Shown here: in pieces, positions 1 to 45,294 of the stretch
How positions within the stretch are numbered: position 1 is the stretch's first letter
Layout: every line of letters begins with the position of its first letter
NCBI GenBank assembly: GCA_022706235.1
Contig: JAKJCY010000007.1
Coordinates: 10,459 to 55,752, forward strand
Direction of reading: 5' to 3'
DNA from: Candidatus Hydrogenedentota bacterium
GTDB taxonomy: Bacteria > Hydrogenedentota > Hydrogenedentia > Hydrogenedentales > CAITNO01
Length of the DNA: 45,294 nucleotides
Notes under the pieces: generated by a model
The model's database searches: none
Told to the model about the DNA's origin: nothing
The model's input: the letters and a program-made list of their open reading frames with translations, nothing else
Made by a program: the position numbers and the translations under genes

Positions 1-2
1 TG

Positions 3-203
3 GAGCAGGGCAGGGTGAAAGGCGAATACGCGGATGCGGCCTTGCTGGCGAAAACCCTTTTGGCGGGAATGCATGGAGTGATTATGCTGGAAATCACCAT
101 TTCCGGCTATGACCGCGCGCTGATTCACGACCGGGACCGGTCCTTCCCGGAACACCTGGATGCCATGATAGGCGGGCTGATGCATGGCTTACTGAAAGTA
201 TAA
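3..203 (+). CDS. TetR-family transcriptional regulator, C-terminal part only
   Basis: This is the 3' end of a gene cut by the left edge of the window, open in frame 3 from the first bases to a TAA at 201-203. The visible 66 residues contain an amphipathic stretch (AKTLLAGMHGVIMLEI) followed by a helix ending in MIGGLMHGLL. This pattern is typical of the ligand-binding and dimerisation domain of TetR regulators (family knowledge). The DNA-binding helix-turn-helix lies outside the window, so the assignment rests on weak C-terminal similarity. An internal GTG at 15 could be read as a start but has no Shine-Dalgarno sequence. Its orientation toward the aminotransferase operon 400 bp downstream makes local regulation possible but unproven. 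Confidence 0.55.
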   Translation, partial: EQGRVKGEYADAALLAKTLLAGMHGVIMLEITISGYDRALIHDRDRSFPEHLDAMIGGLMHGLLKV

Positions 204-606
204 TGCCTGCCTACTTTTGTGCGCCTGGGCAAGAGGGAAGGATAATGACAGGGGACCCCTTCCCGGATACGGAGATACGATAAGATGGCATTTAGAGAAA
301 GTATTCTGCCTTCTCTCGTTCGCAAATTCTATTTGGGAATGAAATCTCTCTTGGAATTTGATTTCCCTTGTCGCGTCAGTCCGTCTGATGTATTCCGGTG
401 CTCGACCATGGTTACGAAGTGGAACTTCTCGGACAAGTGCGTTCCCAAATGAAATTTGGGAACGATAGAACAAGAGAAAAACCAGACCTGTTGTTTATAT
501 GCATCTATCCCAAAAAGTTCAAGTTGTTACAGCCCCTTCAAATGTATCAAAATAGGCGGCATGCCGCGCATTTAACATCATTACAAGTGTATACGAGAGG
601 AGTACC
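204..606. other. Intergenic region with a three-hairpin repeat
   Basis: No convincing gene lies here; the short open frames on both strands translate repeat sequence. Most of the interval is taken by the structured repeat at 313-476. An AGGAG-type ribosome binding site (about 596-602) precedes the ATG at 607. Confidence 0.6.
313..476. repeat. Three-hairpin intergenic repeat, copy 1
   Basis: Three consecutive hairpins are visible. The first is a degenerate pair around 316-341 (TCGTTCGCAAA with TTTGGGAATGA). The second is GAAGT/ACTTC at 416-429. The third is a perfect 11-bp stem, CGTTCCCAAAT with ATTTGGGAACG, at 440-464 with loop GAA. The same architecture and near-identical stems recur at 25764-25916 beside the sialidase gene. 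The element is non-coding and bounded by CTCT and AGAG-like ends. Copy 1 has a more decayed left hairpin than copy 2. Confidence 0.75.
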
Positions 607-2076
607 ATGTCATACGCCATTACGGAATACCCGGATACGCGGGAAATTTATCGGAAACTCGACGCATTACTGGCCATGCCGACGGTGAGGCTGCGCCAGG
701 AAGCCATGAAAACGTACCTTCAAACCTTGGACAACCGGTGCGCCAAATCCAAAGCGATGATCACGGAAGCCCGGCGGTATATTCCCGGCGGCGTCCAGCA
801 CAACCTGTCCTTCAATTATCCCTTCCCGCTGGTGATAGAACGCGCCGAGGGTCCTTACCTGTACGATTTGGATGGGAATCAGTATATTGACTTCCTTCAG
901 GCGGGCGGTCCGACCGTGTTGGGTTCCAATCCCCCTGCCGTGCTGGAACAAGTAATTGAACTGCTGCGCAAGTCCGGGCCGGTGACGGGGCTGTTTCATG
1001 AGTTTGAACTGAAAATCGCCAAGGAAATCGCGCGCCACATGCCGGCTGTGGAAATGTTTCGCATGCTGGGCAGCGGTACGGAAAGCGTGATGGCGGCGAT
1101 TCGCGTGGCGCGCCTGGCAACCGGCAAGAAATATATTATCAAGATTGGCGGGGCGTATCACGGCTGGTCGGACCAGATGGTTTACAGCCTGAAGATACCC
1201 CGGAGCGGCCGGTTCGAGGCCCACGGTATTCCCCGGGCCTGCGTTAAATATACCACCGAGGCCGCGCCGAACGATCTTGCGGCGCTGGAGAAGCGGCTGT
1301 TCCTGAACCGGTTGCGCGGCGGCACCGCTGCCGTCATCGTGGAACCCGTGGGACCGGAAAGCGGTACACGGCCTGTGGACAGAGACTACAACGCAGGGGT
1401 GCGGCGCCTGTGCGATAAGTACAAGGCCCTGCTGATATTCGATGAGGTGGTCACGGGGTTCCGGATCGGCCTGGGCGGCGCGCAGGGTTACTACGGCGTG
1501 CGGCCGGACTTGACCATCTTTGGCAAGGTGGTCGCGGGCGGCTATCCCTCGGCCGGCGGCGTGGGGGGGAGGCGCGACCTGATCCAGCGTATGGCTGCGG
1601 GACTGGAAAGTGGCAAGAAGCGCGCCTATGTGGGTGGCACCCTCGCCGCGAATCCGCTCAGTGCGGCGGCCGGCTACTTCGCGATTCAGGAAATGGAACG
1701 GACCGACGCGAGCCGCAAGGCGGGACTGGCGGGGGATCGCCTTACCAAGGGACTGAACGATATCCTTCAGCGCCATCACCTGCCCTTTGTCGCCTATAAT
1801 CAGGGTTCCATTTGTCATCTGCAGACGGTGGGCGCCATGTTCATCAAACTCGAATATCTGCGCATATTAAAAGTTTTAAAGGAAATCAAGGTGCGCAAGC
1901 ACGCCATGGAAGAATATGGGGCGGCCTATGCGGCGGAAGGTATCATTACGCTGGCCGGAAGCCGTCTCTATACGAGCATGGCGGACACGGACGAAGTGAT
2001 TGACGACGCTCTGGTCCGCTTCGAACGGGTACTGAGCCAGGCCGAATGGCCGGTAACGGAAGGAACAAACCTATGA
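607..2076 (+). CDS. PLP-dependent class III aminotransferase (glutamate-1-semialdehyde aminomutase type)
   Basis: A 489-residue cytosolic PLP enzyme. Family signatures are clear: GTESVMAAIRVAR for phosphate binding, AYHGWSDQ, FDEVVTGFR with D279 as the expected pyridine-nitrogen aspartate, and PDLTIFGKVVAGGYP with K307 as the expected Schiff-base lysine. The closest familiar enzymes are glutamate-1-semialdehyde 2,1-aminomutases, but there is an extra N-terminal segment of about 50 residues and the gene is not near heme-biosynthesis genes. The ATG at 607 follows an AGGAG site. The stop overlaps the start of the aldolase gene (ATGA, 2073-2076), and an FGGY kinase follows. I infer a role in catabolism of an amino or keto sugar-like compound rather than in tetrapyrrole synthesis; the substrate is unknown. 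Confidence 0.88.
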   Translation: MSYAITEYPDTREIYRKLDALLAMPTVRLRQEAMKTYLQTLDNRCAKSKAMITEARRYIPGGVQHNLSFNYPFPLVIERAEGPYLYDLDGNQYIDFLQAGGPTVLGSNPPAVLEQVIELLRKSGPVTGLFHEFELKIAKEIARHMPAVEMFRMLGSGTESVMAAIRVARLATGKKYIIKIGGAYHGWSDQMVYSLKIPRSGRFEAHGIPRACVKYTTEAAPNDLAALEKRLFLNRLRGGTAAVIVEPVGPESGTRPVDRDYNAGVRRLCDKYKALLIFDEVVTGFRIGLGGAQGYYGVRPDLTIFGKVVAGGYPSAGGVGGRRDLIQRMAAGLESGKKRAYVGGTLAANPLSAAAGYFAIQEMERTDASRKAGLAGDRLTKGLNDILQRHHLPFVAYNQGSICHLQTVGAMFIKLEYLRILKVLKEIKVRKHAMEEYGAAYAAEGIITLAGSRLYTSMADTDEVIDDALVRFERVLSQAEWPVTEGTNL

Positions 2077-2726
2077 ACGATATTGAGCAGGCGAGAAAAG
2101 CGGTTCGCGACATGGGGGTGCGGCTCTTACAGACAGGGCTGGTGGTGGGTACCTGGGGCAATGTAAGCGTACGCGTGGGCGAGAAAGTGGTGATTACCCC
2201 GAGCGGCGCCAATTACGATCTTCTAACCGAAACGGATATGCCGATCATCGATGTGGCAACCGGCGCATTCGAGGGGGCCAAACCTTCCAGTGAAAAGGGC
2301 CTGCATCTGGAAGTCTACCGCCAGCGGAAAGAGATCAACGCCGTGATCCACGTTCATTCCCCGTACACCTCGACGCTGGCTGCGGCGCGCAAGGAGTTAC
2401 CCCCCATTCTGGACGATGTCGCCCAGCTCATCGGGCCCAGCGTGCGCGTAGCCGATTATGCGCTGTCCGGCACGGAGAAGATCGTGCGGAAAACCATGCG
2501 CGCCTTGCGCGGACGCATGGCGGCGCTGATGGCCAACCATGGCGCGATTTGTCTGGGCCGCGACCTGGAAGAAGCGTACCTGTGCTGCCAGGTGTTGGAG
2601 AAAGGATGTAAGGCCTACATCGAAGCGGAATTCCTGGGCGGCGCCAAAGGGATCAACCGTTTTGAGGCCGCCTTGATGCACCAGTTCTTTCTCCGGAAAT
2701 ATTCCAAACAGTGGGAAAAGAAATAG
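2073..2726 (+). CDS. Class II aldolase/adducin family protein
   Basis: A 217-residue protein of the L-fuculose-1-phosphate / L-ribulose-5-phosphate class II aldolase fold, full length for the family. Zinc ligands expected in the family are visible as H93 and H95 (HVHS) and H156 (ANHGA). E74 in PSSEKGLH matches the catalytic acid position. The N-terminal WGNVSVRV stretch matches the phosphate-binding GN(V/I)S motif. The start at 2073 is chosen because it overlaps the upstream stop as ATGA and follows a GGAAGGAA site. Such enzymes cleave or epimerise phosphorylated ketoses. Lying between an aminotransferase and an FGGY kinase, it probably acts on the kinase product. The exact substrate cannot be read from the sequence. 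Confidence 0.9.
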   Translation: MNDIEQARKAVRDMGVRLLQTGLVVGTWGNVSVRVGEKVVITPSGANYDLLTETDMPIIDVATGAFEGAKPSSEKGLHLEVYRQRKEINAVIHVHSPYTSTLAAARKELPPILDDVAQLIGPSVRVADYALSGTEKIVRKTMRALRGRMAALMANHGAICLGRDLEEAYLCCQVLEKGCKAYIEAEFLGGAKGINRFEAALMHQFFLRKYSKQWEKK

Positions 2727-2758
2727 CCTGCGGGCTTTCAGCCAGAAAAGTACTATCC

Positions 2759-4336
2759 ATGAACGATGCCGACAAATATGTGCTGGCGGTTGACCTGGGT
2801 ACTTCCGGGTGCAAGACGGCGCTGGTGTCGAACCACGGCGAGGTGGCGGGATGGACCTTTGAACCGGTAACCACCCGGCTGTTCGGCAAAGGCGGCGCCG
2901 AACAGGAGCCGGAGGACTGGTGGGCGGCGTTTATAAAGACCACGCGCGCACTACTTGAACAGAGCGGCGTCAAGCCCGACACGATCGCGGCCATATGTTG
3001 CAGCACCCAGGGGGAAGGTACGGTTGTCGTGGACCGCGACGGGCAGGCCTTGCGTCCCTGCGTGTTGTGGATGGATACCCGGGGCGCCGAACATCTCCAA
3101 AAAATCACGCGGGGCATAATGAATGTCGCGGGCTATGATGCTTTCAAACTAGCCCGCTGGATACGCCTGACCGGCGGCGCGCCCTCCCTCACCGGGAAAG
3201 ACCCCGCCGCTCACATGCTCCTGATTAAATATGAATATCCGGAGGTGTATGCCGAAACGGCCAAGTTCCTGAACGTGTTGGATTACATGAACCTGCGCCT
3301 GACCGGGCGGTGTGTGGCCAGTTTCGATTCCATCCTTACCTCCTGGGTGACCGATAATCGCGACCCGAATAACATAACGTACAACGAAGCCCTCGTGCGC
3401 GCAAGTGGTGTCGAGCGGGACAAGTTCCCGGAAATAAGGCCCAGCACCGACGTCATCGGAACGCTCCGCAGGGAGGTGGCCGACCAACTCGGGCTGCCGT
3501 ACGATATCCCGGTGGTGGCGGGTGCCGGGGATGTTTCCGCCGCGGCGATAGGCTCGGGTGCTGTGAGCGATGGCGATGTCCATCTGTACCTGGGCACCTC
3601 CTCCTGGATGGCCGCCCATGTGCCCTTCAAGAAGACCGACATTACCACCTCCATCGCGTCGGTGCCCTGCGCCGTTCCGGGACGGTACCTCATGATAGCC
3701 CTTCAGGCGACGGCGGGCGGTAACCTGGCCTTCCTGCGCGATAAGATTCTGTATCACAAGGATGAACTCCTCGCGGAGGAACAGGTGCCTGACGTCTATG
3801 CGATCATGGACCGCATCGCGGCAAAGACGCCGCCGGGCAGCAACGGCGTGATTTTTACCCCCTGGAGTTATGGCGAGCGTTCCCCGGTTGAAGATCACCA
3901 CATACGGGCCGGCATTCACAATCTCTCCCTGGACAATTCCCGGGAAGACATTATCCGCGCTGTATTCGAGGGCGTCGCTTTCAACAACCGGTGGCTCCTC
4001 GCGCCCGTGGAGCGCTTCCTGAAGCAGCGGGTGGACCAGATTACCCTGGTCGGCGGCGGCGCCAATTCAGACGTCTGGTGCCAGATTTTCGCGGATGTCC
4101 TGCAACGTCCCATACGCCAGATGGCCGACCCCATCCAGGTGAATGTGCTCGGCGCGGCCTTTATCGCTTTCATGGGACTACGCCTGGTCCGGCTCGAAGA
4201 CATCCCACGGAGTATCCGGTATAAGGCGCAGTATATCCCCCGCCCGGAACCCCGTGATATCTATGACTTGCAGTTCCGGGAATTCGTGGAACTTTACAAA
4301 AGAAACAAGGCCATTTATCGCCGGCTGAACGAATAA
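2759..4336 (+). CDS. FGGY-family carbohydrate kinase (xylulokinase-like)
   Basis: A 525-residue sugar kinase with the two actin-like ATPase halves of the FGGY family. The N-terminal phosphate loop is VDLGTSGCKTALV. The central segment VVAGAGDVSAAAIG contains D258, the expected catalytic base. The C-terminal adenine-side motif is LVGGGANSDVWCQI. The ATG at 2759 is preferred over an upstream GTG at 2711 because the conserved domain begins within ten residues of it; the Shine-Dalgarno (AGAAAAG) is weak. It follows the aldolase by 32 bp. Family members phosphorylate xylulose, fuculose, rhamnulose, glycerol and similar polyols or ketoses, and the position next to a class II aldolase favours a ketose. 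The specific sugar is not determinable here. Confidence 0.9.
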   Translation: MNDADKYVLAVDLGTSGCKTALVSNHGEVAGWTFEPVTTRLFGKGGAEQEPEDWWAAFIKTTRALLEQSGVKPDTIAAICCSTQGEGTVVVDRDGQALRPCVLWMDTRGAEHLQKITRGIMNVAGYDAFKLARWIRLTGGAPSLTGKDPAAHMLLIKYEYPEVYAETAKFLNVLDYMNLRLTGRCVASFDSILTSWVTDNRDPNNITYNEALVRASGVERDKFPEIRPSTDVIGTLRREVADQLGLPYDIPVVAGAGDVSAAAIGSGAVSDGDVHLYLGTSSWMAAHVPFKKTDITTSIASVPCAVPGRYLMIALQATAGGNLAFLRDKILYHKDELLAEEQVPDVYAIMDRIAAKTPPGSNGVIFTPWSYGERSPVEDHHIRAGIHNLSLDNSREDIIRAVFEGVAFNNRWLLAPVERFLKQRVDQITLVGGGANSDVWCQIFADVLQRPIRQMADPIQVNVLGAAFIAFMGLRLVRLEDIPRSIRYKAQYIPRPEPRDIYDLQFREFVELYKRNKAIYRRLNE

Positions 4337-4338
4337 GA

Positions 4339-4366
4339 TTTTTCAGTTGCCCTGCCAACTGAAAAA
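4339..4366. repeat. Perfect 11-bp inverted repeat after the kinase gene
   Basis: TTTTTCAGTTG (4339-4349) pairs exactly with CAACTGAAAAA (4356-4366) across a 6-nt loop, two bases after the kinase stop. It could end transcription, but the T run is on the 5' side and no T run follows on either strand. It is therefore not a standard intrinsic terminator. Confidence 0.6.
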
Positions 4367-4369
4367 CTT

Positions 4370-4534
4370 TGTTGGACTAAACGCAAGTAAGAAGACTGAG
4401 CAAAAAGGGGACTGACTGCCAAATAGCACATGATTGCTGCATAGAGGCTGCCAGTTCTTGCTGCTATTTGGTTGTCTGTCCCCTTTTTGTGGACACAGAA
4501 AAGAATATCCACGGCGTAGCCGTTTAGTCCAACA
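4370..4534. mobile_element. MITE-like nested inverted-repeat element
   Basis: A 165-bp non-coding element. The outermost arms are a perfect 14-bp inverted repeat, TGTTGGACTAAACG (4370-4383) and CGTTTAGTCCAACA (4521-4534). Inside it, 4402-4428 and 4462-4488 form a second inverted repeat matching at 24 of 27 positions, with an AAAAAGGGGAC edge and a CCAAATAGCA core. There is no transposase. Nested, near-perfect arms without coding capacity are characteristic of miniature transposable elements. Variants of the right-end motif TTYAGTCCA-CAACA also occur near 13295-13310 and 36657-36668. Confidence 0.65.
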
Positions 4535-4709
4535 GATAACCTCTACCGATCACCTCTACCGGGAACATGACGGCGACTACAGTGCCAAGCCCGAAGAAAA
4601 GGTCTTGTTTTAGGAGTGTCTTGCGCTTGGTGCGTCGAAAACTGTGTTATACTTTTAAACTGGGTATAGATTCAGACCATAACGGCAGTGTAGTTCTGGA
4701 GACTATCTT

Positions 4710-4940
4710 GTGGTTGAGATACACCTTTCGCGTTACGCAAGAAGACGGGCTCAGCTCTATGGAATCCCTGAACATGTAATCCTTAACATAGTACGAAGCC
4801 GGGTTTTCTCACCGGGGACAACAACATTTGTTGTCAAAGAAAAATCATTTGCATATCCTTTAAAAATAGTTGTTTTAAGAGAAGAAGCCAAACTTACTAT
4901 TATCACGAATTATCCTCTCAAGAAAGGCACAAGTCAATGA
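4710..4940 (+). CDS. Small basic protein, DUF4258-like; toxin-like partner of DUF2283
   Basis: A 76-residue protein starting at GTG 4710, with N-terminal EIHLSRYARRRAQLYGIP and a C-terminal beta-rich half (LKIVVLREEAKLTIITNYP). The layout of an RRR.Q.YGI helix followed by strands resembles DUF4258/YgiT-like RNase-fold proteins that are found beside DUF2283 genes (recalled from family knowledge, not searched). The stop overlaps the start of the following DUF2283 gene as ATGA, the coupling typical of toxin-antitoxin pairs. An ATG is absent and the ribosome binding site is weak, so the exact start is uncertain. Toxin activity is an inference. Confidence 0.6.
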   Translation: MVEIHLSRYARRRAQLYGIPEHVILNIVRSRVFSPGTTTFVVKEKSFAYPLKIVVLREEAKLTIITNYPLKKGTSQ

Positions 4941-5152
4941 AGGTTTACTATGATGATGAAGTGGATGCCTTGTATATCCAATTCGCGGATGTAAAGCCTG
5001 ATGGGGTGCGAGAACTGACGGAAGGTATCAATTTGGATACAACGGCGGACGAAAAAGTGGTGGGCATTGAATTCCTTAAAGCCTCACAGCGGCTGGATAT
5101 CAAAACGATACTTTCGTATTCACTCAATGTCGAAAAAACAGTCGCTGTATAG
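4937..5152 (+). CDS. DUF2283 domain protein, antitoxin-like
   Basis: A 71-residue acidic protein with the DUF2283 signature: an initial MKVYYDDEVDALYIQF strand pair and a later VVGIEFLKAS segment. It overlaps the preceding gene by four bases (ATGA), so the two are translationally coupled. DUF2283 proteins commonly accompany small DUF4258-like or similar proteins in two-gene modules suspected of being toxin-antitoxin systems. A direct function has not been shown for this one. Confidence 0.75.
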   Translation: MKVYYDDEVDALYIQFADVKPDGVRELTEGINLDTTADEKVVGIEFLKASQRLDIKTILSYSLNVEKTVAV

Positions 5153-5175
5153 TAGCTAATCGCCCAATACGGCCT

Positions 5176-5239
5176 ATCAGGCTGTTAATTACCGAGAGCA
5201 TGCGCCTGATGACGGCTTATTTCACGAGTAAACCGTCAT
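5176..5239. repeat. Two abutting hairpins between DUF2283 genes
   Basis: ATCAGGC (5176-5182) pairs with GCCTGAT (5204-5210), and ATGACGG (5209-5215) pairs with CCGTCAT (5233-5239). The two stems share two bases, so they could be mutually exclusive in RNA. They lie between two DUF2283 genes and may end or modulate transcription; this is only inferred from structure. Confidence 0.4.
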
Positions 5240-5255
5240 ACAAAAGGAAACATCT

Positions 5256-5504
5256 ATGGAAGCGGTAAAGATACTGGATAAAGCAGACCGAATTGACTGG
5301 GAATATGATGAAGAGGCTGATGTACTTTACCTCTCCGTGAACACCCCGACACCAGCCGTGGGCATTGATATCGGCGACAGTATCATCCTGCGCTATGATG
5401 AACCCAATCGAAAAATAACCGGCGTAACAATATTGGGTATGCGTGCACGTCTGCTGCAACGTCTCGAAATGGATGAAAAGAAAAACGGTGCCATAACGGT
5501 TTAA
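5256..5504 (+). CDS. Second DUF2283 domain protein
   Basis: An 82-residue protein with the DUF2283 core DWEYDEEADVLYLSV and ITGVTILGMRAR, preceded by AAAAGGAAA at a good distance from the ATG. It has a longer N-terminus than the copy at 4937-5152 and no small partner gene of its own immediately upstream. It may be an orphan antitoxin or the remnant of a second module. Codon use looks AT-richer than the flanking metabolic genes, in keeping with an accessory origin. Confidence 0.75.
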   Translation: MEAVKILDKADRIDWEYDEEADVLYLSVNTPTPAVGIDIGDSIILRYDEPNRKITGVTILGMRARLLQRLEMDEKKNGAITV

Positions 5505-5673
5505 AGTTAAACGACGATGGTTTCAAGAGTGTTATATGCTTGTTGATTATTTTAGGATATATTAAATATATAAATATGAAAATAAATAATTTATAATAGA
5601 TCACCATTTTGAGTTTTCGCTGTTACCAAACGGCAAGGTTCATGGGTGGGTTGATATGAAAGGAAGTTGATCT

Positions 5674-6672
5674 ATGGGAACCGAGATTAAAACGTGGCAG
5701 ATCATTGATGGCAGGTTAACAGTTATAGACACTACCCTCAAGGACGCAGGCAGAACGGAACCGTACGACTTGGAGCCATGGCTTGCGTCCAACCCGGAAA
5801 TCATCGGAACAGACGTGATGATCATAGGCCGGCAGGTCATGACAAAATCCGGTCCGATTGACCTTCTCGGAGTGGACCGGTCAGGTAATACTGTAATCAT
5901 TGAGATCAAACGGGCTGAACTTCCGCGCGAGACATTGGCACAGGCAATCGACTATGCTTCGAACGTGGCAGAGTGGACGATAGAGCGTCTCAGCGAAATA
6001 TGCACCAAATATAGTAATCGGGCGTTTGAGGAGGCATTCGCTGAGTCTTTCCCGGATGCTGATATGGAAAACCTCAACGTTAACAGCACGCAGCGAATTG
6101 TGCTTGTCGGTTTCTCAATCACGTCCTCGCTTGAACGAATGATTGAATGGTTGTCAGACTCTTATGGAGTAAACGTGAACGCCGTAGTCCTCAGCTACGT
6201 GAAAACGAAGGGAGGAGAAGAGTTGCTGACCAAGACATCGGTGATCTCAGAAGAGATGGAAGAGGAACGTCGCAGGAACAAGAAGAAGTTCGAGATACCA
6301 ATGTCGGATGAACCTGGGGAACATAATCCCACTTCACTGAAAAAACATCTGCTGGACTATCTTGGACGGGACAAAGTCACCAATCAGCGGATGCGTGAAA
6401 TCATTTTTCCCGCTTTGTTGAGGACAAAGGTTCTGACTCGCGACCAAGTTAAAAAGGCGTTTGTAGATTTTGACTCCAAATACGATGAGAGCAAGGTTGG
6501 ACACTACCTGACCCTTGTTTCTTCACAGATGGGAATGACAAAGAACGACTTTCTCCGTCAGGTTGTCGCGTACGAGTATCCACGTCACCATTGGGAAAAG
6601 GACAACTTCTCCATAAGGGAGCAGTATCGCGATCTTGTAAAAGAAGTCCTGACAGAGCTCGGAAAGAGATGA
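5674..6672 (+). CDS. NucS-like PD-(D/E)XK nuclease-domain protein
   Basis: A 332-residue protein with a good AAGGAAG ribosome binding site. Residues 1-110 resemble the DUF91/NucS endonuclease domain: D63 in PIDLLGVDRSGN, then E77 and K79 in VIIEIKRAEL, then Q90 in LAQAIDYAS. These match the D, E-x-K and Q positions of the PD-(D/E)XK active site. Residues 190-332 are charged and mostly helical with no domain I can name. In actinobacteria and archaea NucS acts in mismatch cleavage, but this architecture is not the classical one. A DNA-directed repair or defence nuclease is the best inference. It converges with the GH51 gene and sits next to toxin-antitoxin-like genes and a MITE. Confidence 0.7.
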   Translation: MGTEIKTWQIIDGRLTVIDTTLKDAGRTEPYDLEPWLASNPEIIGTDVMIIGRQVMTKSGPIDLLGVDRSGNTVIIEIKRAELPRETLAQAIDYASNVAEWTIERLSEICTKYSNRAFEEAFAESFPDADMENLNVNSTQRIVLVGFSITSSLERMIEWLSDSYGVNVNAVVLSYVKTKGGEELLTKTSVISEEMEEERRRNKKKFEIPMSDEPGEHNPTSLKKHLLDYLGRDKVTNQRMREIIFPALLRTKVLTRDQVKKAFVDFDSKYDESKVGHYLTLVSSQMGMTKNDFLRQVVAYEYPRHHWEKDNFSIREQYRDLVKEVLTELGKR

Positions 6673-6751
6673 TGAAAACAAGGGCAGCTAATACGGCGTC
6701 CCGTTACGCTTCTCGATACTGTCTTTTATGCTATTGTGTAAGTCGGGAGTG

Positions 6752-8743
6752 TTATTTTCCCAAGACGGCTGTACTCTGTTCCCGTGCCGGAACTACAAGC
6801 AACGTCACACTGTAAGGCGGTACTTCCAGGCTTCCGTTTGTGACAGGCACAGAAACCTCCTGTATCGCGACGGTATCCTTGTTCTTCTCATCGTTATAGG
6901 CCTCGGGGTCGTCATGCTGTATGGTCCAGCCGGAGACGTTCTCAGGCAGTGCAAGTTCGTCGACTTCAAGTTGAAGCGTTTTTGGCTTTCCCGTGGTGTT
7001 TACGGCGGCGAGAGTAAGGGCGCTTCGGTCTTCTGTCCAGGCAGCGGCGACATCCACGCCGGGGACCTCTGCTTCGACTTCAACGGGAATAGTACCGAAA
7101 TGGTGCCGGTATAATTTGAGCACCTGTCCGGTGGTTTCCAGCCAGGCATCGGTGCCCGTGGTCTTGATGGCGCCGATGACATTCACGGTCTGGGCGTAGT
7201 TGGCCATGAAATAGAGGTCGCTGTGGCGAAACATGGCATGCAGCGCGGCGGCGCAGCCCAGGGCGTCGCGCATGAAATAGCGCACGCCAATTTCACCATA
7301 GAGGTTGGGGCCGTACCAATAGTTCCATTCATCCAGGGCGATGCGGATGTCCTTTTCTTTCAATCCCGGAATGGAATCGCGATAACCCCGGTGCGCTTCC
7401 GCCACCCGGTCAATGGAATCCACAGCGACCTGGACGTGTTTGGTGACATCGTCCTTGTGCTGCCAGTAGAGGTGTTCGCTGATGAGTTCCATGTGGTCCG
7501 CGCAATGGGTGAGCATGGTTTCGCTCCATTCGCCCGCCGCACCCACGCCGATACACTGGGCTTCGGGGGATACGGCACGGATGGCGTCCACCACCGCAGT
7601 GTGTTTCTTGACATAGTCTTCCAGGGGCATGTGCCCCAACTGCCAGTCTCCGTACATCTCATTGCCTACCGCCCAGAACTTCACCTTCCACGGTTCCGTG
7701 CGCCCGTTTGCGGCGCGTTTGGCGCCTTCGGGTGTGTCGGCCGCGCGGGTGATGTATTCCACTTCCGCCGCCGCCGAGGTCACATCGCCCAGGCCGGTGT
7801 TTAACGCGATAAACGGCTCGGTGTTGATCAGTTCGCAGAAATGGAGGTATTCATGAATGCCCATGTCATTGTGTTCAATGCCCGTCCAAGCCGGGTTTTT
7901 GCGCGGCGGGCGCTGGTCGCGTTCACCGATGCCATCGCGCCAGTCATAGCCGCTGACGAAATTGCCGCCCGGCCAGCGGTACACGGGCGCATCCAGTTCG
8001 CGCAGCAGCGCCAAAACGTCCTTGCGGAACCCGTCCACATTATCCGCGGGCATCAGCGATACCGCGCCGATATGCACCGCGCCCTTTCCCAAGCAGAGGA
8101 TTGCCAGGCGACCATCTTTGGCGTCTCCGCCTGCGGTGAACGTAAAGGGATGTTTCATAAATGCATCGCCGGGTTGCTCAATGACCGCCACGGCTTCCGA
8201 AGCCGCGTCATTGCCCCATTGTAGGGCGACTTCGACGCGACCTACCTCGCCCAAGGCTTTGAGAATGATATAACCCGTGTATTCCCTTCCCTTTTCAAGG
8301 GCGAGCCGGGGATGATAAATGCCGCGGGGTTCGCCGGCACCGTCCAGCGTGATGACCGGGTCATGGTCTCCCACAAACGGCTCCACCGTATTCATCGTCA
8401 CTGCCTCCGGCGGGCCCAGGATCTGCCAGGGAGATGCAATTAATATTTCATAGGGCACCCCGTCACCTTCCCAGGATACCTCTTTCCCTTTGTGCAGATC
8501 CCAGCCGGACTGTTTCCCGTCCACGGGAAAGAAGAACTTGCGGTCCTCCAGCATCTCCGCCCAGATGCCCCCGTAAATGCACCGGCCAAGATGCTCGATG
8601 AATTGACCATACACATAGGGTGAGATAGGCGTTTTCGTTTCCCGGGCGTCAATCTGAACGGGTCCGGCAGTCGCTTCGCTGCATCCGCTCGTCAGCAGGA
8701 CGACCGCCAGCAACAGTGTTGAAAGCGTTTGGACATGTTTCAT
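6752..8743 (-). CDS. GH51-type alpha-L-arabinofuranosidase, lipoprotein
   Basis: A 663-residue secreted glycoside hydrolase. The N-terminus has a hydrophobic signal ending in VLLTSGC, a lipobox, so the enzyme is probably anchored in a membrane facing the periplasm or outside. The catalytic (beta/alpha)8 domain carries E362 in AVGNEMYG, the expected acid/base, and E472 in ALDEWNYWYG, the expected nucleophile. The N-terminal SPYVYGQFIEHLGRCIYGGIW matches the family. The last 150 residues look like the usual beta-sandwich domain. It would release arabinofuranose from arabinan, arabinoxylan or arabinogalactan. It is the only hydrolase of the cluster on the reverse strand and diverges from the oxidoreductase at 9071. 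Confidence 0.9.
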   Translation of the reverse strand: MKHVQTLSTLLLAVVLLTSGCSEATAGPVQIDARETKTPISPYVYGQFIEHLGRCIYGGIWAEMLEDRKFFFPVDGKQSGWDLHKGKEVSWEGDGVPYEILIASPWQILGPPEAVTMNTVEPFVGDHDPVITLDGAGEPRGIYHPRLALEKGREYTGYIILKALGEVGRVEVALQWGNDAASEAVAVIEQPGDAFMKHPFTFTAGGDAKDGRLAILCLGKGAVHIGAVSLMPADNVDGFRKDVLALLRELDAPVYRWPGGNFVSGYDWRDGIGERDQRPPRKNPAWTGIEHNDMGIHEYLHFCELINTEPFIALNTGLGDVTSAAAEVEYITRAADTPEGAKRAANGRTEPWKVKFWAVGNEMYGDWQLGHMPLEDYVKKHTAVVDAIRAVSPEAQCIGVGAAGEWSETMLTHCADHMELISEHLYWQHKDDVTKHVQVAVDSIDRVAEAHRGYRDSIPGLKEKDIRIALDEWNYWYGPNLYGEIGVRYFMRDALGCAAALHAMFRHSDLYFMANYAQTVNVIGAIKTTGTDAWLETTGQVLKLYRHHFGTIPVEVEAEVPGVDVAAAWTEDRSALTLAAVNTTGKPKTLQLEVDELALPENVSGWTIQHDDPEAYNDEKNKDTVAIQEVSVPVTNGSLEVPPYSVTLLVVPAREQSTAVLGK

Positions 8744-9070
8744 GAGGGAGTTCCTTTCGCGTGTTTTGTTTTCATCCCATTATCAGACCTGCACGTAGCG
8801 TCTTTCGTTACACCGTTTCGTGCGATAGCGGGTGTAGTGGCTCATCATAGCACTATACAATACTTCTGAAGCAACCAGCGGGCAGGGATACCGGTAAAGT
8901 AGAGTAATTGACTGCCTGACAATGCTTGTGACAGTATTCGATTCGGGATTCATCGGTTATTTTGTTTGGACGCATGCAGATGATAGGAACGAAGATGTCG
9001 AAGAAGATATAATACATCCAGACATGAACATTACCTTTGAAACCTTCACACAACCCAGAGGAAGACACAT
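8744..9070. other. Divergent intergenic region between GH51 and Gfo/Idh/MocA genes
   Basis: This 327-bp region lies between two divergently transcribed genes and must hold promoters for both. I see AT-rich patches and an AGAGGAAG ribosome binding site for the right-hand gene, but no clear -35/-10 pair, operator palindrome or RNA gene. Confidence 0.4.
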
Positions 9071-10417
9071 ATGGAAAAGAATCCCACAATCAGCCGTCGT
9101 AGTTTCGTCAAAGGAATCGCGGCGGGCGGCGCGGGCCTGTTGATTTTGCCCAGTGGCGCCCTGTTCGGTCAGACCGCGCCGAGTAATAAACTGAACGTGG
9201 CGCTCATCGGCACCTGGGGCCGGGCTGAAGCGCATTATGAAGGGCTGAAAAAAGAAAATGTGGTCGCGTTATGTGATGTGGATGAAGACCATCTCGCTTT
9301 CGCGGCAAAAACGTTTCCGGACGCCAAAACATACGTGGATTGGCGGGAGTGCCTTGATCAGAAGGATATAGACGCGGTGGTGTGCTGTACCCCTGACAGC
9401 ACGCATGCGTTCATCGGCGTTTGGGCAATGAACCGCGGATATCATCTTTACCTGGAGAAGCCTTGCGGCCTCAGCGTCGAAGAGGCACGGCTGGTGCGTG
9501 AGACCTATTTGAAGAACAAGGGGAAACTGGCGGTGCAGCACGGTACCCAGCGACACGCGAAGCCGAATTTCAACCGCGTACGGGAGCTTATTCAAGACGG
9601 GGTAATCGGCGATCTGGAATCGGCGTGCGCCTGGGGGGACCGTCAACTCCGCAAACCGGGGTATCCGCCCGCGGCGGGGGAGCCGCCCAAATCACTGCAC
9701 TATGACTTGTGGATAGGGCCGTCTCCCCATCATCCCTATAATCCGGATTATTTTTCAGGCAGCTCGGGCATGAACTGCCTGCAGTGGAACATGTATTGGG
9801 ATTTCGGCGCCGGCCAGGTCGGCGACATGGGAAGTCACACGATGGACCTTGTCTGGAATGCCATCGATGCCAAACTGCCGGTTTCAGCCAAGGCGAGCGG
9901 TGAAGCCTTTAACCCGGAAGTGACGCCGGTGGAACTTACCATGACTTTCAACCTCCCGGCCAATACGTGGCGGCCGGCCATTGAGGTCAGCTGGTACCAG
10001 GGCGGCGCCATGCCCCGTCCCCCCATGGAATGCGTTGACTTGGCGAAAATAGACCACGGCGCGCTGTTCAAAGGCAGCAAAGGACACCTGATATGTTCTT
10101 TTGACGACCGGCTGATCCTTCCCTCCGATGACAGTGCGGACATGACCTATTACAAGCCGCGTCCGGAAGACCAACTGATCGCCCCCCTGGGCAATTTCCA
10201 GCAGGAATGGATTGACGCGTGCAAAGGCGATCTGAAAACATCCTGTGACCTGGAATACGGCGGTGACAAGATGGAAATGATGCTGCTGGGGCTTGTCGCC
10301 TACCGGGTCGGCAAGGAACTCGACTATGACGGCGCGGCCGGCAGGGTCACCAATAGTGATGAGGCGAATGAACTGCTGCACCGTACCTATCGCCCCGGGT
10401 GGGTGTTGAACGGATAA
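9071..10417 (+). CDS. Gfo/Idh/MocA family oxidoreductase with Tat signal
   Basis: A 448-residue NAD(P)-dependent sugar oxidoreductase-like protein. It begins with a twin-arginine signal (SRRSFVK with R9 and R10, followed by a glycine-rich hydrophobic stretch), so it is probably exported folded. A Rossmann domain starts at NVALIGTWGRAEAHYEG. The family EKP motif is at residues 129-131 (LYLEKPCGLS), and the C-terminal half is the Gfo/Idh/MocA alpha/beta domain. Exported members are common in Planctomycetota and relatives and may oxidise or, as in GH109, hydrolyse sugars by a redox mechanism. The first gene rightward of the divergent region, it probably processes sugars freed by the neighbouring hydrolases. 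Confidence 0.88.
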   Translation: MEKNPTISRRSFVKGIAAGGAGLLILPSGALFGQTAPSNKLNVALIGTWGRAEAHYEGLKKENVVALCDVDEDHLAFAAKTFPDAKTYVDWRECLDQKDIDAVVCCTPDSTHAFIGVWAMNRGYHLYLEKPCGLSVEEARLVRETYLKNKGKLAVQHGTQRHAKPNFNRVRELIQDGVIGDLESACAWGDRQLRKPGYPPAAGEPPKSLHYDLWIGPSPHHPYNPDYFSGSSGMNCLQWNMYWDFGAGQVGDMGSHTMDLVWNAIDAKLPVSAKASGEAFNPEVTPVELTMTFNLPANTWRPAIEVSWYQGGAMPRPPMECVDLAKIDHGALFKGSKGHLICSFDDRLILPSDDSADMTYYKPRPEDQLIAPLGNFQQEWIDACKGDLKTSCDLEYGGDKMEMMLLGLVAYRVGKELDYDGAAGRVTNSDEANELLHRTYRPGWVLNG

Positions 10418-10610
10418 CGGAGTGTCTCTGTACCTTTGGTTCTTAATATTAGATTCGTTACAAGCGGAGTGAAACAGGCGGACAGAATCTTCAAGGATGC
10501 CATGCCCGCCTGTTTCATTTTAATGCAGAACCATGGCATACTATTGGCGCGCGGCCCTATTCCTTGGCAGGGCCATGAAACCGAGTCAAAAAAACGAGGA
10601 GGATCCCCAT

Positions 10611-12491
10611 ATGAATGCTATGCGTAAACCCTTGCAGTTGATTCTTTCCACAGCTGCAACCGTCCTGTTGGCAATGTCATTCGCTTGTACTGAGGAATCG
10701 GAGAAAGGCGCCATGCAAGTACATCCCTATAAAACAGCCCTGATTACCCGGTGGGGGCAGGAAGTGACACCGGAAAACGCCTGGACCGAATACCCTCGCC
10801 CGCAAATGGCGCGGGAGCAGTGGCAGCACCTGAACGGGTTATGGGACTACGCCATTACCCAAGATGACGCTGCGGCTGCGCCGGACGTGTGGGCGGGTAA
10901 CATTCTGGTGCCGTTCTGCCTGGAATCCCGGCTGGGCGGCGTGCAGCGGTTGCTGCAACCCGAAGAGGCATTATGGTATCGTCGTTCCTTTGAGGTCGCC
11001 GATATCACGGGGAAACGGACCCTGCTCAATTTCGAAGCGGTGGACTACCGGTGTGAGGTGTGGGTCAATGGTACCTCGGTCGGCAGCCACCAGGGCGGCA
11101 ACACCCCTTTCAGCCTGGACATCACGAACGCCGTGCAACAGGGCGGCAATGAACTCATCGTTCGCGTGGAAGATGAAACCGGCGGCTGGCAGTTGCGCGG
11201 GAAACAGGTGCTGGAAAACAAAGGCATCTGGTATACCCGCGTGTCGGGTATCTGGCAGACGGTGTGGCTGGAACAGGTCTCTGCCGCCTATATCGAAGAC
11301 CTGACCCTCAAGACCGATGCCGCCTCTGGAACGGTGAATGTTGCGGCGGAGGTCAACGGGTCCGGGGACGGCGCTGTCCTTCGCGTAACCATGAAAGACG
11401 GCGAGACGGTTGTGGCTTCCGCGGAGGGTTCGGTTTCGGGACTTGCATTGCAGGTGGCATCGCCGAAACTCTGGACGCCGGATACGCCGCACCTGTATGC
11501 CCTGGATATCGAATTGCTGGACGGCGCCGGGGCGTCCCTTGACCGGGTATCCTCCTATGCCGGCATACGCACGGTGGGCAAGACGCGCGATGCGGAGGGC
11601 CATCTGCGTTTTACGTTGAACGGCGAAACCATTTTCCAGTGGGGGCCGTTGGACCAGGGCTGGTGGCCCGACGGACTCTTGACCCCGCCGTCCGATGCGG
11701 CCATGTTGTACGATATCGAGTACCTGAAAGCGGCGGGCTTCAACATGATCCGCAAGCACATCAAGGTCGAACCCCGCCGATATTACTATCACTGCGACCG
11801 GCTGGGTATGCTGCTCTGGCAGGACCAGCCCAGCGGCGGCGAGAACCCGCGCTGGCTGTTCCTGAAGGAAGATGCGCCCGATGCGGAATGGCCCGATGAT
11901 GCGCACGCGCAATACATGCAGGAACTGGAATGGATGATGGATACCCTCGAAAACCATCCTTCCATCGTGGTCTGGGTGCCTTTCAACGAGGCCTGGGGCC
12001 AGCACCGTTCCGTGGAGGTCGGCAACTGGGTGTCCGAGCGCGACCCGAGCCGCCTGGTCAATATTGCCAGCGGCGGTAATTTCTTCCCCGTCGGGGATGT
12101 TGCGGACGCCCATGCCTATCCCAATCCCAAGTTTCCCTATCCCCATGAGCGCTTCACCGAGTTCGTCAAGGTGGTGGGCGAATTCGGCGGCCACGGGTTC
12201 CCCGTGGACGGCCATCTCTGGAATCCCGACCAGAAAAATTGGGGTTACGGCAAAAAGCTTCCGGAATCACTGGAAGAATATAAGACGCGGTTCCGCACCA
12301 CTCTGGAAGAGTTGAACCAGCTGCGCCGGGAAGAAGGCATCGCTGCGGGCGTGTATACCCAAACCACCGACGTGGAGGTCGAAATCAACGGCTTGCTCAC
12401 CTACGACCGGGAAGTGGCGAAAATCCCCGCCGAAGAACTGGCGGAAATACGCCGGGAACTGCTTCCCGACCTTGTCGGCGGCGCGAGATGA
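10611..12491 (+). CDS. GH2 family glycoside hydrolase, lipoprotein
   Basis: A 626-residue enzyme. The ATG at 10611 is preferred over an upstream ATG at 10533 because it follows a strong AGGAGGAT site and starts a signal peptide that ends in MSFAC, a lipobox-like cysteine. Domain order is an N-terminal sugar-binding jelly-roll domain (about 50-250), an immunoglobulin-like domain (about 250-340) and a TIM barrel. E460 in VPFNEAWGQH is the expected acid/base and E524 in VVGEFGGHG the expected nucleophile. GH2 covers beta-galactosidases, beta-mannosidases and beta-glucuronidases; the subfamily here is not obvious. A galactosidase would fit the fucose and sialic acid context. Confidence 0.88.
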   Translation: MNAMRKPLQLILSTAATVLLAMSFACTEESEKGAMQVHPYKTALITRWGQEVTPENAWTEYPRPQMAREQWQHLNGLWDYAITQDDAAAAPDVWAGNILVPFCLESRLGGVQRLLQPEEALWYRRSFEVADITGKRTLLNFEAVDYRCEVWVNGTSVGSHQGGNTPFSLDITNAVQQGGNELIVRVEDETGGWQLRGKQVLENKGIWYTRVSGIWQTVWLEQVSAAYIEDLTLKTDAASGTVNVAAEVNGSGDGAVLRVTMKDGETVVASAEGSVSGLALQVASPKLWTPDTPHLYALDIELLDGAGASLDRVSSYAGIRTVGKTRDAEGHLRFTLNGETIFQWGPLDQGWWPDGLLTPPSDAAMLYDIEYLKAAGFNMIRKHIKVEPRRYYYHCDRLGMLLWQDQPSGGENPRWLFLKEDAPDAEWPDDAHAQYMQELEWMMDTLENHPSIVVWVPFNEAWGQHRSVEVGNWVSERDPSRLVNIASGGNFFPVGDVADAHAYPNPKFPYPHERFTEFVKVVGEFGGHGFPVDGHLWNPDQKNWGYGKKLPESLEEYKTRFRTTLEELNQLRREEGIAAGVYTQTTDVEVEINGLLTYDREVAKIPAEELAEIRRELLPDLVGGAR

Positions 12492-12561
12492 TGCGCAAAT
12501 AGGCGGGTATGCCACCCGGTGAGCGTTAATGAAATACTGATGCGGGTAGGTCGTTGGCGTA

Positions 12562-12590
12562 TTGACACGTCCGGCAGTTTGTGCCATACT
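12562..12590 (+). promoter_or_regulatory. Sigma-70-type promoter for the DUF2442/DUF4160 module
   Basis: TTGACA (12562-12567) is followed after exactly 17 bp by CATACT (12585-12590), about 60 bp before the first gene. The -35 box is a perfect consensus and the -10 box matches four of six positions. It would give the small module a promoter separate from the GH2 gene. Confidence 0.6.
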
Positions 12591-12648
12591 AATTTTGACG
12601 GCTTTTACCGGGTGAGCCCGCGCGTTGTTTTTTATGGAGATACAGAGC

Positions 12649-12933
12649 ATGATTCGCATCGTGGAAGCGAAAGCGCACGACGACTACACCGTGTCCCTGG
12701 TTTTTGAGGACGGTGTTCGAGGCATTGTTGACCTGTCGCATCTCAAGGATAAAGGGCTGTTTCATGCCTGGTCCGATAGGACGTTTTTTTTGTCTCCGCA
12801 ACTAGGCGACGACGGCGCACTGAGGTGGGGAGAGGATATAGAGATCTGCCCGGATGCTTTGTACTTGCGTGTTACGGGCAAAAATCCCGAAGACCTTTTT
12901 TCGATCCCGATAACTGAGACAACCCATGTCTGA
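12649..12933 (+). CDS. DUF2442 domain protein
   Basis: A 94-residue protein; the ATG at 12649 is chosen because GGAG lies eight bases upstream and the recognisable fold begins at once (MIRIVEAKAHDDYTVSLVFEDG). The FEDGVRGIVDLS and LRWGEDIEICPDALYLRV segments are the DUF2442 pattern. It overlaps the following DUF4160 gene by eight bases. DUF2442 and DUF4160 proteins occur as a pair in many bacteria and are suspected toxin-antitoxin partners. The order here, with DUF2442 first, is the reverse of the commoner arrangement as I recall it. Confidence 0.82.
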   Translation: MIRIVEAKAHDDYTVSLVFEDGVRGIVDLSHLKDKGLFHAWSDRTFFLSPQLGDDGALRWGEDIEICPDALYLRVTGKNPEDLFSIPITETTHV

Positions 12934-13186
12934 ACTTTCCCGCTTTTTTGGCGTTGTGATAAAGATGTTTCATGACGACCATAACCCGCCCCATTTCCAT
13001 GCTTTTTATGGCGAAGACGATGCTATTTTTGATATCCGGCGGATTAGCCTCCTGAAAGGAAAATTGCCGCCGCGTGCGTTGGGGTTGGTGACCGAGTGGG
13101 CTGCGATGCATCAGAACGAACTGCTCGACCGCTGGCAATGCGCGCAAGCGGGTGAGGCATTACAAGGTATTGATCCCCTTGAGTAG
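12926..13186 (+). CDS. DUF4160 domain protein
   Basis: An 86-residue protein with the DUF4160 hallmark near the start: FFGVVIKMFHDDHNPPHFHAFYGEDDAIFDI, a histidine-rich NPPHFH motif, followed by a helical tail (VTEWAAMHQNELLDRWQ). It overlaps DUF2442 by eight bases, indicating co-expression from the promoter at 12562. Which partner is the toxin has not been settled for this family pair. Confidence 0.85.
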   Translation: MSELSRFFGVVIKMFHDDHNPPHFHAFYGEDDAIFDIRRISLLKGKLPPRALGLVTEWAAMHQNELLDRWQCAQAGEALQGIDPLE

Positions 13187-13239
13187 CCTGTTGTCATCCT
13201 GGTTGACCACACTGTGTTGTTGCCCTGCAGGGAATCTAT

Positions 13240-13310
13240 GGCGCACCTGGGAAGGTACGCCTACTAAAGCGAAATTTACCTACGGTGATAGGTGGTTTAG
13301 TCCATCAACA
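13240..13310. repeat. Palindromic intergenic repeat with conserved flank
   Basis: GGCGCACCTGGGAAGGTACGCC (22 bp, 13240-13261) is an imperfect palindrome. It is followed by CGAAATT (13270-13276), GGTGATAG (13284-13291) and a TTTAGTCCATCAACA tail. The same order of palindrome, CGAAATT, GGTGATAG and TTCAGTCCAACA occurs at 36595-36668. Related palindromes occur at 30251-30326. Confidence 0.6.
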
Positions 13311-13405
13311 AGAACCCTGTATGACATGAACGGCGTTAAGTTACGCTATCAGTCAGTTCTTGGGATATGTCCATAACAACCCATCCCCATAGAAGTGAAA
13401 ATGCC

Positions 13406-14611
13406 ATGAAGGACGAAGTAAAGGCCTGTTATAGCCGTCTCTACCGGGACGGCCTGCTGGAGGACACGCTGCCCTTCTGGTTCCCCAGGTGTGTTGACAC
13501 GGAGCATGGCGGTTTTTTTACCGCCCTCGACCGGGACGGCACGGTCATCGACACCGACAAAAGCATCTGGCACCAGGGGCGCATTTCCTGGCTGCTGGCA
13601 ACGCTTTACACTACCGTGGAGCCGCGCCCGGAGTGGCTGGCGGGGTCCGGGTCCGGCATAGAGTTCCTCCGGCGGCACGGATTCGACAGCGACGGGCGCA
13701 TGTTTTTTCAGGTGACACGGGACGGTCGACCGTTGCGCAAACGGCGATACGTGTTCAGCGAGGCTTTTGCCGCCCTTGCTTTTGCCGCCTATGCCGTCGC
13801 GTCGGGGGATGAAAAAGCCGCCACGGAGGCGCGTGCGATTTTCGATACCTTTCAACGCTATACCACGACACCGGGCCTGCTGCCGCCCAAGGGCATTGTG
13901 GAAACCCGCCCGACCAAGGGTCTTGCCCAGCCCATGATCACCATTAATGTGGCCCAGCAACTGCGCGACACTGTGGGTGATCCCGAATACTGTACGGCGC
14001 AGATTGACCGCTGTATTGACGAGATCCGCAGGGATTTTCTCCATCCGGAAATGGAATGTGTTCTGGAAACGGTGGGGCCGAACGGGGAGTTCCTGGACCA
14101 TTTCGATGGGCGCACGGTGAATCCCGGGCATGCCATTGAGGCCGCGTGGTTTATTCTGCACGAAGCGCGCCTGCGCGGAGGCGACCGGGAACTCACGGCG
14201 CTGGGCTGTCAAATGCTCGACTGGATGTGGGCGCGCGGTTGGGACCAGGAGTACGGCGGCCTCTTGTATTTTATTGATGTCAAAGGCCTGCCCATACAGG
14301 AATACTGGCATGACATGAAGTTCTGGTGGCCCCACACCGAGGCCATAATCGCCGCACTCCTCGCGTATCACCTGACGGGTGACGCAAAATATGCGGACTG
14401 GCATCGGCAGGTTCATGACTGGGCGTATGCGCATTTCCCCGACCCTGAACACGGGGAATGGTACGGGTATCTGCATCGAGACGGTAGCGTGTCGGTGCCC
14501 CTGAAGGGGAATATGTGGAAGGGGAATTTTCACCTGGGCCGCATGCAGTGGTATTGCTGGCAACTCCTGGAGGGCAGACCGCCCGGAAAACCGCTTGCGC
14601 CCCCGTACTAG
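13406..14611 (+). CDS. AGE family epimerase (N-acylglucosamine 2-epimerase type)
   Basis: A 401-residue (alpha/alpha)6-barrel epimerase, normal length. The start at ATG 13406 places the conserved LPFWFPRCVDTEHGGFFT at residues 22-39; an in-frame ATG at 13367 is possible. Expected active-site residues are R59 in WHQGRISW, H242 in NPGHAIEAAW and H310 with E312 in WPHTEAII. Family members interconvert N-acetylmannosamine and N-acetylglucosamine, or epimerise mannose and cellobiose. The NanM-like mutarotase/symporter begins 12 bp downstream and a sialidase lies nearby, so N-acetylmannosamine to N-acetylglucosamine conversion in sialic acid use is the favoured but unproven role. Confidence 0.87.
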   Translation: MKDEVKACYSRLYRDGLLEDTLPFWFPRCVDTEHGGFFTALDRDGTVIDTDKSIWHQGRISWLLATLYTTVEPRPEWLAGSGSGIEFLRRHGFDSDGRMFFQVTRDGRPLRKRRYVFSEAFAALAFAAYAVASGDEKAATEARAIFDTFQRYTTTPGLLPPKGIVETRPTKGLAQPMITINVAQQLRDTVGDPEYCTAQIDRCIDEIRRDFLHPEMECVLETVGPNGEFLDHFDGRTVNPGHAIEAAWFILHEARLRGGDRELTALGCQMLDWMWARGWDQEYGGLLYFIDVKGLPIQEYWHDMKFWWPHTEAIIAALLAYHLTGDAKYADWHRQVHDWAYAHFPDPEHGEWYGYLHRDGSVSVPLKGNMWKGNFHLGRMQWYCWQLLEGRPPGKPLAPPY

Positions 14612-14623
14612 AAGGAGAATCGG

Positions 14624-17305
14624 ATGCCGTCTGCTTGCTTTAGCCGAATTGCTATTCATGTTCCTTCCCGTATGTCGCTTATCACGGCGTGCCTTGCGAT
14701 ACTGCTGCTTTCTTTTCCCTTGACGGCGTCTCCGTTGAACTGGGAGGAACTCCCGCCGCTGCCGAACGCGGACGGTGTTGCAGGGCCTTTCGTCGGGGTG
14801 CACGGCGACGCGCTTCTTGTCGCGGGTGGCGCCAATTTTCCGAAACCCGTCTGGGAAACGGAAAAGACTTTTTATGACAGTATTTATGTCCTGCTTCGTG
14901 AACACAAGGACGGCAAAACGGCCTACCGTTGGGTTACAGGATTCCATCTTGACCGGCCCATCGCCTACGGCGTTTCCGTTTCCACAGCCCGGGGTGTGGT
15001 CTGTATTGGTGGAAACGATGCCTCACGGGTCTACGCGGATGTTTTTCTGCTCCGCTGGAATCCGAACACGCAATCGGTCGAGCGGGAATCCCTGCCGTCC
15101 CTGCCCGGGCCCCGCACCAACGCGTGCGCGGCCGTTATCGGAAACCAGGTGTACCTGGCTGGGGGAACTTTAGGCTTGGACTTGGGAACCGCTACCGCTG
15201 ATTTCCTTTGCCTTGATCTCGGGAACGCGAATCCGGCATGGGAGCGTTTGCCCGCTTGCCCGGGACCGTCCCGGGCCTTTGCCATCGCCGCCGTGCAGAA
15301 CAACGGTGTCGACGAATGCGTCTATGTTTTCAGCGGCCGCCGCGTGAACGAAAAAGGTGGAACGGAATTTCTCAAAGACGTCTGGGAGTTCAACCCGGCC
15401 AGCCTGCGTGCGGACATCGGCGGGAGTGGGGGAAAAAGCCCCTGGCGTCAACGGGCCGATGCACCGCGCTGCATGATGGCGGGTACGGGTATTGCCCTCG
15501 GCCAGAGCCATATTTTCCTCCTGGCCGGCGCGGATGAAACCCATTTCCATGAGGTGGATGCGCTCAAGGACGCCCATCCCGGCTTCCCGAAAGAGACCTT
15601 CGCCTATCACACCATTACCAACACATGGACCAGCGCCGGCGCCACGCCCGCAAACCAGGTGACCACCACGGCGGTGCGGTGGGGAAGCGATACCGTCAAG
15701 GACCCCATTATCCTGCCGAGCGGGGAACTGCGGCCCCGGGTGCGCACGCCGCAGGTGTGGCGAATCACACCCGTTCCGGGCGTGGAGCATTTCGGTTGGA
15801 CGGATTTCTCCGTGCTGGGTCTGTATCTGGCGGGCGTGATCCTGGTGGGTGTCTTTTTCGCGTTCAGGAACAGGACAGCAGACGATTTCTTCCGGGGCGG
15901 CCAGCGGATTCCCTGGTTCGTGGCGGGGATGAGCATTTTCGCCACCATGCTGAGTTCCATTACCTTCATGGCGATCCCGGCAAAAGCCTACGCCACCGAC
16001 TGGGTGTATTTCCTTGTGAACATGACGGCGGTGGCGATTGCACCGGTGGTGATCCTGCTTTTCCTGCCCTTTTTCCGGAATATCGACGCTACAAGCGCTT
16101 ACGAGTATCTCGAAAAGCGTTTCAACCGTCTTGCCCGGCTGTTCGCCAGCGCCTCCTTCACCCTGTTCCAGGTGGGGCGCATGGCGGTGGTCCTGTACCT
16201 GCCCGCCCTGGCCCTGGCGGCCATCACCCCCCTGTCGGAACAGCAGAGCATTCTGCTCATGGGCGTGTTGAGCATCGTTTACTGCGCCATGGGCGGCCTG
16301 GAAGCCGTGGTATGGACGGATACGATCCAGAGTTTTGTGCTGTTGGGCGGGGCCCTGTTCAGCCTTGTGCTGATTGTGACCCAGGTGGACGGCGGCCTGG
16401 CCGGGTTTTGGGATACCGCCATAGCGAACGAAAAACTGCATTTCGCCAACCTGGATTTTTCAGCGCACAGTTTCGCCACCACCGCCCTGTGGGTGGTGGT
16501 GCTGGGCGGGCTTGGCCAAAGCCTGGTGCCCTACGCGTCCGATATGGCGGTGGTGCAACGGTACATGTCGGTGCCGGATATAGGCCGGGCGAAAAAAGCC
16601 ATCTGGACCAACGCCGTGGCGGTTATTCCCGCCTCGCTGCTGTTCTTTGGTATGGGCACCGCCCTGTTCGTTTTTTACGCGAACCACCCGGACCGGCTTG
16701 ATCCCACCTTCAAGACCGACGCCATCTTCCCGCTCTTTATCGCGCGGGAGCTCCCTGCCGGTATCGCCGGACTTGTCGTGGCGGGCATTTTCGCCGCGGC
16801 CCAGTCCACCATTTCCACGAGCATCAACAGCATGTCCACCGCGGTCGCCACCGATTTCATAAAACCGTTAAACCTGATCAAGACGGAACGGGGCTACCTG
16901 TTCCTCGGCCGGGTGCTCACGGTCCTTTTCGGGACGGCCGGGGTGCTCCTGGCGCTGCTCTTCGCCTCCTCGGACATTATGTCGCTGTGGGATCAGTTCA
17001 TGAAGATCCTCGGCCTCTTCGGCGGCGCCATGTGCGGTCTGTTCTGCCTGGGCATCTTCACGACCCGCGCCAACAGCACCGGCGCAATCATCGGCGCCCT
17101 GGCCGGCGCAGCCGGGCTTTTCCTGGTGCAACAATATACACCTGTCCATTTGCTGCTGCACGCCTTTGTGGGTGTCGCCCTTTGTTGTATCATCGGATAT
17201 GCCGCCAGTCTGCTGTTCCCGCCCATGAAACGTTCGATCGAAGGGTTGACCATCTATACGCCCCGCGATGAAGAAAAGACGGTCCTGGAAAATACTAAGA
17301 TGTGA
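14624..17305 (+). CDS. NanM-like kelch mutarotase fused to SSS-family Na+/solute symporter
   Basis: An 893-residue fusion with an AGGAG site before ATG 14624. A hydrophobic signal (residues 17-40) precedes a six-bladed kelch propeller to about residue 385, with the N-acetylneuraminate epimerase signature LLVAGGANFPKPVWE and a DSIYVL strand. From about residue 390 (GWTDFSVLGLYLAGVILVG) a sodium:solute symporter core follows with roughly 13 membrane segments, including DDFFRGGQRIPWFVAG and SSITFMAIPAKAY. The propeller would lie outside the cytoplasmic membrane, converting the alpha anomer of sialic acid to the beta anomer directly at the transporter mouth. Similar fusions are known in a few environmental phyla. 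It is almost certainly co-transcribed with the AGE epimerase. The transported sugar is inferred. Confidence 0.88.
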   Translation: MPSACFSRIAIHVPSRMSLITACLAILLLSFPLTASPLNWEELPPLPNADGVAGPFVGVHGDALLVAGGANFPKPVWETEKTFYDSIYVLLREHKDGKTAYRWVTGFHLDRPIAYGVSVSTARGVVCIGGNDASRVYADVFLLRWNPNTQSVERESLPSLPGPRTNACAAVIGNQVYLAGGTLGLDLGTATADFLCLDLGNANPAWERLPACPGPSRAFAIAAVQNNGVDECVYVFSGRRVNEKGGTEFLKDVWEFNPASLRADIGGSGGKSPWRQRADAPRCMMAGTGIALGQSHIFLLAGADETHFHEVDALKDAHPGFPKETFAYHTITNTWTSAGATPANQVTTTAVRWGSDTVKDPIILPSGELRPRVRTPQVWRITPVPGVEHFGWTDFSVLGLYLAGVILVGVFFAFRNRTADDFFRGGQRIPWFVAGMSIFATMLSSITFMAIPAKAYATDWVYFLVNMTAVAIAPVVILLFLPFFRNIDATSAYEYLEKRFNRLARLFASASFTLFQVGRMAVVLYLPALALAAITPLSEQQSILLMGVLSIVYCAMGGLEAVVWTDTIQSFVLLGGALFSLVLIVTQVDGGLAGFWDTAIANEKLHFANLDFSAHSFATTALWVVVLGGLGQSLVPYASDMAVVQRYMSVPDIGRAKKAIWTNAVAVIPASLLFFGMGTALFVFYANHPDRLDPTFKTDAIFPLFIARELPAGIAGLVVAGIFAAAQSTISTSINSMSTAVATDFIKPLNLIKTERGYLFLGRVLTVLFGTAGVLLALLFASSDIMSLWDQFMKILGLFGGAMCGLFCLGIFTTRANSTGAIIGALAGAAGLFLVQQYTPVHLLLHAFVGVALCCIIGYAASLLFPPMKRSIEGLTIYTPRDEEKTVLENTKM

Positions 17306-17336
17306 AGTGTGTCTACCTTTTTACGGAGAAGTGTCG

Positions 17337-18635
17337 ATGTCAATTGTGGAAGAATACCCGGGTTTGACGATGATTCCTATCTCAGAGCAGACGACAAATA
17401 TCTGTGGGAGATTCATTTCTGCCCTATTGCTCCTTATCGGTGTTATGCAAGGGGCGGTATCCGAGGATACCTGGAGGCTGGAAGCGCAGCAACGCATCGA
17501 ACAGATTCGAAAATCTGATTTGACGGTTCGTGTAACGGACGTTGACGGGAAGCCGTTGTCCGATATGCCTGTGCATGTCACCATGATCCGCCACGCCTTT
17601 CCCTGGGGTACCTGTGTGAAGGCGCAACGTATAACCGGAGATTCGCCGGATGATGCGATCTACCAGGAAAAAGTAGTTGAATTGTTCAATTGCGCGGTCC
17701 TTGAAGACGCGCTGAAGTGGAACGGGTGGCATGGGGCGTACGGCCCGAGTTTTACCCGCGAGAACACGGAGGCGGCGTTAAAGTGGCTCAAGGAAAGGGC
17801 TTTTCGCATCCGGGGACATTGTCTGGTGTGGCATGGATGGGAAAACCTGCAACCTTGGGGAGCAACGCTTGCCGACGATTTGCCGGACCTGCGGCGACGT
17901 ATACTCGAACATATTGATGAATTGTCCGAATTCACCCGGGACTACGTGGACGAATGGGATGTCGTCAATGAACCGGTAAATGTTAACGAGGTGCTCACGG
18001 TACTGGGCGAGGAGGTCCTGGCGAGGTGGTTTCACCGCGCCCGCGCGGCGCTGCCGGATTCCTGCCGACTGTTCATCAACGAATATAACATTGTTGAACC
18101 TTTCAGTGCCGGTACGCGGGATGCCTATGAAGCGATTATCCAGGCATTACTTGACGCGAAGGCGCCTCTGGAAGGGATAGGATTTCAAAGCCACTTTCAA
18201 CTTCCGCCCGAATCGCCCGTTGAAGCCCTACAGGTCTTTAACCGCTTCGCCCGTTTTGGTCTGCCCATTGTCGTAACGGAATTCGACGTGAATACAAAGG
18301 ATGAAGAGCGGCAGGCGCAATTCACACGTGATTTCCTCACCGCCGCCTTCAGTCATCCTGCCTGCACCGGTTTTGTCTTCTGGGGGTTCTGGGAAGGCGC
18401 CCATTGGCGTCCGGACTCCGCGTTGTTTCGAAAGGACTGGTCGGAAAAACGGAATCTTGCCGTGTATCGTGACTTGGTCTTTAAAGAATGGTGGACCAAT
18501 GAGACCGGTAACACGAACGCGTATGGCGAGTTCGCTCTGCGGGCGTTCAAGGGAATGCACACGGTTATTGTCGGCAATCAGGAGAAGGTGGTGGAGATAG
18601 GGGACAGTGCTGCTAAGATGGAGGTTATTCTTTGA
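17337..18635 (+). CDS. GH10 endo-xylanase-like hydrolase
   Basis: A 432-residue secreted GH10 enzyme; ATG 17337 follows GGAGAAG. A hydrophobic segment (FISALLLLIGVMQGAVS) serves as the signal. Residues 62-95 form a short beta domain often seen before GH10 barrels. The barrel shows HCLVWHGW, E212 in WDVVNEPVN (expected acid/base) and E315 in VVTEFDVN (expected nucleophile), and ends with VFWGFWEGAHWRP. It would cleave beta-1,4-xylan or related beta-glycans. The tail after FALRAFKG is a low-similarity extension. Its last 90 codons have a paralogous copy at 20327-20611. It lies 31 bp after the symporter gene and is probably in the same transcript. Confidence 0.9.
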   Translation: MSIVEEYPGLTMIPISEQTTNICGRFISALLLLIGVMQGAVSEDTWRLEAQQRIEQIRKSDLTVRVTDVDGKPLSDMPVHVTMIRHAFPWGTCVKAQRITGDSPDDAIYQEKVVELFNCAVLEDALKWNGWHGAYGPSFTRENTEAALKWLKERAFRIRGHCLVWHGWENLQPWGATLADDLPDLRRRILEHIDELSEFTRDYVDEWDVVNEPVNVNEVLTVLGEEVLARWFHRARAALPDSCRLFINEYNIVEPFSAGTRDAYEAIIQALLDAKAPLEGIGFQSHFQLPPESPVEALQVFNRFARFGLPIVVTEFDVNTKDEERQAQFTRDFLTAAFSHPACTGFVFWGFWEGAHWRPDSALFRKDWSEKRNLAVYRDLVFKEWWTNETGNTNAYGEFALRAFKGMHTVIVGNQEKVVEIGDSAAKMEVIL

Positions 18636-18800
18636 TGACAGCGCTATTCCCCTCGTTCCCAAACGGAAGAAGGCCCAAAGGACGCCTCGACGCGTACACT
18701 GAAAAACCACAGAAGACAGGATTTTCCCGTGCCCGTCACGCGCAACATTAGTCACCAGGAAGTCATGCTAAAAGTTTCTTAACTATGGTATAATTTTCCA

Positions 18801-19043
18801 ATGGTCGAATACAGATATACAGATTATTTTGACAATGAGGTATTAAGGAAGCGTTCTTACTTAAGAAAAGCATGGTGTGTATAGGTAGTCGAAAATGCCG
18901 AAAAAGTTGAATCCCAAGAACAGAATCGGTGTCGGTTTTGGGCTAGGATTCCGGAACTTGAAAATCGGTACCTGCGTGTTGTTACCTTGGATGACAAGAT
19001 TACCATACATAATGCTTTTCCAGATGGGCGATTCAAGTTATGA
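18801..19043 (+). pseudogene. Toxin-like partner gene interrupted by one in-frame TAG
   Basis: Reading from ATG 18801 gives 80 codons in one frame with a single TAG at codon 28 (18882-18884) and a final TGA at 19041-19043. The residues on both sides (TDYFDNEVLRKRSYLRKAWCV, then VVENAEKVE and LRVVTLDDKITIHNAFPDGR) match a small-protein family that I recall as a frequent partner of DUF2283. Only one base change (for example GAG to TAG) separates it from an intact gene. The end overlaps the DUF2283 start as ATGA. A TATAAT at 18789-18794 directly upstream could be a -10 box with a weak -35. Read-through, sequencing error or true inactivation are all possible. Confidence 0.7.
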
Positions 19044-19255
19044 AAATGAAATACTATAAAGTCACCGATTCTCTCTATATCGATCTTTCAGAGAATCCCA
19101 GTGTTGAAAGTAAAGAAGTTTCAGAAGGTGTTGTTCTTGATTATGACGTCAATGGCAACTTGGTTGGTATAGACATAGACAATGCCGCCTCAAAGGTTGC
19201 CATGGACAAAATTGTGGTCAGTAGTATGCCCGGATCGGTTGAAACCGCCGCCTGA
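19040..19255 (+). CDS. DUF2283 domain protein (third copy)
   Basis: A 71-residue protein with the DUF2283 pattern: MKMKYYKVTDSLYIDLSENP, EVSEGVVLDYDVNGNLVGIDI and an amphipathic tail. It overlaps the amber-interrupted partner gene by four bases, an arrangement identical to the pair at 4710-5152. If the partner is dead, this would be an antitoxin-like gene surviving alone. It separates the GH10 gene from the FGE-fold lipoprotein. Confidence 0.8.
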   Translation: MKMKYYKVTDSLYIDLSENPSVESKEVSEGVVLDYDVNGNLVGIDIDNAASKVAMDKIVVSSMPGSVETAA

Positions 19256-19406
19256 TGAAATGAGAAACACCAACAGGAACGGGAATGTGAGTGGGGTTGT
19301 GCATGTTTTTATGGTGAAGTGTCTCTGTCCCTGCACGTAGAAATAAACAATTGTGCCCCTGTTTATTAAAATAGAGGCCTCGGTGAATCCAAAGAAGAAG
19401 CAAGGG

Positions 19407-20330
19407 ATGAAAGTGCCACTTCCCAATTTACCCAATGTGTTGCGGAGGATCGCACTCCTTGGCATAAGTCTGCTTGTAGGCCTTTCCAGAACCGGTTGTA
19501 GCGCTTACAATACAGATAATGAGCCGTTGAGCGATACGACCAACGTGACGGAACGGACGATTCTGCTGCCGGGAAGCGTGCCGCTGGTGCTGGTGTGGAT
19601 ACCCCCGGGCAGTTACCAGATGGGCCGGTATCCGGGCGAGGCGGACAGCCAGTCAGACGAAGATCCGCAACATCCGGTCACGCTGGCGTATGGTTTCTGG
19701 ATGGGCAAGTACGAGATCACGCAGCAGCAGTGGCTGGCGGTGCGTGGTTCGTGGCCGGGCACGGCGCCATCCGCAGACATCGGACTTGGCAACACCTATC
19801 CTGCCTATTGCATCTCCTGGGATGACGCGAAAAATTTTATCACGACGTTGAACGCTCATATCGTGAGTAGCGACCAGGGGCCGTTGACGGTGCGTCTGCC
19901 CAGCGAGGCGGAGTGGGAGTATGCCTGCCGGGCAGGCACGACCACCCGCTTTTACTTTGGCGATTCAGCGGAATGTAGCGCCACGGACTGTTCGGATTGC
20001 GCGGCAGGTACACTGCCGGGCAACCGCACAAACTACATGCGGTACTGCGGCAAGAGCAAACCCGTGGGCGGCAAGACAGCAAACGCCTTCGGGTTGCACG
20101 ACATGCACGGAAATATGTGGGAGTGGTGCGAAGACGACCGCCACGCGGATTACGACGGCGCCCCCGCGGATGGAAGCACGTGGATTGATTCGCCGCGGGC
20201 CTCATCCCGGACAATCCGGGGCGGTGGTTGCGGCGACTACCCTTTGATGTGCCGGTCGGCGTCTCGGGGCGGTCTCGCACCGGACTCTCGGTCCGACATT
20301 TTCGGTTTCCGTCTTGCCGCAGTTCAATGA
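19407..20330 (+). CDS. SUMF1/FGE-fold lipoprotein with variable-region-like C-terminus
   Basis: A 307-residue protein; ATG 19407 with upstream AAGAAG starts a signal ending near C31 (a poor lipobox, SRTGC). Residues 62-305 are the formylglycine-generating-enzyme (C-type lectin-like) fold: WIPPGSYQMGRYPGEADS, YEITQQQWLAV, RLPSEAEWEYACRAGT, GLHDMHGNMWEWCED and the terminal GFRLA. The canonical catalytic cysteine arrangement is not seen; only C275 and C282 lie in the last segment. From R271 to A305 a fixed scaffold (RGG, CRSA, R, PD, R, GFR) alternates with positions that are asparagine in many retroelement template repeats; most of these codons end in C or T. I infer a surface-displayed binding protein, possibly a retroelement target, rather than a sulfatase activator. 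Confidence 0.83.
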   Translation: MKVPLPNLPNVLRRIALLGISLLVGLSRTGCSAYNTDNEPLSDTTNVTERTILLPGSVPLVLVWIPPGSYQMGRYPGEADSQSDEDPQHPVTLAYGFWMGKYEITQQQWLAVRGSWPGTAPSADIGLGNTYPAYCISWDDAKNFITTLNAHIVSSDQGPLTVRLPSEAEWEYACRAGTTTRFYFGDSAECSATDCSDCAAGTLPGNRTNYMRYCGKSKPVGGKTANAFGLHDMHGNMWEWCEDDRHADYDGAPADGSTWIDSPRASSRTIRGGGCGDYPLMCRSASRGGLAPDSRSDIFGFRLAAVQ

Positions 20331-20611
20331 TTCCCGCCTGCACCGGGTTTGTCTTCTGGGGGTTCTGGGAAGGCGCCCATTGGCGTCCGGACTCCGCGTT
20401 GTTTCGAAAGGACTGGTCGGAAAAACGGAATCTTGCCGCGTATCGTGACTTGGTCTTTAAAGAATGGTGGATCGATGAGACCGGAAAAACAAAGGAGTAT
20501 GGCGAGTTTGCCTTGCGTGCCTTCAAGGGAACTTACCGGAGTACCGTTGGCGCCCGGGAAAGGACCGTGGAGATTGAGACTGATAAAAAAATAGTGGAGA
20601 TTGAGATGTAA
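20327..20611 (+). pseudogene. 3' fragment of a second GH10 gene
   Basis: A 94-codon open frame whose first 70 codons are close to identical with codons 341-410 of the GH10 gene at 17337-18635 (CTGFVFWGFWEGAHWRP through FALRAFKG); the last 25 differ while staying in frame. DNA identity begins abruptly near 20336, a few bases after the stop of the lipoprotein gene, whose TGA overlaps this fragment's ATG. All catalytic residues are missing. It is best read as what remains of a tandem GH10 paralogue whose 5' part was replaced by the preceding DNA. The overlap might still allow coupled translation of a short peptide. Confidence 0.78.
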
Positions 20612-20686
20612 TCTCTGCTGCTTTTTATAGTTACTTAAATCGTACGCAACAACGCCTCGGTCTTGGAATAAATAGAAAGCTGACCT

Positions 20687-21754
20687 GTGAAAACCTGTTT
20701 TATTTCTGTCGCTCCGATGATTTGGGTGATAGGTATTCCCGTAATAATGACATGGCATCAAGGTATACCTTCGGCGGCAGGCGCCATTGAAGCCATAGAA
20801 AGTTCTATGTGCCAACCAACCATGTTCTATGCCGACAGTGACCATGGCGCGCCTTTTGCCAAGGACCCGGATGTGGTGCGCTTTGGCGGGCGGTATCTCC
20901 TGTATTATTCCATACGAATGCCCGGACAAATCGGTATCGGCATCGCCGAGAGCGACGACCTGGCCCAATGGCGCAAGGTCGGGGAACTGGAACCGGCCGC
21001 CGACTATGAACGGAAAGGCGTTGCCGCGCCGGCCGCGCTGGTACATGAAGGGAAGGTGCACCTCTTTTACCAGATCTACGGGAACAAGGAGAAGGATGCC
21101 TTGTGCCACGCCGTTTCCGAAGACGGACTTCGCTTTGAACGGAACACCACCAACCCCATCTTCGCGCCGACGGGCGGCTGGACCGTGGGACGCGCCATTG
21201 ATGCGGATGTTTACATTGAGGGCGACACGGCTTTCCTGTACGGCGCCACCCGCGACCCGCAGATGAAGCAACAGATGCTGTTTGTCGCTACCGCGCCGGT
21301 GGCGGCGGGATTCAATCGAGACAGTTGGACGCAACGCTGCGATGCGCCTATTCTCAAGCCGGAATTACCCTGGGAAACGAACTGCATCGAAGCGCCATCC
21401 GTGCTTAAACGCAAGGGGCGTTTCTTCATGTTCTATGCCGGGGGTTACAACAACGACCCGCAGCAGATCGGTGTGGCGGTATCCGATGATGGCATTGCCT
21501 GGGAAAGACTTTCAGACAAACCGTTATTGCCTAACGGCCCGGAAGGCTCGTGGAATCACAGCGAATCTGGGCATCCCGGCGTTTTTGTGGATGATAACAG
21601 TGAGGTCTGGCTCTTTTTTCAGGGGAACAACGACAAGGGGAAAACCTGGTACCTGTCGAAGATGCGCGTGGCCTGGGACGATGAAGACCTGCCGTATCTG
21701 ATACGAGTGGAAGACGGCCATGAGTTTCATCTGGTGCAGACACGGCAACTGTAA
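20687..21754 (+). CDS. GH43/GH117-like five-bladed beta-propeller glycosidase
   Basis: A 355-residue secreted protein; GTG 20687 begins a hydrophobic signal that ends around SAAGA, with no strong ribosome binding site (ATG 20717 is an alternative). Repeated blade patterns are clear: KDPDVVRFGGRYLLYYS, APAALVHEGKVHLFYQIYG, APSVLKRKGRFFMFYAGGY and HPGVFVDDNSEVWLFFQGN. D60 or D62 at the first blade and E235 in IEAPSV are candidate catalytic residues by analogy with the GH43/32/117/130 clans. These enzymes act on arabinose, xylose, fructose, mannose or neoagaro-type linkages; the specificity cannot be set. It lies in the polysaccharide-degradation cluster, 75 bp after the GH10 fragment. Confidence 0.75.
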   Translation: MKTCFISVAPMIWVIGIPVIMTWHQGIPSAAGAIEAIESSMCQPTMFYADSDHGAPFAKDPDVVRFGGRYLLYYSIRMPGQIGIGIAESDDLAQWRKVGELEPAADYERKGVAAPAALVHEGKVHLFYQIYGNKEKDALCHAVSEDGLRFERNTTNPIFAPTGGWTVGRAIDADVYIEGDTAFLYGATRDPQMKQQMLFVATAPVAAGFNRDSWTQRCDAPILKPELPWETNCIEAPSVLKRKGRFFMFYAGGYNNDPQQIGVAVSDDGIAWERLSDKPLLPNGPEGSWNHSESGHPGVFVDDNSEVWLFFQGNNDKGKTWYLSKMRVAWDDEDLPYLIRVEDGHEFHLVQTRQL

Positions 21755-21871
21755 GCGACTATGAATCCCATCTTACCAGACATCCTGAATCCACTTCGTC
21801 GACCTTTCACAATGTATCCGGGAACCAGTTGAAACGATTTTTTTTGTCGTTTTGAGTGGATCATAAGTAAG

Positions 21872-21910
21872 TTGACAGCACGTATGCTAACGGCTGTATA
21901 CTGTATGCAG
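21872..21910 (+). promoter_or_regulatory. Promoter and operator-like palindrome of the VapBC-type module
   Basis: TTGACA (21872-21877) lies 19 bp upstream of TATACT (21897-21902), or 17 bp from TGTATA. CTGTATACTGTATGCAG (21894-21910) is a 17-bp palindrome matching at 14 positions. It overlaps the -10 box and the AGGAGA ribosome binding site, a typical layout for autorepression by a ribbon-helix-helix antitoxin. Confidence 0.6.
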
Positions 21911-21922
21911 GAGATGTTGCAT

Positions 21923-22168
21923 ATGCCTTTACTACAAGTTCGTGGATGTCCGGAAGATTTATACAAGAAGGTTGCCCTGGTTGCAAAGCGGCAGAATCGT
22001 ACGATAGCCCAGCAGGTGGTGGTATTGCTTGAGAAGGGGTTGGGCCAGGAGGAATCCAACCGGGAGCGTCGTCAACGGTTGCTTCGTGCGCTTGAGACGT
22101 GCAAAGTGCCGGGGAAAGCGCAAGCGATAGACGCGTCCGAGCTCGTTCGCGAGGACCGTGACCGATGA
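21923..22168 (+). CDS. FitA/VapB-like ribbon-helix-helix antitoxin
   Basis: An 81-residue protein; ATG 21923 is chosen because AGGAGA lies eight bases upstream. The N-terminus LLQVRGCPEDLYKKVALVAKRQNRTIAQQVVVLLEKGL fits a FitA-type ribbon-helix-helix DNA-binding domain, with the beta-strand LLQVRG and two helices. The charged C-terminal tail would wrap the toxin. It overlaps the PIN toxin gene by four bases (ATGA). With its partner it would bind the palindrome at 21894-21910 and repress its own operon. Confidence 0.8.
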   Translation: MPLLQVRGCPEDLYKKVALVAKRQNRTIAQQVVVLLEKGLGQEESNRERRQRLLRALETCKVPGKAQAIDASELVREDRDR

Positions 22169-22563
22169 ACATTGTCCTGGATGTCAGCGCTACCATGGAG
22201 ATCCTTCTTCAGAAAGAAAAGAAAGACCTTTTCAGCGGTCACATCGCGGAGGCTTCCTGGGTGATTGCGCCTGACCTGTACGTTTGTGAACTCTCCAACG
22301 TAGTGTGGAAGTATTACCGGTCAAAAGTCGCTTCCAGGGCGGATTGCATTGCCTGGGCGGAGCGGGGCATTGCGCTGATTGACGATTTCATGGACAGCCG
22401 TGAACTTTGGCAGGAAGCGCTTGGCGAGGGGATTAAGTATGCCCATTCCGTTTATGACCTGTATTATGCCGTTCTGGCCAGAAGAAACAATGCTGTTCTG
22501 CTTACCACCGACAAGACATTGGAGGCATTGTGCAGAAAGATGAAGATAGCGTGCCGCTTTTAG
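22165..22563 (+). CDS. PIN-domain toxin, VapC type
   Basis: A 132-residue PIN-domain ribonuclease. The four acidic residues that bind Mg2+ are seen as D6 (VLDVSA), E42 (CELSNVVWKY), D98 (SVYDLYYAVLARR) and D116 (LLTTDKTLE). VapC toxins cut tRNA or rRNA and are held inactive by the antitoxin encoded just upstream. Length and motif spacing are normal, so it looks functional. It lies between the GH43-like gene and the sialidase gene, in a region with several such two-gene modules. Confidence 0.88.
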   Translation: MNIVLDVSATMEILLQKEKKDLFSGHIAEASWVIAPDLYVCELSNVVWKYYRSKVASRADCIAWAERGIALIDDFMDSRELWQEALGEGIKYAHSVYDLYYAVLARRNNAVLLTTDKTLEALCRKMKIACRF

Positions 22564-22738
22564 CCGCCGGCCTCTCCAACTTCAGATTTCCTGACGTCGT
22601 CGGAAATTCACACGGCATCGGTAAACAAACATAGAGACGGAGCAAAAAAGGACTTATAACGAAGTAGCCCGTTGCCCTGTCATTCGGTATCGTATCCTGG
22701 TAAGCAGACGCCATAATCACCGAGGAGGAATGTTTATT

Positions 22739-25690
22739 ATGAAACTGTCGCTTACACTGAATCTGTTCCTTTTCCTGTCCGTACTCACTGCAGTGGAATG
22801 CGCGGTGAGCATCGCCGAACCCATCGGTACGCCCCTCTACACGCAGGGCGAGCATGGCTACCATACGTATCGCATTCCCGCGCTGGCCGTCACGAAGCAG
22901 GGGACGGTGCTCGCCTTCTGTGAGGGGCGCAAGACCTCCGGGGGTGACAGTGGCGACATCGCCATTGTGCTCCGTCGCTCCGGGGACAACGGCGATACCT
23001 GGGGTGAACAGCAGGTGGTCTGGGACGATCCCGGCAACACGAGCGGCAATCCCTGCGTGGTGGTGGACCGGGATACGGGCGTTATCTGGTTGCTGATGAC
23101 CTGGAACCTGGGCGACGACCATGAGAAGGACATCATCGCCCTGCGCAGTAAGGACACGCGCCGCGTGTTTGTCACCCGTTCAGACGATGACGGCCAGACC
23201 TGGAGCCCCGCAACGGAGATCACCTCCGAAGTGAAACAGGAGAACTGGACCTGGTACGCCACCGGTCCCGGCAGCGGGATACAACTCCAGCACGGCCCCC
23301 AAAAGGGCCGCCTGGTCATTCCCTGCGACCATATCGAGGCGGAAACGAATCACTATTACTCCCATGTTATTTATTCCGACGATCATGGCAACACCTGGCG
23401 GCTGGGCGGCAGAACGCCCGATCACCAAGTGAACGAATGCGAGGTGGTGGAACTGGCCGATGGACGGCTGATGCTGAACATGCGCAACTATGACCGGGAT
23501 AAGAAATATCGCCAGGTCGCTTTCAGTGAGGACGGGGGGATGACCTGGAAAGACCAGGCCTTTGACACGGAACTTATCGAACCCATCTGCCAGGCGTCCA
23601 TTACGCGGCACCGCTGGCCGTCCGGGGACGTCCCCGGCGCTATTGCCTTCAGCAATCCGGCCAGCAAGGACCAGCGTGTGAACATGACCGTGCGCGCCAG
23701 CTTCGATGAAGGGCGCAGCTGGAGCGCGAGCACGGTGCTGCACACCGGGCCCAGTGCCTATTCTTCGTTGGCTGTGTTGCCCGACGGTCAACTCGCCTGC
23801 CTGTACGAGGCCGGAGAAAAACATCCCTACGAGTCCATTGTGTTCGCCCGGATTCCCCTGCCGACGCCGTTCCTGCCGTCCTTGCCCGAAGGCTGTTCCT
23901 GGGATCTGGTCTGGCAGGATGAATTTGACGGGGACGCGATTGACGAAGGTAAATGGGAGATCATCGGGGACAGCCCACGCCGGGACGGGTTCTGGGTGAA
24001 TGAGGACGCCGCCCTCGACGGCAAAGGAAACCTGGTGCTGCGGACGAAAAAGGACGGCGACCGCTATACGAGTGGGGCGATCCGTACCCTGGACAGGTTT
24101 GAAAGCACCTACGGGTATTGGGAAGCCCGGTGTGAATTCCCCACCCAGCCGGGGCATTGGCCCGCGTTCTGGCTCATGCCGCCGAGAGGTATCGTTTCGC
24201 TTGAACAGGACGGGCAGGACGGCACGGAAATCGATATCATGGAGAAACCCTGGCGGGAGGATAAAATCCAGCACGCCTTGCACTGGAACGGCTACGGCGA
24301 ACACCACAAATCGGAAGGTAAGGTTTCCGAAATTCCCGGTGTCAGCCAAGGCTGGCACACCTTCGGCCTGTGGTGGACGCCGGAAGAATACGTCTTTTAC
24401 GTGGACGGCAAGGAAACCTGGCGCACGGCCGCAGGCGGCGTATGCCAAGTGCCGGTCTTTATTAAACTCACTGAAGAAATAGGGGACTGGGGCGGTGATA
24501 TCACCGAGGCGGCCCTGCCGGACACATTCCGCGTGGATTACGTCCGCGTCTATCAGGAGAAGGCAGCGCCGGTTGCGGATGGACCGGAAGCGCTACCCTT
24601 GGTGGATATTGCCGGAGACACCGGGCGACAGGTGGTGATTGCGGCGGGCACGGAAACGGTCTACCAGGGCCATCCGACCACGGTGCTGCTGCCCGACGGC
24701 AAAACGATGTTTGCCGTGTGGTGTATTGAACACGGCGGGCTTGCCGGGCCTATGGCCAAAAGCATCGACGGCGGCCTCACCTGGACGCGGATCGACGACC
24801 GGATGCCGGAAGGCTTCAAAACCCACCGGAACTGTCCCAGCATCTACCGCATGGAAGGGCCGGACGGTGTCGAACGGCTGTGGGTGTTCTCCGCCTGCAC
24901 TGGTGAAAAGGGCGGGCCACCGTACATGCCGCGTATCCTGAGCGAAGACAGCGGCGACTCTTGGCGCGAAATGGAGCCCTTGGGTGATAAATTCAATTGC
25001 GTCATGACCTTCAGTTCCGTGCTGCGCCTCAAGAACGGCGCGCACCTGGGCATGTACCATCGGCGTAGCGGTCCGGAAAATAAATTATTGGAAGTGGTGC
25101 AGACGATTTCACCGGACGGCGGCCTTACCTGGTCCGACCCTGTGGTCGTTGCCACGGTCCCGGATAAAATGCCCTGCGAACCTTTCGTTTTCCGCTCCCC
25201 CGACGGCAATGAACTCTGCTGTCTCATGCGAGAGAACACCCATAAAGGCCGCGGCCTGATGATGTTCAGCCGTGACGAGGCGCGGAGCTGGTCCACTCCC
25301 GTGAACACGCCCTGGGGCCTGAGCGGCGACCGGCACATGGGCGTATACGCACCCGATGGACGGCTCGTGATCGCTTTTCGTGACCGCGCGCCGGACAGTC
25401 CCACCTCGGGACATTTCGTCGCCTGGGTGGGCGCTTACGACGACATCCGCAACGGCAGGCCCGGCCAATCCCGCGTTAAACTGCTCCACAGCCACTCCGG
25501 AAGCGACTGCGGCTATCCTGGTGTGGAACTGCTTCCCGACGGCACCATCGTCGCCACGACTTACATCAAGTACCGCGAAGGCAAGGCAAAACATTCCGTA
25601 GTCAGCACGCGCTTTACATTGGAAGAAATTGATCGGATATTGAATGACGCTCCCGATGTGAAACACTCCGGCAGGGGTGGAAGCCATTAG
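22739..25690 (+). CDS. Three-module sialidase: GH33 - GH16 - BNR propeller
   Basis: A 983-residue secreted protein; ATG 22739 is chosen because GAGGAGGAA lies nine bases upstream. After a signal peptide (residues 1-22), residues 25-380 form a GH33 sialidase with the YRIP motif (R45), CEGRK, and Asp boxes such as [16 protein letters not shown] and SEDGGMTW. Residues 385-608 are a GH16 jelly roll with EIDIME, giving E497 and E502 as the expected nucleophile and acid/base of a laminarinase-like enzyme. Residues 625-970 are a second propeller with Asp boxes ([24 protein letters not shown]) but no YRIP. The last ten codons and the TAG lie in an intergenic repeat. It would release sialic acid from glycans bound through the GH16 site. 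I know of no standard enzyme with this order. Confidence 0.87.
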
Positions 25691-25782
25691 TCGGTGGTTG
25701 AGCGAAGCGATACCACCGGATCACGACATCACCTAATGACCCATCCTGGAGGGATGGATTGGTCTCTCGTTCCCAAGTTGTA
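25660..25782. repeat. Direct repeat copy A, overlapping the sialidase 3' end
   Basis: This 123-bp stretch runs from GAAACACTCCGGCAGG to GTTGTA. It matches 25947-26066 with a few substitutions and small gaps. It contains a hairpin, CGGTGGT (25692-25698) with ACCACCG (25712-25718). The first 31 bases encode the end of the sialidase and its TAG. Confidence 0.8.
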
Positions 25783-25916
25783 CTTGGGAACGCACGCTCT
25801 CTTGAAATTCTATTTCTTTCTGACCCTGTGTGCAATAGGCTTGCCGCAGGCGATGGTTAATGATTGCGAAGTACAACTTCGCACAGAATTGCGTTCCCAA
25901 ATAGAATTTGGGAACG
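25764..25916. repeat. Three-hairpin intergenic repeat, copy 2
   Basis: Three perfect stems: CGTTCCCAAGT/ACTTGGGAACG (25768-25792, loop TGT), GCGAAGT/ACTTCGC (25866-25882, loop ACA) and CGTTCCCAAAT/ATTTGGGAACG (25892-25916, loop AGA). It shares architecture and right-hand stem with 313-476. Perfect stems suggest it is younger or under selection. Confidence 0.8.
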
Positions 25917-25946
25917 AGCGGCAAAGGGGGGGCGTCACTCCGCTCT

Positions 25947-26066
25947 GAAACACCCCGGCAGGAGTGGAAGCCATTAGCCGGTGGTTGAGCGAAGCGATAC
26001 CACCGGATCACGACACCGCCTCATGACCCATCCGGAGGTATGGATTTGTCTCGCCCCAAAGTTGTA
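25947..26066. repeat. Direct repeat copy B
   Basis: Second copy of the repeat at 25660-25782, carrying a longer hairpin, CCGGTGGT with ACCACCGG. Together with copy A it flanks the three-hairpin element, so the whole 25660-26066 block looks like a composite of two repeat families. No gene is seen between here and 26224, apart from an 8-bp inverted repeat (26166-26173 with 26200-26207). Confidence 0.8.
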
Positions 26067-26224
26067 GAAATTGTCTCGTTTTACCCACAAGGATTACTAT
26101 AGATCCCCTGACTGAAGAATGAGTTATGAAAGCAGGGACGGGCTTAAGCGAATCTGACCCGGCGGCGTAAGGCGGTGCTGGCCCAACATTCCCAAGGCGG
26201 CCTTACGAACATGGAGTATACGGG

Positions 26225-27139
26225 ATGAACCGAAGAAAGAAATGGTACATAGCCGGTATCGGCGGTGTTCTCGGGCTTGTTCTCATTTCCGGCGTGCTCC
26301 TGGCGGCAGCCTGGTATTCGCTGTCGGGTTCGGAAGGGCAGTACTTCGATTCGGCCGGGGTACGGATTCATTACATAGATGAGGGACAGGGGGTGCCCGT
26401 GGTGCTCGTGCATGGTTTCGCGGTCCCGGCCCACCTGCAGTGGCGCAAACCGGGCCTGATAGCGGCCCTGGCGAAGGACTATCGTGTGATAGCGCCGGAC
26501 AACCGCGGCCACGGGAGAAGCGACAAGCCTCACGATCCCGGGCAGTACGGCGTGCAAATGGCGGAAGATGTGGTGCGCCTTCTGGATCACCTCCACATAG
26601 ATAAGGCCCATATCATCGGCTATTCCATGGGCGGTTTCATCACGCTCAAACTGGCAGTCCTGCATCCGGAACGTCTGTTAAGTGCGGCCGCGTGCGGCGC
26701 CGGTTGGCTCCAGCCTACGGAGGAAAACCGGGAATTCGGCGAGACGGTGGCCCGGGCCATCGAGACCCGGACAGGATTCGGGCCTCTCCTCAGGCGCCTG
26801 GGGCTGCCGGACCGGCCGATGACCTTCTGGGAGAAGGCGGTGCTCCACCTTGTCTTCAACTTTTATCACGATCCCAAAGCCCTCGCCGCCGTGTCGCGGG
26901 CCAGCAGCCAAATCACCCTTACTGAAGCGGAATTGCGGGCTAATACCGTACCCGTCCTGACTATCATTGGCGGTAAAGATGGGCTCCTCCCCGAAGCCGA
27001 GGCGCTCGCTGCGGTTATGGCTAACCATAGGCTGGTGGTTCTGGAGGGGAAGAACCATAATAATACGGATGTCTCCACGGAATTTCTTGCCGATCTGAGG
27101 CACTTTCTGGCGGCGCACACGCCGGCAAAGCCACAATAA
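26225..27139 (+). CDS. Alpha/beta hydrolase, membrane-anchored
   Basis: A 304-residue alpha/beta-hydrolase. An N-terminal basic tract and hydrophobic segment (residues 8-30) act as a signal or anchor. Then come the oxyanion-hole HGF (63-65), the nucleophile elbow GYSMGG with S134, the acid D252 in GGKDGLLPE and H278 in GKNHNNTD. The catalytic triad is complete, so it is probably an active esterase or lipase-like enzyme facing the periplasm. Carbohydrate esterase activity would suit the neighbourhood, but nothing in the sequence fixes the substrate. ATG 26225 has a modest GGAG upstream. Confidence 0.87.
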   Translation: MNRRKKWYIAGIGGVLGLVLISGVLLAAAWYSLSGSEGQYFDSAGVRIHYIDEGQGVPVVLVHGFAVPAHLQWRKPGLIAALAKDYRVIAPDNRGHGRSDKPHDPGQYGVQMAEDVVRLLDHLHIDKAHIIGYSMGGFITLKLAVLHPERLLSAAACGAGWLQPTEENREFGETVARAIETRTGFGPLLRRLGLPDRPMTFWEKAVLHLVFNFYHDPKALAAVSRASSQITLTEAELRANTVPVLTIIGGKDGLLPEAEALAAVMANHRLVVLEGKNHNNTDVSTEFLADLRHFLAAHTPAKPQ

Positions 27140-27419
27140 GGTTTCAGAGGAATGAACGTTAAAATAACAGGCATTGCGTTCCGATACAATTCTTCACACG
27201 GCAGGAACACAGTAATCCCGGACGGTATCGGCTGGAACCTGGCGTCTTTTGCATGCAGGGGCTGAAGTTTCCATATAACCGTAAGTAACACGCTGTATTG
27301 TATTGACGGCCACTAACGTGTACTATCTTACAAAATTGACAAGGATTTTGGTGTTCTGCCTGCCTGTCGGGCCATATATGGGACTTTGGCGGAAAACAAC
27401 ATAATAAGGGAACCTAACC

Positions 27420-29753
27420 ATGCAGATAGTCACAAGGTTTCTATCGTTATCGCTCCTTTTCCCGTGGGTAGCCTTGTTTGCCGGGGCGGAGGACACTCCA
27501 ACCGACACCACGCAAGTACACTGGCGCCTGCAGTATGGCGAACCCGCTAAGGAATGGGTTGAGGCGCTGCCCATCGGCAATGGCTACATGGGCGCCATGA
27601 TTTTCGGAGGGACCGCGCAAGAGCGCATCCAGTTCAACGAGGACACCCTCTGGACGGGGCACCCGCAGGACTACCAGCATCCGGGCGCTGCAGAAGTACT
27701 GCCGGAATTGCGGCGGCTACTCTACGAGGGCAAACAGAACCAGGCGGAAGCATTGGCCATGAAACGGTTCATGAGCGAGCCGCTGCGCCAGTGCGCCTAC
27801 CAGCCTTTCGGCGATCTGCTGCTGCGTTTTGACGGCCACGACGCCGTTACCGGTTACCGGCGCAGCCTCGACCTGGAAACCGCCCTTGCCCGGGTGGATT
27901 ACCAGGCGGACGGGACATCGTTTACCCGCGAATGTTTCGCGAGTTACCCGGAGCGGGTCATCGTCATACACCTCAGTGCAGGAACGTCCGGGGCTCTTTC
28001 TTTCGATGCCGCCCTGGACAGTCCCCATGAGGCGCATGAACAACTCGCCCTCGCGCCGGACACGCTGGCGCTGCGGGGACGGGTCACCCATGCCTCGGAA
28101 AGCGGCACGGAAAGCCGCCTGCGTTTCGAGGCCCGGCTGCGGGTGCGTGTGGAAGGCGGGGAAGTCACGACGTCCGACAGCGGCCTTCACGTCCGCAACG
28201 CTTCGAGCGCGGTGCTGACGCTGGCTGCGGCGACGAGTTATGTCAACTACCAGGACATCTCCGGCGACCCTGCGCAGCGTTGCGCCGACATCCTGGCGGC
28301 AACAGCGGAACGCGGCCTGGAAGAACTCCGACAGCGCCATATCGAGGACTACCAGGCCCTGTACAAGCGCGTGGATATTGACCTGGGCGCTAGCACGGAC
28401 ACAACCATGACCCTGGACACGGACAAACGCCTGGCGGCTTACCGCAACGGTGGCGACCCGCACCTGGCCGCCCTGCTCTTTCAGTACGGGCGCTACCTGC
28501 TCATCGCGTCAAGCCGGCCCGGGTCCCAGCCCGCCAACTTGCAGGGCCTGTGGAACGAGCAACTGGATCCGCCCTGGGACAGCAAGTACACCGTCAACAT
28601 CAATACCGAAATGAACTACTGGCCCGCCGAACTTACCAACCTGTCCGAATGCCATGAGCCCCTCTTTAAGATGATTGAGGATGTCGCCGAGACCGGCGCG
28701 CAGACGGCGCGCACCTTCTATGAGTGCGACGGCTGGGTGTTGCACCACAACACGGACTTGTGGCGGGGCACCGCCCCCATCAACCATGCGGATCACGGCA
28801 TCTGGGTGTCCGGCGGGGCCTGGCTGTGCCAACACCTGTGGTGGCGCTATGCGTACACGCGAGACCGGGACTTCCTCGAGCGGCGTGCCTATCCTATACT
28901 GAAACAGGCGGCCCTGTTCTTCGAGGACTACCTGACCGAAGACCCGCGCAACGACGGGAAATGGCTCCTTTCCGGCCCGTCCAATTCCCCGGAACTCGGC
29001 GGGCTCGTCATGGGCCCAACCATGGACCACCAGATTATCCGTGCCCTCTTCGCCTCGTGTATCGCGGCCTCGGAAATCCTTGGCGTGGACGCGGACTTCC
29101 GGGAACGCCTGCGCGTTCTGCACGCACGCATAGCGCCCAACCAGGTGGGCAGGCACGGGCAACTCCAGGAATGGCTGGAAGACAAGGACGATCCGAAGGA
29201 AACCCACCGGCATGTCTCGCACCTCTGGGGGCTTCACCCCGGCAACGAAATTACCCGCGACGGCACGCCGGACCTGTACAACGCCGCGCGGCAGTCCTTG
29301 ATTTTCCGCAGCGATGCCGGCACCAGCTGGTCCACCAGCTGGAAGATCAACTTCTGGGCACGCCTCCACGACGGGGAGCACGCGCACCTGCTCTTGAACA
29401 ACCTGCTCAGGCCGCCCGTCAGCCTGCCCAACCTCTTCAGTAACCATCCGCCTTTTCAGATGGACGGCAACTTCGGCGCCACCAGCGGCATCACCGAGAT
29501 GCTGGTACAGTCCCATGCGGGGTGTATCGAACTGCTCCCTGCGCTGCCCGGAGCCTGGCCCGCCGGACACCTTACAGGCATTCGCGCCCGGGGCGGTTTC
29601 GAAGTGGACCTCACTTGGGAAAAGGGCGCCCTCAAAACGGCCGATATCCGCAGTATCGGCGGCGAATCCTGCCGGGTCCAGTATAATGGGAAGACCAGCG
29701 AACTCAACCCGGGCCTTGGAGGCAGCGTGACCGTGACCGGGACGTCTTTTTAG
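27420..29753 (+). CDS. GH95 alpha-L-fucosidase
   Basis: A 777-residue secreted enzyme with a signal peptide (about residues 1-22). The N-terminal beta domain starts at PAKEWVEALPIGNGYMGAM, followed by a helical linker and an (alpha/alpha)6 barrel with the family block SSRPGSQPANLQGLWN, NINTEMNYWPAELTNLSECH and E525 in GPSNSPE, the expected general acid; MDGNFGATSGI near the C-terminus carries a further active-site aspartate. GH95 enzymes remove alpha-1,2-linked fucose (some act on galactose), as found on mucin and milk glycans and in algal polysaccharides. The length is normal. The start ATG at 27420 has only a weak AAGGGA upstream. Its own promoter is probably in the 280 bp before it, where I see no clear boxes. 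Confidence 0.93.
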   Translation: MQIVTRFLSLSLLFPWVALFAGAEDTPTDTTQVHWRLQYGEPAKEWVEALPIGNGYMGAMIFGGTAQERIQFNEDTLWTGHPQDYQHPGAAEVLPELRRLLYEGKQNQAEALAMKRFMSEPLRQCAYQPFGDLLLRFDGHDAVTGYRRSLDLETALARVDYQADGTSFTRECFASYPERVIVIHLSAGTSGALSFDAALDSPHEAHEQLALAPDTLALRGRVTHASESGTESRLRFEARLRVRVEGGEVTTSDSGLHVRNASSAVLTLAAATSYVNYQDISGDPAQRCADILAATAERGLEELRQRHIEDYQALYKRVDIDLGASTDTTMTLDTDKRLAAYRNGGDPHLAALLFQYGRYLLIASSRPGSQPANLQGLWNEQLDPPWDSKYTVNINTEMNYWPAELTNLSECHEPLFKMIEDVAETGAQTARTFYECDGWVLHHNTDLWRGTAPINHADHGIWVSGGAWLCQHLWWRYAYTRDRDFLERRAYPILKQAALFFEDYLTEDPRNDGKWLLSGPSNSPELGGLVMGPTMDHQIIRALFASCIAASEILGVDADFRERLRVLHARIAPNQVGRHGQLQEWLEDKDDPKETHRHVSHLWGLHPGNEITRDGTPDLYNAARQSLIFRSDAGTSWSTSWKINFWARLHDGEHAHLLLNNLLRPPVSLPNLFSNHPPFQMDGNFGATSGITEMLVQSHAGCIELLPALPGAWPAGHLTGIRARGGFEVDLTWEKGALKTADIRSIGGESCRVQYNGKTSELNPGLGGSVTVTGTSF

Positions 29754-29785
29754 CGGCAACCCAAAACAATTGATAAGAACAATAA

Positions 29786-29804
29786 GTCCCGGAAAAAGCG
29801 GGAC
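29786..29804. terminator. Short hairpin after the fucosidase gene
   Basis: GTCCCG (29786-29791) pairs with CGGGAC (29799-29804) 33 bp after the GH95 stop. There is no T run, so any termination role is tentative. The GGGACAG sequence is shared with the REP-like DNA downstream. Confidence 0.35.
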
Positions 29805-30250
29805 AGTTCATCACGAGGCTTTCAGCCTCCCTTGTAAACGATGAAAATGAGACTGTTCGGAGGCCGGGGACAGTCCCGTCTCGCTTCGCTCGCTTGCGAC
29901 AGTCCCTGCGTTCCGATATTTTCAGGGCAGCTATTCCAGAGATAGTTACCTCCCCTATGGACAATCAACAACCACCGGAAACGCCGATAGTATGAGGAAG
30001 GTCCCTAAAAGAGGCTTGATGAAAAACAAATATCGAATCCGTCTCAAAGCCTTTTTGTCCGCCATATTACGACCCTGCGCACGTCATTTCGGTTTTTTCA
30101 CGCGAGAGGACGCGTTTCAAAGAAAGTATGGTGTAGAAGCGAAGAAGACCGGAACCCAGCTTCATAAGACCGCAGGCGGTAATAAAGAGCGATACTCAAA
30201 AGTCCGGAGAACTTCTTCAGGCGCATCCATCTGGATGCCGGTTTACAGTA

Positions 30251-30326
30251 GGCGTACCTTCCAAGGTGCGCCAAGATTCAATAAGTGCAGGAATTACCCC
30301 TTGTGGCACGCCCGGGAAGGTACGCC
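30251..30326. repeat. Twin palindrome repeat element
   Basis: GGCGTACCTTCCAAGG plus TGCGCC (30251-30272) is a near-perfect palindrome, and GGCACGCCCGGGAAGG plus TACGCC (30305-30326) is a second copy in opposite sense 32 bp on. The spacer has GCAGGAATTAC. The pair at 36542-36614 has the same design in inverted orientation (GTAATCCCGGCA spacer). Confidence 0.6.
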
Positions 30327-30412
30327 TGCGGCATGCATAAGAATGATTCAGGCTGGTATGAACGAGGGGAGGAATGGGTGGTGTTCCTTTCGGGCGATGA
30401 AAAACAAAACCA

Positions 30413-31423
30413 TTAGTTTCCGGCGGAATCCATCAGAGTGATGGTCGCAGCGGCGGGGATATCAGGAGGCAGACTGCATTGGTGGGTCAAGCGTGACGCG
30501 GCGGCGGCCGCTATCATGGCGCCGTTGTCCACACAATAGGCCATATCCGGCAGGAACAGTTTCGCATCGAGGCCCGCGGCGGATTCCCGAAGCCTGCGGT
30601 TGGCGGCGACGCCGCCGGCGATGACCAGCCGGTGGATGCCGGTTTCTTCCAGAGCGGCGGCGGTTTTGAGGATTAAAGCGTCAACGGCGGCGCGCTGGAA
30701 GGACGCAGCCACGTCCGCCACCGGGGCATCCGGGTGTTCCCGCAACGCGTACAGCACGGCAGTTTTCAGGCCGCTGTAACTGAAATCCAGCGTGCTTTTT
30801 GCCGAGAGGCCTATGGGAAAAGAATAGGCATTGTCGTCGCCTTCCGCCGCCGCTTTCTGGATGGACGGACCGCCGGGATAGGGCAGGTTCAGCAGGCGGG
30901 CCACCTTGTCAAAGCATTCGCCGACCGCATCATCGCGTGTCGTGCCCAACACCTGGTACTGATGCGGCGCCCGGCAGCGTATGATTTGGGTATGGCCCCC
31001 GCTCACAACGAGGGCCAGGAACGGATATTCAGGGCGGCGCTCGCCCAGGAATACGCTGAACAGGTGTCCTTCAATGTGATGAACGGGCAGGAAAGGGATA
31101 TGCCAGGCGGCGGCGGCGGCGCGTCCGAAACTGAGGCCCACCAGGAGCGATCCCATCAGCCCCGGCCCGAAGGTGGCGGCAATGGCGTCTACTGGCGCGG
31201 CCCCCCGCGTGGCGGAAAGTCCCGCTTCTTCCAAGGCGCGTTGGGTAAGCTGATAGATGACCTCGGTATGCATGCGGGAGGCGATTTCAGGCACCACGCC
31301 GCCAAAGGCGCGGTGGGTATCAATCTGGGAGATGACCACATTGGAGAGTACGGTCGTGCCGTCCTTGACCACGGCAAGGCCTGTTTCATCACAGGATGTC
31401 TCTATGCCCAGGATAAGACTCAC
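30413..31423 (-). CDS. tsaD: tRNA N6-adenosine threonylcarbamoyltransferase TsaD
   Basis: A 336-residue universal enzyme that transfers the threonylcarbamoyl group to A37 of ANN-decoding tRNAs, in complex with TsaB and TsaE. The ASKHA-fold signatures are clear: ILGIETSCDETGLAVV at the start, H116 and H120 in VHHIEGHLFS as metal ligands, VSGGHTQ, and AGGVAANRRLR with CVDNGAMIA near the end. Length is typical. Its start overlaps the stop of the polysaccharide deacetylase gene by four bases, so it is the last gene of a five-gene reverse-strand operon. Highly confident. Confidence 0.98.
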   Translation of the reverse strand: MSLILGIETSCDETGLAVVKDGTTVLSNVVISQIDTHRAFGGVVPEIASRMHTEVIYQLTQRALEEAGLSATRGAAPVDAIAATFGPGLMGSLLVGLSFGRAAAAAWHIPFLPVHHIEGHLFSVFLGERRPEYPFLALVVSGGHTQIIRCRAPHQYQVLGTTRDDAVGECFDKVARLLNLPYPGGPSIQKAAAEGDDNAYSFPIGLSAKSTLDFSYSGLKTAVLYALREHPDAPVADVAASFQRAAVDALILKTAAALEETGIHRLVIAGGVAANRRLRESAAGLDAKLFLPDMAYCVDNGAMIAAAAASRLTHQCSLPPDIPAAATITLMDSAGN

Positions 31424-33102
31424 CAGACCATCTCCGACATGGGGATAAGTTCAATTCCCTGGGCCGCCAGTTTGGGCAGTTCTTCCGCCAACACGGTTAT
31501 GGTATTGGGGCGGAAATGGCCGATACTGACCGCCCAGCCGTTCCGCTTGGCCTGTGCCACCAGCTCGTTAAACTGTTTGCGCACTTCGGAGATACTGTTG
31601 TTGTGGTCCAGAAATATATCGCGGCTTGCACAGGGGATGCCCATTTCTATCGCCTTGTCGTAGGCGCGGCTGCTTCCCACCGTGCGGCTGTCAACGAAAT
31701 ACATCCCTTCCTGCTGGACGATTTCCAGGAACCACCCCATCTGCTCCGCATAGGTGGTAAACAATCCTCCCGTATGATTGTTGACGCCCGCAGCTTCAGG
31801 AAACTGGGCGATACACTCCCGGGTACGTTGCTGGATTTGTTCCTTGGTCATGGTCACCTGCAATTCTCCCGGGAAGCGGTTTTTGCCACCGTTGCCTGAC
31901 TGCATCGGCATGTGTAAAATGATTTCAAATCCTTTTTCCGTTGCCCGAACCGCGGTTTCCCGGGCAAAGGGCGTATTCGGCAAAATGGCAAGCGTGAGCC
32001 GGTTGTCCAGGTTCAGAGCACGTTGCAGTTCGTCACCGCCATAGCCGCCGTCATCTAGAATAATTGCCACATACCCGATAATGGGCACCTCGCCTTCCGG
32101 GGAAAGCTCTTCGGCTTCGTGCCCGGGTGTCTCCGCGTCGGGACTCACCGGCGTCAGGTCTGGTGTATCTTCGGTAACCGCCGGTGGGTCTTCGAATTCT
32201 TGTTCCTCCGTTTCCGGCAAGGGGGCATCCGGAATTTCGGTAGTGCCGGCAGGGTCCGAAGCGGGGACCGGCGGCGGCAGCATGCCCGGAATGGCGCTTT
32301 CCGGCGCGGGAGTGACACACAATAGCTCCACACAGAGGGTGTTCGCATAATAGGCCTGAAGCAGGATCCTTTGGTCCGATAGTGCCTGCTTGTTTATGGT
32401 GATGCCGGTTCCCTGGAGGGCGCATTCGATGGCCTGCTTGAGAATTTCGGGGGTTTGTGCTGCGGTCAAAAACGCGGTAATACGGGTGATGATGTTGCGG
32501 TGCAGTATTGAAGACTGAATATATTCTACGGTCAGGCCGGATTCGGGCACGCCGTGGCGCAGGACGACCCCATATATCAAATCGCAGAGTCGGCAATCCG
32601 TGATTACCTGACGGGGCACGGGCAAGGCAGCTGAGGCCAGGTCAAACAGTCGATCTCCGGAGTCGTTTCCCAAGCCGGCGGCCAACAGGGGGCGCATGGC
32701 ATTGGCAAGCCGGATACCGCCTGCCGAATAAAAAAAGGGGCGGATCATGCCCTCATTGCGATATCCGCCCGGACGCGGGACGGAGAGAAAGGCTTCCATC
32801 ACGCCGTTATGGAAACCGGCGGCATCACTCAGCTCGGACCTTCCTGTTTCCGAGGCCGACCGGTGCTCGTCCGGCGCGGCGTGGATTTCGGGACGGTTCC
32901 ACCCGCGTGCGGGCGCGGGGGTTTTATAAACGAGGTAATGAGGCTGTATCCGGTAATACCCCAGGGCGGCCAGAAACAGGGAGAAAGATACAAACAGGGA
33001 AATGGCCATGGCGGTGAGTGCGGCCGCCGCAATCAGAGACATACTTAACGCGGGAGAGGAGCCTTGCCGCTGTTTTGTCTCTTCATGTCGCCTGTATTCC
33101 AT
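31420..33102 (-). CDS. Divergent polysaccharide deacetylase family protein
   Basis: A 560-residue protein. Residues 1-50 carry a basic stretch and a membrane anchor (LIAAAALTAMAISLFVSFSLFLAALG). Residues 60-330 are a weakly conserved region ending in a proline- and acid-rich linker. Residues 340-560 are the divergent polysaccharide deacetylase domain (PF04748 type) with D350 and D351 in IILDDGGYGG and H397 in LHMPMQ. In other bacteria this family sits near the cell-envelope amidase activator EnvC or a C-terminal protease. Here it lies between murI and tsaD, near an amidase, so a role in periplasmic murein or glycan processing is inferred. GGAG precedes the ATG by eight bases. Confidence 0.88.
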   Translation of the reverse strand: MEYRRHEETKQRQGSSPALSMSLIAAAALTAMAISLFVSFSLFLAALGYYRIQPHYLVYKTPAPARGWNRPEIHAAPDEHRSASETGRSELSDAAGFHNGVMEAFLSVPRPGGYRNEGMIRPFFYSAGGIRLANAMRPLLAAGLGNDSGDRLFDLASAALPVPRQVITDCRLCDLIYGVVLRHGVPESGLTVEYIQSSILHRNIITRITAFLTAAQTPEILKQAIECALQGTGITINKQALSDQRILLQAYYANTLCVELLCVTPAPESAIPGMLPPPVPASDPAGTTEIPDAPLPETEEQEFEDPPAVTEDTPDLTPVSPDAETPGHEAEELSPEGEVPIIGYVAIILDDGGYGGDELQRALNLDNRLTLAILPNTPFARETAVRATEKGFEIILHMPMQSGNGGKNRFPGELQVTMTKEQIQQRTRECIAQFPEAAGVNNHTGGLFTTYAEQMGWFLEIVQQEGMYFVDSRTVGSSRAYDKAIEMGIPCASRDIFLDHNNSISEVRKQFNELVAQAKRNGWAVSIGHFRPNTITVLAEELPKLAAQGIELIPMSEMVW

Positions 33103-33126
33103 TTTCGTGCTCCGGGTCTGCCTTGA

Positions 33127-33948
33127 TCAGATTTCCTGTACATCCACCCATTCCACCGTGTCCAAAGGATGCCCCAGGAATTGCTCACCCATTTCCCTGA
33201 AATGGGTATGCCCGTCGGTGACCAAAAACGAAAGGGCTCCCCGCGCCGCCGGTGTGTTGACAAGTTCCGATGCCTCCAGGGTGGCTGCAACGGCCCGGGC
33301 GGTTTCCCCGGCGCTGTCCACGAGGGTTACGGCCTTTCCTGCCACCTTCGCAATCACGTCAGACAGGAGGGGGTAATGGGTGCATCCCAGCACCAACGTA
33401 TCAATTTCATTTTTCAACAGGCCACCAAGATAGGTTTCCGCAATTTCATGAATGGCCGGACCGCTGGTCCAGCCTTCCTCCGCGAACGGCACAAAAAGAG
33501 GGCATGCCTTGCTATAGACCAGGCAATCGGGGCGCAGTTGCCGTATTATTTTTTCATAACTTCCCGTACTGATGGTCCCGCGGGTGCCGATGACGCCGAC
33601 ACGTCCCGTTTGCGTATGCCGGCAGGCGGCCTTGGCGCCTGGTTCAATGACGCCGATGACCGGAATGTCCAGATTGTCGCGTAATGCGTCCAGAGCGTAT
33701 GCACTGGCGGTATTACAGGCGACAACGAGCATTTTGATGTCGCGCTGGAGCAGCAGTTTTGCGCAGGCCTTCGCATAGCGCACAACCGTCGCCCCCGATT
33801 TGGAACCGTACGGCACCCGGGCCGTGTCTCCCAGGTATACCAGGGATTCGTGGGGCAGGGCTTCTTCGATTCTACGGAATACGGTAAGGCCGCCCACCCC
33901 GGAATCAAAGATACCGATGGACGCCTGTATATTGGACCGTGTCTTCAT
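33127..33948 (-). CDS. murI: Glutamate racemase
   Basis: A 273-residue cytosolic enzyme making D-glutamate for peptidoglycan. Catalytic cysteines are C78 in VVACNTASA and C189 in LGCTHYPLL, with the substrate loop IFDSGVGGLTV at residues 13-23. The start at 33948 overlaps the stop of the upstream GerMN gene (ATGA); an upstream TTG at 33969 is less likely. The C-terminal 30 residues (DGHTHFREMGEQFLG) are the usual tail. It lies with envelope genes (amidase, deacetylase), a sensible functional grouping. Confidence 0.96.
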   Translation of the reverse strand: MKTRSNIQASIGIFDSGVGGLTVFRRIEEALPHESLVYLGDTARVPYGSKSGATVVRYAKACAKLLLQRDIKMLVVACNTASAYALDALRDNLDIPVIGVIEPGAKAACRHTQTGRVGVIGTRGTISTGSYEKIIRQLRPDCLVYSKACPLFVPFAEEGWTSGPAIHEIAETYLGGLLKNEIDTLVLGCTHYPLLSDVIAKVAGKAVTLVDSAGETARAVAATLEASELVNTPAARGALSFLVTDGHTHFREMGEQFLGHPLDTVEWVDVQEI

Positions 33949-34613
33949 TTGTATCCAGCCTGTACCCAACGCATGTCCTGTACCAGGGGAACACTCAAAT
34001 CCAGGTGCACGGGAAATATTTCTTGTACGGTGCTGCCGTCAAAGAGGAAGCGGACTTGTTTCACTTGCTGGCCGTCTTCACTCTGCAGGTCGGGCTGCAT
34101 CAAGGTATTCACAACACCAAAGGCCATTAACGCTTCCATTTCCGTGCTCCTGGGGCGGTGCAGGGCCAGGAGCGTTTCCGTGGAGAAGTCCACCAGAAGG
34201 TCGCCATTAGACTGCAGATAGACGCCGCGGACCTGGGCGTCTTCGGGCATCAACGGGAGCAGATGTTTCTGTTTCGGGCCCGCCACCAGTAACTGAAGCG
34301 CTTTCCGGCAATTTTCCACCGTTCGCGGACTGTACTCGATCACAGCGGTCTCGGCGTCAAGCACCCGCCCCGTGTCGCCCGCAAAAAACAGATCGATCTC
34401 GCGCGTGCCCAGAGACTCGGACGCATTCTGGACATTCGTGGCATCTTCCGGGAGCGTATCGGTTGCGCCTTTTATTTCAGACAGGGGATTCCGGCCTTCA
34501 CCAAGCATCTGGTTGACCAGCAGGACGAGGACCACGCATAGTATCAGTGTGGCCCACGCCCAAACCAGTAGTCCGAACCGACGTAATATGAATGTCTTCC
34601 GGGCCGCCTTCAT
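33945..34613 (-). CDS. GerMN domain protein
   Basis: A 222-residue protein. ATG 34613 follows GCAGGAG at seven bases; a GTG at 34628 is less likely. Residues 16-40 form a membrane anchor (LLVWAWATLILCVVLVLLV). From about 75 the GerMN pattern appears: EIDLFFAGDTGRVL, a central KALQLLVAGPKQKHLLPLMPEDAQVRGVYLQSNGDLLVDFS, and ALMAFGVVNTLMQ. GerMN domains are found in spore germination proteins and, in non-sporulating bacteria, in periplasmic proteins next to murein amidases. Operon neighbours murI and the amidase agree with a peptidoglycan-related role. Confidence 0.88.
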   Translation of the reverse strand: MKAARKTFILRRFGLLVWAWATLILCVVLVLLVNQMLGEGRNPLSEIKGATDTLPEDATNVQNASESLGTREIDLFFAGDTGRVLDAETAVIEYSPRTVENCRKALQLLVAGPKQKHLLPLMPEDAQVRGVYLQSNGDLLVDFSTETLLALHRPRSTEMEALMAFGVVNTLMQPDLQSEDGQQVKQVRFLFDGSTVQEIFPVHLDLSVPLVQDMRWVQAGYK

Positions 34614-34655
34614 ACTATGCTCCTGCACGTTAAAAAATTCGTTAAAACTTCGCTG

Positions 34656-35972
34656 CTATGGACCATCGGGTGTTGTGTCCTGTTTCATGGCCGATGCAAT
34701 AACCCACGCAAGATTCAATGCGACCTGTGCCTGGTATTCCTCTTCACTCAACAAGGTGGCAGCATCGATATTGCTCAGATAGGCGATTTCCATGAGGACG
34801 GCCGGGATACCGATTTCGCGCTGCAGTACCAGGGGGCAAGTCCGCACAATGACCGTGCCCAGAGCGGATTTTTCACCCAGCGCCTGTGCCAGGCGGTATC
34901 CATAGATGCCGGCTTTTTCCGCCAGCCCCTGGCGTTTCTCCCGCCGCTGCTTTTCCGCTTCGGAAGGGGACTCCTCCGAAGCCCGGGCTTCTTCATCCAT
35001 AAATATGGAGATGCCCTGGGCGCGGGGTGTTGCGGAAAAACCGGCATGCAGACTCAAGAACAGCGAACCGTCCGCTTTTTCCGCAATGGCCTGGCGGTTA
35101 CTCAAGGAAACGTCCGTATTTTCCTCCCGGGTCAATATGACGTTGATATCGGTTTCTTCTTCGAGTATGTCACGGATACGCAGGGCGATGGCGAGTACCA
35201 TGTCGCTCTCGTTCATGTTATTCCCTGCTGTGGCGCCGGTATCGTCACCTCCGTGCCCGGGATCCAGCACAATCTTTCCGCTTGCCTGAGAAAATACGGA
35301 CATGTCGAAATGACCGTCCGAAGGCGGGGCTTCGACAGCACTGACCGGGGTATCTTCCGAGGAGCCTTCCGAAGTGATGGCTTCCTCTTCTACTTCTCCG
35401 TCCTCTTCCGCGGTTTCTCCTTCTTCCTCGTTGAGCGAGGGAGTGTCAGCATCGTCCGGCGTTTCGCCAAGCGGGGTTAAAAGCGCATCTTCGAATATTT
35501 CCGGTTCTGGTTCTTCATACTCAAGGGGCGGGAGGTCCACCGGTTTCACCTCATCCGTTTGTGCCGCACGGGAAAAAGCAAGACCATAGGCTGAAGAGAA
35601 AAAGGAAGGAACATCCGAGAGCGTGATATATACTTTGTCTTTCCCACGTAGCACGGGGTGATTCAGGGAAAAGGTGTCACCGGCAAGCCGAACTATTGTA
35701 TCGTTGGCACTGAGCACCGCCGTCTTATCGCCCCAATTGGCCTGAATACGGTCCGGCTGAAGCGCGACAATGCCCCGGATTTGATTCATGATTTCATCCA
35801 GGGAAACATAGGCCCTGCTGTCCGACTGCCGCATTTCCGTGGCAACCGTTATCATGTCTGCCCCGACTTGAGCCGTAAAATAGGCCGTTTCTGCAATTGC
35901 GGGGCGGGGCATCAGACAAGATACGGCTATTACAGGAAGAAAAAAGAACCGATTATATTGAAGCAGCCTCAT
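34656..35972 (-). CDS. N-acetylmuramoyl-L-alanine amidase (Amidase_3)
   Basis: A 438-residue exported zinc amidase that cuts the bond between MurNAc and the stem peptide. Residues 1-28 are a signal peptide. Residues 30-130 form a small beta-rich domain resembling copper-amine-oxidase-like or AMIN-type targeting regions. Residues 145-215 are an acidic, low-complexity linker (rich in E, D, P and S). The catalytic domain carries the zinc ligands H240 (DPGHGG), E255 (MNESD) and H309 (LSLHAG), and the catalytic E395 (LMEIAYLSN). It heads the reverse-strand operon GerMN-murI-deacetylase-tsaD. The long acidic linker is longer than usual. Confidence 0.93.
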   Translation of the reverse strand: MRLLQYNRFFFLPVIAVSCLMPRPAIAETAYFTAQVGADMITVATEMRQSDSRAYVSLDEIMNQIRGIVALQPDRIQANWGDKTAVLSANDTIVRLAGDTFSLNHPVLRGKDKVYITLSDVPSFFSSAYGLAFSRAAQTDEVKPVDLPPLEYEEPEPEIFEDALLTPLGETPDDADTPSLNEEEGETAEEDGEVEEEAITSEGSSEDTPVSAVEAPPSDGHFDMSVFSQASGKIVLDPGHGGDDTGATAGNNMNESDMVLAIALRIRDILEEETDINVILTREENTDVSLSNRQAIAEKADGSLFLSLHAGFSATPRAQGISIFMDEEARASEESPSEAEKQRREKRQGLAEKAGIYGYRLAQALGEKSALGTVIVRTCPLVLQREIGIPAVLMEIAYLSNIDAATLLSEEEYQAQVALNLAWVIASAMKQDTTPDGP

Positions 35973-36190
35973 TCAAAGTCCACCTGTCGTTCGACATTTA
36001 GGGCTTTAAGGTAACTCGGGGGTCGTCCTGTACAGAAGTCAACCCCGACCTCGGTATTGTCCTGAAGCCCTGCCGCCTGCAAAAAAAAACATCCCAAGCG
36101 TTGGAAGATAAGTATTTCCAGCCTGCGGTATTTTATGCAGAGCCCTGTTTTAAATACAACTACATCTTTTGACTCTTGTAAGAAAAGCGC

Positions 36191-36218
36191 GCTATACATG
36201 AAACCCAAACATTGACAA
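36191..36218 (-). promoter_or_regulatory. Candidate promoter of the amidase-tsaD operon
   Basis: Read on the reverse strand, TTGTCA (36218-36213) is followed after 16 bp by TATAGC (36196-36191), about 220 bp before the amidase start. Both hexamers are close to the sigma-70 consensus. The long leader is a weakness. Confidence 0.3.
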
Positions 36219-36541
36219 GAACGCTCTTGCATGGTGGTTGTTAAAGAGACTCACGGTACCACCATCAGCCCGGTACAAGCATAACCGGAAAGGAAATAGA
36301 TTTACTCCCACAGCCCTTGGGGGAGCAAGGCAATGCTACTCCGGTTATTCATACCAAAATAGTAATGAATCCAATTTTACTCTTTCCGGGTGCCGGATGC
36401 AACTTTGCATTTCTCCGGAGAGAATACACGTTTTCGGTTGTGATTCAGGCGGAAAATGCTATTGGGTTATACCCAGACCTGAATGGTGCCCCAAACCATC
36501 TATTTTCAGGTAACGCCCCTTCCCAATGGGATGCGGTCAGA

Positions 36542-36668
36542 GGCGCCTTCCCCGGTGTGCCATGAATAGTAATCCCGGCATTTGCGACAGGACCGCGCCC
36601 CGGGGAAGGTGCGCACATTGATACGAAATTCGTTTCTTCACTTATGGTGATAGCCATTCAGTCCAACA
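36542..36668. repeat. Twin palindrome repeat element with conserved tail
   Basis: GGCGCCTTCCCCGGTGTGCC (36542-36561) and GCGCCCCGGGGAAGGTGCGC (36595-36614) flank a spacer with GTAATCCCGGCA. They are followed by CGAAATT, GGTGATAG (36646-36653) and TTCAGTCCAACA (36657-36668). It matches the tail order at 13240-13310 and the twin design at 30251-30326. Confidence 0.6.
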
Positions 36669-36784
36669 ATTCGGCACAACGGCGGATTAGGTGTGAATGA
36701 CTTCGCCGGAGACCAGGGTAGGGAAGTCCTGACGGGCTTTGTGGTAGGGAAGGATAGCGCAGGGAGGAATGTGGCGTGAGGGCA

Positions 36785-37804
36785 TTATTTCTTGGCTGCA
36801 GCCAGTTTGATGATGAGGAGTTCAAGTTGGAGGCGGGCATCACTCCCGGTGGTTCTCAAGGCGAAATGCGTCTTTGTACATAAAGCCAAAGCGTCTATCA
36901 GTCTTTTCTCTGTAAATTTTCGGGCCAGCGGCGTGACCTTGCGTTCAACGAAAGGCTTGCCGACTTTCATGGGGGTTTGGGGATGGGCGCGGTAGGCGTT
37001 TTCCAGGAGCCAGTTGATGGTGCCGATTATTTCGTCCGGGCTTTTATTCATGCCCAGCAAGTCATGAAGGGCTTCCAGGGCTGCCGTGGGATTGGATGCG
37101 GCAATGGCGTCGGTTAACGCCCATACGGTCGCTTCCGCCACGTCACCACTGGCCGCGCGGACGTGCTCATCCGTGATGGCCGTGCCGACTCCCGCATAAT
37201 TACAGACCAGGTTGATGGCGTTATGCATTTCATCCATCCGGGCGCCAACGCGGTCCATCAGCAGGGTAATGGCGCCCGTCCCAATCTTGTTGCCTTTCTC
37301 TTCCACCTGCTTCCTTATCCAGGCGCCATAGGCGGAATCGGTCAGTTGCGGGGATTCCACGACCAGGCCGTGTTGCGAGCAGGCTTTATAAAGTTGCCGT
37401 GCCTTGTTTATGGCGGGGGCCACCAGCAGCAGCGTAGCTGTATCCGGCGGATTTTCAATGAACTGGACCAAGGGTTGCAGAGGGGACCGTTTCCCTGCCG
37501 CGATGGCCATGTAGACATTCGCATTACGGACCAGGATAACGCGTCTTTCCGCAAGAAACGGCGTGGTGAGCGCCTCCTCGGCCACGATGCCAGGCGGCGT
37601 TTCTTCCGCATAAAAAATGCTGAACGCAAAATCGCGGAGCGAAGGGTCCACATATGCGGCAAGGATTTTTTCCAAGGCACGCTCCACGAGGAACGGCTCG
37701 AAATCCTCTTTGCCAAAGGGAGGCGTGCCCGGACCGAAAAGAATGGTAGACGGCAGGGGGCTGCGCCCGATGTCCTCCGTGAACTCAACAATGTTGAGAA
37801 TCAT
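36785..37804 (-). CDS. holA: DNA polymerase III subunit delta
   Basis: A 339-residue protein with the architecture of the clamp-loader delta subunit. The N-terminal ATPase-like domain begins ILFGPGTPPFGKEDF and contains RRVILVRNANVY and LLLVAPAINKARQLYK. The middle domain contains EEKGNKIGTGAITLLMDRVGARMDEMHNAINL, the strongest family segment, and the C-terminal collar has NWLLENAYRAH and LQLELLIIKLA. It opens the sliding clamp during replication. The start directly abuts the lptE stop (no gap), the same gene order lptE-holA seen in many diderm bacteria, which supports both calls. Confidence 0.9.
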   Translation of the reverse strand: MILNIVEFTEDIGRSPLPSTILFGPGTPPFGKEDFEPFLVERALEKILAAYVDPSLRDFAFSIFYAEETPPGIVAEEALTTPFLAERRVILVRNANVYMAIAAGKRSPLQPLVQFIENPPDTATLLLVAPAINKARQLYKACSQHGLVVESPQLTDSAYGAWIRKQVEEKGNKIGTGAITLLMDRVGARMDEMHNAINLVCNYAGVGTAITDEHVRAASGDVAEATVWALTDAIAASNPTAALEALHDLLGMNKSPDEIIGTINWLLENAYRAHPQTPMKVGKPFVERKVTPLARKFTEKRLIDALALCTKTHFALRTTGSDARLQLELLIIKLAAAKK

Positions 37805-38398
37805 TTACCAGGGCTCCACAACGCGGAGGTAGATGTCTGACGCCAACTGTTCGAGAGCTTCGGATGCCGCGCGGTTTTCCTCCTCTGTGGCGAAGGAGCG
37901 CACGGTTCCAAGATAGACCTCGGCATTCCCCCGCAGGCGGTCGGAGGACAATCCCGCCGCGCGGCTGTAAAAACTGGTTTCCCCGGCCATCAGGGGTTCT
38001 TCCCAGAGCACCTTACCGCTCTTGAGGTCCGTCAGGCGGACCGCTGCGGTAACGACCAGCAACGATTGGGTGGCTTCGTCGCGGGCGTCATGAGTCAGCC
38101 CTTTACGATGGAAATCGAGGATTACCCCTTCCAGAAGCAGGTCGGCCTCTTCTGGGGTAACAACCTGTAGTCGGGTGTCGGTAATGAATTTTCGGGTCAA
38201 GGCGTTGGCGAGAGGGGCCTGCAGGTCATACTCCGCCGACTCATTAAAGAAAGGGGAAACGGATATGGACTGGTACATGGGGTCCAGCGAACTTTGTGTC
38301 GTATAGCCGCACCCTGCCAGAAACAGCATCAGCCCCGTAAGTAACACCGCTTTAACGTCTGCGGCTCTGAGGAGAAATCGGCAAATATAACCTGTCAT
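37805..38398 (-). CDS. lptE: LPS-assembly lipoprotein LptE-like
   Basis: A 197-residue lipoprotein with a signal ending in LMLFLAGCGYTT (lipobox LAGC). The mature part shows the LptE pattern: SLDPMYQSISVSPFFNESAEYDLQAPLANALTRKFI, then beta strands VVTPEEADLLLEGVILDF and AAVRLTDLKSGKVLWEE. LptE plugs the LptD barrel that places lipopolysaccharide in the outer membrane. Its presence shows that the host is a diderm. It sits between a BamD-like gene and holA. Sequence similarity in this family is low, so the name rests on pattern and context. Confidence 0.85.
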   Translation of the reverse strand: MTGYICRFLLRAADVKAVLLTGLMLFLAGCGYTTQSSLDPMYQSISVSPFFNESAEYDLQAPLANALTRKFITDTRLQVVTPEEADLLLEGVILDFHRKGLTHDARDEATQSLLVVTAAVRLTDLKSGKVLWEEPLMAGETSFYSRAAGLSSDRLRGNAEVYLGTVRSFATEEENRAASEALEQLASDIYLRVVEPW

Positions 38399-38406
38399 GA
38401 CAAAGC

Positions 38407-39390
38407 CTACATCCCGCTTTCGTATTTGTCCCCGGCATGAATAACACCGCTGTTGCTTTCCAGCCAGGAAAGAGCCTCGGCGCCGGATTCCGTGTCCGGG
38501 AATTCCTTTGCCAACAATTCATAATAGAGTTTTGCCGCGGGAAATTCACGGCGGCGCTCATAGAACCGGGCCGTTTCCAATCGCTGCGCCGCGATGGACT
38601 CGCGCATTTCCGTGCGTTTTTCCTTCAATTCGGCCGCGCGACCATCCTCCGGGAACCGGGCGGCGAAATCATCGATGGCAGTCACCGCCAATTCACTCGG
38701 CGTCTGGTCGTAGGCGGGTGATAGGGCCGCGTTGTAGTAACACATGGCCAGGCCGAAGGAGGCCTCGTTCACCCAGTCGGAATCGGAATAATCTTCCACC
38801 ACGCGCCGGTATTCAAAGGCGGCGTCGATATACTGTTTCCGGGCGTAATGGCACAAACCGATTTTATATTGCGCCTCCGCCGCGGCAGGGCTGAAGGGCT
38901 GGTTGTCCACCACCATGCTGTATACGTCGGCGGCCCGTTTATAAGGCCGGTTGCGGAACAGGCGCCACTTCTTCCCCGCAAGTTGTTCCCCACGCTGGTA
39001 ATACCGGTCGCCAATGTCATATTGGTTCTCGACCGAAGCATCATAGCGGTCGGAATCCGGATAGGCCGCAATCAGTTGTTGAAATGCGGAGGAGGCTTCC
39101 ATGTAGTTTCCCTGGGCCTTCAGGATTTCTCCCCGCAGGAACTGGTTATCATCGGCCAGTTCATCGGTTCCATAATATTCAGAGAACTTCTCTGATTCTC
39201 GCAGCGCCTTCCGATAATCGCCGGAAAGCATCAGGCTGCGCGCATATTCCAACTGCAATTCAGCGGTTTCCTTGGGCATGCGTTTCAGGTTTACGAAACG
39301 TCCTGTCTGAGGGGTCCACGTCCACTGCGCCTGGACGCTTCCGGCTGCGAGAAGTGCCGCAACAGCAAAGAAACAAATCAATTGACGCAT
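38407..39390 (-). CDS. BamD-like TPR outer-membrane assembly protein
   Basis: A 327-residue exported protein. The signal peptide (MRQLICFFAVAALLAAGSVQAQ) has no lipobox cysteine. TPR-like repeats start near residue 40: ETAELQLEYARSLMLSGDYRKALRESEKF, DDNQFLRGEILKAQGNYMEASSAFQQLIAAYPDS, YKIGLCHYARKQYIDAAFEYRRVVEDYSDSDW and ARFYERRREFPAAKLYYELLAKEFPDT. The last two resemble BamD/YfiO. BamD is a lipoprotein that helps fold outer-membrane beta-barrels; the missing lipobox cysteine is unusual. It lies 8 bp upstream of lptE, so both envelope-assembly genes are co-expressed. Confidence 0.85.
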   Translation of the reverse strand: MRQLICFFAVAALLAAGSVQAQWTWTPQTGRFVNLKRMPKETAELQLEYARSLMLSGDYRKALRESEKFSEYYGTDELADDNQFLRGEILKAQGNYMEASSAFQQLIAAYPDSDRYDASVENQYDIGDRYYQRGEQLAGKKWRLFRNRPYKRAADVYSMVVDNQPFSPAAAEAQYKIGLCHYARKQYIDAAFEYRRVVEDYSDSDWVNEASFGLAMCYYNAALSPAYDQTPSELAVTAIDDFAARFPEDGRAAELKEKRTEMRESIAAQRLETARFYERRREFPAAKLYYELLAKEFPDTESGAEALSWLESNSGVIHAGDKYESGM

Positions 39391-39568
39391 CTGGAATTCT
39401 CTCCCAAAAGTAGTTTGCCCTGTCCTGTTTTGTAGTCGCCCATATCCGTACCTAAAACCTACAAGATACTAACAGGTAACGGATGCGAAAAACAAGCAAT
39501 ATACCTTATCTCGGTCCTTTTGCGCACAACGCATCGTAGGGTATTATTCACGTGCCGGCGGCAGGCCC

Positions 39569-40699
39569 TTACTGTTCGGGTGGACTGACCTCTTCCACGG
39601 GAAAACGGATCTTTTCCTTGGCGCCGTTGTGGTAAAAGTCGATTTCTACCTGGTCCCCGATAAAGAGGCCCCAGTTAATGAAGTCTATATCCAGCGGGTG
39701 TTCGACGGGCTCGCCGTTGACCGCGTAAATAATATCACCCACATCCAGCCCCTGCTTGTACGCGGGGCATGTGCGCAGGATTTCCGTTACAAGCACGCCG
39801 GCTTCAATCTGAATATTCAGGCGTTGCAGGGTTTGTGGCTGCAGGGCGCCGAGTGCCTCGCCCCGGAATCCCAACCAGGGATTGCGCCGCCGTCCATACT
39901 GGATAATCTCTTCCGCAACACGACGGGCCCGGTTGATTGGAATGGCGAATCCCAGTCCCTGGTCGCCGCCGCTCTGCGAAAACAGCATGGTATTGATGCC
40001 CACCACTTCTCCCAGCGCATTCACCAGCGGACCACCGCTGTTGCCGGGGTTGATGGCGGCATCGGTTTGAATCATACCCTGGTACAGGCGCTGCCCGCCG
40101 CCGACTTCGCGACGGACGCGCCGGTGATTTGCGGAAACGACGCCGACGCTTACGCTGGGCTGGGGATCGCTGATCATGGTGCCAAAGGGGTTTCCGATGG
40201 CAATCACCCATTCGCCTATAAACAGATTGTTGGAGTCGCCCAGGCGCGCAAAGGGAAGCGCGTGGTCGGTACGCACGCGCAGCACGGCAATATCCGTCCG
40301 CTCGTCCGCGCCGATGACTTCCACGTCCAGCGCGCTCCCATCAGACAAGGTTGCGGAAGCAATGCGGTCCGCATCTTGTATCACATGATAGTTGGTGAGA
40401 ATGTGGCCTTGTGCATCGAACAGGAAACCCGTGCCGATACCCTCCACAACGCGCCCCTGGACACGGGGTCTGCGGAAATAAAAGTCGAACATGCCCATGA
40501 AGTCGCTGGAAAAGGGGTCCGCGACCTGTTCTTCCCGGATTTCCAGCACGTTGATGGTGACCACGGAAGACTTCACCGCCTCGATGGCGGTCACAATGGC
40601 ATTTTTGCGGGATTGATCAAGGTCTGATTGCGCCTGTGCAAAAACCGCAGGCATTGCCAGGCAGCAGGCACAAAAAACCAGCATTCTTTCGGTTTTCAT
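39569..40699 (-). CDS. HtrA/DegP-like trypsin-fold serine protease with one PDZ domain
   Basis: A 376-residue periplasmic protease. A signal peptide ends near VFAQAQ. The trypsin-fold domain has H105 in LTNYHVIQDA, D136 in ERTDIAVLRV and S221 in INPGNSGGPLVN, a complete triad, with the GIGTGFLFD loop at residues 87-95. A single PDZ domain follows (GVLVTEILRTCPAYKQGLDVGDIIYAVNGEPVE), where DegP has two. Such enzymes degrade or refold damaged envelope proteins. It stands alone with a 178-bp gap before the BamD-like gene and is probably transcribed from its own promoter in the 154 bp after recR. Confidence 0.95.
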   Translation of the reverse strand: MKTERMLVFCACCLAMPAVFAQAQSDLDQSRKNAIVTAIEAVKSSVVTINVLEIREEQVADPFSSDFMGMFDFYFRRPRVQGRVVEGIGTGFLFDAQGHILTNYHVIQDADRIASATLSDGSALDVEVIGADERTDIAVLRVRTDHALPFARLGDSNNLFIGEWVIAIGNPFGTMISDPQPSVSVGVVSANHRRVRREVGGGQRLYQGMIQTDAAINPGNSGGPLVNALGEVVGINTMLFSQSGGDQGLGFAIPINRARRVAEEIIQYGRRRNPWLGFRGEALGALQPQTLQRLNIQIEAGVLVTEILRTCPAYKQGLDVGDIIYAVNGEPVEHPLDIDFINWGLFIGDQVEIDFYHNGAKEKIRFPVEEVSPPEQ

Positions 40700-40853
40700 G
40701 ACATCTCCTCTCGGGATACGTGACGCTGCATAAGGGTTATTACATTCCTGAACGCTATAAACAAAAACGATTCCATGTCATTAACAGTTAACGTCCCTGG
40801 TTTGATATAGAGGGTTGTTTGCCCTGAATAACATCCCGTTGAAGCGGATCGCA

Positions 40854-41465
40854 TCAACGCTCCCGGGAAATGACCGAACGACCGTCCAACGCCTGGGCAA
40901 GGGTAAGGTCGTCGGCATATTCAAGTCCACCGCCCATGGGAACGCCATGGGCGATCCGGGTGACCCGTACACCAAGGTCGCCAATTCGCCGCGCCAGGTA
41001 GGCCGCCGTGACTTCACCTTCCGCCGTCGCATTGGTGGCGATGATGACCTCCGTGAAGTTGTCCGAAACGATGCGTTTAAGAAGCAAATCGATGTGGAGT
41101 TCGTCCGGGCCGATACCGTCCAAAGGGTTCAGTACGCCATGCAGGACATGGTACAGGCCCCGGTAATTACCCCCCTTTTCCAATGCCATGGCGCCGGCCG
41201 GGCGTTCCACAACACAAAGGGTGCCCTTATCGCGGCGTGGGTCGGAACAAATGGCGCAGGGGGTCGTATCGGTAAGGTTGCGGCATTGCGGGCACCAGGT
41301 GATGCTTTCCCGGGCTTTGCGCACGGCATCGCTGAATTCCAAGGCATCCGCCTCGGGCAGCGTCAGCAAGTGGAGGCAGTAGCGCTCCGCGGATTTGCGG
41401 CCCACACCGGGCAGGCGGCGGAAAGCGTTTATCATACGTTCTACGGCAGGTAATTGGCTGAACAT
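40854..41465 (-). CDS. recR: Recombination mediator RecR
   Basis: A 203-residue protein that loads RecA at gaps with RecF and RecO. The N-terminal helix-hairpin-helix (RRLPGVGRKSAERYCLHL) precedes a zinc finger with C58, C61, C70 and C73 (WCPQCRNLTDTTPCAIC), a Toprim domain (GTLCVVERP), and a C-terminal ATNATAEGEVTAAYLARRI that is highly conserved. ATG 41465 is chosen to give the standard length; the open frame continues further upstream into def. It follows def by 13 bp and is not linked to dnaX and ybaB as in many bacteria. Confidence 0.97.
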   Translation of the reverse strand: MFSQLPAVERMINAFRRLPGVGRKSAERYCLHLLTLPEADALEFSDAVRKARESITWCPQCRNLTDTTPCAICSDPRRDKGTLCVVERPAGAMALEKGGNYRGLYHVLHGVLNPLDGIGPDELHIDLLLKRIVSDNFTEVIIATNATAEGEVTAAYLARRIGDLGVRVTRIAHGVPMGGGLEYADDLTLAQALDGRSVISRER

Positions 41466-41478
41466 CACGCCCTCGGTA

Positions 41479-41988
41479 TCAGGTGGTAACGGTTGAATCC
41501 TGGCGCATCCCGTTTCGCATCGCCGACCACTCCTCCAACAAAGCATTCCGCGTCAAAACATCCAACCGCTCAGGGAAAACGATTCCCTGAAGATGGTCAT
41601 ACTCATGCTGGATAATGCGCGCCAAAAAATCATGGGCTTCAATCTCGTGATGATTGCCGTCGCAGTCCTGGGCCAGGACCCGTATCCGGGTGGCCCGGGG
41701 CACGCTGGCATAGAGTCCCGGAAGGCTCAGACAGCCTTCTTCACCGTAGGCGTTACCTTCCATTTCCACAATTTCCGGGTTGATTAGGCATACCGGATCG
41801 CTTTCGGGTTCACATAAAACAAGAAGCTGCCGGCTGATGCCCACCTGCGGCGCGGCCAGGCCGACACCATCACTGTTCATCATGATTTCCACCATTTCTT
41901 CGGCGAGCCTGGCAAGTTCGGGACCAAAGTGCTCTATACGCAATGCTTTTTTGCGCAAAGGCGCGTCCGGATACAGGACAATATTCAT
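41479..41988 (-). CDS. def: Peptide deformylase
   Basis: A 169-residue metalloenzyme removing the formyl group from nascent proteins. All three motifs are present: GVGLAAPQVG (41-50), EGCLSLPG with metal ligand C86, and QHEYDHLQG with H128, E129 and H132. Length is normal. recR lies 13 bp downstream and both are probably co-transcribed. There is no fmt gene beside it, unlike the usual def-fmt pairing. Confidence 0.98.
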   Translation of the reverse strand: MNIVLYPDAPLRKKALRIEHFGPELARLAEEMVEIMMNSDGVGLAAPQVGISRQLLVLCEPESDPVCLINPEIVEMEGNAYGEEGCLSLPGLYASVPRATRIRVLAQDCDGNHHEIEAHDFLARIIQHEYDHLQGIVFPERLDVLTRNALLEEWSAMRNGMRQDSTVTT

Positions 41989-42078
41989 ATCTAATCTAAA
42001 ACTCCTTCTATACTTGTCTCTACAGGATACACCACGGGTAACACCGGACCCAAACGATACATTCCGGAGGGTTTAGCG

Positions 42079-42097
42079 GGACAGCGGACCTGTCCCC
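42079..42097. terminator. Hairpin with GGGACAG arms after the membrane protein gene
   Basis: GGGACAG (42079-42085) and CTGTCCC (42091-42097) form a 7-bp stem, 19 bp after the end of the reverse-strand membrane-protein gene. No clear T run follows on that strand, so it may equally be a REP-like sequence related to the GGGACAG repeats at 29800-29906. Confidence 0.35.
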
Positions 42098-42115
42098 TTT
42101 CCACTCCAGCCGCAA

Positions 42116-43666
42116 TCAACCGGATTCAGTGTCATCGCCCCGGCCCAGGATGTCCGGCGTCATTTTGCTCACCCGTTCCCATCCCTCCAGGTTCTCCGGC
42201 TCCTGGGTGGCCCGGAATGCTTTTTTCCGCATTACAAAGCGTGCGAAAAGCATCCCTGCCGAGGAGAGGCCAAGCAATATCAGCGCCCCATACAGAGCGG
42301 CGGTTCCCGGGGTGTGCCGGGCGCTCAGCACCGCGATCGTTGCGGCATGCACATTTTCCCGGTCATGAAAGAACTGCCAGTCCCCGATGCGTATTTTGTC
42401 CTGAGGCTGAAGGGTAAACTCCAGGGGCGGCTCTTCGCCGCCAAACACCGCACGCAATGTGTACCGTACCGGGGGAGGCTGGGGCTGGCGGCGGTAGGCA
42501 ACCCGCGTTTCCTGAACAGGCCTGCTCATCCCTTCCCGAAGGCGGAGCACGCCCTTCGGTGTTTCCAGCACGAGCGCCTTAACCCCGTCTTTAAACTCCG
42601 GCACGGGCACGGCGTTCAGAAGTACATGGTCCATGCGCAGGCACAGTTTCCTTTGCCCGTCAAGTCGAACATCCAGGGAGCCGCCTTCCCTGAGCAGGGT
42701 TTCTGGCTGTTTTTTACCGGAAACGTAAGGTGCGACCCAGGCCCGGCCGTCGCTCCAGGCGTGCATCAAAAAGACGATGTCATTATCATGGCGTTCAAAC
42801 AAAATATCCTGACCTTCGGAAGGCCGGTTCGCGGGTATTTTTTCCCTGGACGAACCGGCGCCGGTCTTTTTCTCCACCACAAGGTGCGTCGTTTCACCGC
42901 GGCGGGAGGCGATGCTGTCCACCAGGGTAAATTCCACGCCGTCCGACCGTGTGAGGCCCGTCCCCGGCGCAAGGGAATTAAACCAGTGAATGCGCCCCCC
43001 TTCACGGATACCCCAGCGCATTTCCCGGTCGAATTCGTTTTTTTCCGGGAAAGCGCTGCGTGCGGCGGACTCGTCAGGAAAACGGCGTAACAGGGCCATC
43101 ACGCCCGGAAGCGGGTGCAGGCTTTCATCGGCGGAGGCGAATACCTGTGGATGCCAGTTTCCTTCAGTGTCCTGAAAGGCAATCGCGGCCATGGGGCGGC
43201 CTTCACTGCCGCGGACCAGCCCCGCCCACGGTTCCTGTGCCTGCACCTTCAGTACGCCTTCGGGTATTTCAACCGTCAGGCCGATATCGGCCTCCAGGCG
43301 CAGCTGCTTCCCCGGGTACGTCACTTCGAGAATATACGTATCGGTACGCTTCTCCAGAACCTCCGTTTTTTCCAGGTGCAGGCTGAACGGAAGCGGTTCC
43401 GCGTCAAAGGATTCCTCCTTGCCAAGCAGGTTCAGGACAGCCCGGGGATTGTCAAAACCGATCAATTCCGCCGGGAGGCTGCGGTAGGCGAATGAAAAAA
43501 GGCTGTCTTTTTCATGAGGCCGGGCGACCCAATGTTCCGAGCGGCCCTGCGCAACGATTAGCGCCCCTTCGAAACCGTGCGTGCGAAAAACGACGAGTCC
43601 CACAAGGAACACGATAAAGAGGACATACAGCAGCGCTGCTATCCATTTCAGCAACAACCGGATCAT
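42116..43666 (-). CDS. Two-transmembrane periplasmic protein, possibly ResB-like
   Basis: A 516-residue protein with an N-terminal membrane segment (LKWIAALLYVLFIVFLVGLVVF) and a second near residue 463 (ALYGALILLGLSSAGMLFARFV), leaving a soluble domain of about 430 residues between them on the outer face. The final part, WQFFHDRENVHAATIAVLSARHTPGTAALYGALILLGL, recalls the end of ResB cytochrome c biogenesis proteins, where a strand with a dipeptide PG precedes the last membrane helix. No heme-handling motif is clear. The cytoplasmic tail is charged. I am unsure of its role. It sits between def and a sugar-phosphate mutase. Confidence 0.5.
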   Translation of the reverse strand: MIRLLLKWIAALLYVLFIVFLVGLVVFRTHGFEGALIVAQGRSEHWVARPHEKDSLFSFAYRSLPAELIGFDNPRAVLNLLGKEESFDAEPLPFSLHLEKTEVLEKRTDTYILEVTYPGKQLRLEADIGLTVEIPEGVLKVQAQEPWAGLVRGSEGRPMAAIAFQDTEGNWHPQVFASADESLHPLPGVMALLRRFPDESAARSAFPEKNEFDREMRWGIREGGRIHWFNSLAPGTGLTRSDGVEFTLVDSIASRRGETTHLVVEKKTGAGSSREKIPANRPSEGQDILFERHDNDIVFLMHAWSDGRAWVAPYVSGKKQPETLLREGGSLDVRLDGQRKLCLRMDHVLLNAVPVPEFKDGVKALVLETPKGVLRLREGMSRPVQETRVAYRRQPQPPPVRYTLRAVFGGEEPPLEFTLQPQDKIRIGDWQFFHDRENVHAATIAVLSARHTPGTAALYGALILLGLSSAGMLFARFVMRKKAFRATQEPENLEGWERVSKMTPDILGRGDDTESG

Positions 43667-43761
43667 GATGTGCTGCCCGTGGAATAGTTACGCCCGGCAG
43701 GCGTATGCTTTTGACAGCCCGCAGGAGGCGCGCTGGCTTTTGTTTATGGGCACCTCCCCGG

Positions 43762-45144
43762 TCATTCCGCGGAGACGTTCAATTCGGACAATTTCTTCCG
43801 TATCATTTTCTCGATTTCATTCTTCCGCTTGTTCGTGTCGGCTTCCACGCGCATGACCAGTTTGGGTCCCGTATTGGACGCACGCAACAATCCCCAGCCG
43901 TCCGGGAATTCAATACGGGCGCCGTCGATGGTGACGACATCCAGGTTCAGGCTCTTGAAGTAGGCTGTCGCCTGTTTTACGACCTCGAACTTTTTGCTGT
44001 CCGGACAGGCGAATTCGATCTCAGGCGTGCTGAACCGCTCCGGAATGTCCGCGAAATGGGCGCTCAACGGCTTGGTGTCCGCGGCCAGCAGTTCCAGGAG
44101 CCGCGCGCCGCCGTAGATGGCGTCGTCAAAACCGTACCAGCGGTGTTTGAAGAAAATGTGGCCGCTCATTTCGCCTGCCAGCTGGGCGTGGAATTTCTTC
44201 ATGGCCGCCTTGATGTGGGAATGACCGGTGCGCCACATGATTACCCTACCACCGTGTTTGGGCACGTCTTCGTAAAAACTCCGGCTGCACTTCACTTCGC
44301 CCATGATGGTTGCGCCCGGTTTGTCCCGGAGGATGGCCCGCGCGAACACGGTGAGCAGCCGGTCGCCCGGCAGCATGTTGCCCTGCTCGTCACAACCGCC
44401 GAGGCGGTCCACATCGCCGTCGAAGGCGATGCCGATATCGGCCTTGTGCTTCTTCACGGCCCGAATCAGGGCGAGCAGGTTTTCCTTTTTCGTCGGGTCC
44501 GGGTGATGATCGGGAAAATTGCCGTCCACATCACAATACAGGGGGATGACCTCACAACCCAGGGACTCGTATAAGGGCACCGCAATCACCCCGCCTACGC
44601 CGTGGCCGGCGTCCACCACCACCTTCAGGCGGCGTTTCAGCGAAATGCCCCGCCGGATGCGGGCCATGTACTTGTCGAACAGGTTCATCCGGGTAATCGT
44701 CACGGTCTTCCCGGAAAGGGGGAACTTGCCCTGTTGCGCGAGTGCGCCCAGTTTCTGTATTTCCTCCCCGTAGATGGTGGTATTGCCTACGGCCACCTTC
44801 ATCCCGTTATAGTCTTTGGGATTATGGCTGGCGGTCAACATCAGGCCCCCGTCAATATCCAGCGTGTTCAATGCGTAATACAGCACCGGCGTGGGGACCA
44901 TGCCGATATCGATCACATTGATGCCGCACGCGGTAACCCCGTCTATGACGGCGGCGGCAAGCTCTTTACCGGACAGGCGCCCGTCGCGACCGATTACCAC
45001 CGTATTGTATTTCTTCTTCCCGCGCAGGTAGGCGGCATAGGCCATGCCCAGCCGTTCCATAACGGAGGCATTGATGTCCGCATTTTCACCCACGATGCCG
45101 CGGATGTCATATTCTCGAAAGATTTCAGGATTAATGGCGTTCAT
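43762..45144 (-). CDS. Phosphomannomutase/phosphoglucomutase
   Basis: A 460-residue alpha-D-phosphohexomutase. The active serine S106 lies in LTASHNPKDYNG; the metal loop D242-G-D-V-D246 in FDGDVDRLGG coordinates Mg2+; the sugar loop is GEMSGHIFF, and the phosphate-binding C-terminal RASNTGPKLVMRVEAD is intact. These enzymes convert mannose or glucose 6-phosphate to the 1-phosphate for GDP-mannose, LPS and exopolysaccharide synthesis (AlgC/ManB type). The start at ATG 45144 has GGAGAATG upstream, and the domain begins with the usual EIFREYDIRG; an upstream GTG is less likely. Its own promoter should lie at 45145-45294. Confidence 0.95.
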   Translation of the reverse strand: MNAINPEIFREYDIRGIVGENADINASVMERLGMAYAAYLRGKKKYNTVVIGRDGRLSGKELAAAVIDGVTACGINVIDIGMVPTPVLYYALNTLDIDGGLMLTASHNPKDYNGMKVAVGNTTIYGEEIQKLGALAQQGKFPLSGKTVTITRMNLFDKYMARIRRGISLKRRLKVVVDAGHGVGGVIAVPLYESLGCEVIPLYCDVDGNFPDHHPDPTKKENLLALIRAVKKHKADIGIAFDGDVDRLGGCDEQGNMLPGDRLLTVFARAILRDKPGATIMGEVKCSRSFYEDVPKHGGRVIMWRTGHSHIKAAMKKFHAQLAGEMSGHIFFKHRWYGFDDAIYGGARLLELLAADTKPLSAHFADIPERFSTPEIEFACPDSKKFEVVKQATAYFKSLNLDVVTIDGARIEFPDGWGLLRASNTGPKLVMRVEADTNKRKNEIEKMIRKKLSELNVSAE

Positions 45145-45294
45145 TGGTGCATTCTCCAGCGTTGTTTGAAATCGTCCCCCGGCGACAACCACCGTGTACC
45201 TGGAATGATACCATGAAGACGAATTACGTTGGTAGTAAAACTTCAGAGGAAACAGTGTGGAAAATATCGGATCGCCGGGCGGGTGTCCCTTGAT

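What the first reader, a model, noticed from the sequence alone, without database searches (positions are those of the whole stretch)
313..476. Three-hairpin repeat shared with the sialidase locus
Two loci 25 kb apart carry the same order of three hairpins, CGTTCCCAA..., a GAAGT/ACTTC stem, and CGTTCCCAAAT. Stems are better conserved than loops or spacers, which suggests selection on RNA or cruciform structure.
Basis: seen in the sequence. Interest (0 to 1): 0.5.

Follow-up and report, generated by a model that had tools for sequence, protein, structure and literature searches.

The report
Transposase-linked palindromic repeat (REP pair)
The three-hairpin repeat is a copy of a small mobile-type DNA repeat, a pair of inverted palindromic (REP) units like those flanking a REP-associated transposase gene in related bacteria; the kind is known, but this family is unusual in lacking the usual GTAG tag and in recurring across several phyla.

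Summary
The repeat is real. Window 315-466 and 25766-25918 are two of 25 genome matches covering at least 100 of 176 query bases. The element is two inverted REP units, each an outer CGTTCCCAARTnnnAYTTGGGAACG hairpin plus a small inner hairpin, around a variable middle. In 31 aligned copies stems are conserved and covary locally (23 double-change cells, 4.7 shuffled); the end-to-end stem has 6. In relatives the same units flank, inverted, a REP-associated tyrosine transposase gene (RAYT, NF047646): 13 of the 13 best RAYT loci have such a hairpin within 300 bp, 10 on both sides, against 0 of 35 other Y1-transposase loci. The arrangement also occurs in Neomarinimicrobiota, Verrucomicrobiota and Gammaproteobacteria records. 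So this is a REPIN/BIME-like non-autonomous element, most likely mobilised as folded single-stranded DNA by a RAYT. That step is inferred: no movement was seen, and no such RAYT was found in this 88%-complete genome. It is a non-GTAG variant, perhaps of RAYT subclass 2.6. Extra find: a ~360-bp MITE-like element sits at the centre of these hairpins (53 of 55 ends examined).

The parts
315..466 (+). Copy 1: full REP-pair (REPIN/BIME-like) element
317..341 (+). left outer REP hairpin (degenerate: CGTTCGCAAATTCTATTTGGGAATG)
366..413 (+). variable middle, poorly conserved between copies (0.64 bits per column)
414..430 (+). right inner hairpin GAAGT/ACTTC
440..464 (+). right outer REP hairpin CGTTCCCAAATGAAATTTGGGAACG
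25766..25918 (+). Copy 2: full element downstream of the sialidase-like (BNR repeat) gene 22730-25690
25768..25792 (+). left outer REP hairpin of copy 2 (perfect, 11 bp stem)
25804..25816 (+). left inner hairpin of copy 2
25866..25882 (+). right inner hairpin of copy 2 GCGAAGTACAACTTCGC
25892..25916 (+). right outer REP hairpin of copy 2

Best explanation
Each window copy is a non-autonomous REPIN/BIME-type element: two REP units in inverted orientation, each an outer 11-bp hairpin (CGTTCCCAARTnnnAYTTGGGAACG) plus a smaller inner hairpin, around a short unconserved middle. The same units flank a REP-associated tyrosine (HUH) transposase gene in related genomes. Shown: the copies, the four-hairpin anatomy, local covariation, RAYT genes between such hairpins in inverted orientation, clustering of this REP type on the RAYT tree. 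Inferred from published TnpA_REP biochemistry: the RAYT binds the folded single-stranded REP unit, cleaves beside it and joins it elsewhere, spreading the ends without its own gene. The stems are kept because they are the transposase's substrate. Any host role (terminator, mRNA 3' end) would be secondary.
For: 25 own-genome matches cover at least 100 of 176 bases. The exact outer hairpin occurs 39 times in the own genome and in 18 of 60 relatives; the reversed-pattern control has 0 in all 60. REPtron in G009: RAYT P0001 between two inverted two-hairpin units. P0001 passes NF047646 (100.3 bits, cut-off 80) and matches TnpA_REP 4ER8 weakly (E 4e-4). Of the 13 best RAYT loci 13 have a CGTT..AAYG hairpin within 300 bp (CGTTCCC in 12, CGTTACG in one), 10 on both sides; 0 of 17 weaker relatives and 0 of 35 other Y1_Tnp loci do. 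In 15 of 18 two-sided RAYT loci the flanking hairpins read CT-hairpin upstream and hairpin-AG downstream, i.e. inverted with the window element's outer letters. The exact hairpin is in 9 of 9 genomes with a close RAYT (E<=1e-60, cut-off chosen after seeing the data) and 9 of 51 others, Fisher 3e-6; with a 1e-40 cut-off it is 9 of 13 vs 9 of 47. The extra four are G020 and G032, whose RAYTs have other CGTTCCC hairpin types on both sides, and G043 and G048, where the test found such a hairpin on one side only. The left end of the G002 RAYT element (same genus) holds CTCTTGAAATTCTATTTC, the window element's left inner sequence. HUH, catalytic Tyr, N-terminal Thr and NPVxRG are kept across A2 (motif list read in PMC2817692, section 7). 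This REP type clusters on the RAYT tree: 4 changes vs 9.0 shuffled, 0 of 500. Local covariation. No clear target-site duplication, as expected of HUH enzymes.
Against: No P0001-type RAYT was found in the window's own genome (88.2% complete, 545 contigs), and 9 of 51 genomes without a close RAYT still carry the hairpin. No clean empty site: at copy 2 G002 lacks nearly the whole intergenic stretch, not the element alone; at copy 1 nothing upstream of 521 aligned in G002; L023's flanks had no match in three same-genus genomes. 4 of 14 strong RAYT loci from other records have no such hairpin nearby. The RAYT tree is weakly resolved (6 of 23 inner branches starred), and the other REP labels cluster weakly or not at all. 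The one-sided count of doubly changed pairs (6) is also reached by the +3 slid control, though with 7 cells and 21% paired. Hairpin covariation can also arise from templated correction of imperfect palindromes. REP copies could persist without current transposition.
Confidence: 0.85

Rival explanations
1. A structured RNA: a small RNA or an mRNA 3' element whose hairpins act after transcription (terminator, stabiliser).
For: Local covariation; copy 2 lies between two genes on the + strand; known REPs have such secondary roles (passage of PMC6006769); the gene on the 3' side of the element is more often co-directional (19 of 29).
Against: No Rfam family at gathering score; the best sub-threshold match, a microRNA model at 31 of 139 bits, hits both strands; no terminator-like site and promoter matches at chance level around copy 1; no fixed orientation to neighbouring genes (5' gene same 9 / opposite 13 / none called 11; 3' gene 19 / 10 / 4; crude ORF calls that put 11 of 33 copies inside an ORF); does not explain hairpins on both sides of RAYT genes.
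Confidence: 0.07
2. A long cruciform or single large stem pairing the two ends is the selected structure.
For: It is the minimum-free-energy fold of single-stranded DNA in both copies (-30.9 and -39.7 kcal/mol, z -5.1 and -8.2); slight covariation above shuffles (score 0.054 vs 0.047, 12 of 500 as high).
Against: In 31 copies the long-stem model has 6 double-change cells (shuffled 2.7), 3 of them in the inner helix that both models share, against 23 (shuffled 4.7) for local hairpins; the outer hairpins of one element often differ in type (8 of 31 rows are A-T left and G-C right at the same position with the commonest inner types); half units occur without the other half.
Confidence: 0.05
3. 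A classical MITE of a DDE transposase that uses the ends as terminal inverted repeats.
For: Ends form 29- and 36-nt inverted repeats, 86% and 83% complementary.
Against: No clear target-site duplication in 33 elements: mean longest flank match 0.58 vs 0.34 +- 0.17 shuffled; ends are themselves hairpins and flank an HUH transposase instead.
Confidence: 0.03

Closest known systems
REPIN / BIME (inverted REP pairs; Pseudomonas, E. coli)
   Same: two REP hairpins in inverted orientation with a short spacer, many dispersed copies, linked to a RAYT
   Different: no GT[AG]G tag (0 of 113 hairpin feet); each end has two hairpins; left and right inner hairpins differ; [quoted passage not shown]
TnpA_REP subclass 2.6 (Bertels group 5), PMC6006769
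   Same: no GT[AG]G, atypical structures with copies elsewhere in the genome, WQ motif, SS downstream, about 179 aa, HuH-to-Y distance near 82 (here HuH at 59, Y at 138)
   Different: described mostly from Bacteroidetes with weaker structures; here strong 11-bp hairpins in Hydrogenedentota and others; HuH reads NH[FLIM]H and the Tyr motif YIH[ENY]NP (YMHNNP in one), close to but not identical with the printed motifs; their supplementary table was not readable here
TIRtron / TIRYT (Di Nocera 2013, PMC3733652, sections 14 and 16 read)
   Same: tyrosine transposases flanked by inverted repeats unrelated to GTAG, some self-complementary
   Different: relation to their listed repeats could not be checked (figures and supplements not held)
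IS elements that insert into REPs (ISPpu9, ISPsy8 etc., PMC1525189, abstract read)
   Same: the extra ~360-bp element here also uses REPs as target
   Different: here a MITE-sized element with 9-bp duplications in the examples compared, site fixed at the hairpin centre

Membership tests
REP / REPIN linked to RAYT (REPtron) | palindromic hairpin repeat, many dispersed copies per genome | tested here: met
   39 exact outer hairpins and 25 long matches in the genome
REP / REPIN linked to RAYT (REPtron) | two units in inverted orientation | tested here: met
   33 full elements recovered in the own and two same-genus genomes, 31 aligned
REP / REPIN linked to RAYT (REPtron) | RAYT gene flanked by the same units, inverted | tested here: met
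   10 of 13 best loci on both sides, 13 of 13 on at least one; CT..AG orientation in 15 of 18 two-sided loci; in relatives, not in the window's own genome
REP / REPIN linked to RAYT (REPtron) | transposase is a RAYT: HUH, Tyr, NP(L/V)(R/K)xG, N-terminal Thr | tested here: met
   NF047646 above cut-off for P0001; A2 invariant N59 H60 H62, Y138, N142 P143 V144 R146 G147, T17; one of ten rows has S at the (R/K) position
Canonical GTAG REP | GT[AG]G tetranucleotide at the hairpin foot | tested here: not met
   0 of 113 feet, both strands of 33 elements
TnpA_REP subclass 2.6 / group 5 | protein falls in the subclass by its own HMM or tree | not testable with these tools
   the authors' HMMs and supplements are not held; printed motifs fit approximately
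REP / REPIN linked to RAYT (REPtron) | transposase processes the single-stranded REP | not testable with these tools
   published for E. coli, Stenotrophomonas and Marinomonas enzymes (PMC8266576, introduction and first part of discussion read)

The most novel reading that the evidence does not exclude
A RAYT clade without GTAG recognition carries one REP design (CGTTCCC foot, AARTnnnAYTT top) that recurs, on both sides of related transposase genes, in at least Hydrogenedentota, Neomarinimicrobiota, Verrucomicrobiota and Gammaproteobacteria, while sister transposases carry altered tops (AAGC.., CACG.., AATC..): a natural lock-and-key series. A second mobile element has specialised on the hairpin centre, giving nested parasites.
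Probability: 0.5. Interest if true: 0.6.

Novelty: new variant of a known kind. Interest (0 to 1): 0.45.

Why it matters
How RAYTs without GTAG recognition choose their REPs is open: PMC6006769 reports that subclass 2.6 lacks the tag and is not conserved in the region that recognises it. This family gives matched transposase-repeat pairs with several hairpin-top variants, so recognition can be tested directly. It also gives an identity to a repeat found in records of many uncultivated bacteria.

Tried and rejected
Rejected: structured RNA, long cruciform, DDE-type MITE. Viral contigs: no relative of P0001. Plasmids: no match to copy 1. Own-genome Y1_Tnp loci, including the RAYT-like C506 gene (61.6 bits, under the 80 cut-off) about 2.3 kb from two copies, have no such hairpin within 300 bp. 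An atypical 131-nt copy (L147) lies next to an LGT gene, not a transposase.

Led nowhere: the empty-site tests (copy 1; copy 2; L023). A comparison of the element's middle with RAYT genes failed (files not written) and was not repeated. One search used a wrong spacing and its zero is meaningless; redone correctly. A literature search for the letters returned papers without bearing on repeats, by their titles.

Dropped rows and limits: L147 (short variant) and L267 (same flanks as L016) were left out of the 33 elements before alignment A1 (31). MITE-interrupted copies were not in A1. L283-L285 repeat L224, L226, L223 and were not counted again; L286 is the gene of L139, which was one row of the query A2. 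The 35 control loci include L034 and L038, two hits in one place. DNA searches scored only part of their candidates in some genomes (e.g. 40 of 79), and only fetched loci were examined for flanks.

Full report
Observation. Both window copies exist as described, and a fourth hairpin was missed. Copy 1 is 315-466, copy 2 25766-25918. They are 69% identical (E 5.4e-9). The ends form 29- and 36-nt inverted repeats, 86% and 83% complementary. Single-strand DNA folding is far below shuffles (z -5.1 and -8.2).

Copies. The window lies in an unnamed 5.03 Mb, 545-contig genome, 88.2% complete. A 176-bp query gives 91 matches at E<=1, 25 covering at least 100 bases; many of the 91 are opposite-strand matches of the same palindromes, and 40 of 79 candidates were scored. 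The exact outer hairpin occurs 39 times there and in 18 of 60 relatives; the reversed-pattern control gives 0.

Anatomy. Left half: CTCGTTCCCAAATTCCATTTGGGAACG-nnnn-CTCTCTTGAAATTCTATTTCC. Right half: GCGAAGTGGAACTTCGC-~9 nt-CGTTCCCAAATGGAATTTGGGAACGAG. Read inward to outward, both halves are an inner hairpin, a spacer and an outer hairpin. Some loci carry a half without the other. Sequence outside the element differs from copy to copy; flank matches are slightly but not clearly above shuffled (0.58 vs 0.34 +- 0.17, 33 elements). No GT[AG]G lies at any of 113 outer-hairpin feet.

Selection on structure. In 31 full elements of three same-genus genomes (A1), local pairs form in 97.5% of cells (shuffled 95.3), with 6 doubly changed pairs (2.3) and 23 doubly changed cells (4.7). 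The count of further pair types does not exceed shuffles (15 vs 14.2), and the +3 slid control also reaches 6 doubly changed pairs, with 7 cells and 21% paired. Related copies inflate such counts. The end-to-end stem has 6 doubly changed cells (2.7), 3 of them in the shared inner helix, and pairing near shuffled level (95.4 vs 95.1). Stems average 1.77-1.86 bits, loops 1.24, spacers 1.05 and 1.37, middle 0.64. Templated correction of palindromes could add to covariation.

The transposase. A Y1 transposase gene in G009 sits between two inverted copies of the two-hairpin unit. Its product P0001 (178 aa) passes NF047646 REP-associated tyrosine transposase (100.3 bits, cut-off 80), passes Pfam Y1_Tnp narrowly (26.4 vs 23) and matches TnpA_REP 4ER8 weakly (E 4e-4). 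32 of 60 relatives have a match at E<=0.001. Of 30 fetched loci, the best 13 all have a CGTT..AAYG hairpin within 300 bp, 10 on both sides; the other 17 have none, nor do 35 Y1_Tnp control loci. The window's own genome has no P0001 match; in G002 the gene has one in-frame stop. The G002 element's left end carries the window element's left inner sequence.

Beyond the phylum. A pattern scan (stopped at its limit) returned 107 stretches in records named Hydrogenedentota, Parabeggiatoa, Kuenenia, Neomarinimicrobiota, Verrucomicrobia, Sulfurovum and others; 17 of 107 also had the inner hairpin. Searching 30 of those genomes with ten RAYTs, 27 had a match at E<=0.001. Of 14 strong loci not counted before, 10 carry a CGTT-type hairpin in the fetched flanks, 8 of them on both sides of the gene; 4 have none, nor do 13 weaker ones. 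AART-type hairpins lie on both sides of RAYTs in records named Neomarinimicrobiota (L286, L287), Methylacidiphilales and Verrucomicrobia (L293, L310) and Parabeggiatoa (L312). Over 18 two-sided loci of both sets the outer letters are CT upstream and AG downstream in 15. On the 26-row RAYT tree the AART type needs 4 changes (shuffled 9.0, 0 of 500); the CACG type needs 3 (4.7, 8 of 500); other labels do not cluster, and only 6 of 23 inner branches are well supported.

Mechanism. From published work on other RAYTs (PMC8266576, introduction and first part of the discussion read): the enzyme recognises folded single-stranded REPs strand-specifically and cleaves at CT dinucleotides beside them. CT directly precedes the left outer hairpin in 31 of 31 rows. 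That this RAYT cuts there is inference.

Novelty. PMC6006769 (sections 12 and 13 and passages read) describes subclass 2.6 with non-GT[AG]G atypical structures, mostly in Bacteroidetes; the present RAYTs fit its printed features approximately. Its supplementary tables were not readable, so this REP may already be listed there. The listings of searches for RAYT/REPIN papers and for Hydrogenedentes with REP terms showed no title or abstract on this family; the letters cannot be searched usefully. Bertels et al. 2017 is known only through PMC6006769.

Extra. A ~360-bp element (362-364 bp in the four copies measured by their paired ends) with ends CTTGTCATTACCCACATC is inserted at the centre of these hairpins: 53 of 55 distinct ends examined, and 26 of 28 among ends first seen in loci chosen by the end itself (one search lists 87 such places in three genomes, not all fetched). 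Where both ends were compared by eye the hairpin top is duplicated over 9 bp (L004, L008; L317).

Noticed in passing
L004, L005, L008, L009, L015, L020, L149, L150, L161, L162, L317 and others in G000, G002, G003: A ~360-bp MITE-like element (ends CTTGTCATTACCCACATC) inserted at the centre of the REP outer hairpin; 53 of 55 distinct ends examined are in that site; 9-bp duplications in the examples compared. No autonomous partner was sought.
   Followed up: partly
window 25653-25746 and 25940-26033: A 94-nt direct repeat (91% identical) brackets REP copy 2, the first copy ending about 20 nt before the element; similar sequence occurs elsewhere in G002 and G003.
   Followed up: no
window 25647-26333: The intergenic stretch holding copy 2 is nearly identical in G003, but in G002 the aligned gene parts lie only 140 bp apart (686 bp here), so most of it is absent there.
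   Followed up: partly
L233, L234, L235, L290, L292: RAYTs next to a sister hairpin of the CGTTCCCACG...CGTGGGAAYG kind, apparently the same superfamily with a different top.
   Followed up: partly
L017, L150, L155, L231: A REP subtype CGTTACGAAATACAATTTCGTAACG with compensatory stem changes, next to the broken RAYT of G002 and also dispersed in the window's genome.
   Followed up: no

Follow-up and report, generated by a model that had tools for sequence, protein, structure and literature searches.

A formylglycine-generating-enzyme-fold gene of Candidatus Hydrogenedentota with a probably retired remote target of a diversity-generating retroelement

The window gene and its locus

The window, a stretch of 45,294 nucleotides from a Candidatus Hydrogenedentota genome, contains an ORF whose product has the fold of formylglycine-generating enzymes (FGE) and C-type lectins, with a variable region (VR) at its C-terminus (Table 1). 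The likely start of the gene is the ATG at 19407, which yields a protein of 308 residues (19407-20330). The ORF matches the FGE-sulfatase family PF03781 with an E-value of 2.4e-45, and its relatives of solved structure include PvdO (5HHA, E=3.5e-30), TvpA (2Y3C, E=2e-11) and FGE. An AlphaFold2 model, for which 30 homologues served as input, reached a mean pLDDT of 84.5, and a Foldseek search of the PDB with this model ranked PvdO first and TvpA third, with FGE also matched. The protein's best match with a named source is from Candidatus Hydrogenedentota. The N-terminus carries a hydrophobic segment followed by an imperfect lipobox (...LSRTGC), and the protein is probably surface-anchored. Fold and scaffold are shared with the FGE/PvdO family (PF03781); unlike those enzymes, the window protein appears, on the best evidence, to be a putative binding scaffold, and the first-pass annotation had judged the catalytic cysteines of a true FGE to be out of place. 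We infer that it is displayed at the membrane and binds a ligand. Since the scaffold residues are still conserved, the protein looks functional.

Table 1. Features of the window gene and its surroundings
Feature	Position	Strand	Remarks
FGE/C-type-lectin-fold protein ORF	19353..20330	+	325 aa; PF03781, TvpA and PvdO matches
FGE module	19493..20330	+	missing from the matching position of two genomes in the same genus
VR, 43 codons homologous to templates TR251/TR35	20193..20321	+	changed: A 26/35; non-A, positions 1-2, 2/53; non-A, position 3, 13/41
Segment of the first-pass annotation, RGG to stop	20217..20330	+	16/18 diverse residues on A-containing template codons
3' part of GH10 gene, right after the window-gene stop codon	20332..20531	+	92.5% identical to 18356-18555

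The first-pass annotation had proposed that the C-terminus of this protein is a remote target of a diversity-generating retroelement (DGR), with diverse residues between scaffold positions and codons that mostly end in C or T. Counted from 19407, residues 274-281, 286, 288-291, 294 and 296-299 are exactly the codons it named, and 15 of these 18 end in C or T, compared with 162 of 307 in the whole gene (binomial p=0.007). The proposed segment is real, although the stretch homologous to a template begins earlier and ends before the stop codon. The scaffold motif RGG..CRSA.R...P..R...GFR is the family consensus and is common to ordinary FGE-fold proteins, so it is not diagnostic by itself. What is diagnostic of the window VR is its match to a template at the DNA level.

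The flanks of the gene resemble two different genomes of the same genus, G005 and G006. Window positions 14971-19492 are 95.7% identical to G005 contig C186, and this match stops at 19492, inside the N-terminus of the window gene. For positions 20628-23238 the match is G006 (94.3% identity), in which the GH10 gene runs directly into this stretch without an FGE gene. These two matches place the FGE module at a junction. The 200-bp copy of the GH10 3' end now stands where the VR originally had its own 3' flank. Positions 17268-20611 form a mosaic of a G005-type GH10 gene with its flank, the FGE module and the 3' end of a second, G006-type GH10 copy.

DGR machinery and the template of the variable region

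The genome of the window gene is a draft MAG of 545 contigs, 88% complete and with 6% contamination. The retroelement had been predicted to lie elsewhere in this genome, and a DGR reverse transcriptase (RT), an Avd gene and A-rich templates (TRs) are found on other contigs; the absence of an RT and of an A-biased template, which had been named as grounds for dismissing the proposal, is therefore not what we observe. Contig C534 carries a complete DGR in the order FGE-fold target with VR, Avd, RT (RT534) and TR (TR534). TR534 is full of AAC codons, and RT534 has the motif LPIGNQTSQ. This RT and two from G006, RT35 and RT7, all carry LPIGN(Q/L)TSQ and Y(V/M)DD, which includes the (I/L)GxxTSQ signature of DGR-type RTs, and RT35 matches the reverse transcriptase of PDB 8ub7 with an E-value of 6.8e-47. 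The Avd of C534 matches NF033474 with 82.2 bits (cut-off 80) and phrog_3206, 'Avd protein of DGR'. An accessory HRDC gene adjoins RT7. An RT on C222 was ruled out as part of a DGR, being of group II type, and an ORF on C251 (3165-3683) that appeared Avd-like by eye matched none of the PHROG families.

Beside TR534, the genome holds three more TRs rich in Asn codons, on contigs C251, C240 and C29. Targets that fit these templates cleanly are also present: the cis VR of C534 differs from TR534 at 15 of 33 adenines and at none of 63 other bases, a remote VR on C144 differs from the same template at 22/33 and 3/63, and the VR of C88 differs from TR29 at 20/27 and 4/66. TR29 (L073 7110-7225 on C29, minus strand) and TR240 (L072 640-760 on C240) are orphans, with no recognised RT on their contigs. 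Their flanks are alike (75% over 509 bp), and an RT-adjacent TR on G005 contig C316 shares 90% identity with TR240 over 266 bp.

Among the four TRs of the genome, TR251 fits the window VR by far the best. TR534 was rejected as its template (27/75 non-A mismatches versus 14/78 for TR251), and TR29 and TR240 also fitted worse than TR251. A wider comparison with every TR detected in 68 genomes from the order again put TR35/TR251 first and yielded no closer TR. TR35, identical in sequence to TR251, lies directly behind a DGR RT on G006 contig C35, to which C251 is 98% identical over 3571 bp. TR251 sits at the end of C251; the contig breaks off at the start of the TR, which leaves no RT beside it in this assembly. 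Contig C35 also has a second, degenerate TR-like repeat upstream of its RT (L124 1194-1287).

As the first-pass annotation had anticipated, an A-biased template exists, and the fit of TR251 to the window VR is far beyond what chance would give. At codon positions 1 and 2, 25 of 33 template adenines are changed compared with 2 of 53 other bases (p=1e-12). Adenine sites are also changed more often than third positions (25/33 versus 14/43, p=2e-4). Seventeen of the 19 amino-acid differences from the template fall in A-containing codons. Of the 18 diverse residues, 16 correspond to TR251/TR35 codons whose first or second base is A, of which there are 17 in 35 (hypergeometric p=6e-7); the two exceptions are TGG->TGC and GCC->CCT. 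In the scaffold of the gene, the ratio of A to non-A changes is only 1.2-1.5. The further expectation that mismatches would coincide only with template adenines did not hold, since 15 of 94 non-A bases differ as well, 13 of them at third codon positions.

A pattern shared by ordinary FGE-family proteins had also been named as counting against the proposal. Such proteins do share the scaffold motif, and unrelated FGE domains even show some A excess against the TR, with p down to 5e-5. We therefore dropped the simple A-versus-non-A Fisher test as sufficient proof and used tests by codon position. By this measure the VR stands apart: its 2/53 non-A changes at positions 1 and 2 compare with 14-22/53 in control FGE domains without a template and 10-11/53 in ctrl_L003, which was scored with the controls.

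Live homologues and silent sites

The nearest homologues of the window gene are demonstrable DGR targets. A gene on G006 contig C406, 75% identical to it in DNA, differs from TR35 at 16 of 35 adenines and at 1 of 94 other bases, and its contig has neither the RT nor the TR, which makes it a clean remote target. A 78% homologue on G006 contig C7 adjoins an HRDC gene, an RT and a TR, and its VR is changed at 24/36 adenines and 7/94 other bases, counted over a segment that extends past the VR end. In the genome of the window itself, a gene on C99 is 79% identical to the window gene. Over the scaffold, the C99 and C7 genes are 98.3% identical, while the first 45 bases of the VR hold 10 differences, none of them at third positions; the C99 contig breaks inside the VR. 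In the live VRs of C534 (cis), C144 and G006 C255, non-A mismatches number 0-3 of about 63-95.

We compared third positions between scaffold and VR. The C406 gene and domain 3 of USDV differ at 78 of 201 third positions in the scaffold and at only 2 of 43 in the VR, whereas the window gene and C406 differ at 79/196 and 14/43, respectively. Being rewritten from a template makes the VRs of diverged genes alike at silent sites, and live VRs are homogenised in this way. The window VR is not: at silent sites it has diverged as much as the gene body. We found no second strain or orthologue of the window gene that could show a frozen VR directly.

Contig C44 (L074) of the same genome encodes a protein of ~2500 aa built of six FGE domains in tandem, and every domain has a VR-like segment at its end. 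Compared with its counterpart on G005 contig C23 (L127), the first two VRs show one base difference each between the species, while the other VRs differ strongly. From these comparisons, the first two domains of the tandem array appear to carry frozen VRs.

Origin and fate of the window variable region

We consider it probable that the window VR was made by a DGR and later retired, leaving a frozen remote target that is no longer rewritten. The gene is, or once was, a DGR target, and it lacks what defines a current one, identity to the TR outside adenines. The first-pass proposal of a remote target is thereby upheld in its template pairing and by clean homologues in cis and at remote sites, but not for a currently active target, given the 15 non-A mismatches and the silent drift. 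Retirement is suggested by this drift, which resembles that of the gene body. In such a history, the TR of a TR35/TR251-type RT-TR cassette would have been reverse-transcribed with errors at adenines, and the cDNA would have replaced the VR by mutagenic retrohoming, setting the ligand-facing residues. Later the gene would have been transferred to, or joined anew at, the place behind the GH10 gene where it now lies. Drift without overwriting would then have preserved a single fixed binding surface, whereas its sister targets elsewhere in the genus are still rewritten. We conjecture that replacement of the flank removed what homing needs. That retirement followed from losing a BPP-1-like hairpin is unsupported: a search for a BPP-1-type hairpin or cruciform found no stem of at least 5 bp behind the VR in the window, nor in the clean targets g6C406 and g8C1313.

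The TR may, however, be under constraint as coding sequence is, and the third-position differences could then stem from a diverged TR missing from the assembly of this 88% complete MAG. The window VR would in that case be an active remote target whose in-trans TR is absent from the draft and differs from TR251 mainly at third positions, which we regard as rather unlikely. TRs do vary between and within genomes (TR7 and TR35 differ at five of 129 bases), and contigs break at VR and TR ends (C99, C251), so TRs are easily lost in assembly; the order-wide search nevertheless returned no better TR. Clean remote targets are present in this genome (C144/TR534, C88/TR29), but the silent divergence of the window VR is what is expected without overwriting, and its natural 3' flank has been swapped for a GH10 fragment.

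It is very unlikely that the gene is an ordinary FGE-fold paralogue with a tolerant fold loop, resembling the template because the TR was derived from a related gene. The common scaffold pattern and the A excess of unrelated FGE domains would fit such an origin; the rarity of non-A changes at positions 1 and 2 (2/53, compared with 10-22/53 in the comparison domains) and the demonstrable DGR targets among the nearest homologues argue against it, and neutral tolerance cannot make adenine sites change more than near-neutral third positions. TR251 itself might belong to a sister-species contaminant, as contig C251 shares 98% identity with G006, compared with about 85-95% at other loci (85% for C534/C255), and contamination is 6%. 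That the MAG is a mixture in which the window gene and TR251 come from different related organisms, with trans pairing between species only, is extremely improbable, as the genome has its own complete DGR on C534 with cis and remote targets, and its tandem target on C44 is related to the same TR.

DGR targets that are remote, multiple, leftover or built of tandem FGE domains have already been described (PMC3521204, PMC10907252, PMC4891356), while our literature search found no DGR paper on the phylum Hydrogenedentota. A close parallel is TvpA of Treponema denticola with its remote target lipoproteins (PMC4891356; PDB 2Y3C), which share the FGE-type C-type-lectin fold, the C-terminal VR, lipoprotein signals and a location far from the RT. 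Treponema SP32 has a leftover remote target, in which 19 of 21 mutations fall at template adenines (PMC4891356). Unlike Treponema, the present case involves another phylum, several DGRs and TRs per genus, tandem multi-VR proteins and 15 non-A differences in the window VR. The DGRs with multiple or distal VRs in the DiGReF survey likewise have distal paralogous targets, stable beside variable paralogues, and one ORF with three tandem FGE-sulfatase paralogues (PMC3521204). Those distal targets change at A without accumulating other mutations (PMC3521204), whereas the window VR has accumulated them. The trans-acting DGRs of Thiohalocapsa PB-PSB1 also have remote targets in trans, multiple VRs per gene and one VR that no longer varies (PMC10907252), but their trans VRs match the TR perfectly at non-adenine sites (PMC10907252), which the window VR does not.

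Surveys limited to the RT neighbourhood miss remote VRs (PMC8144416); here, a VR was recognisable from its codon pattern alone and was then tied to a template on another contig. The point of interest is the mixture of live and frozen VRs within one genus. It is possible, and we suggest it only tentatively, that these Hydrogenedentota have a two-tier receptor repertoire, in which several RT-TR cassettes and orphan TRs rewrite the live VRs in trans, and frozen VRs (those of the window gene and of domains in the C44/C23 tandem array) have dropped out of mutagenesis and are conserved as fixed, selected binding sites, a genomic 'memory' of specificities made by DGRs. Within the genus, live and frozen VRs can be matched at comparable overall divergence (C99/C7 versus the first two C44/C23 domains), so that it becomes testable whether DGR-made binding sites are rewritten endlessly or become fixed.

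Two further loci bear on the exchange of templates and targets. The FGE VR of contig C111 (L010) in the genome of the window gene is closer to TR255 of a sister species (6/63 non-A mismatches) than to its own TR534, which suggests TR replacement or target transfer. In a different family of the order, contig C695 of genome G043 (L224, L249) has a TR 91% identical to TR35, a likeness that hints at horizontal cassette transfer.
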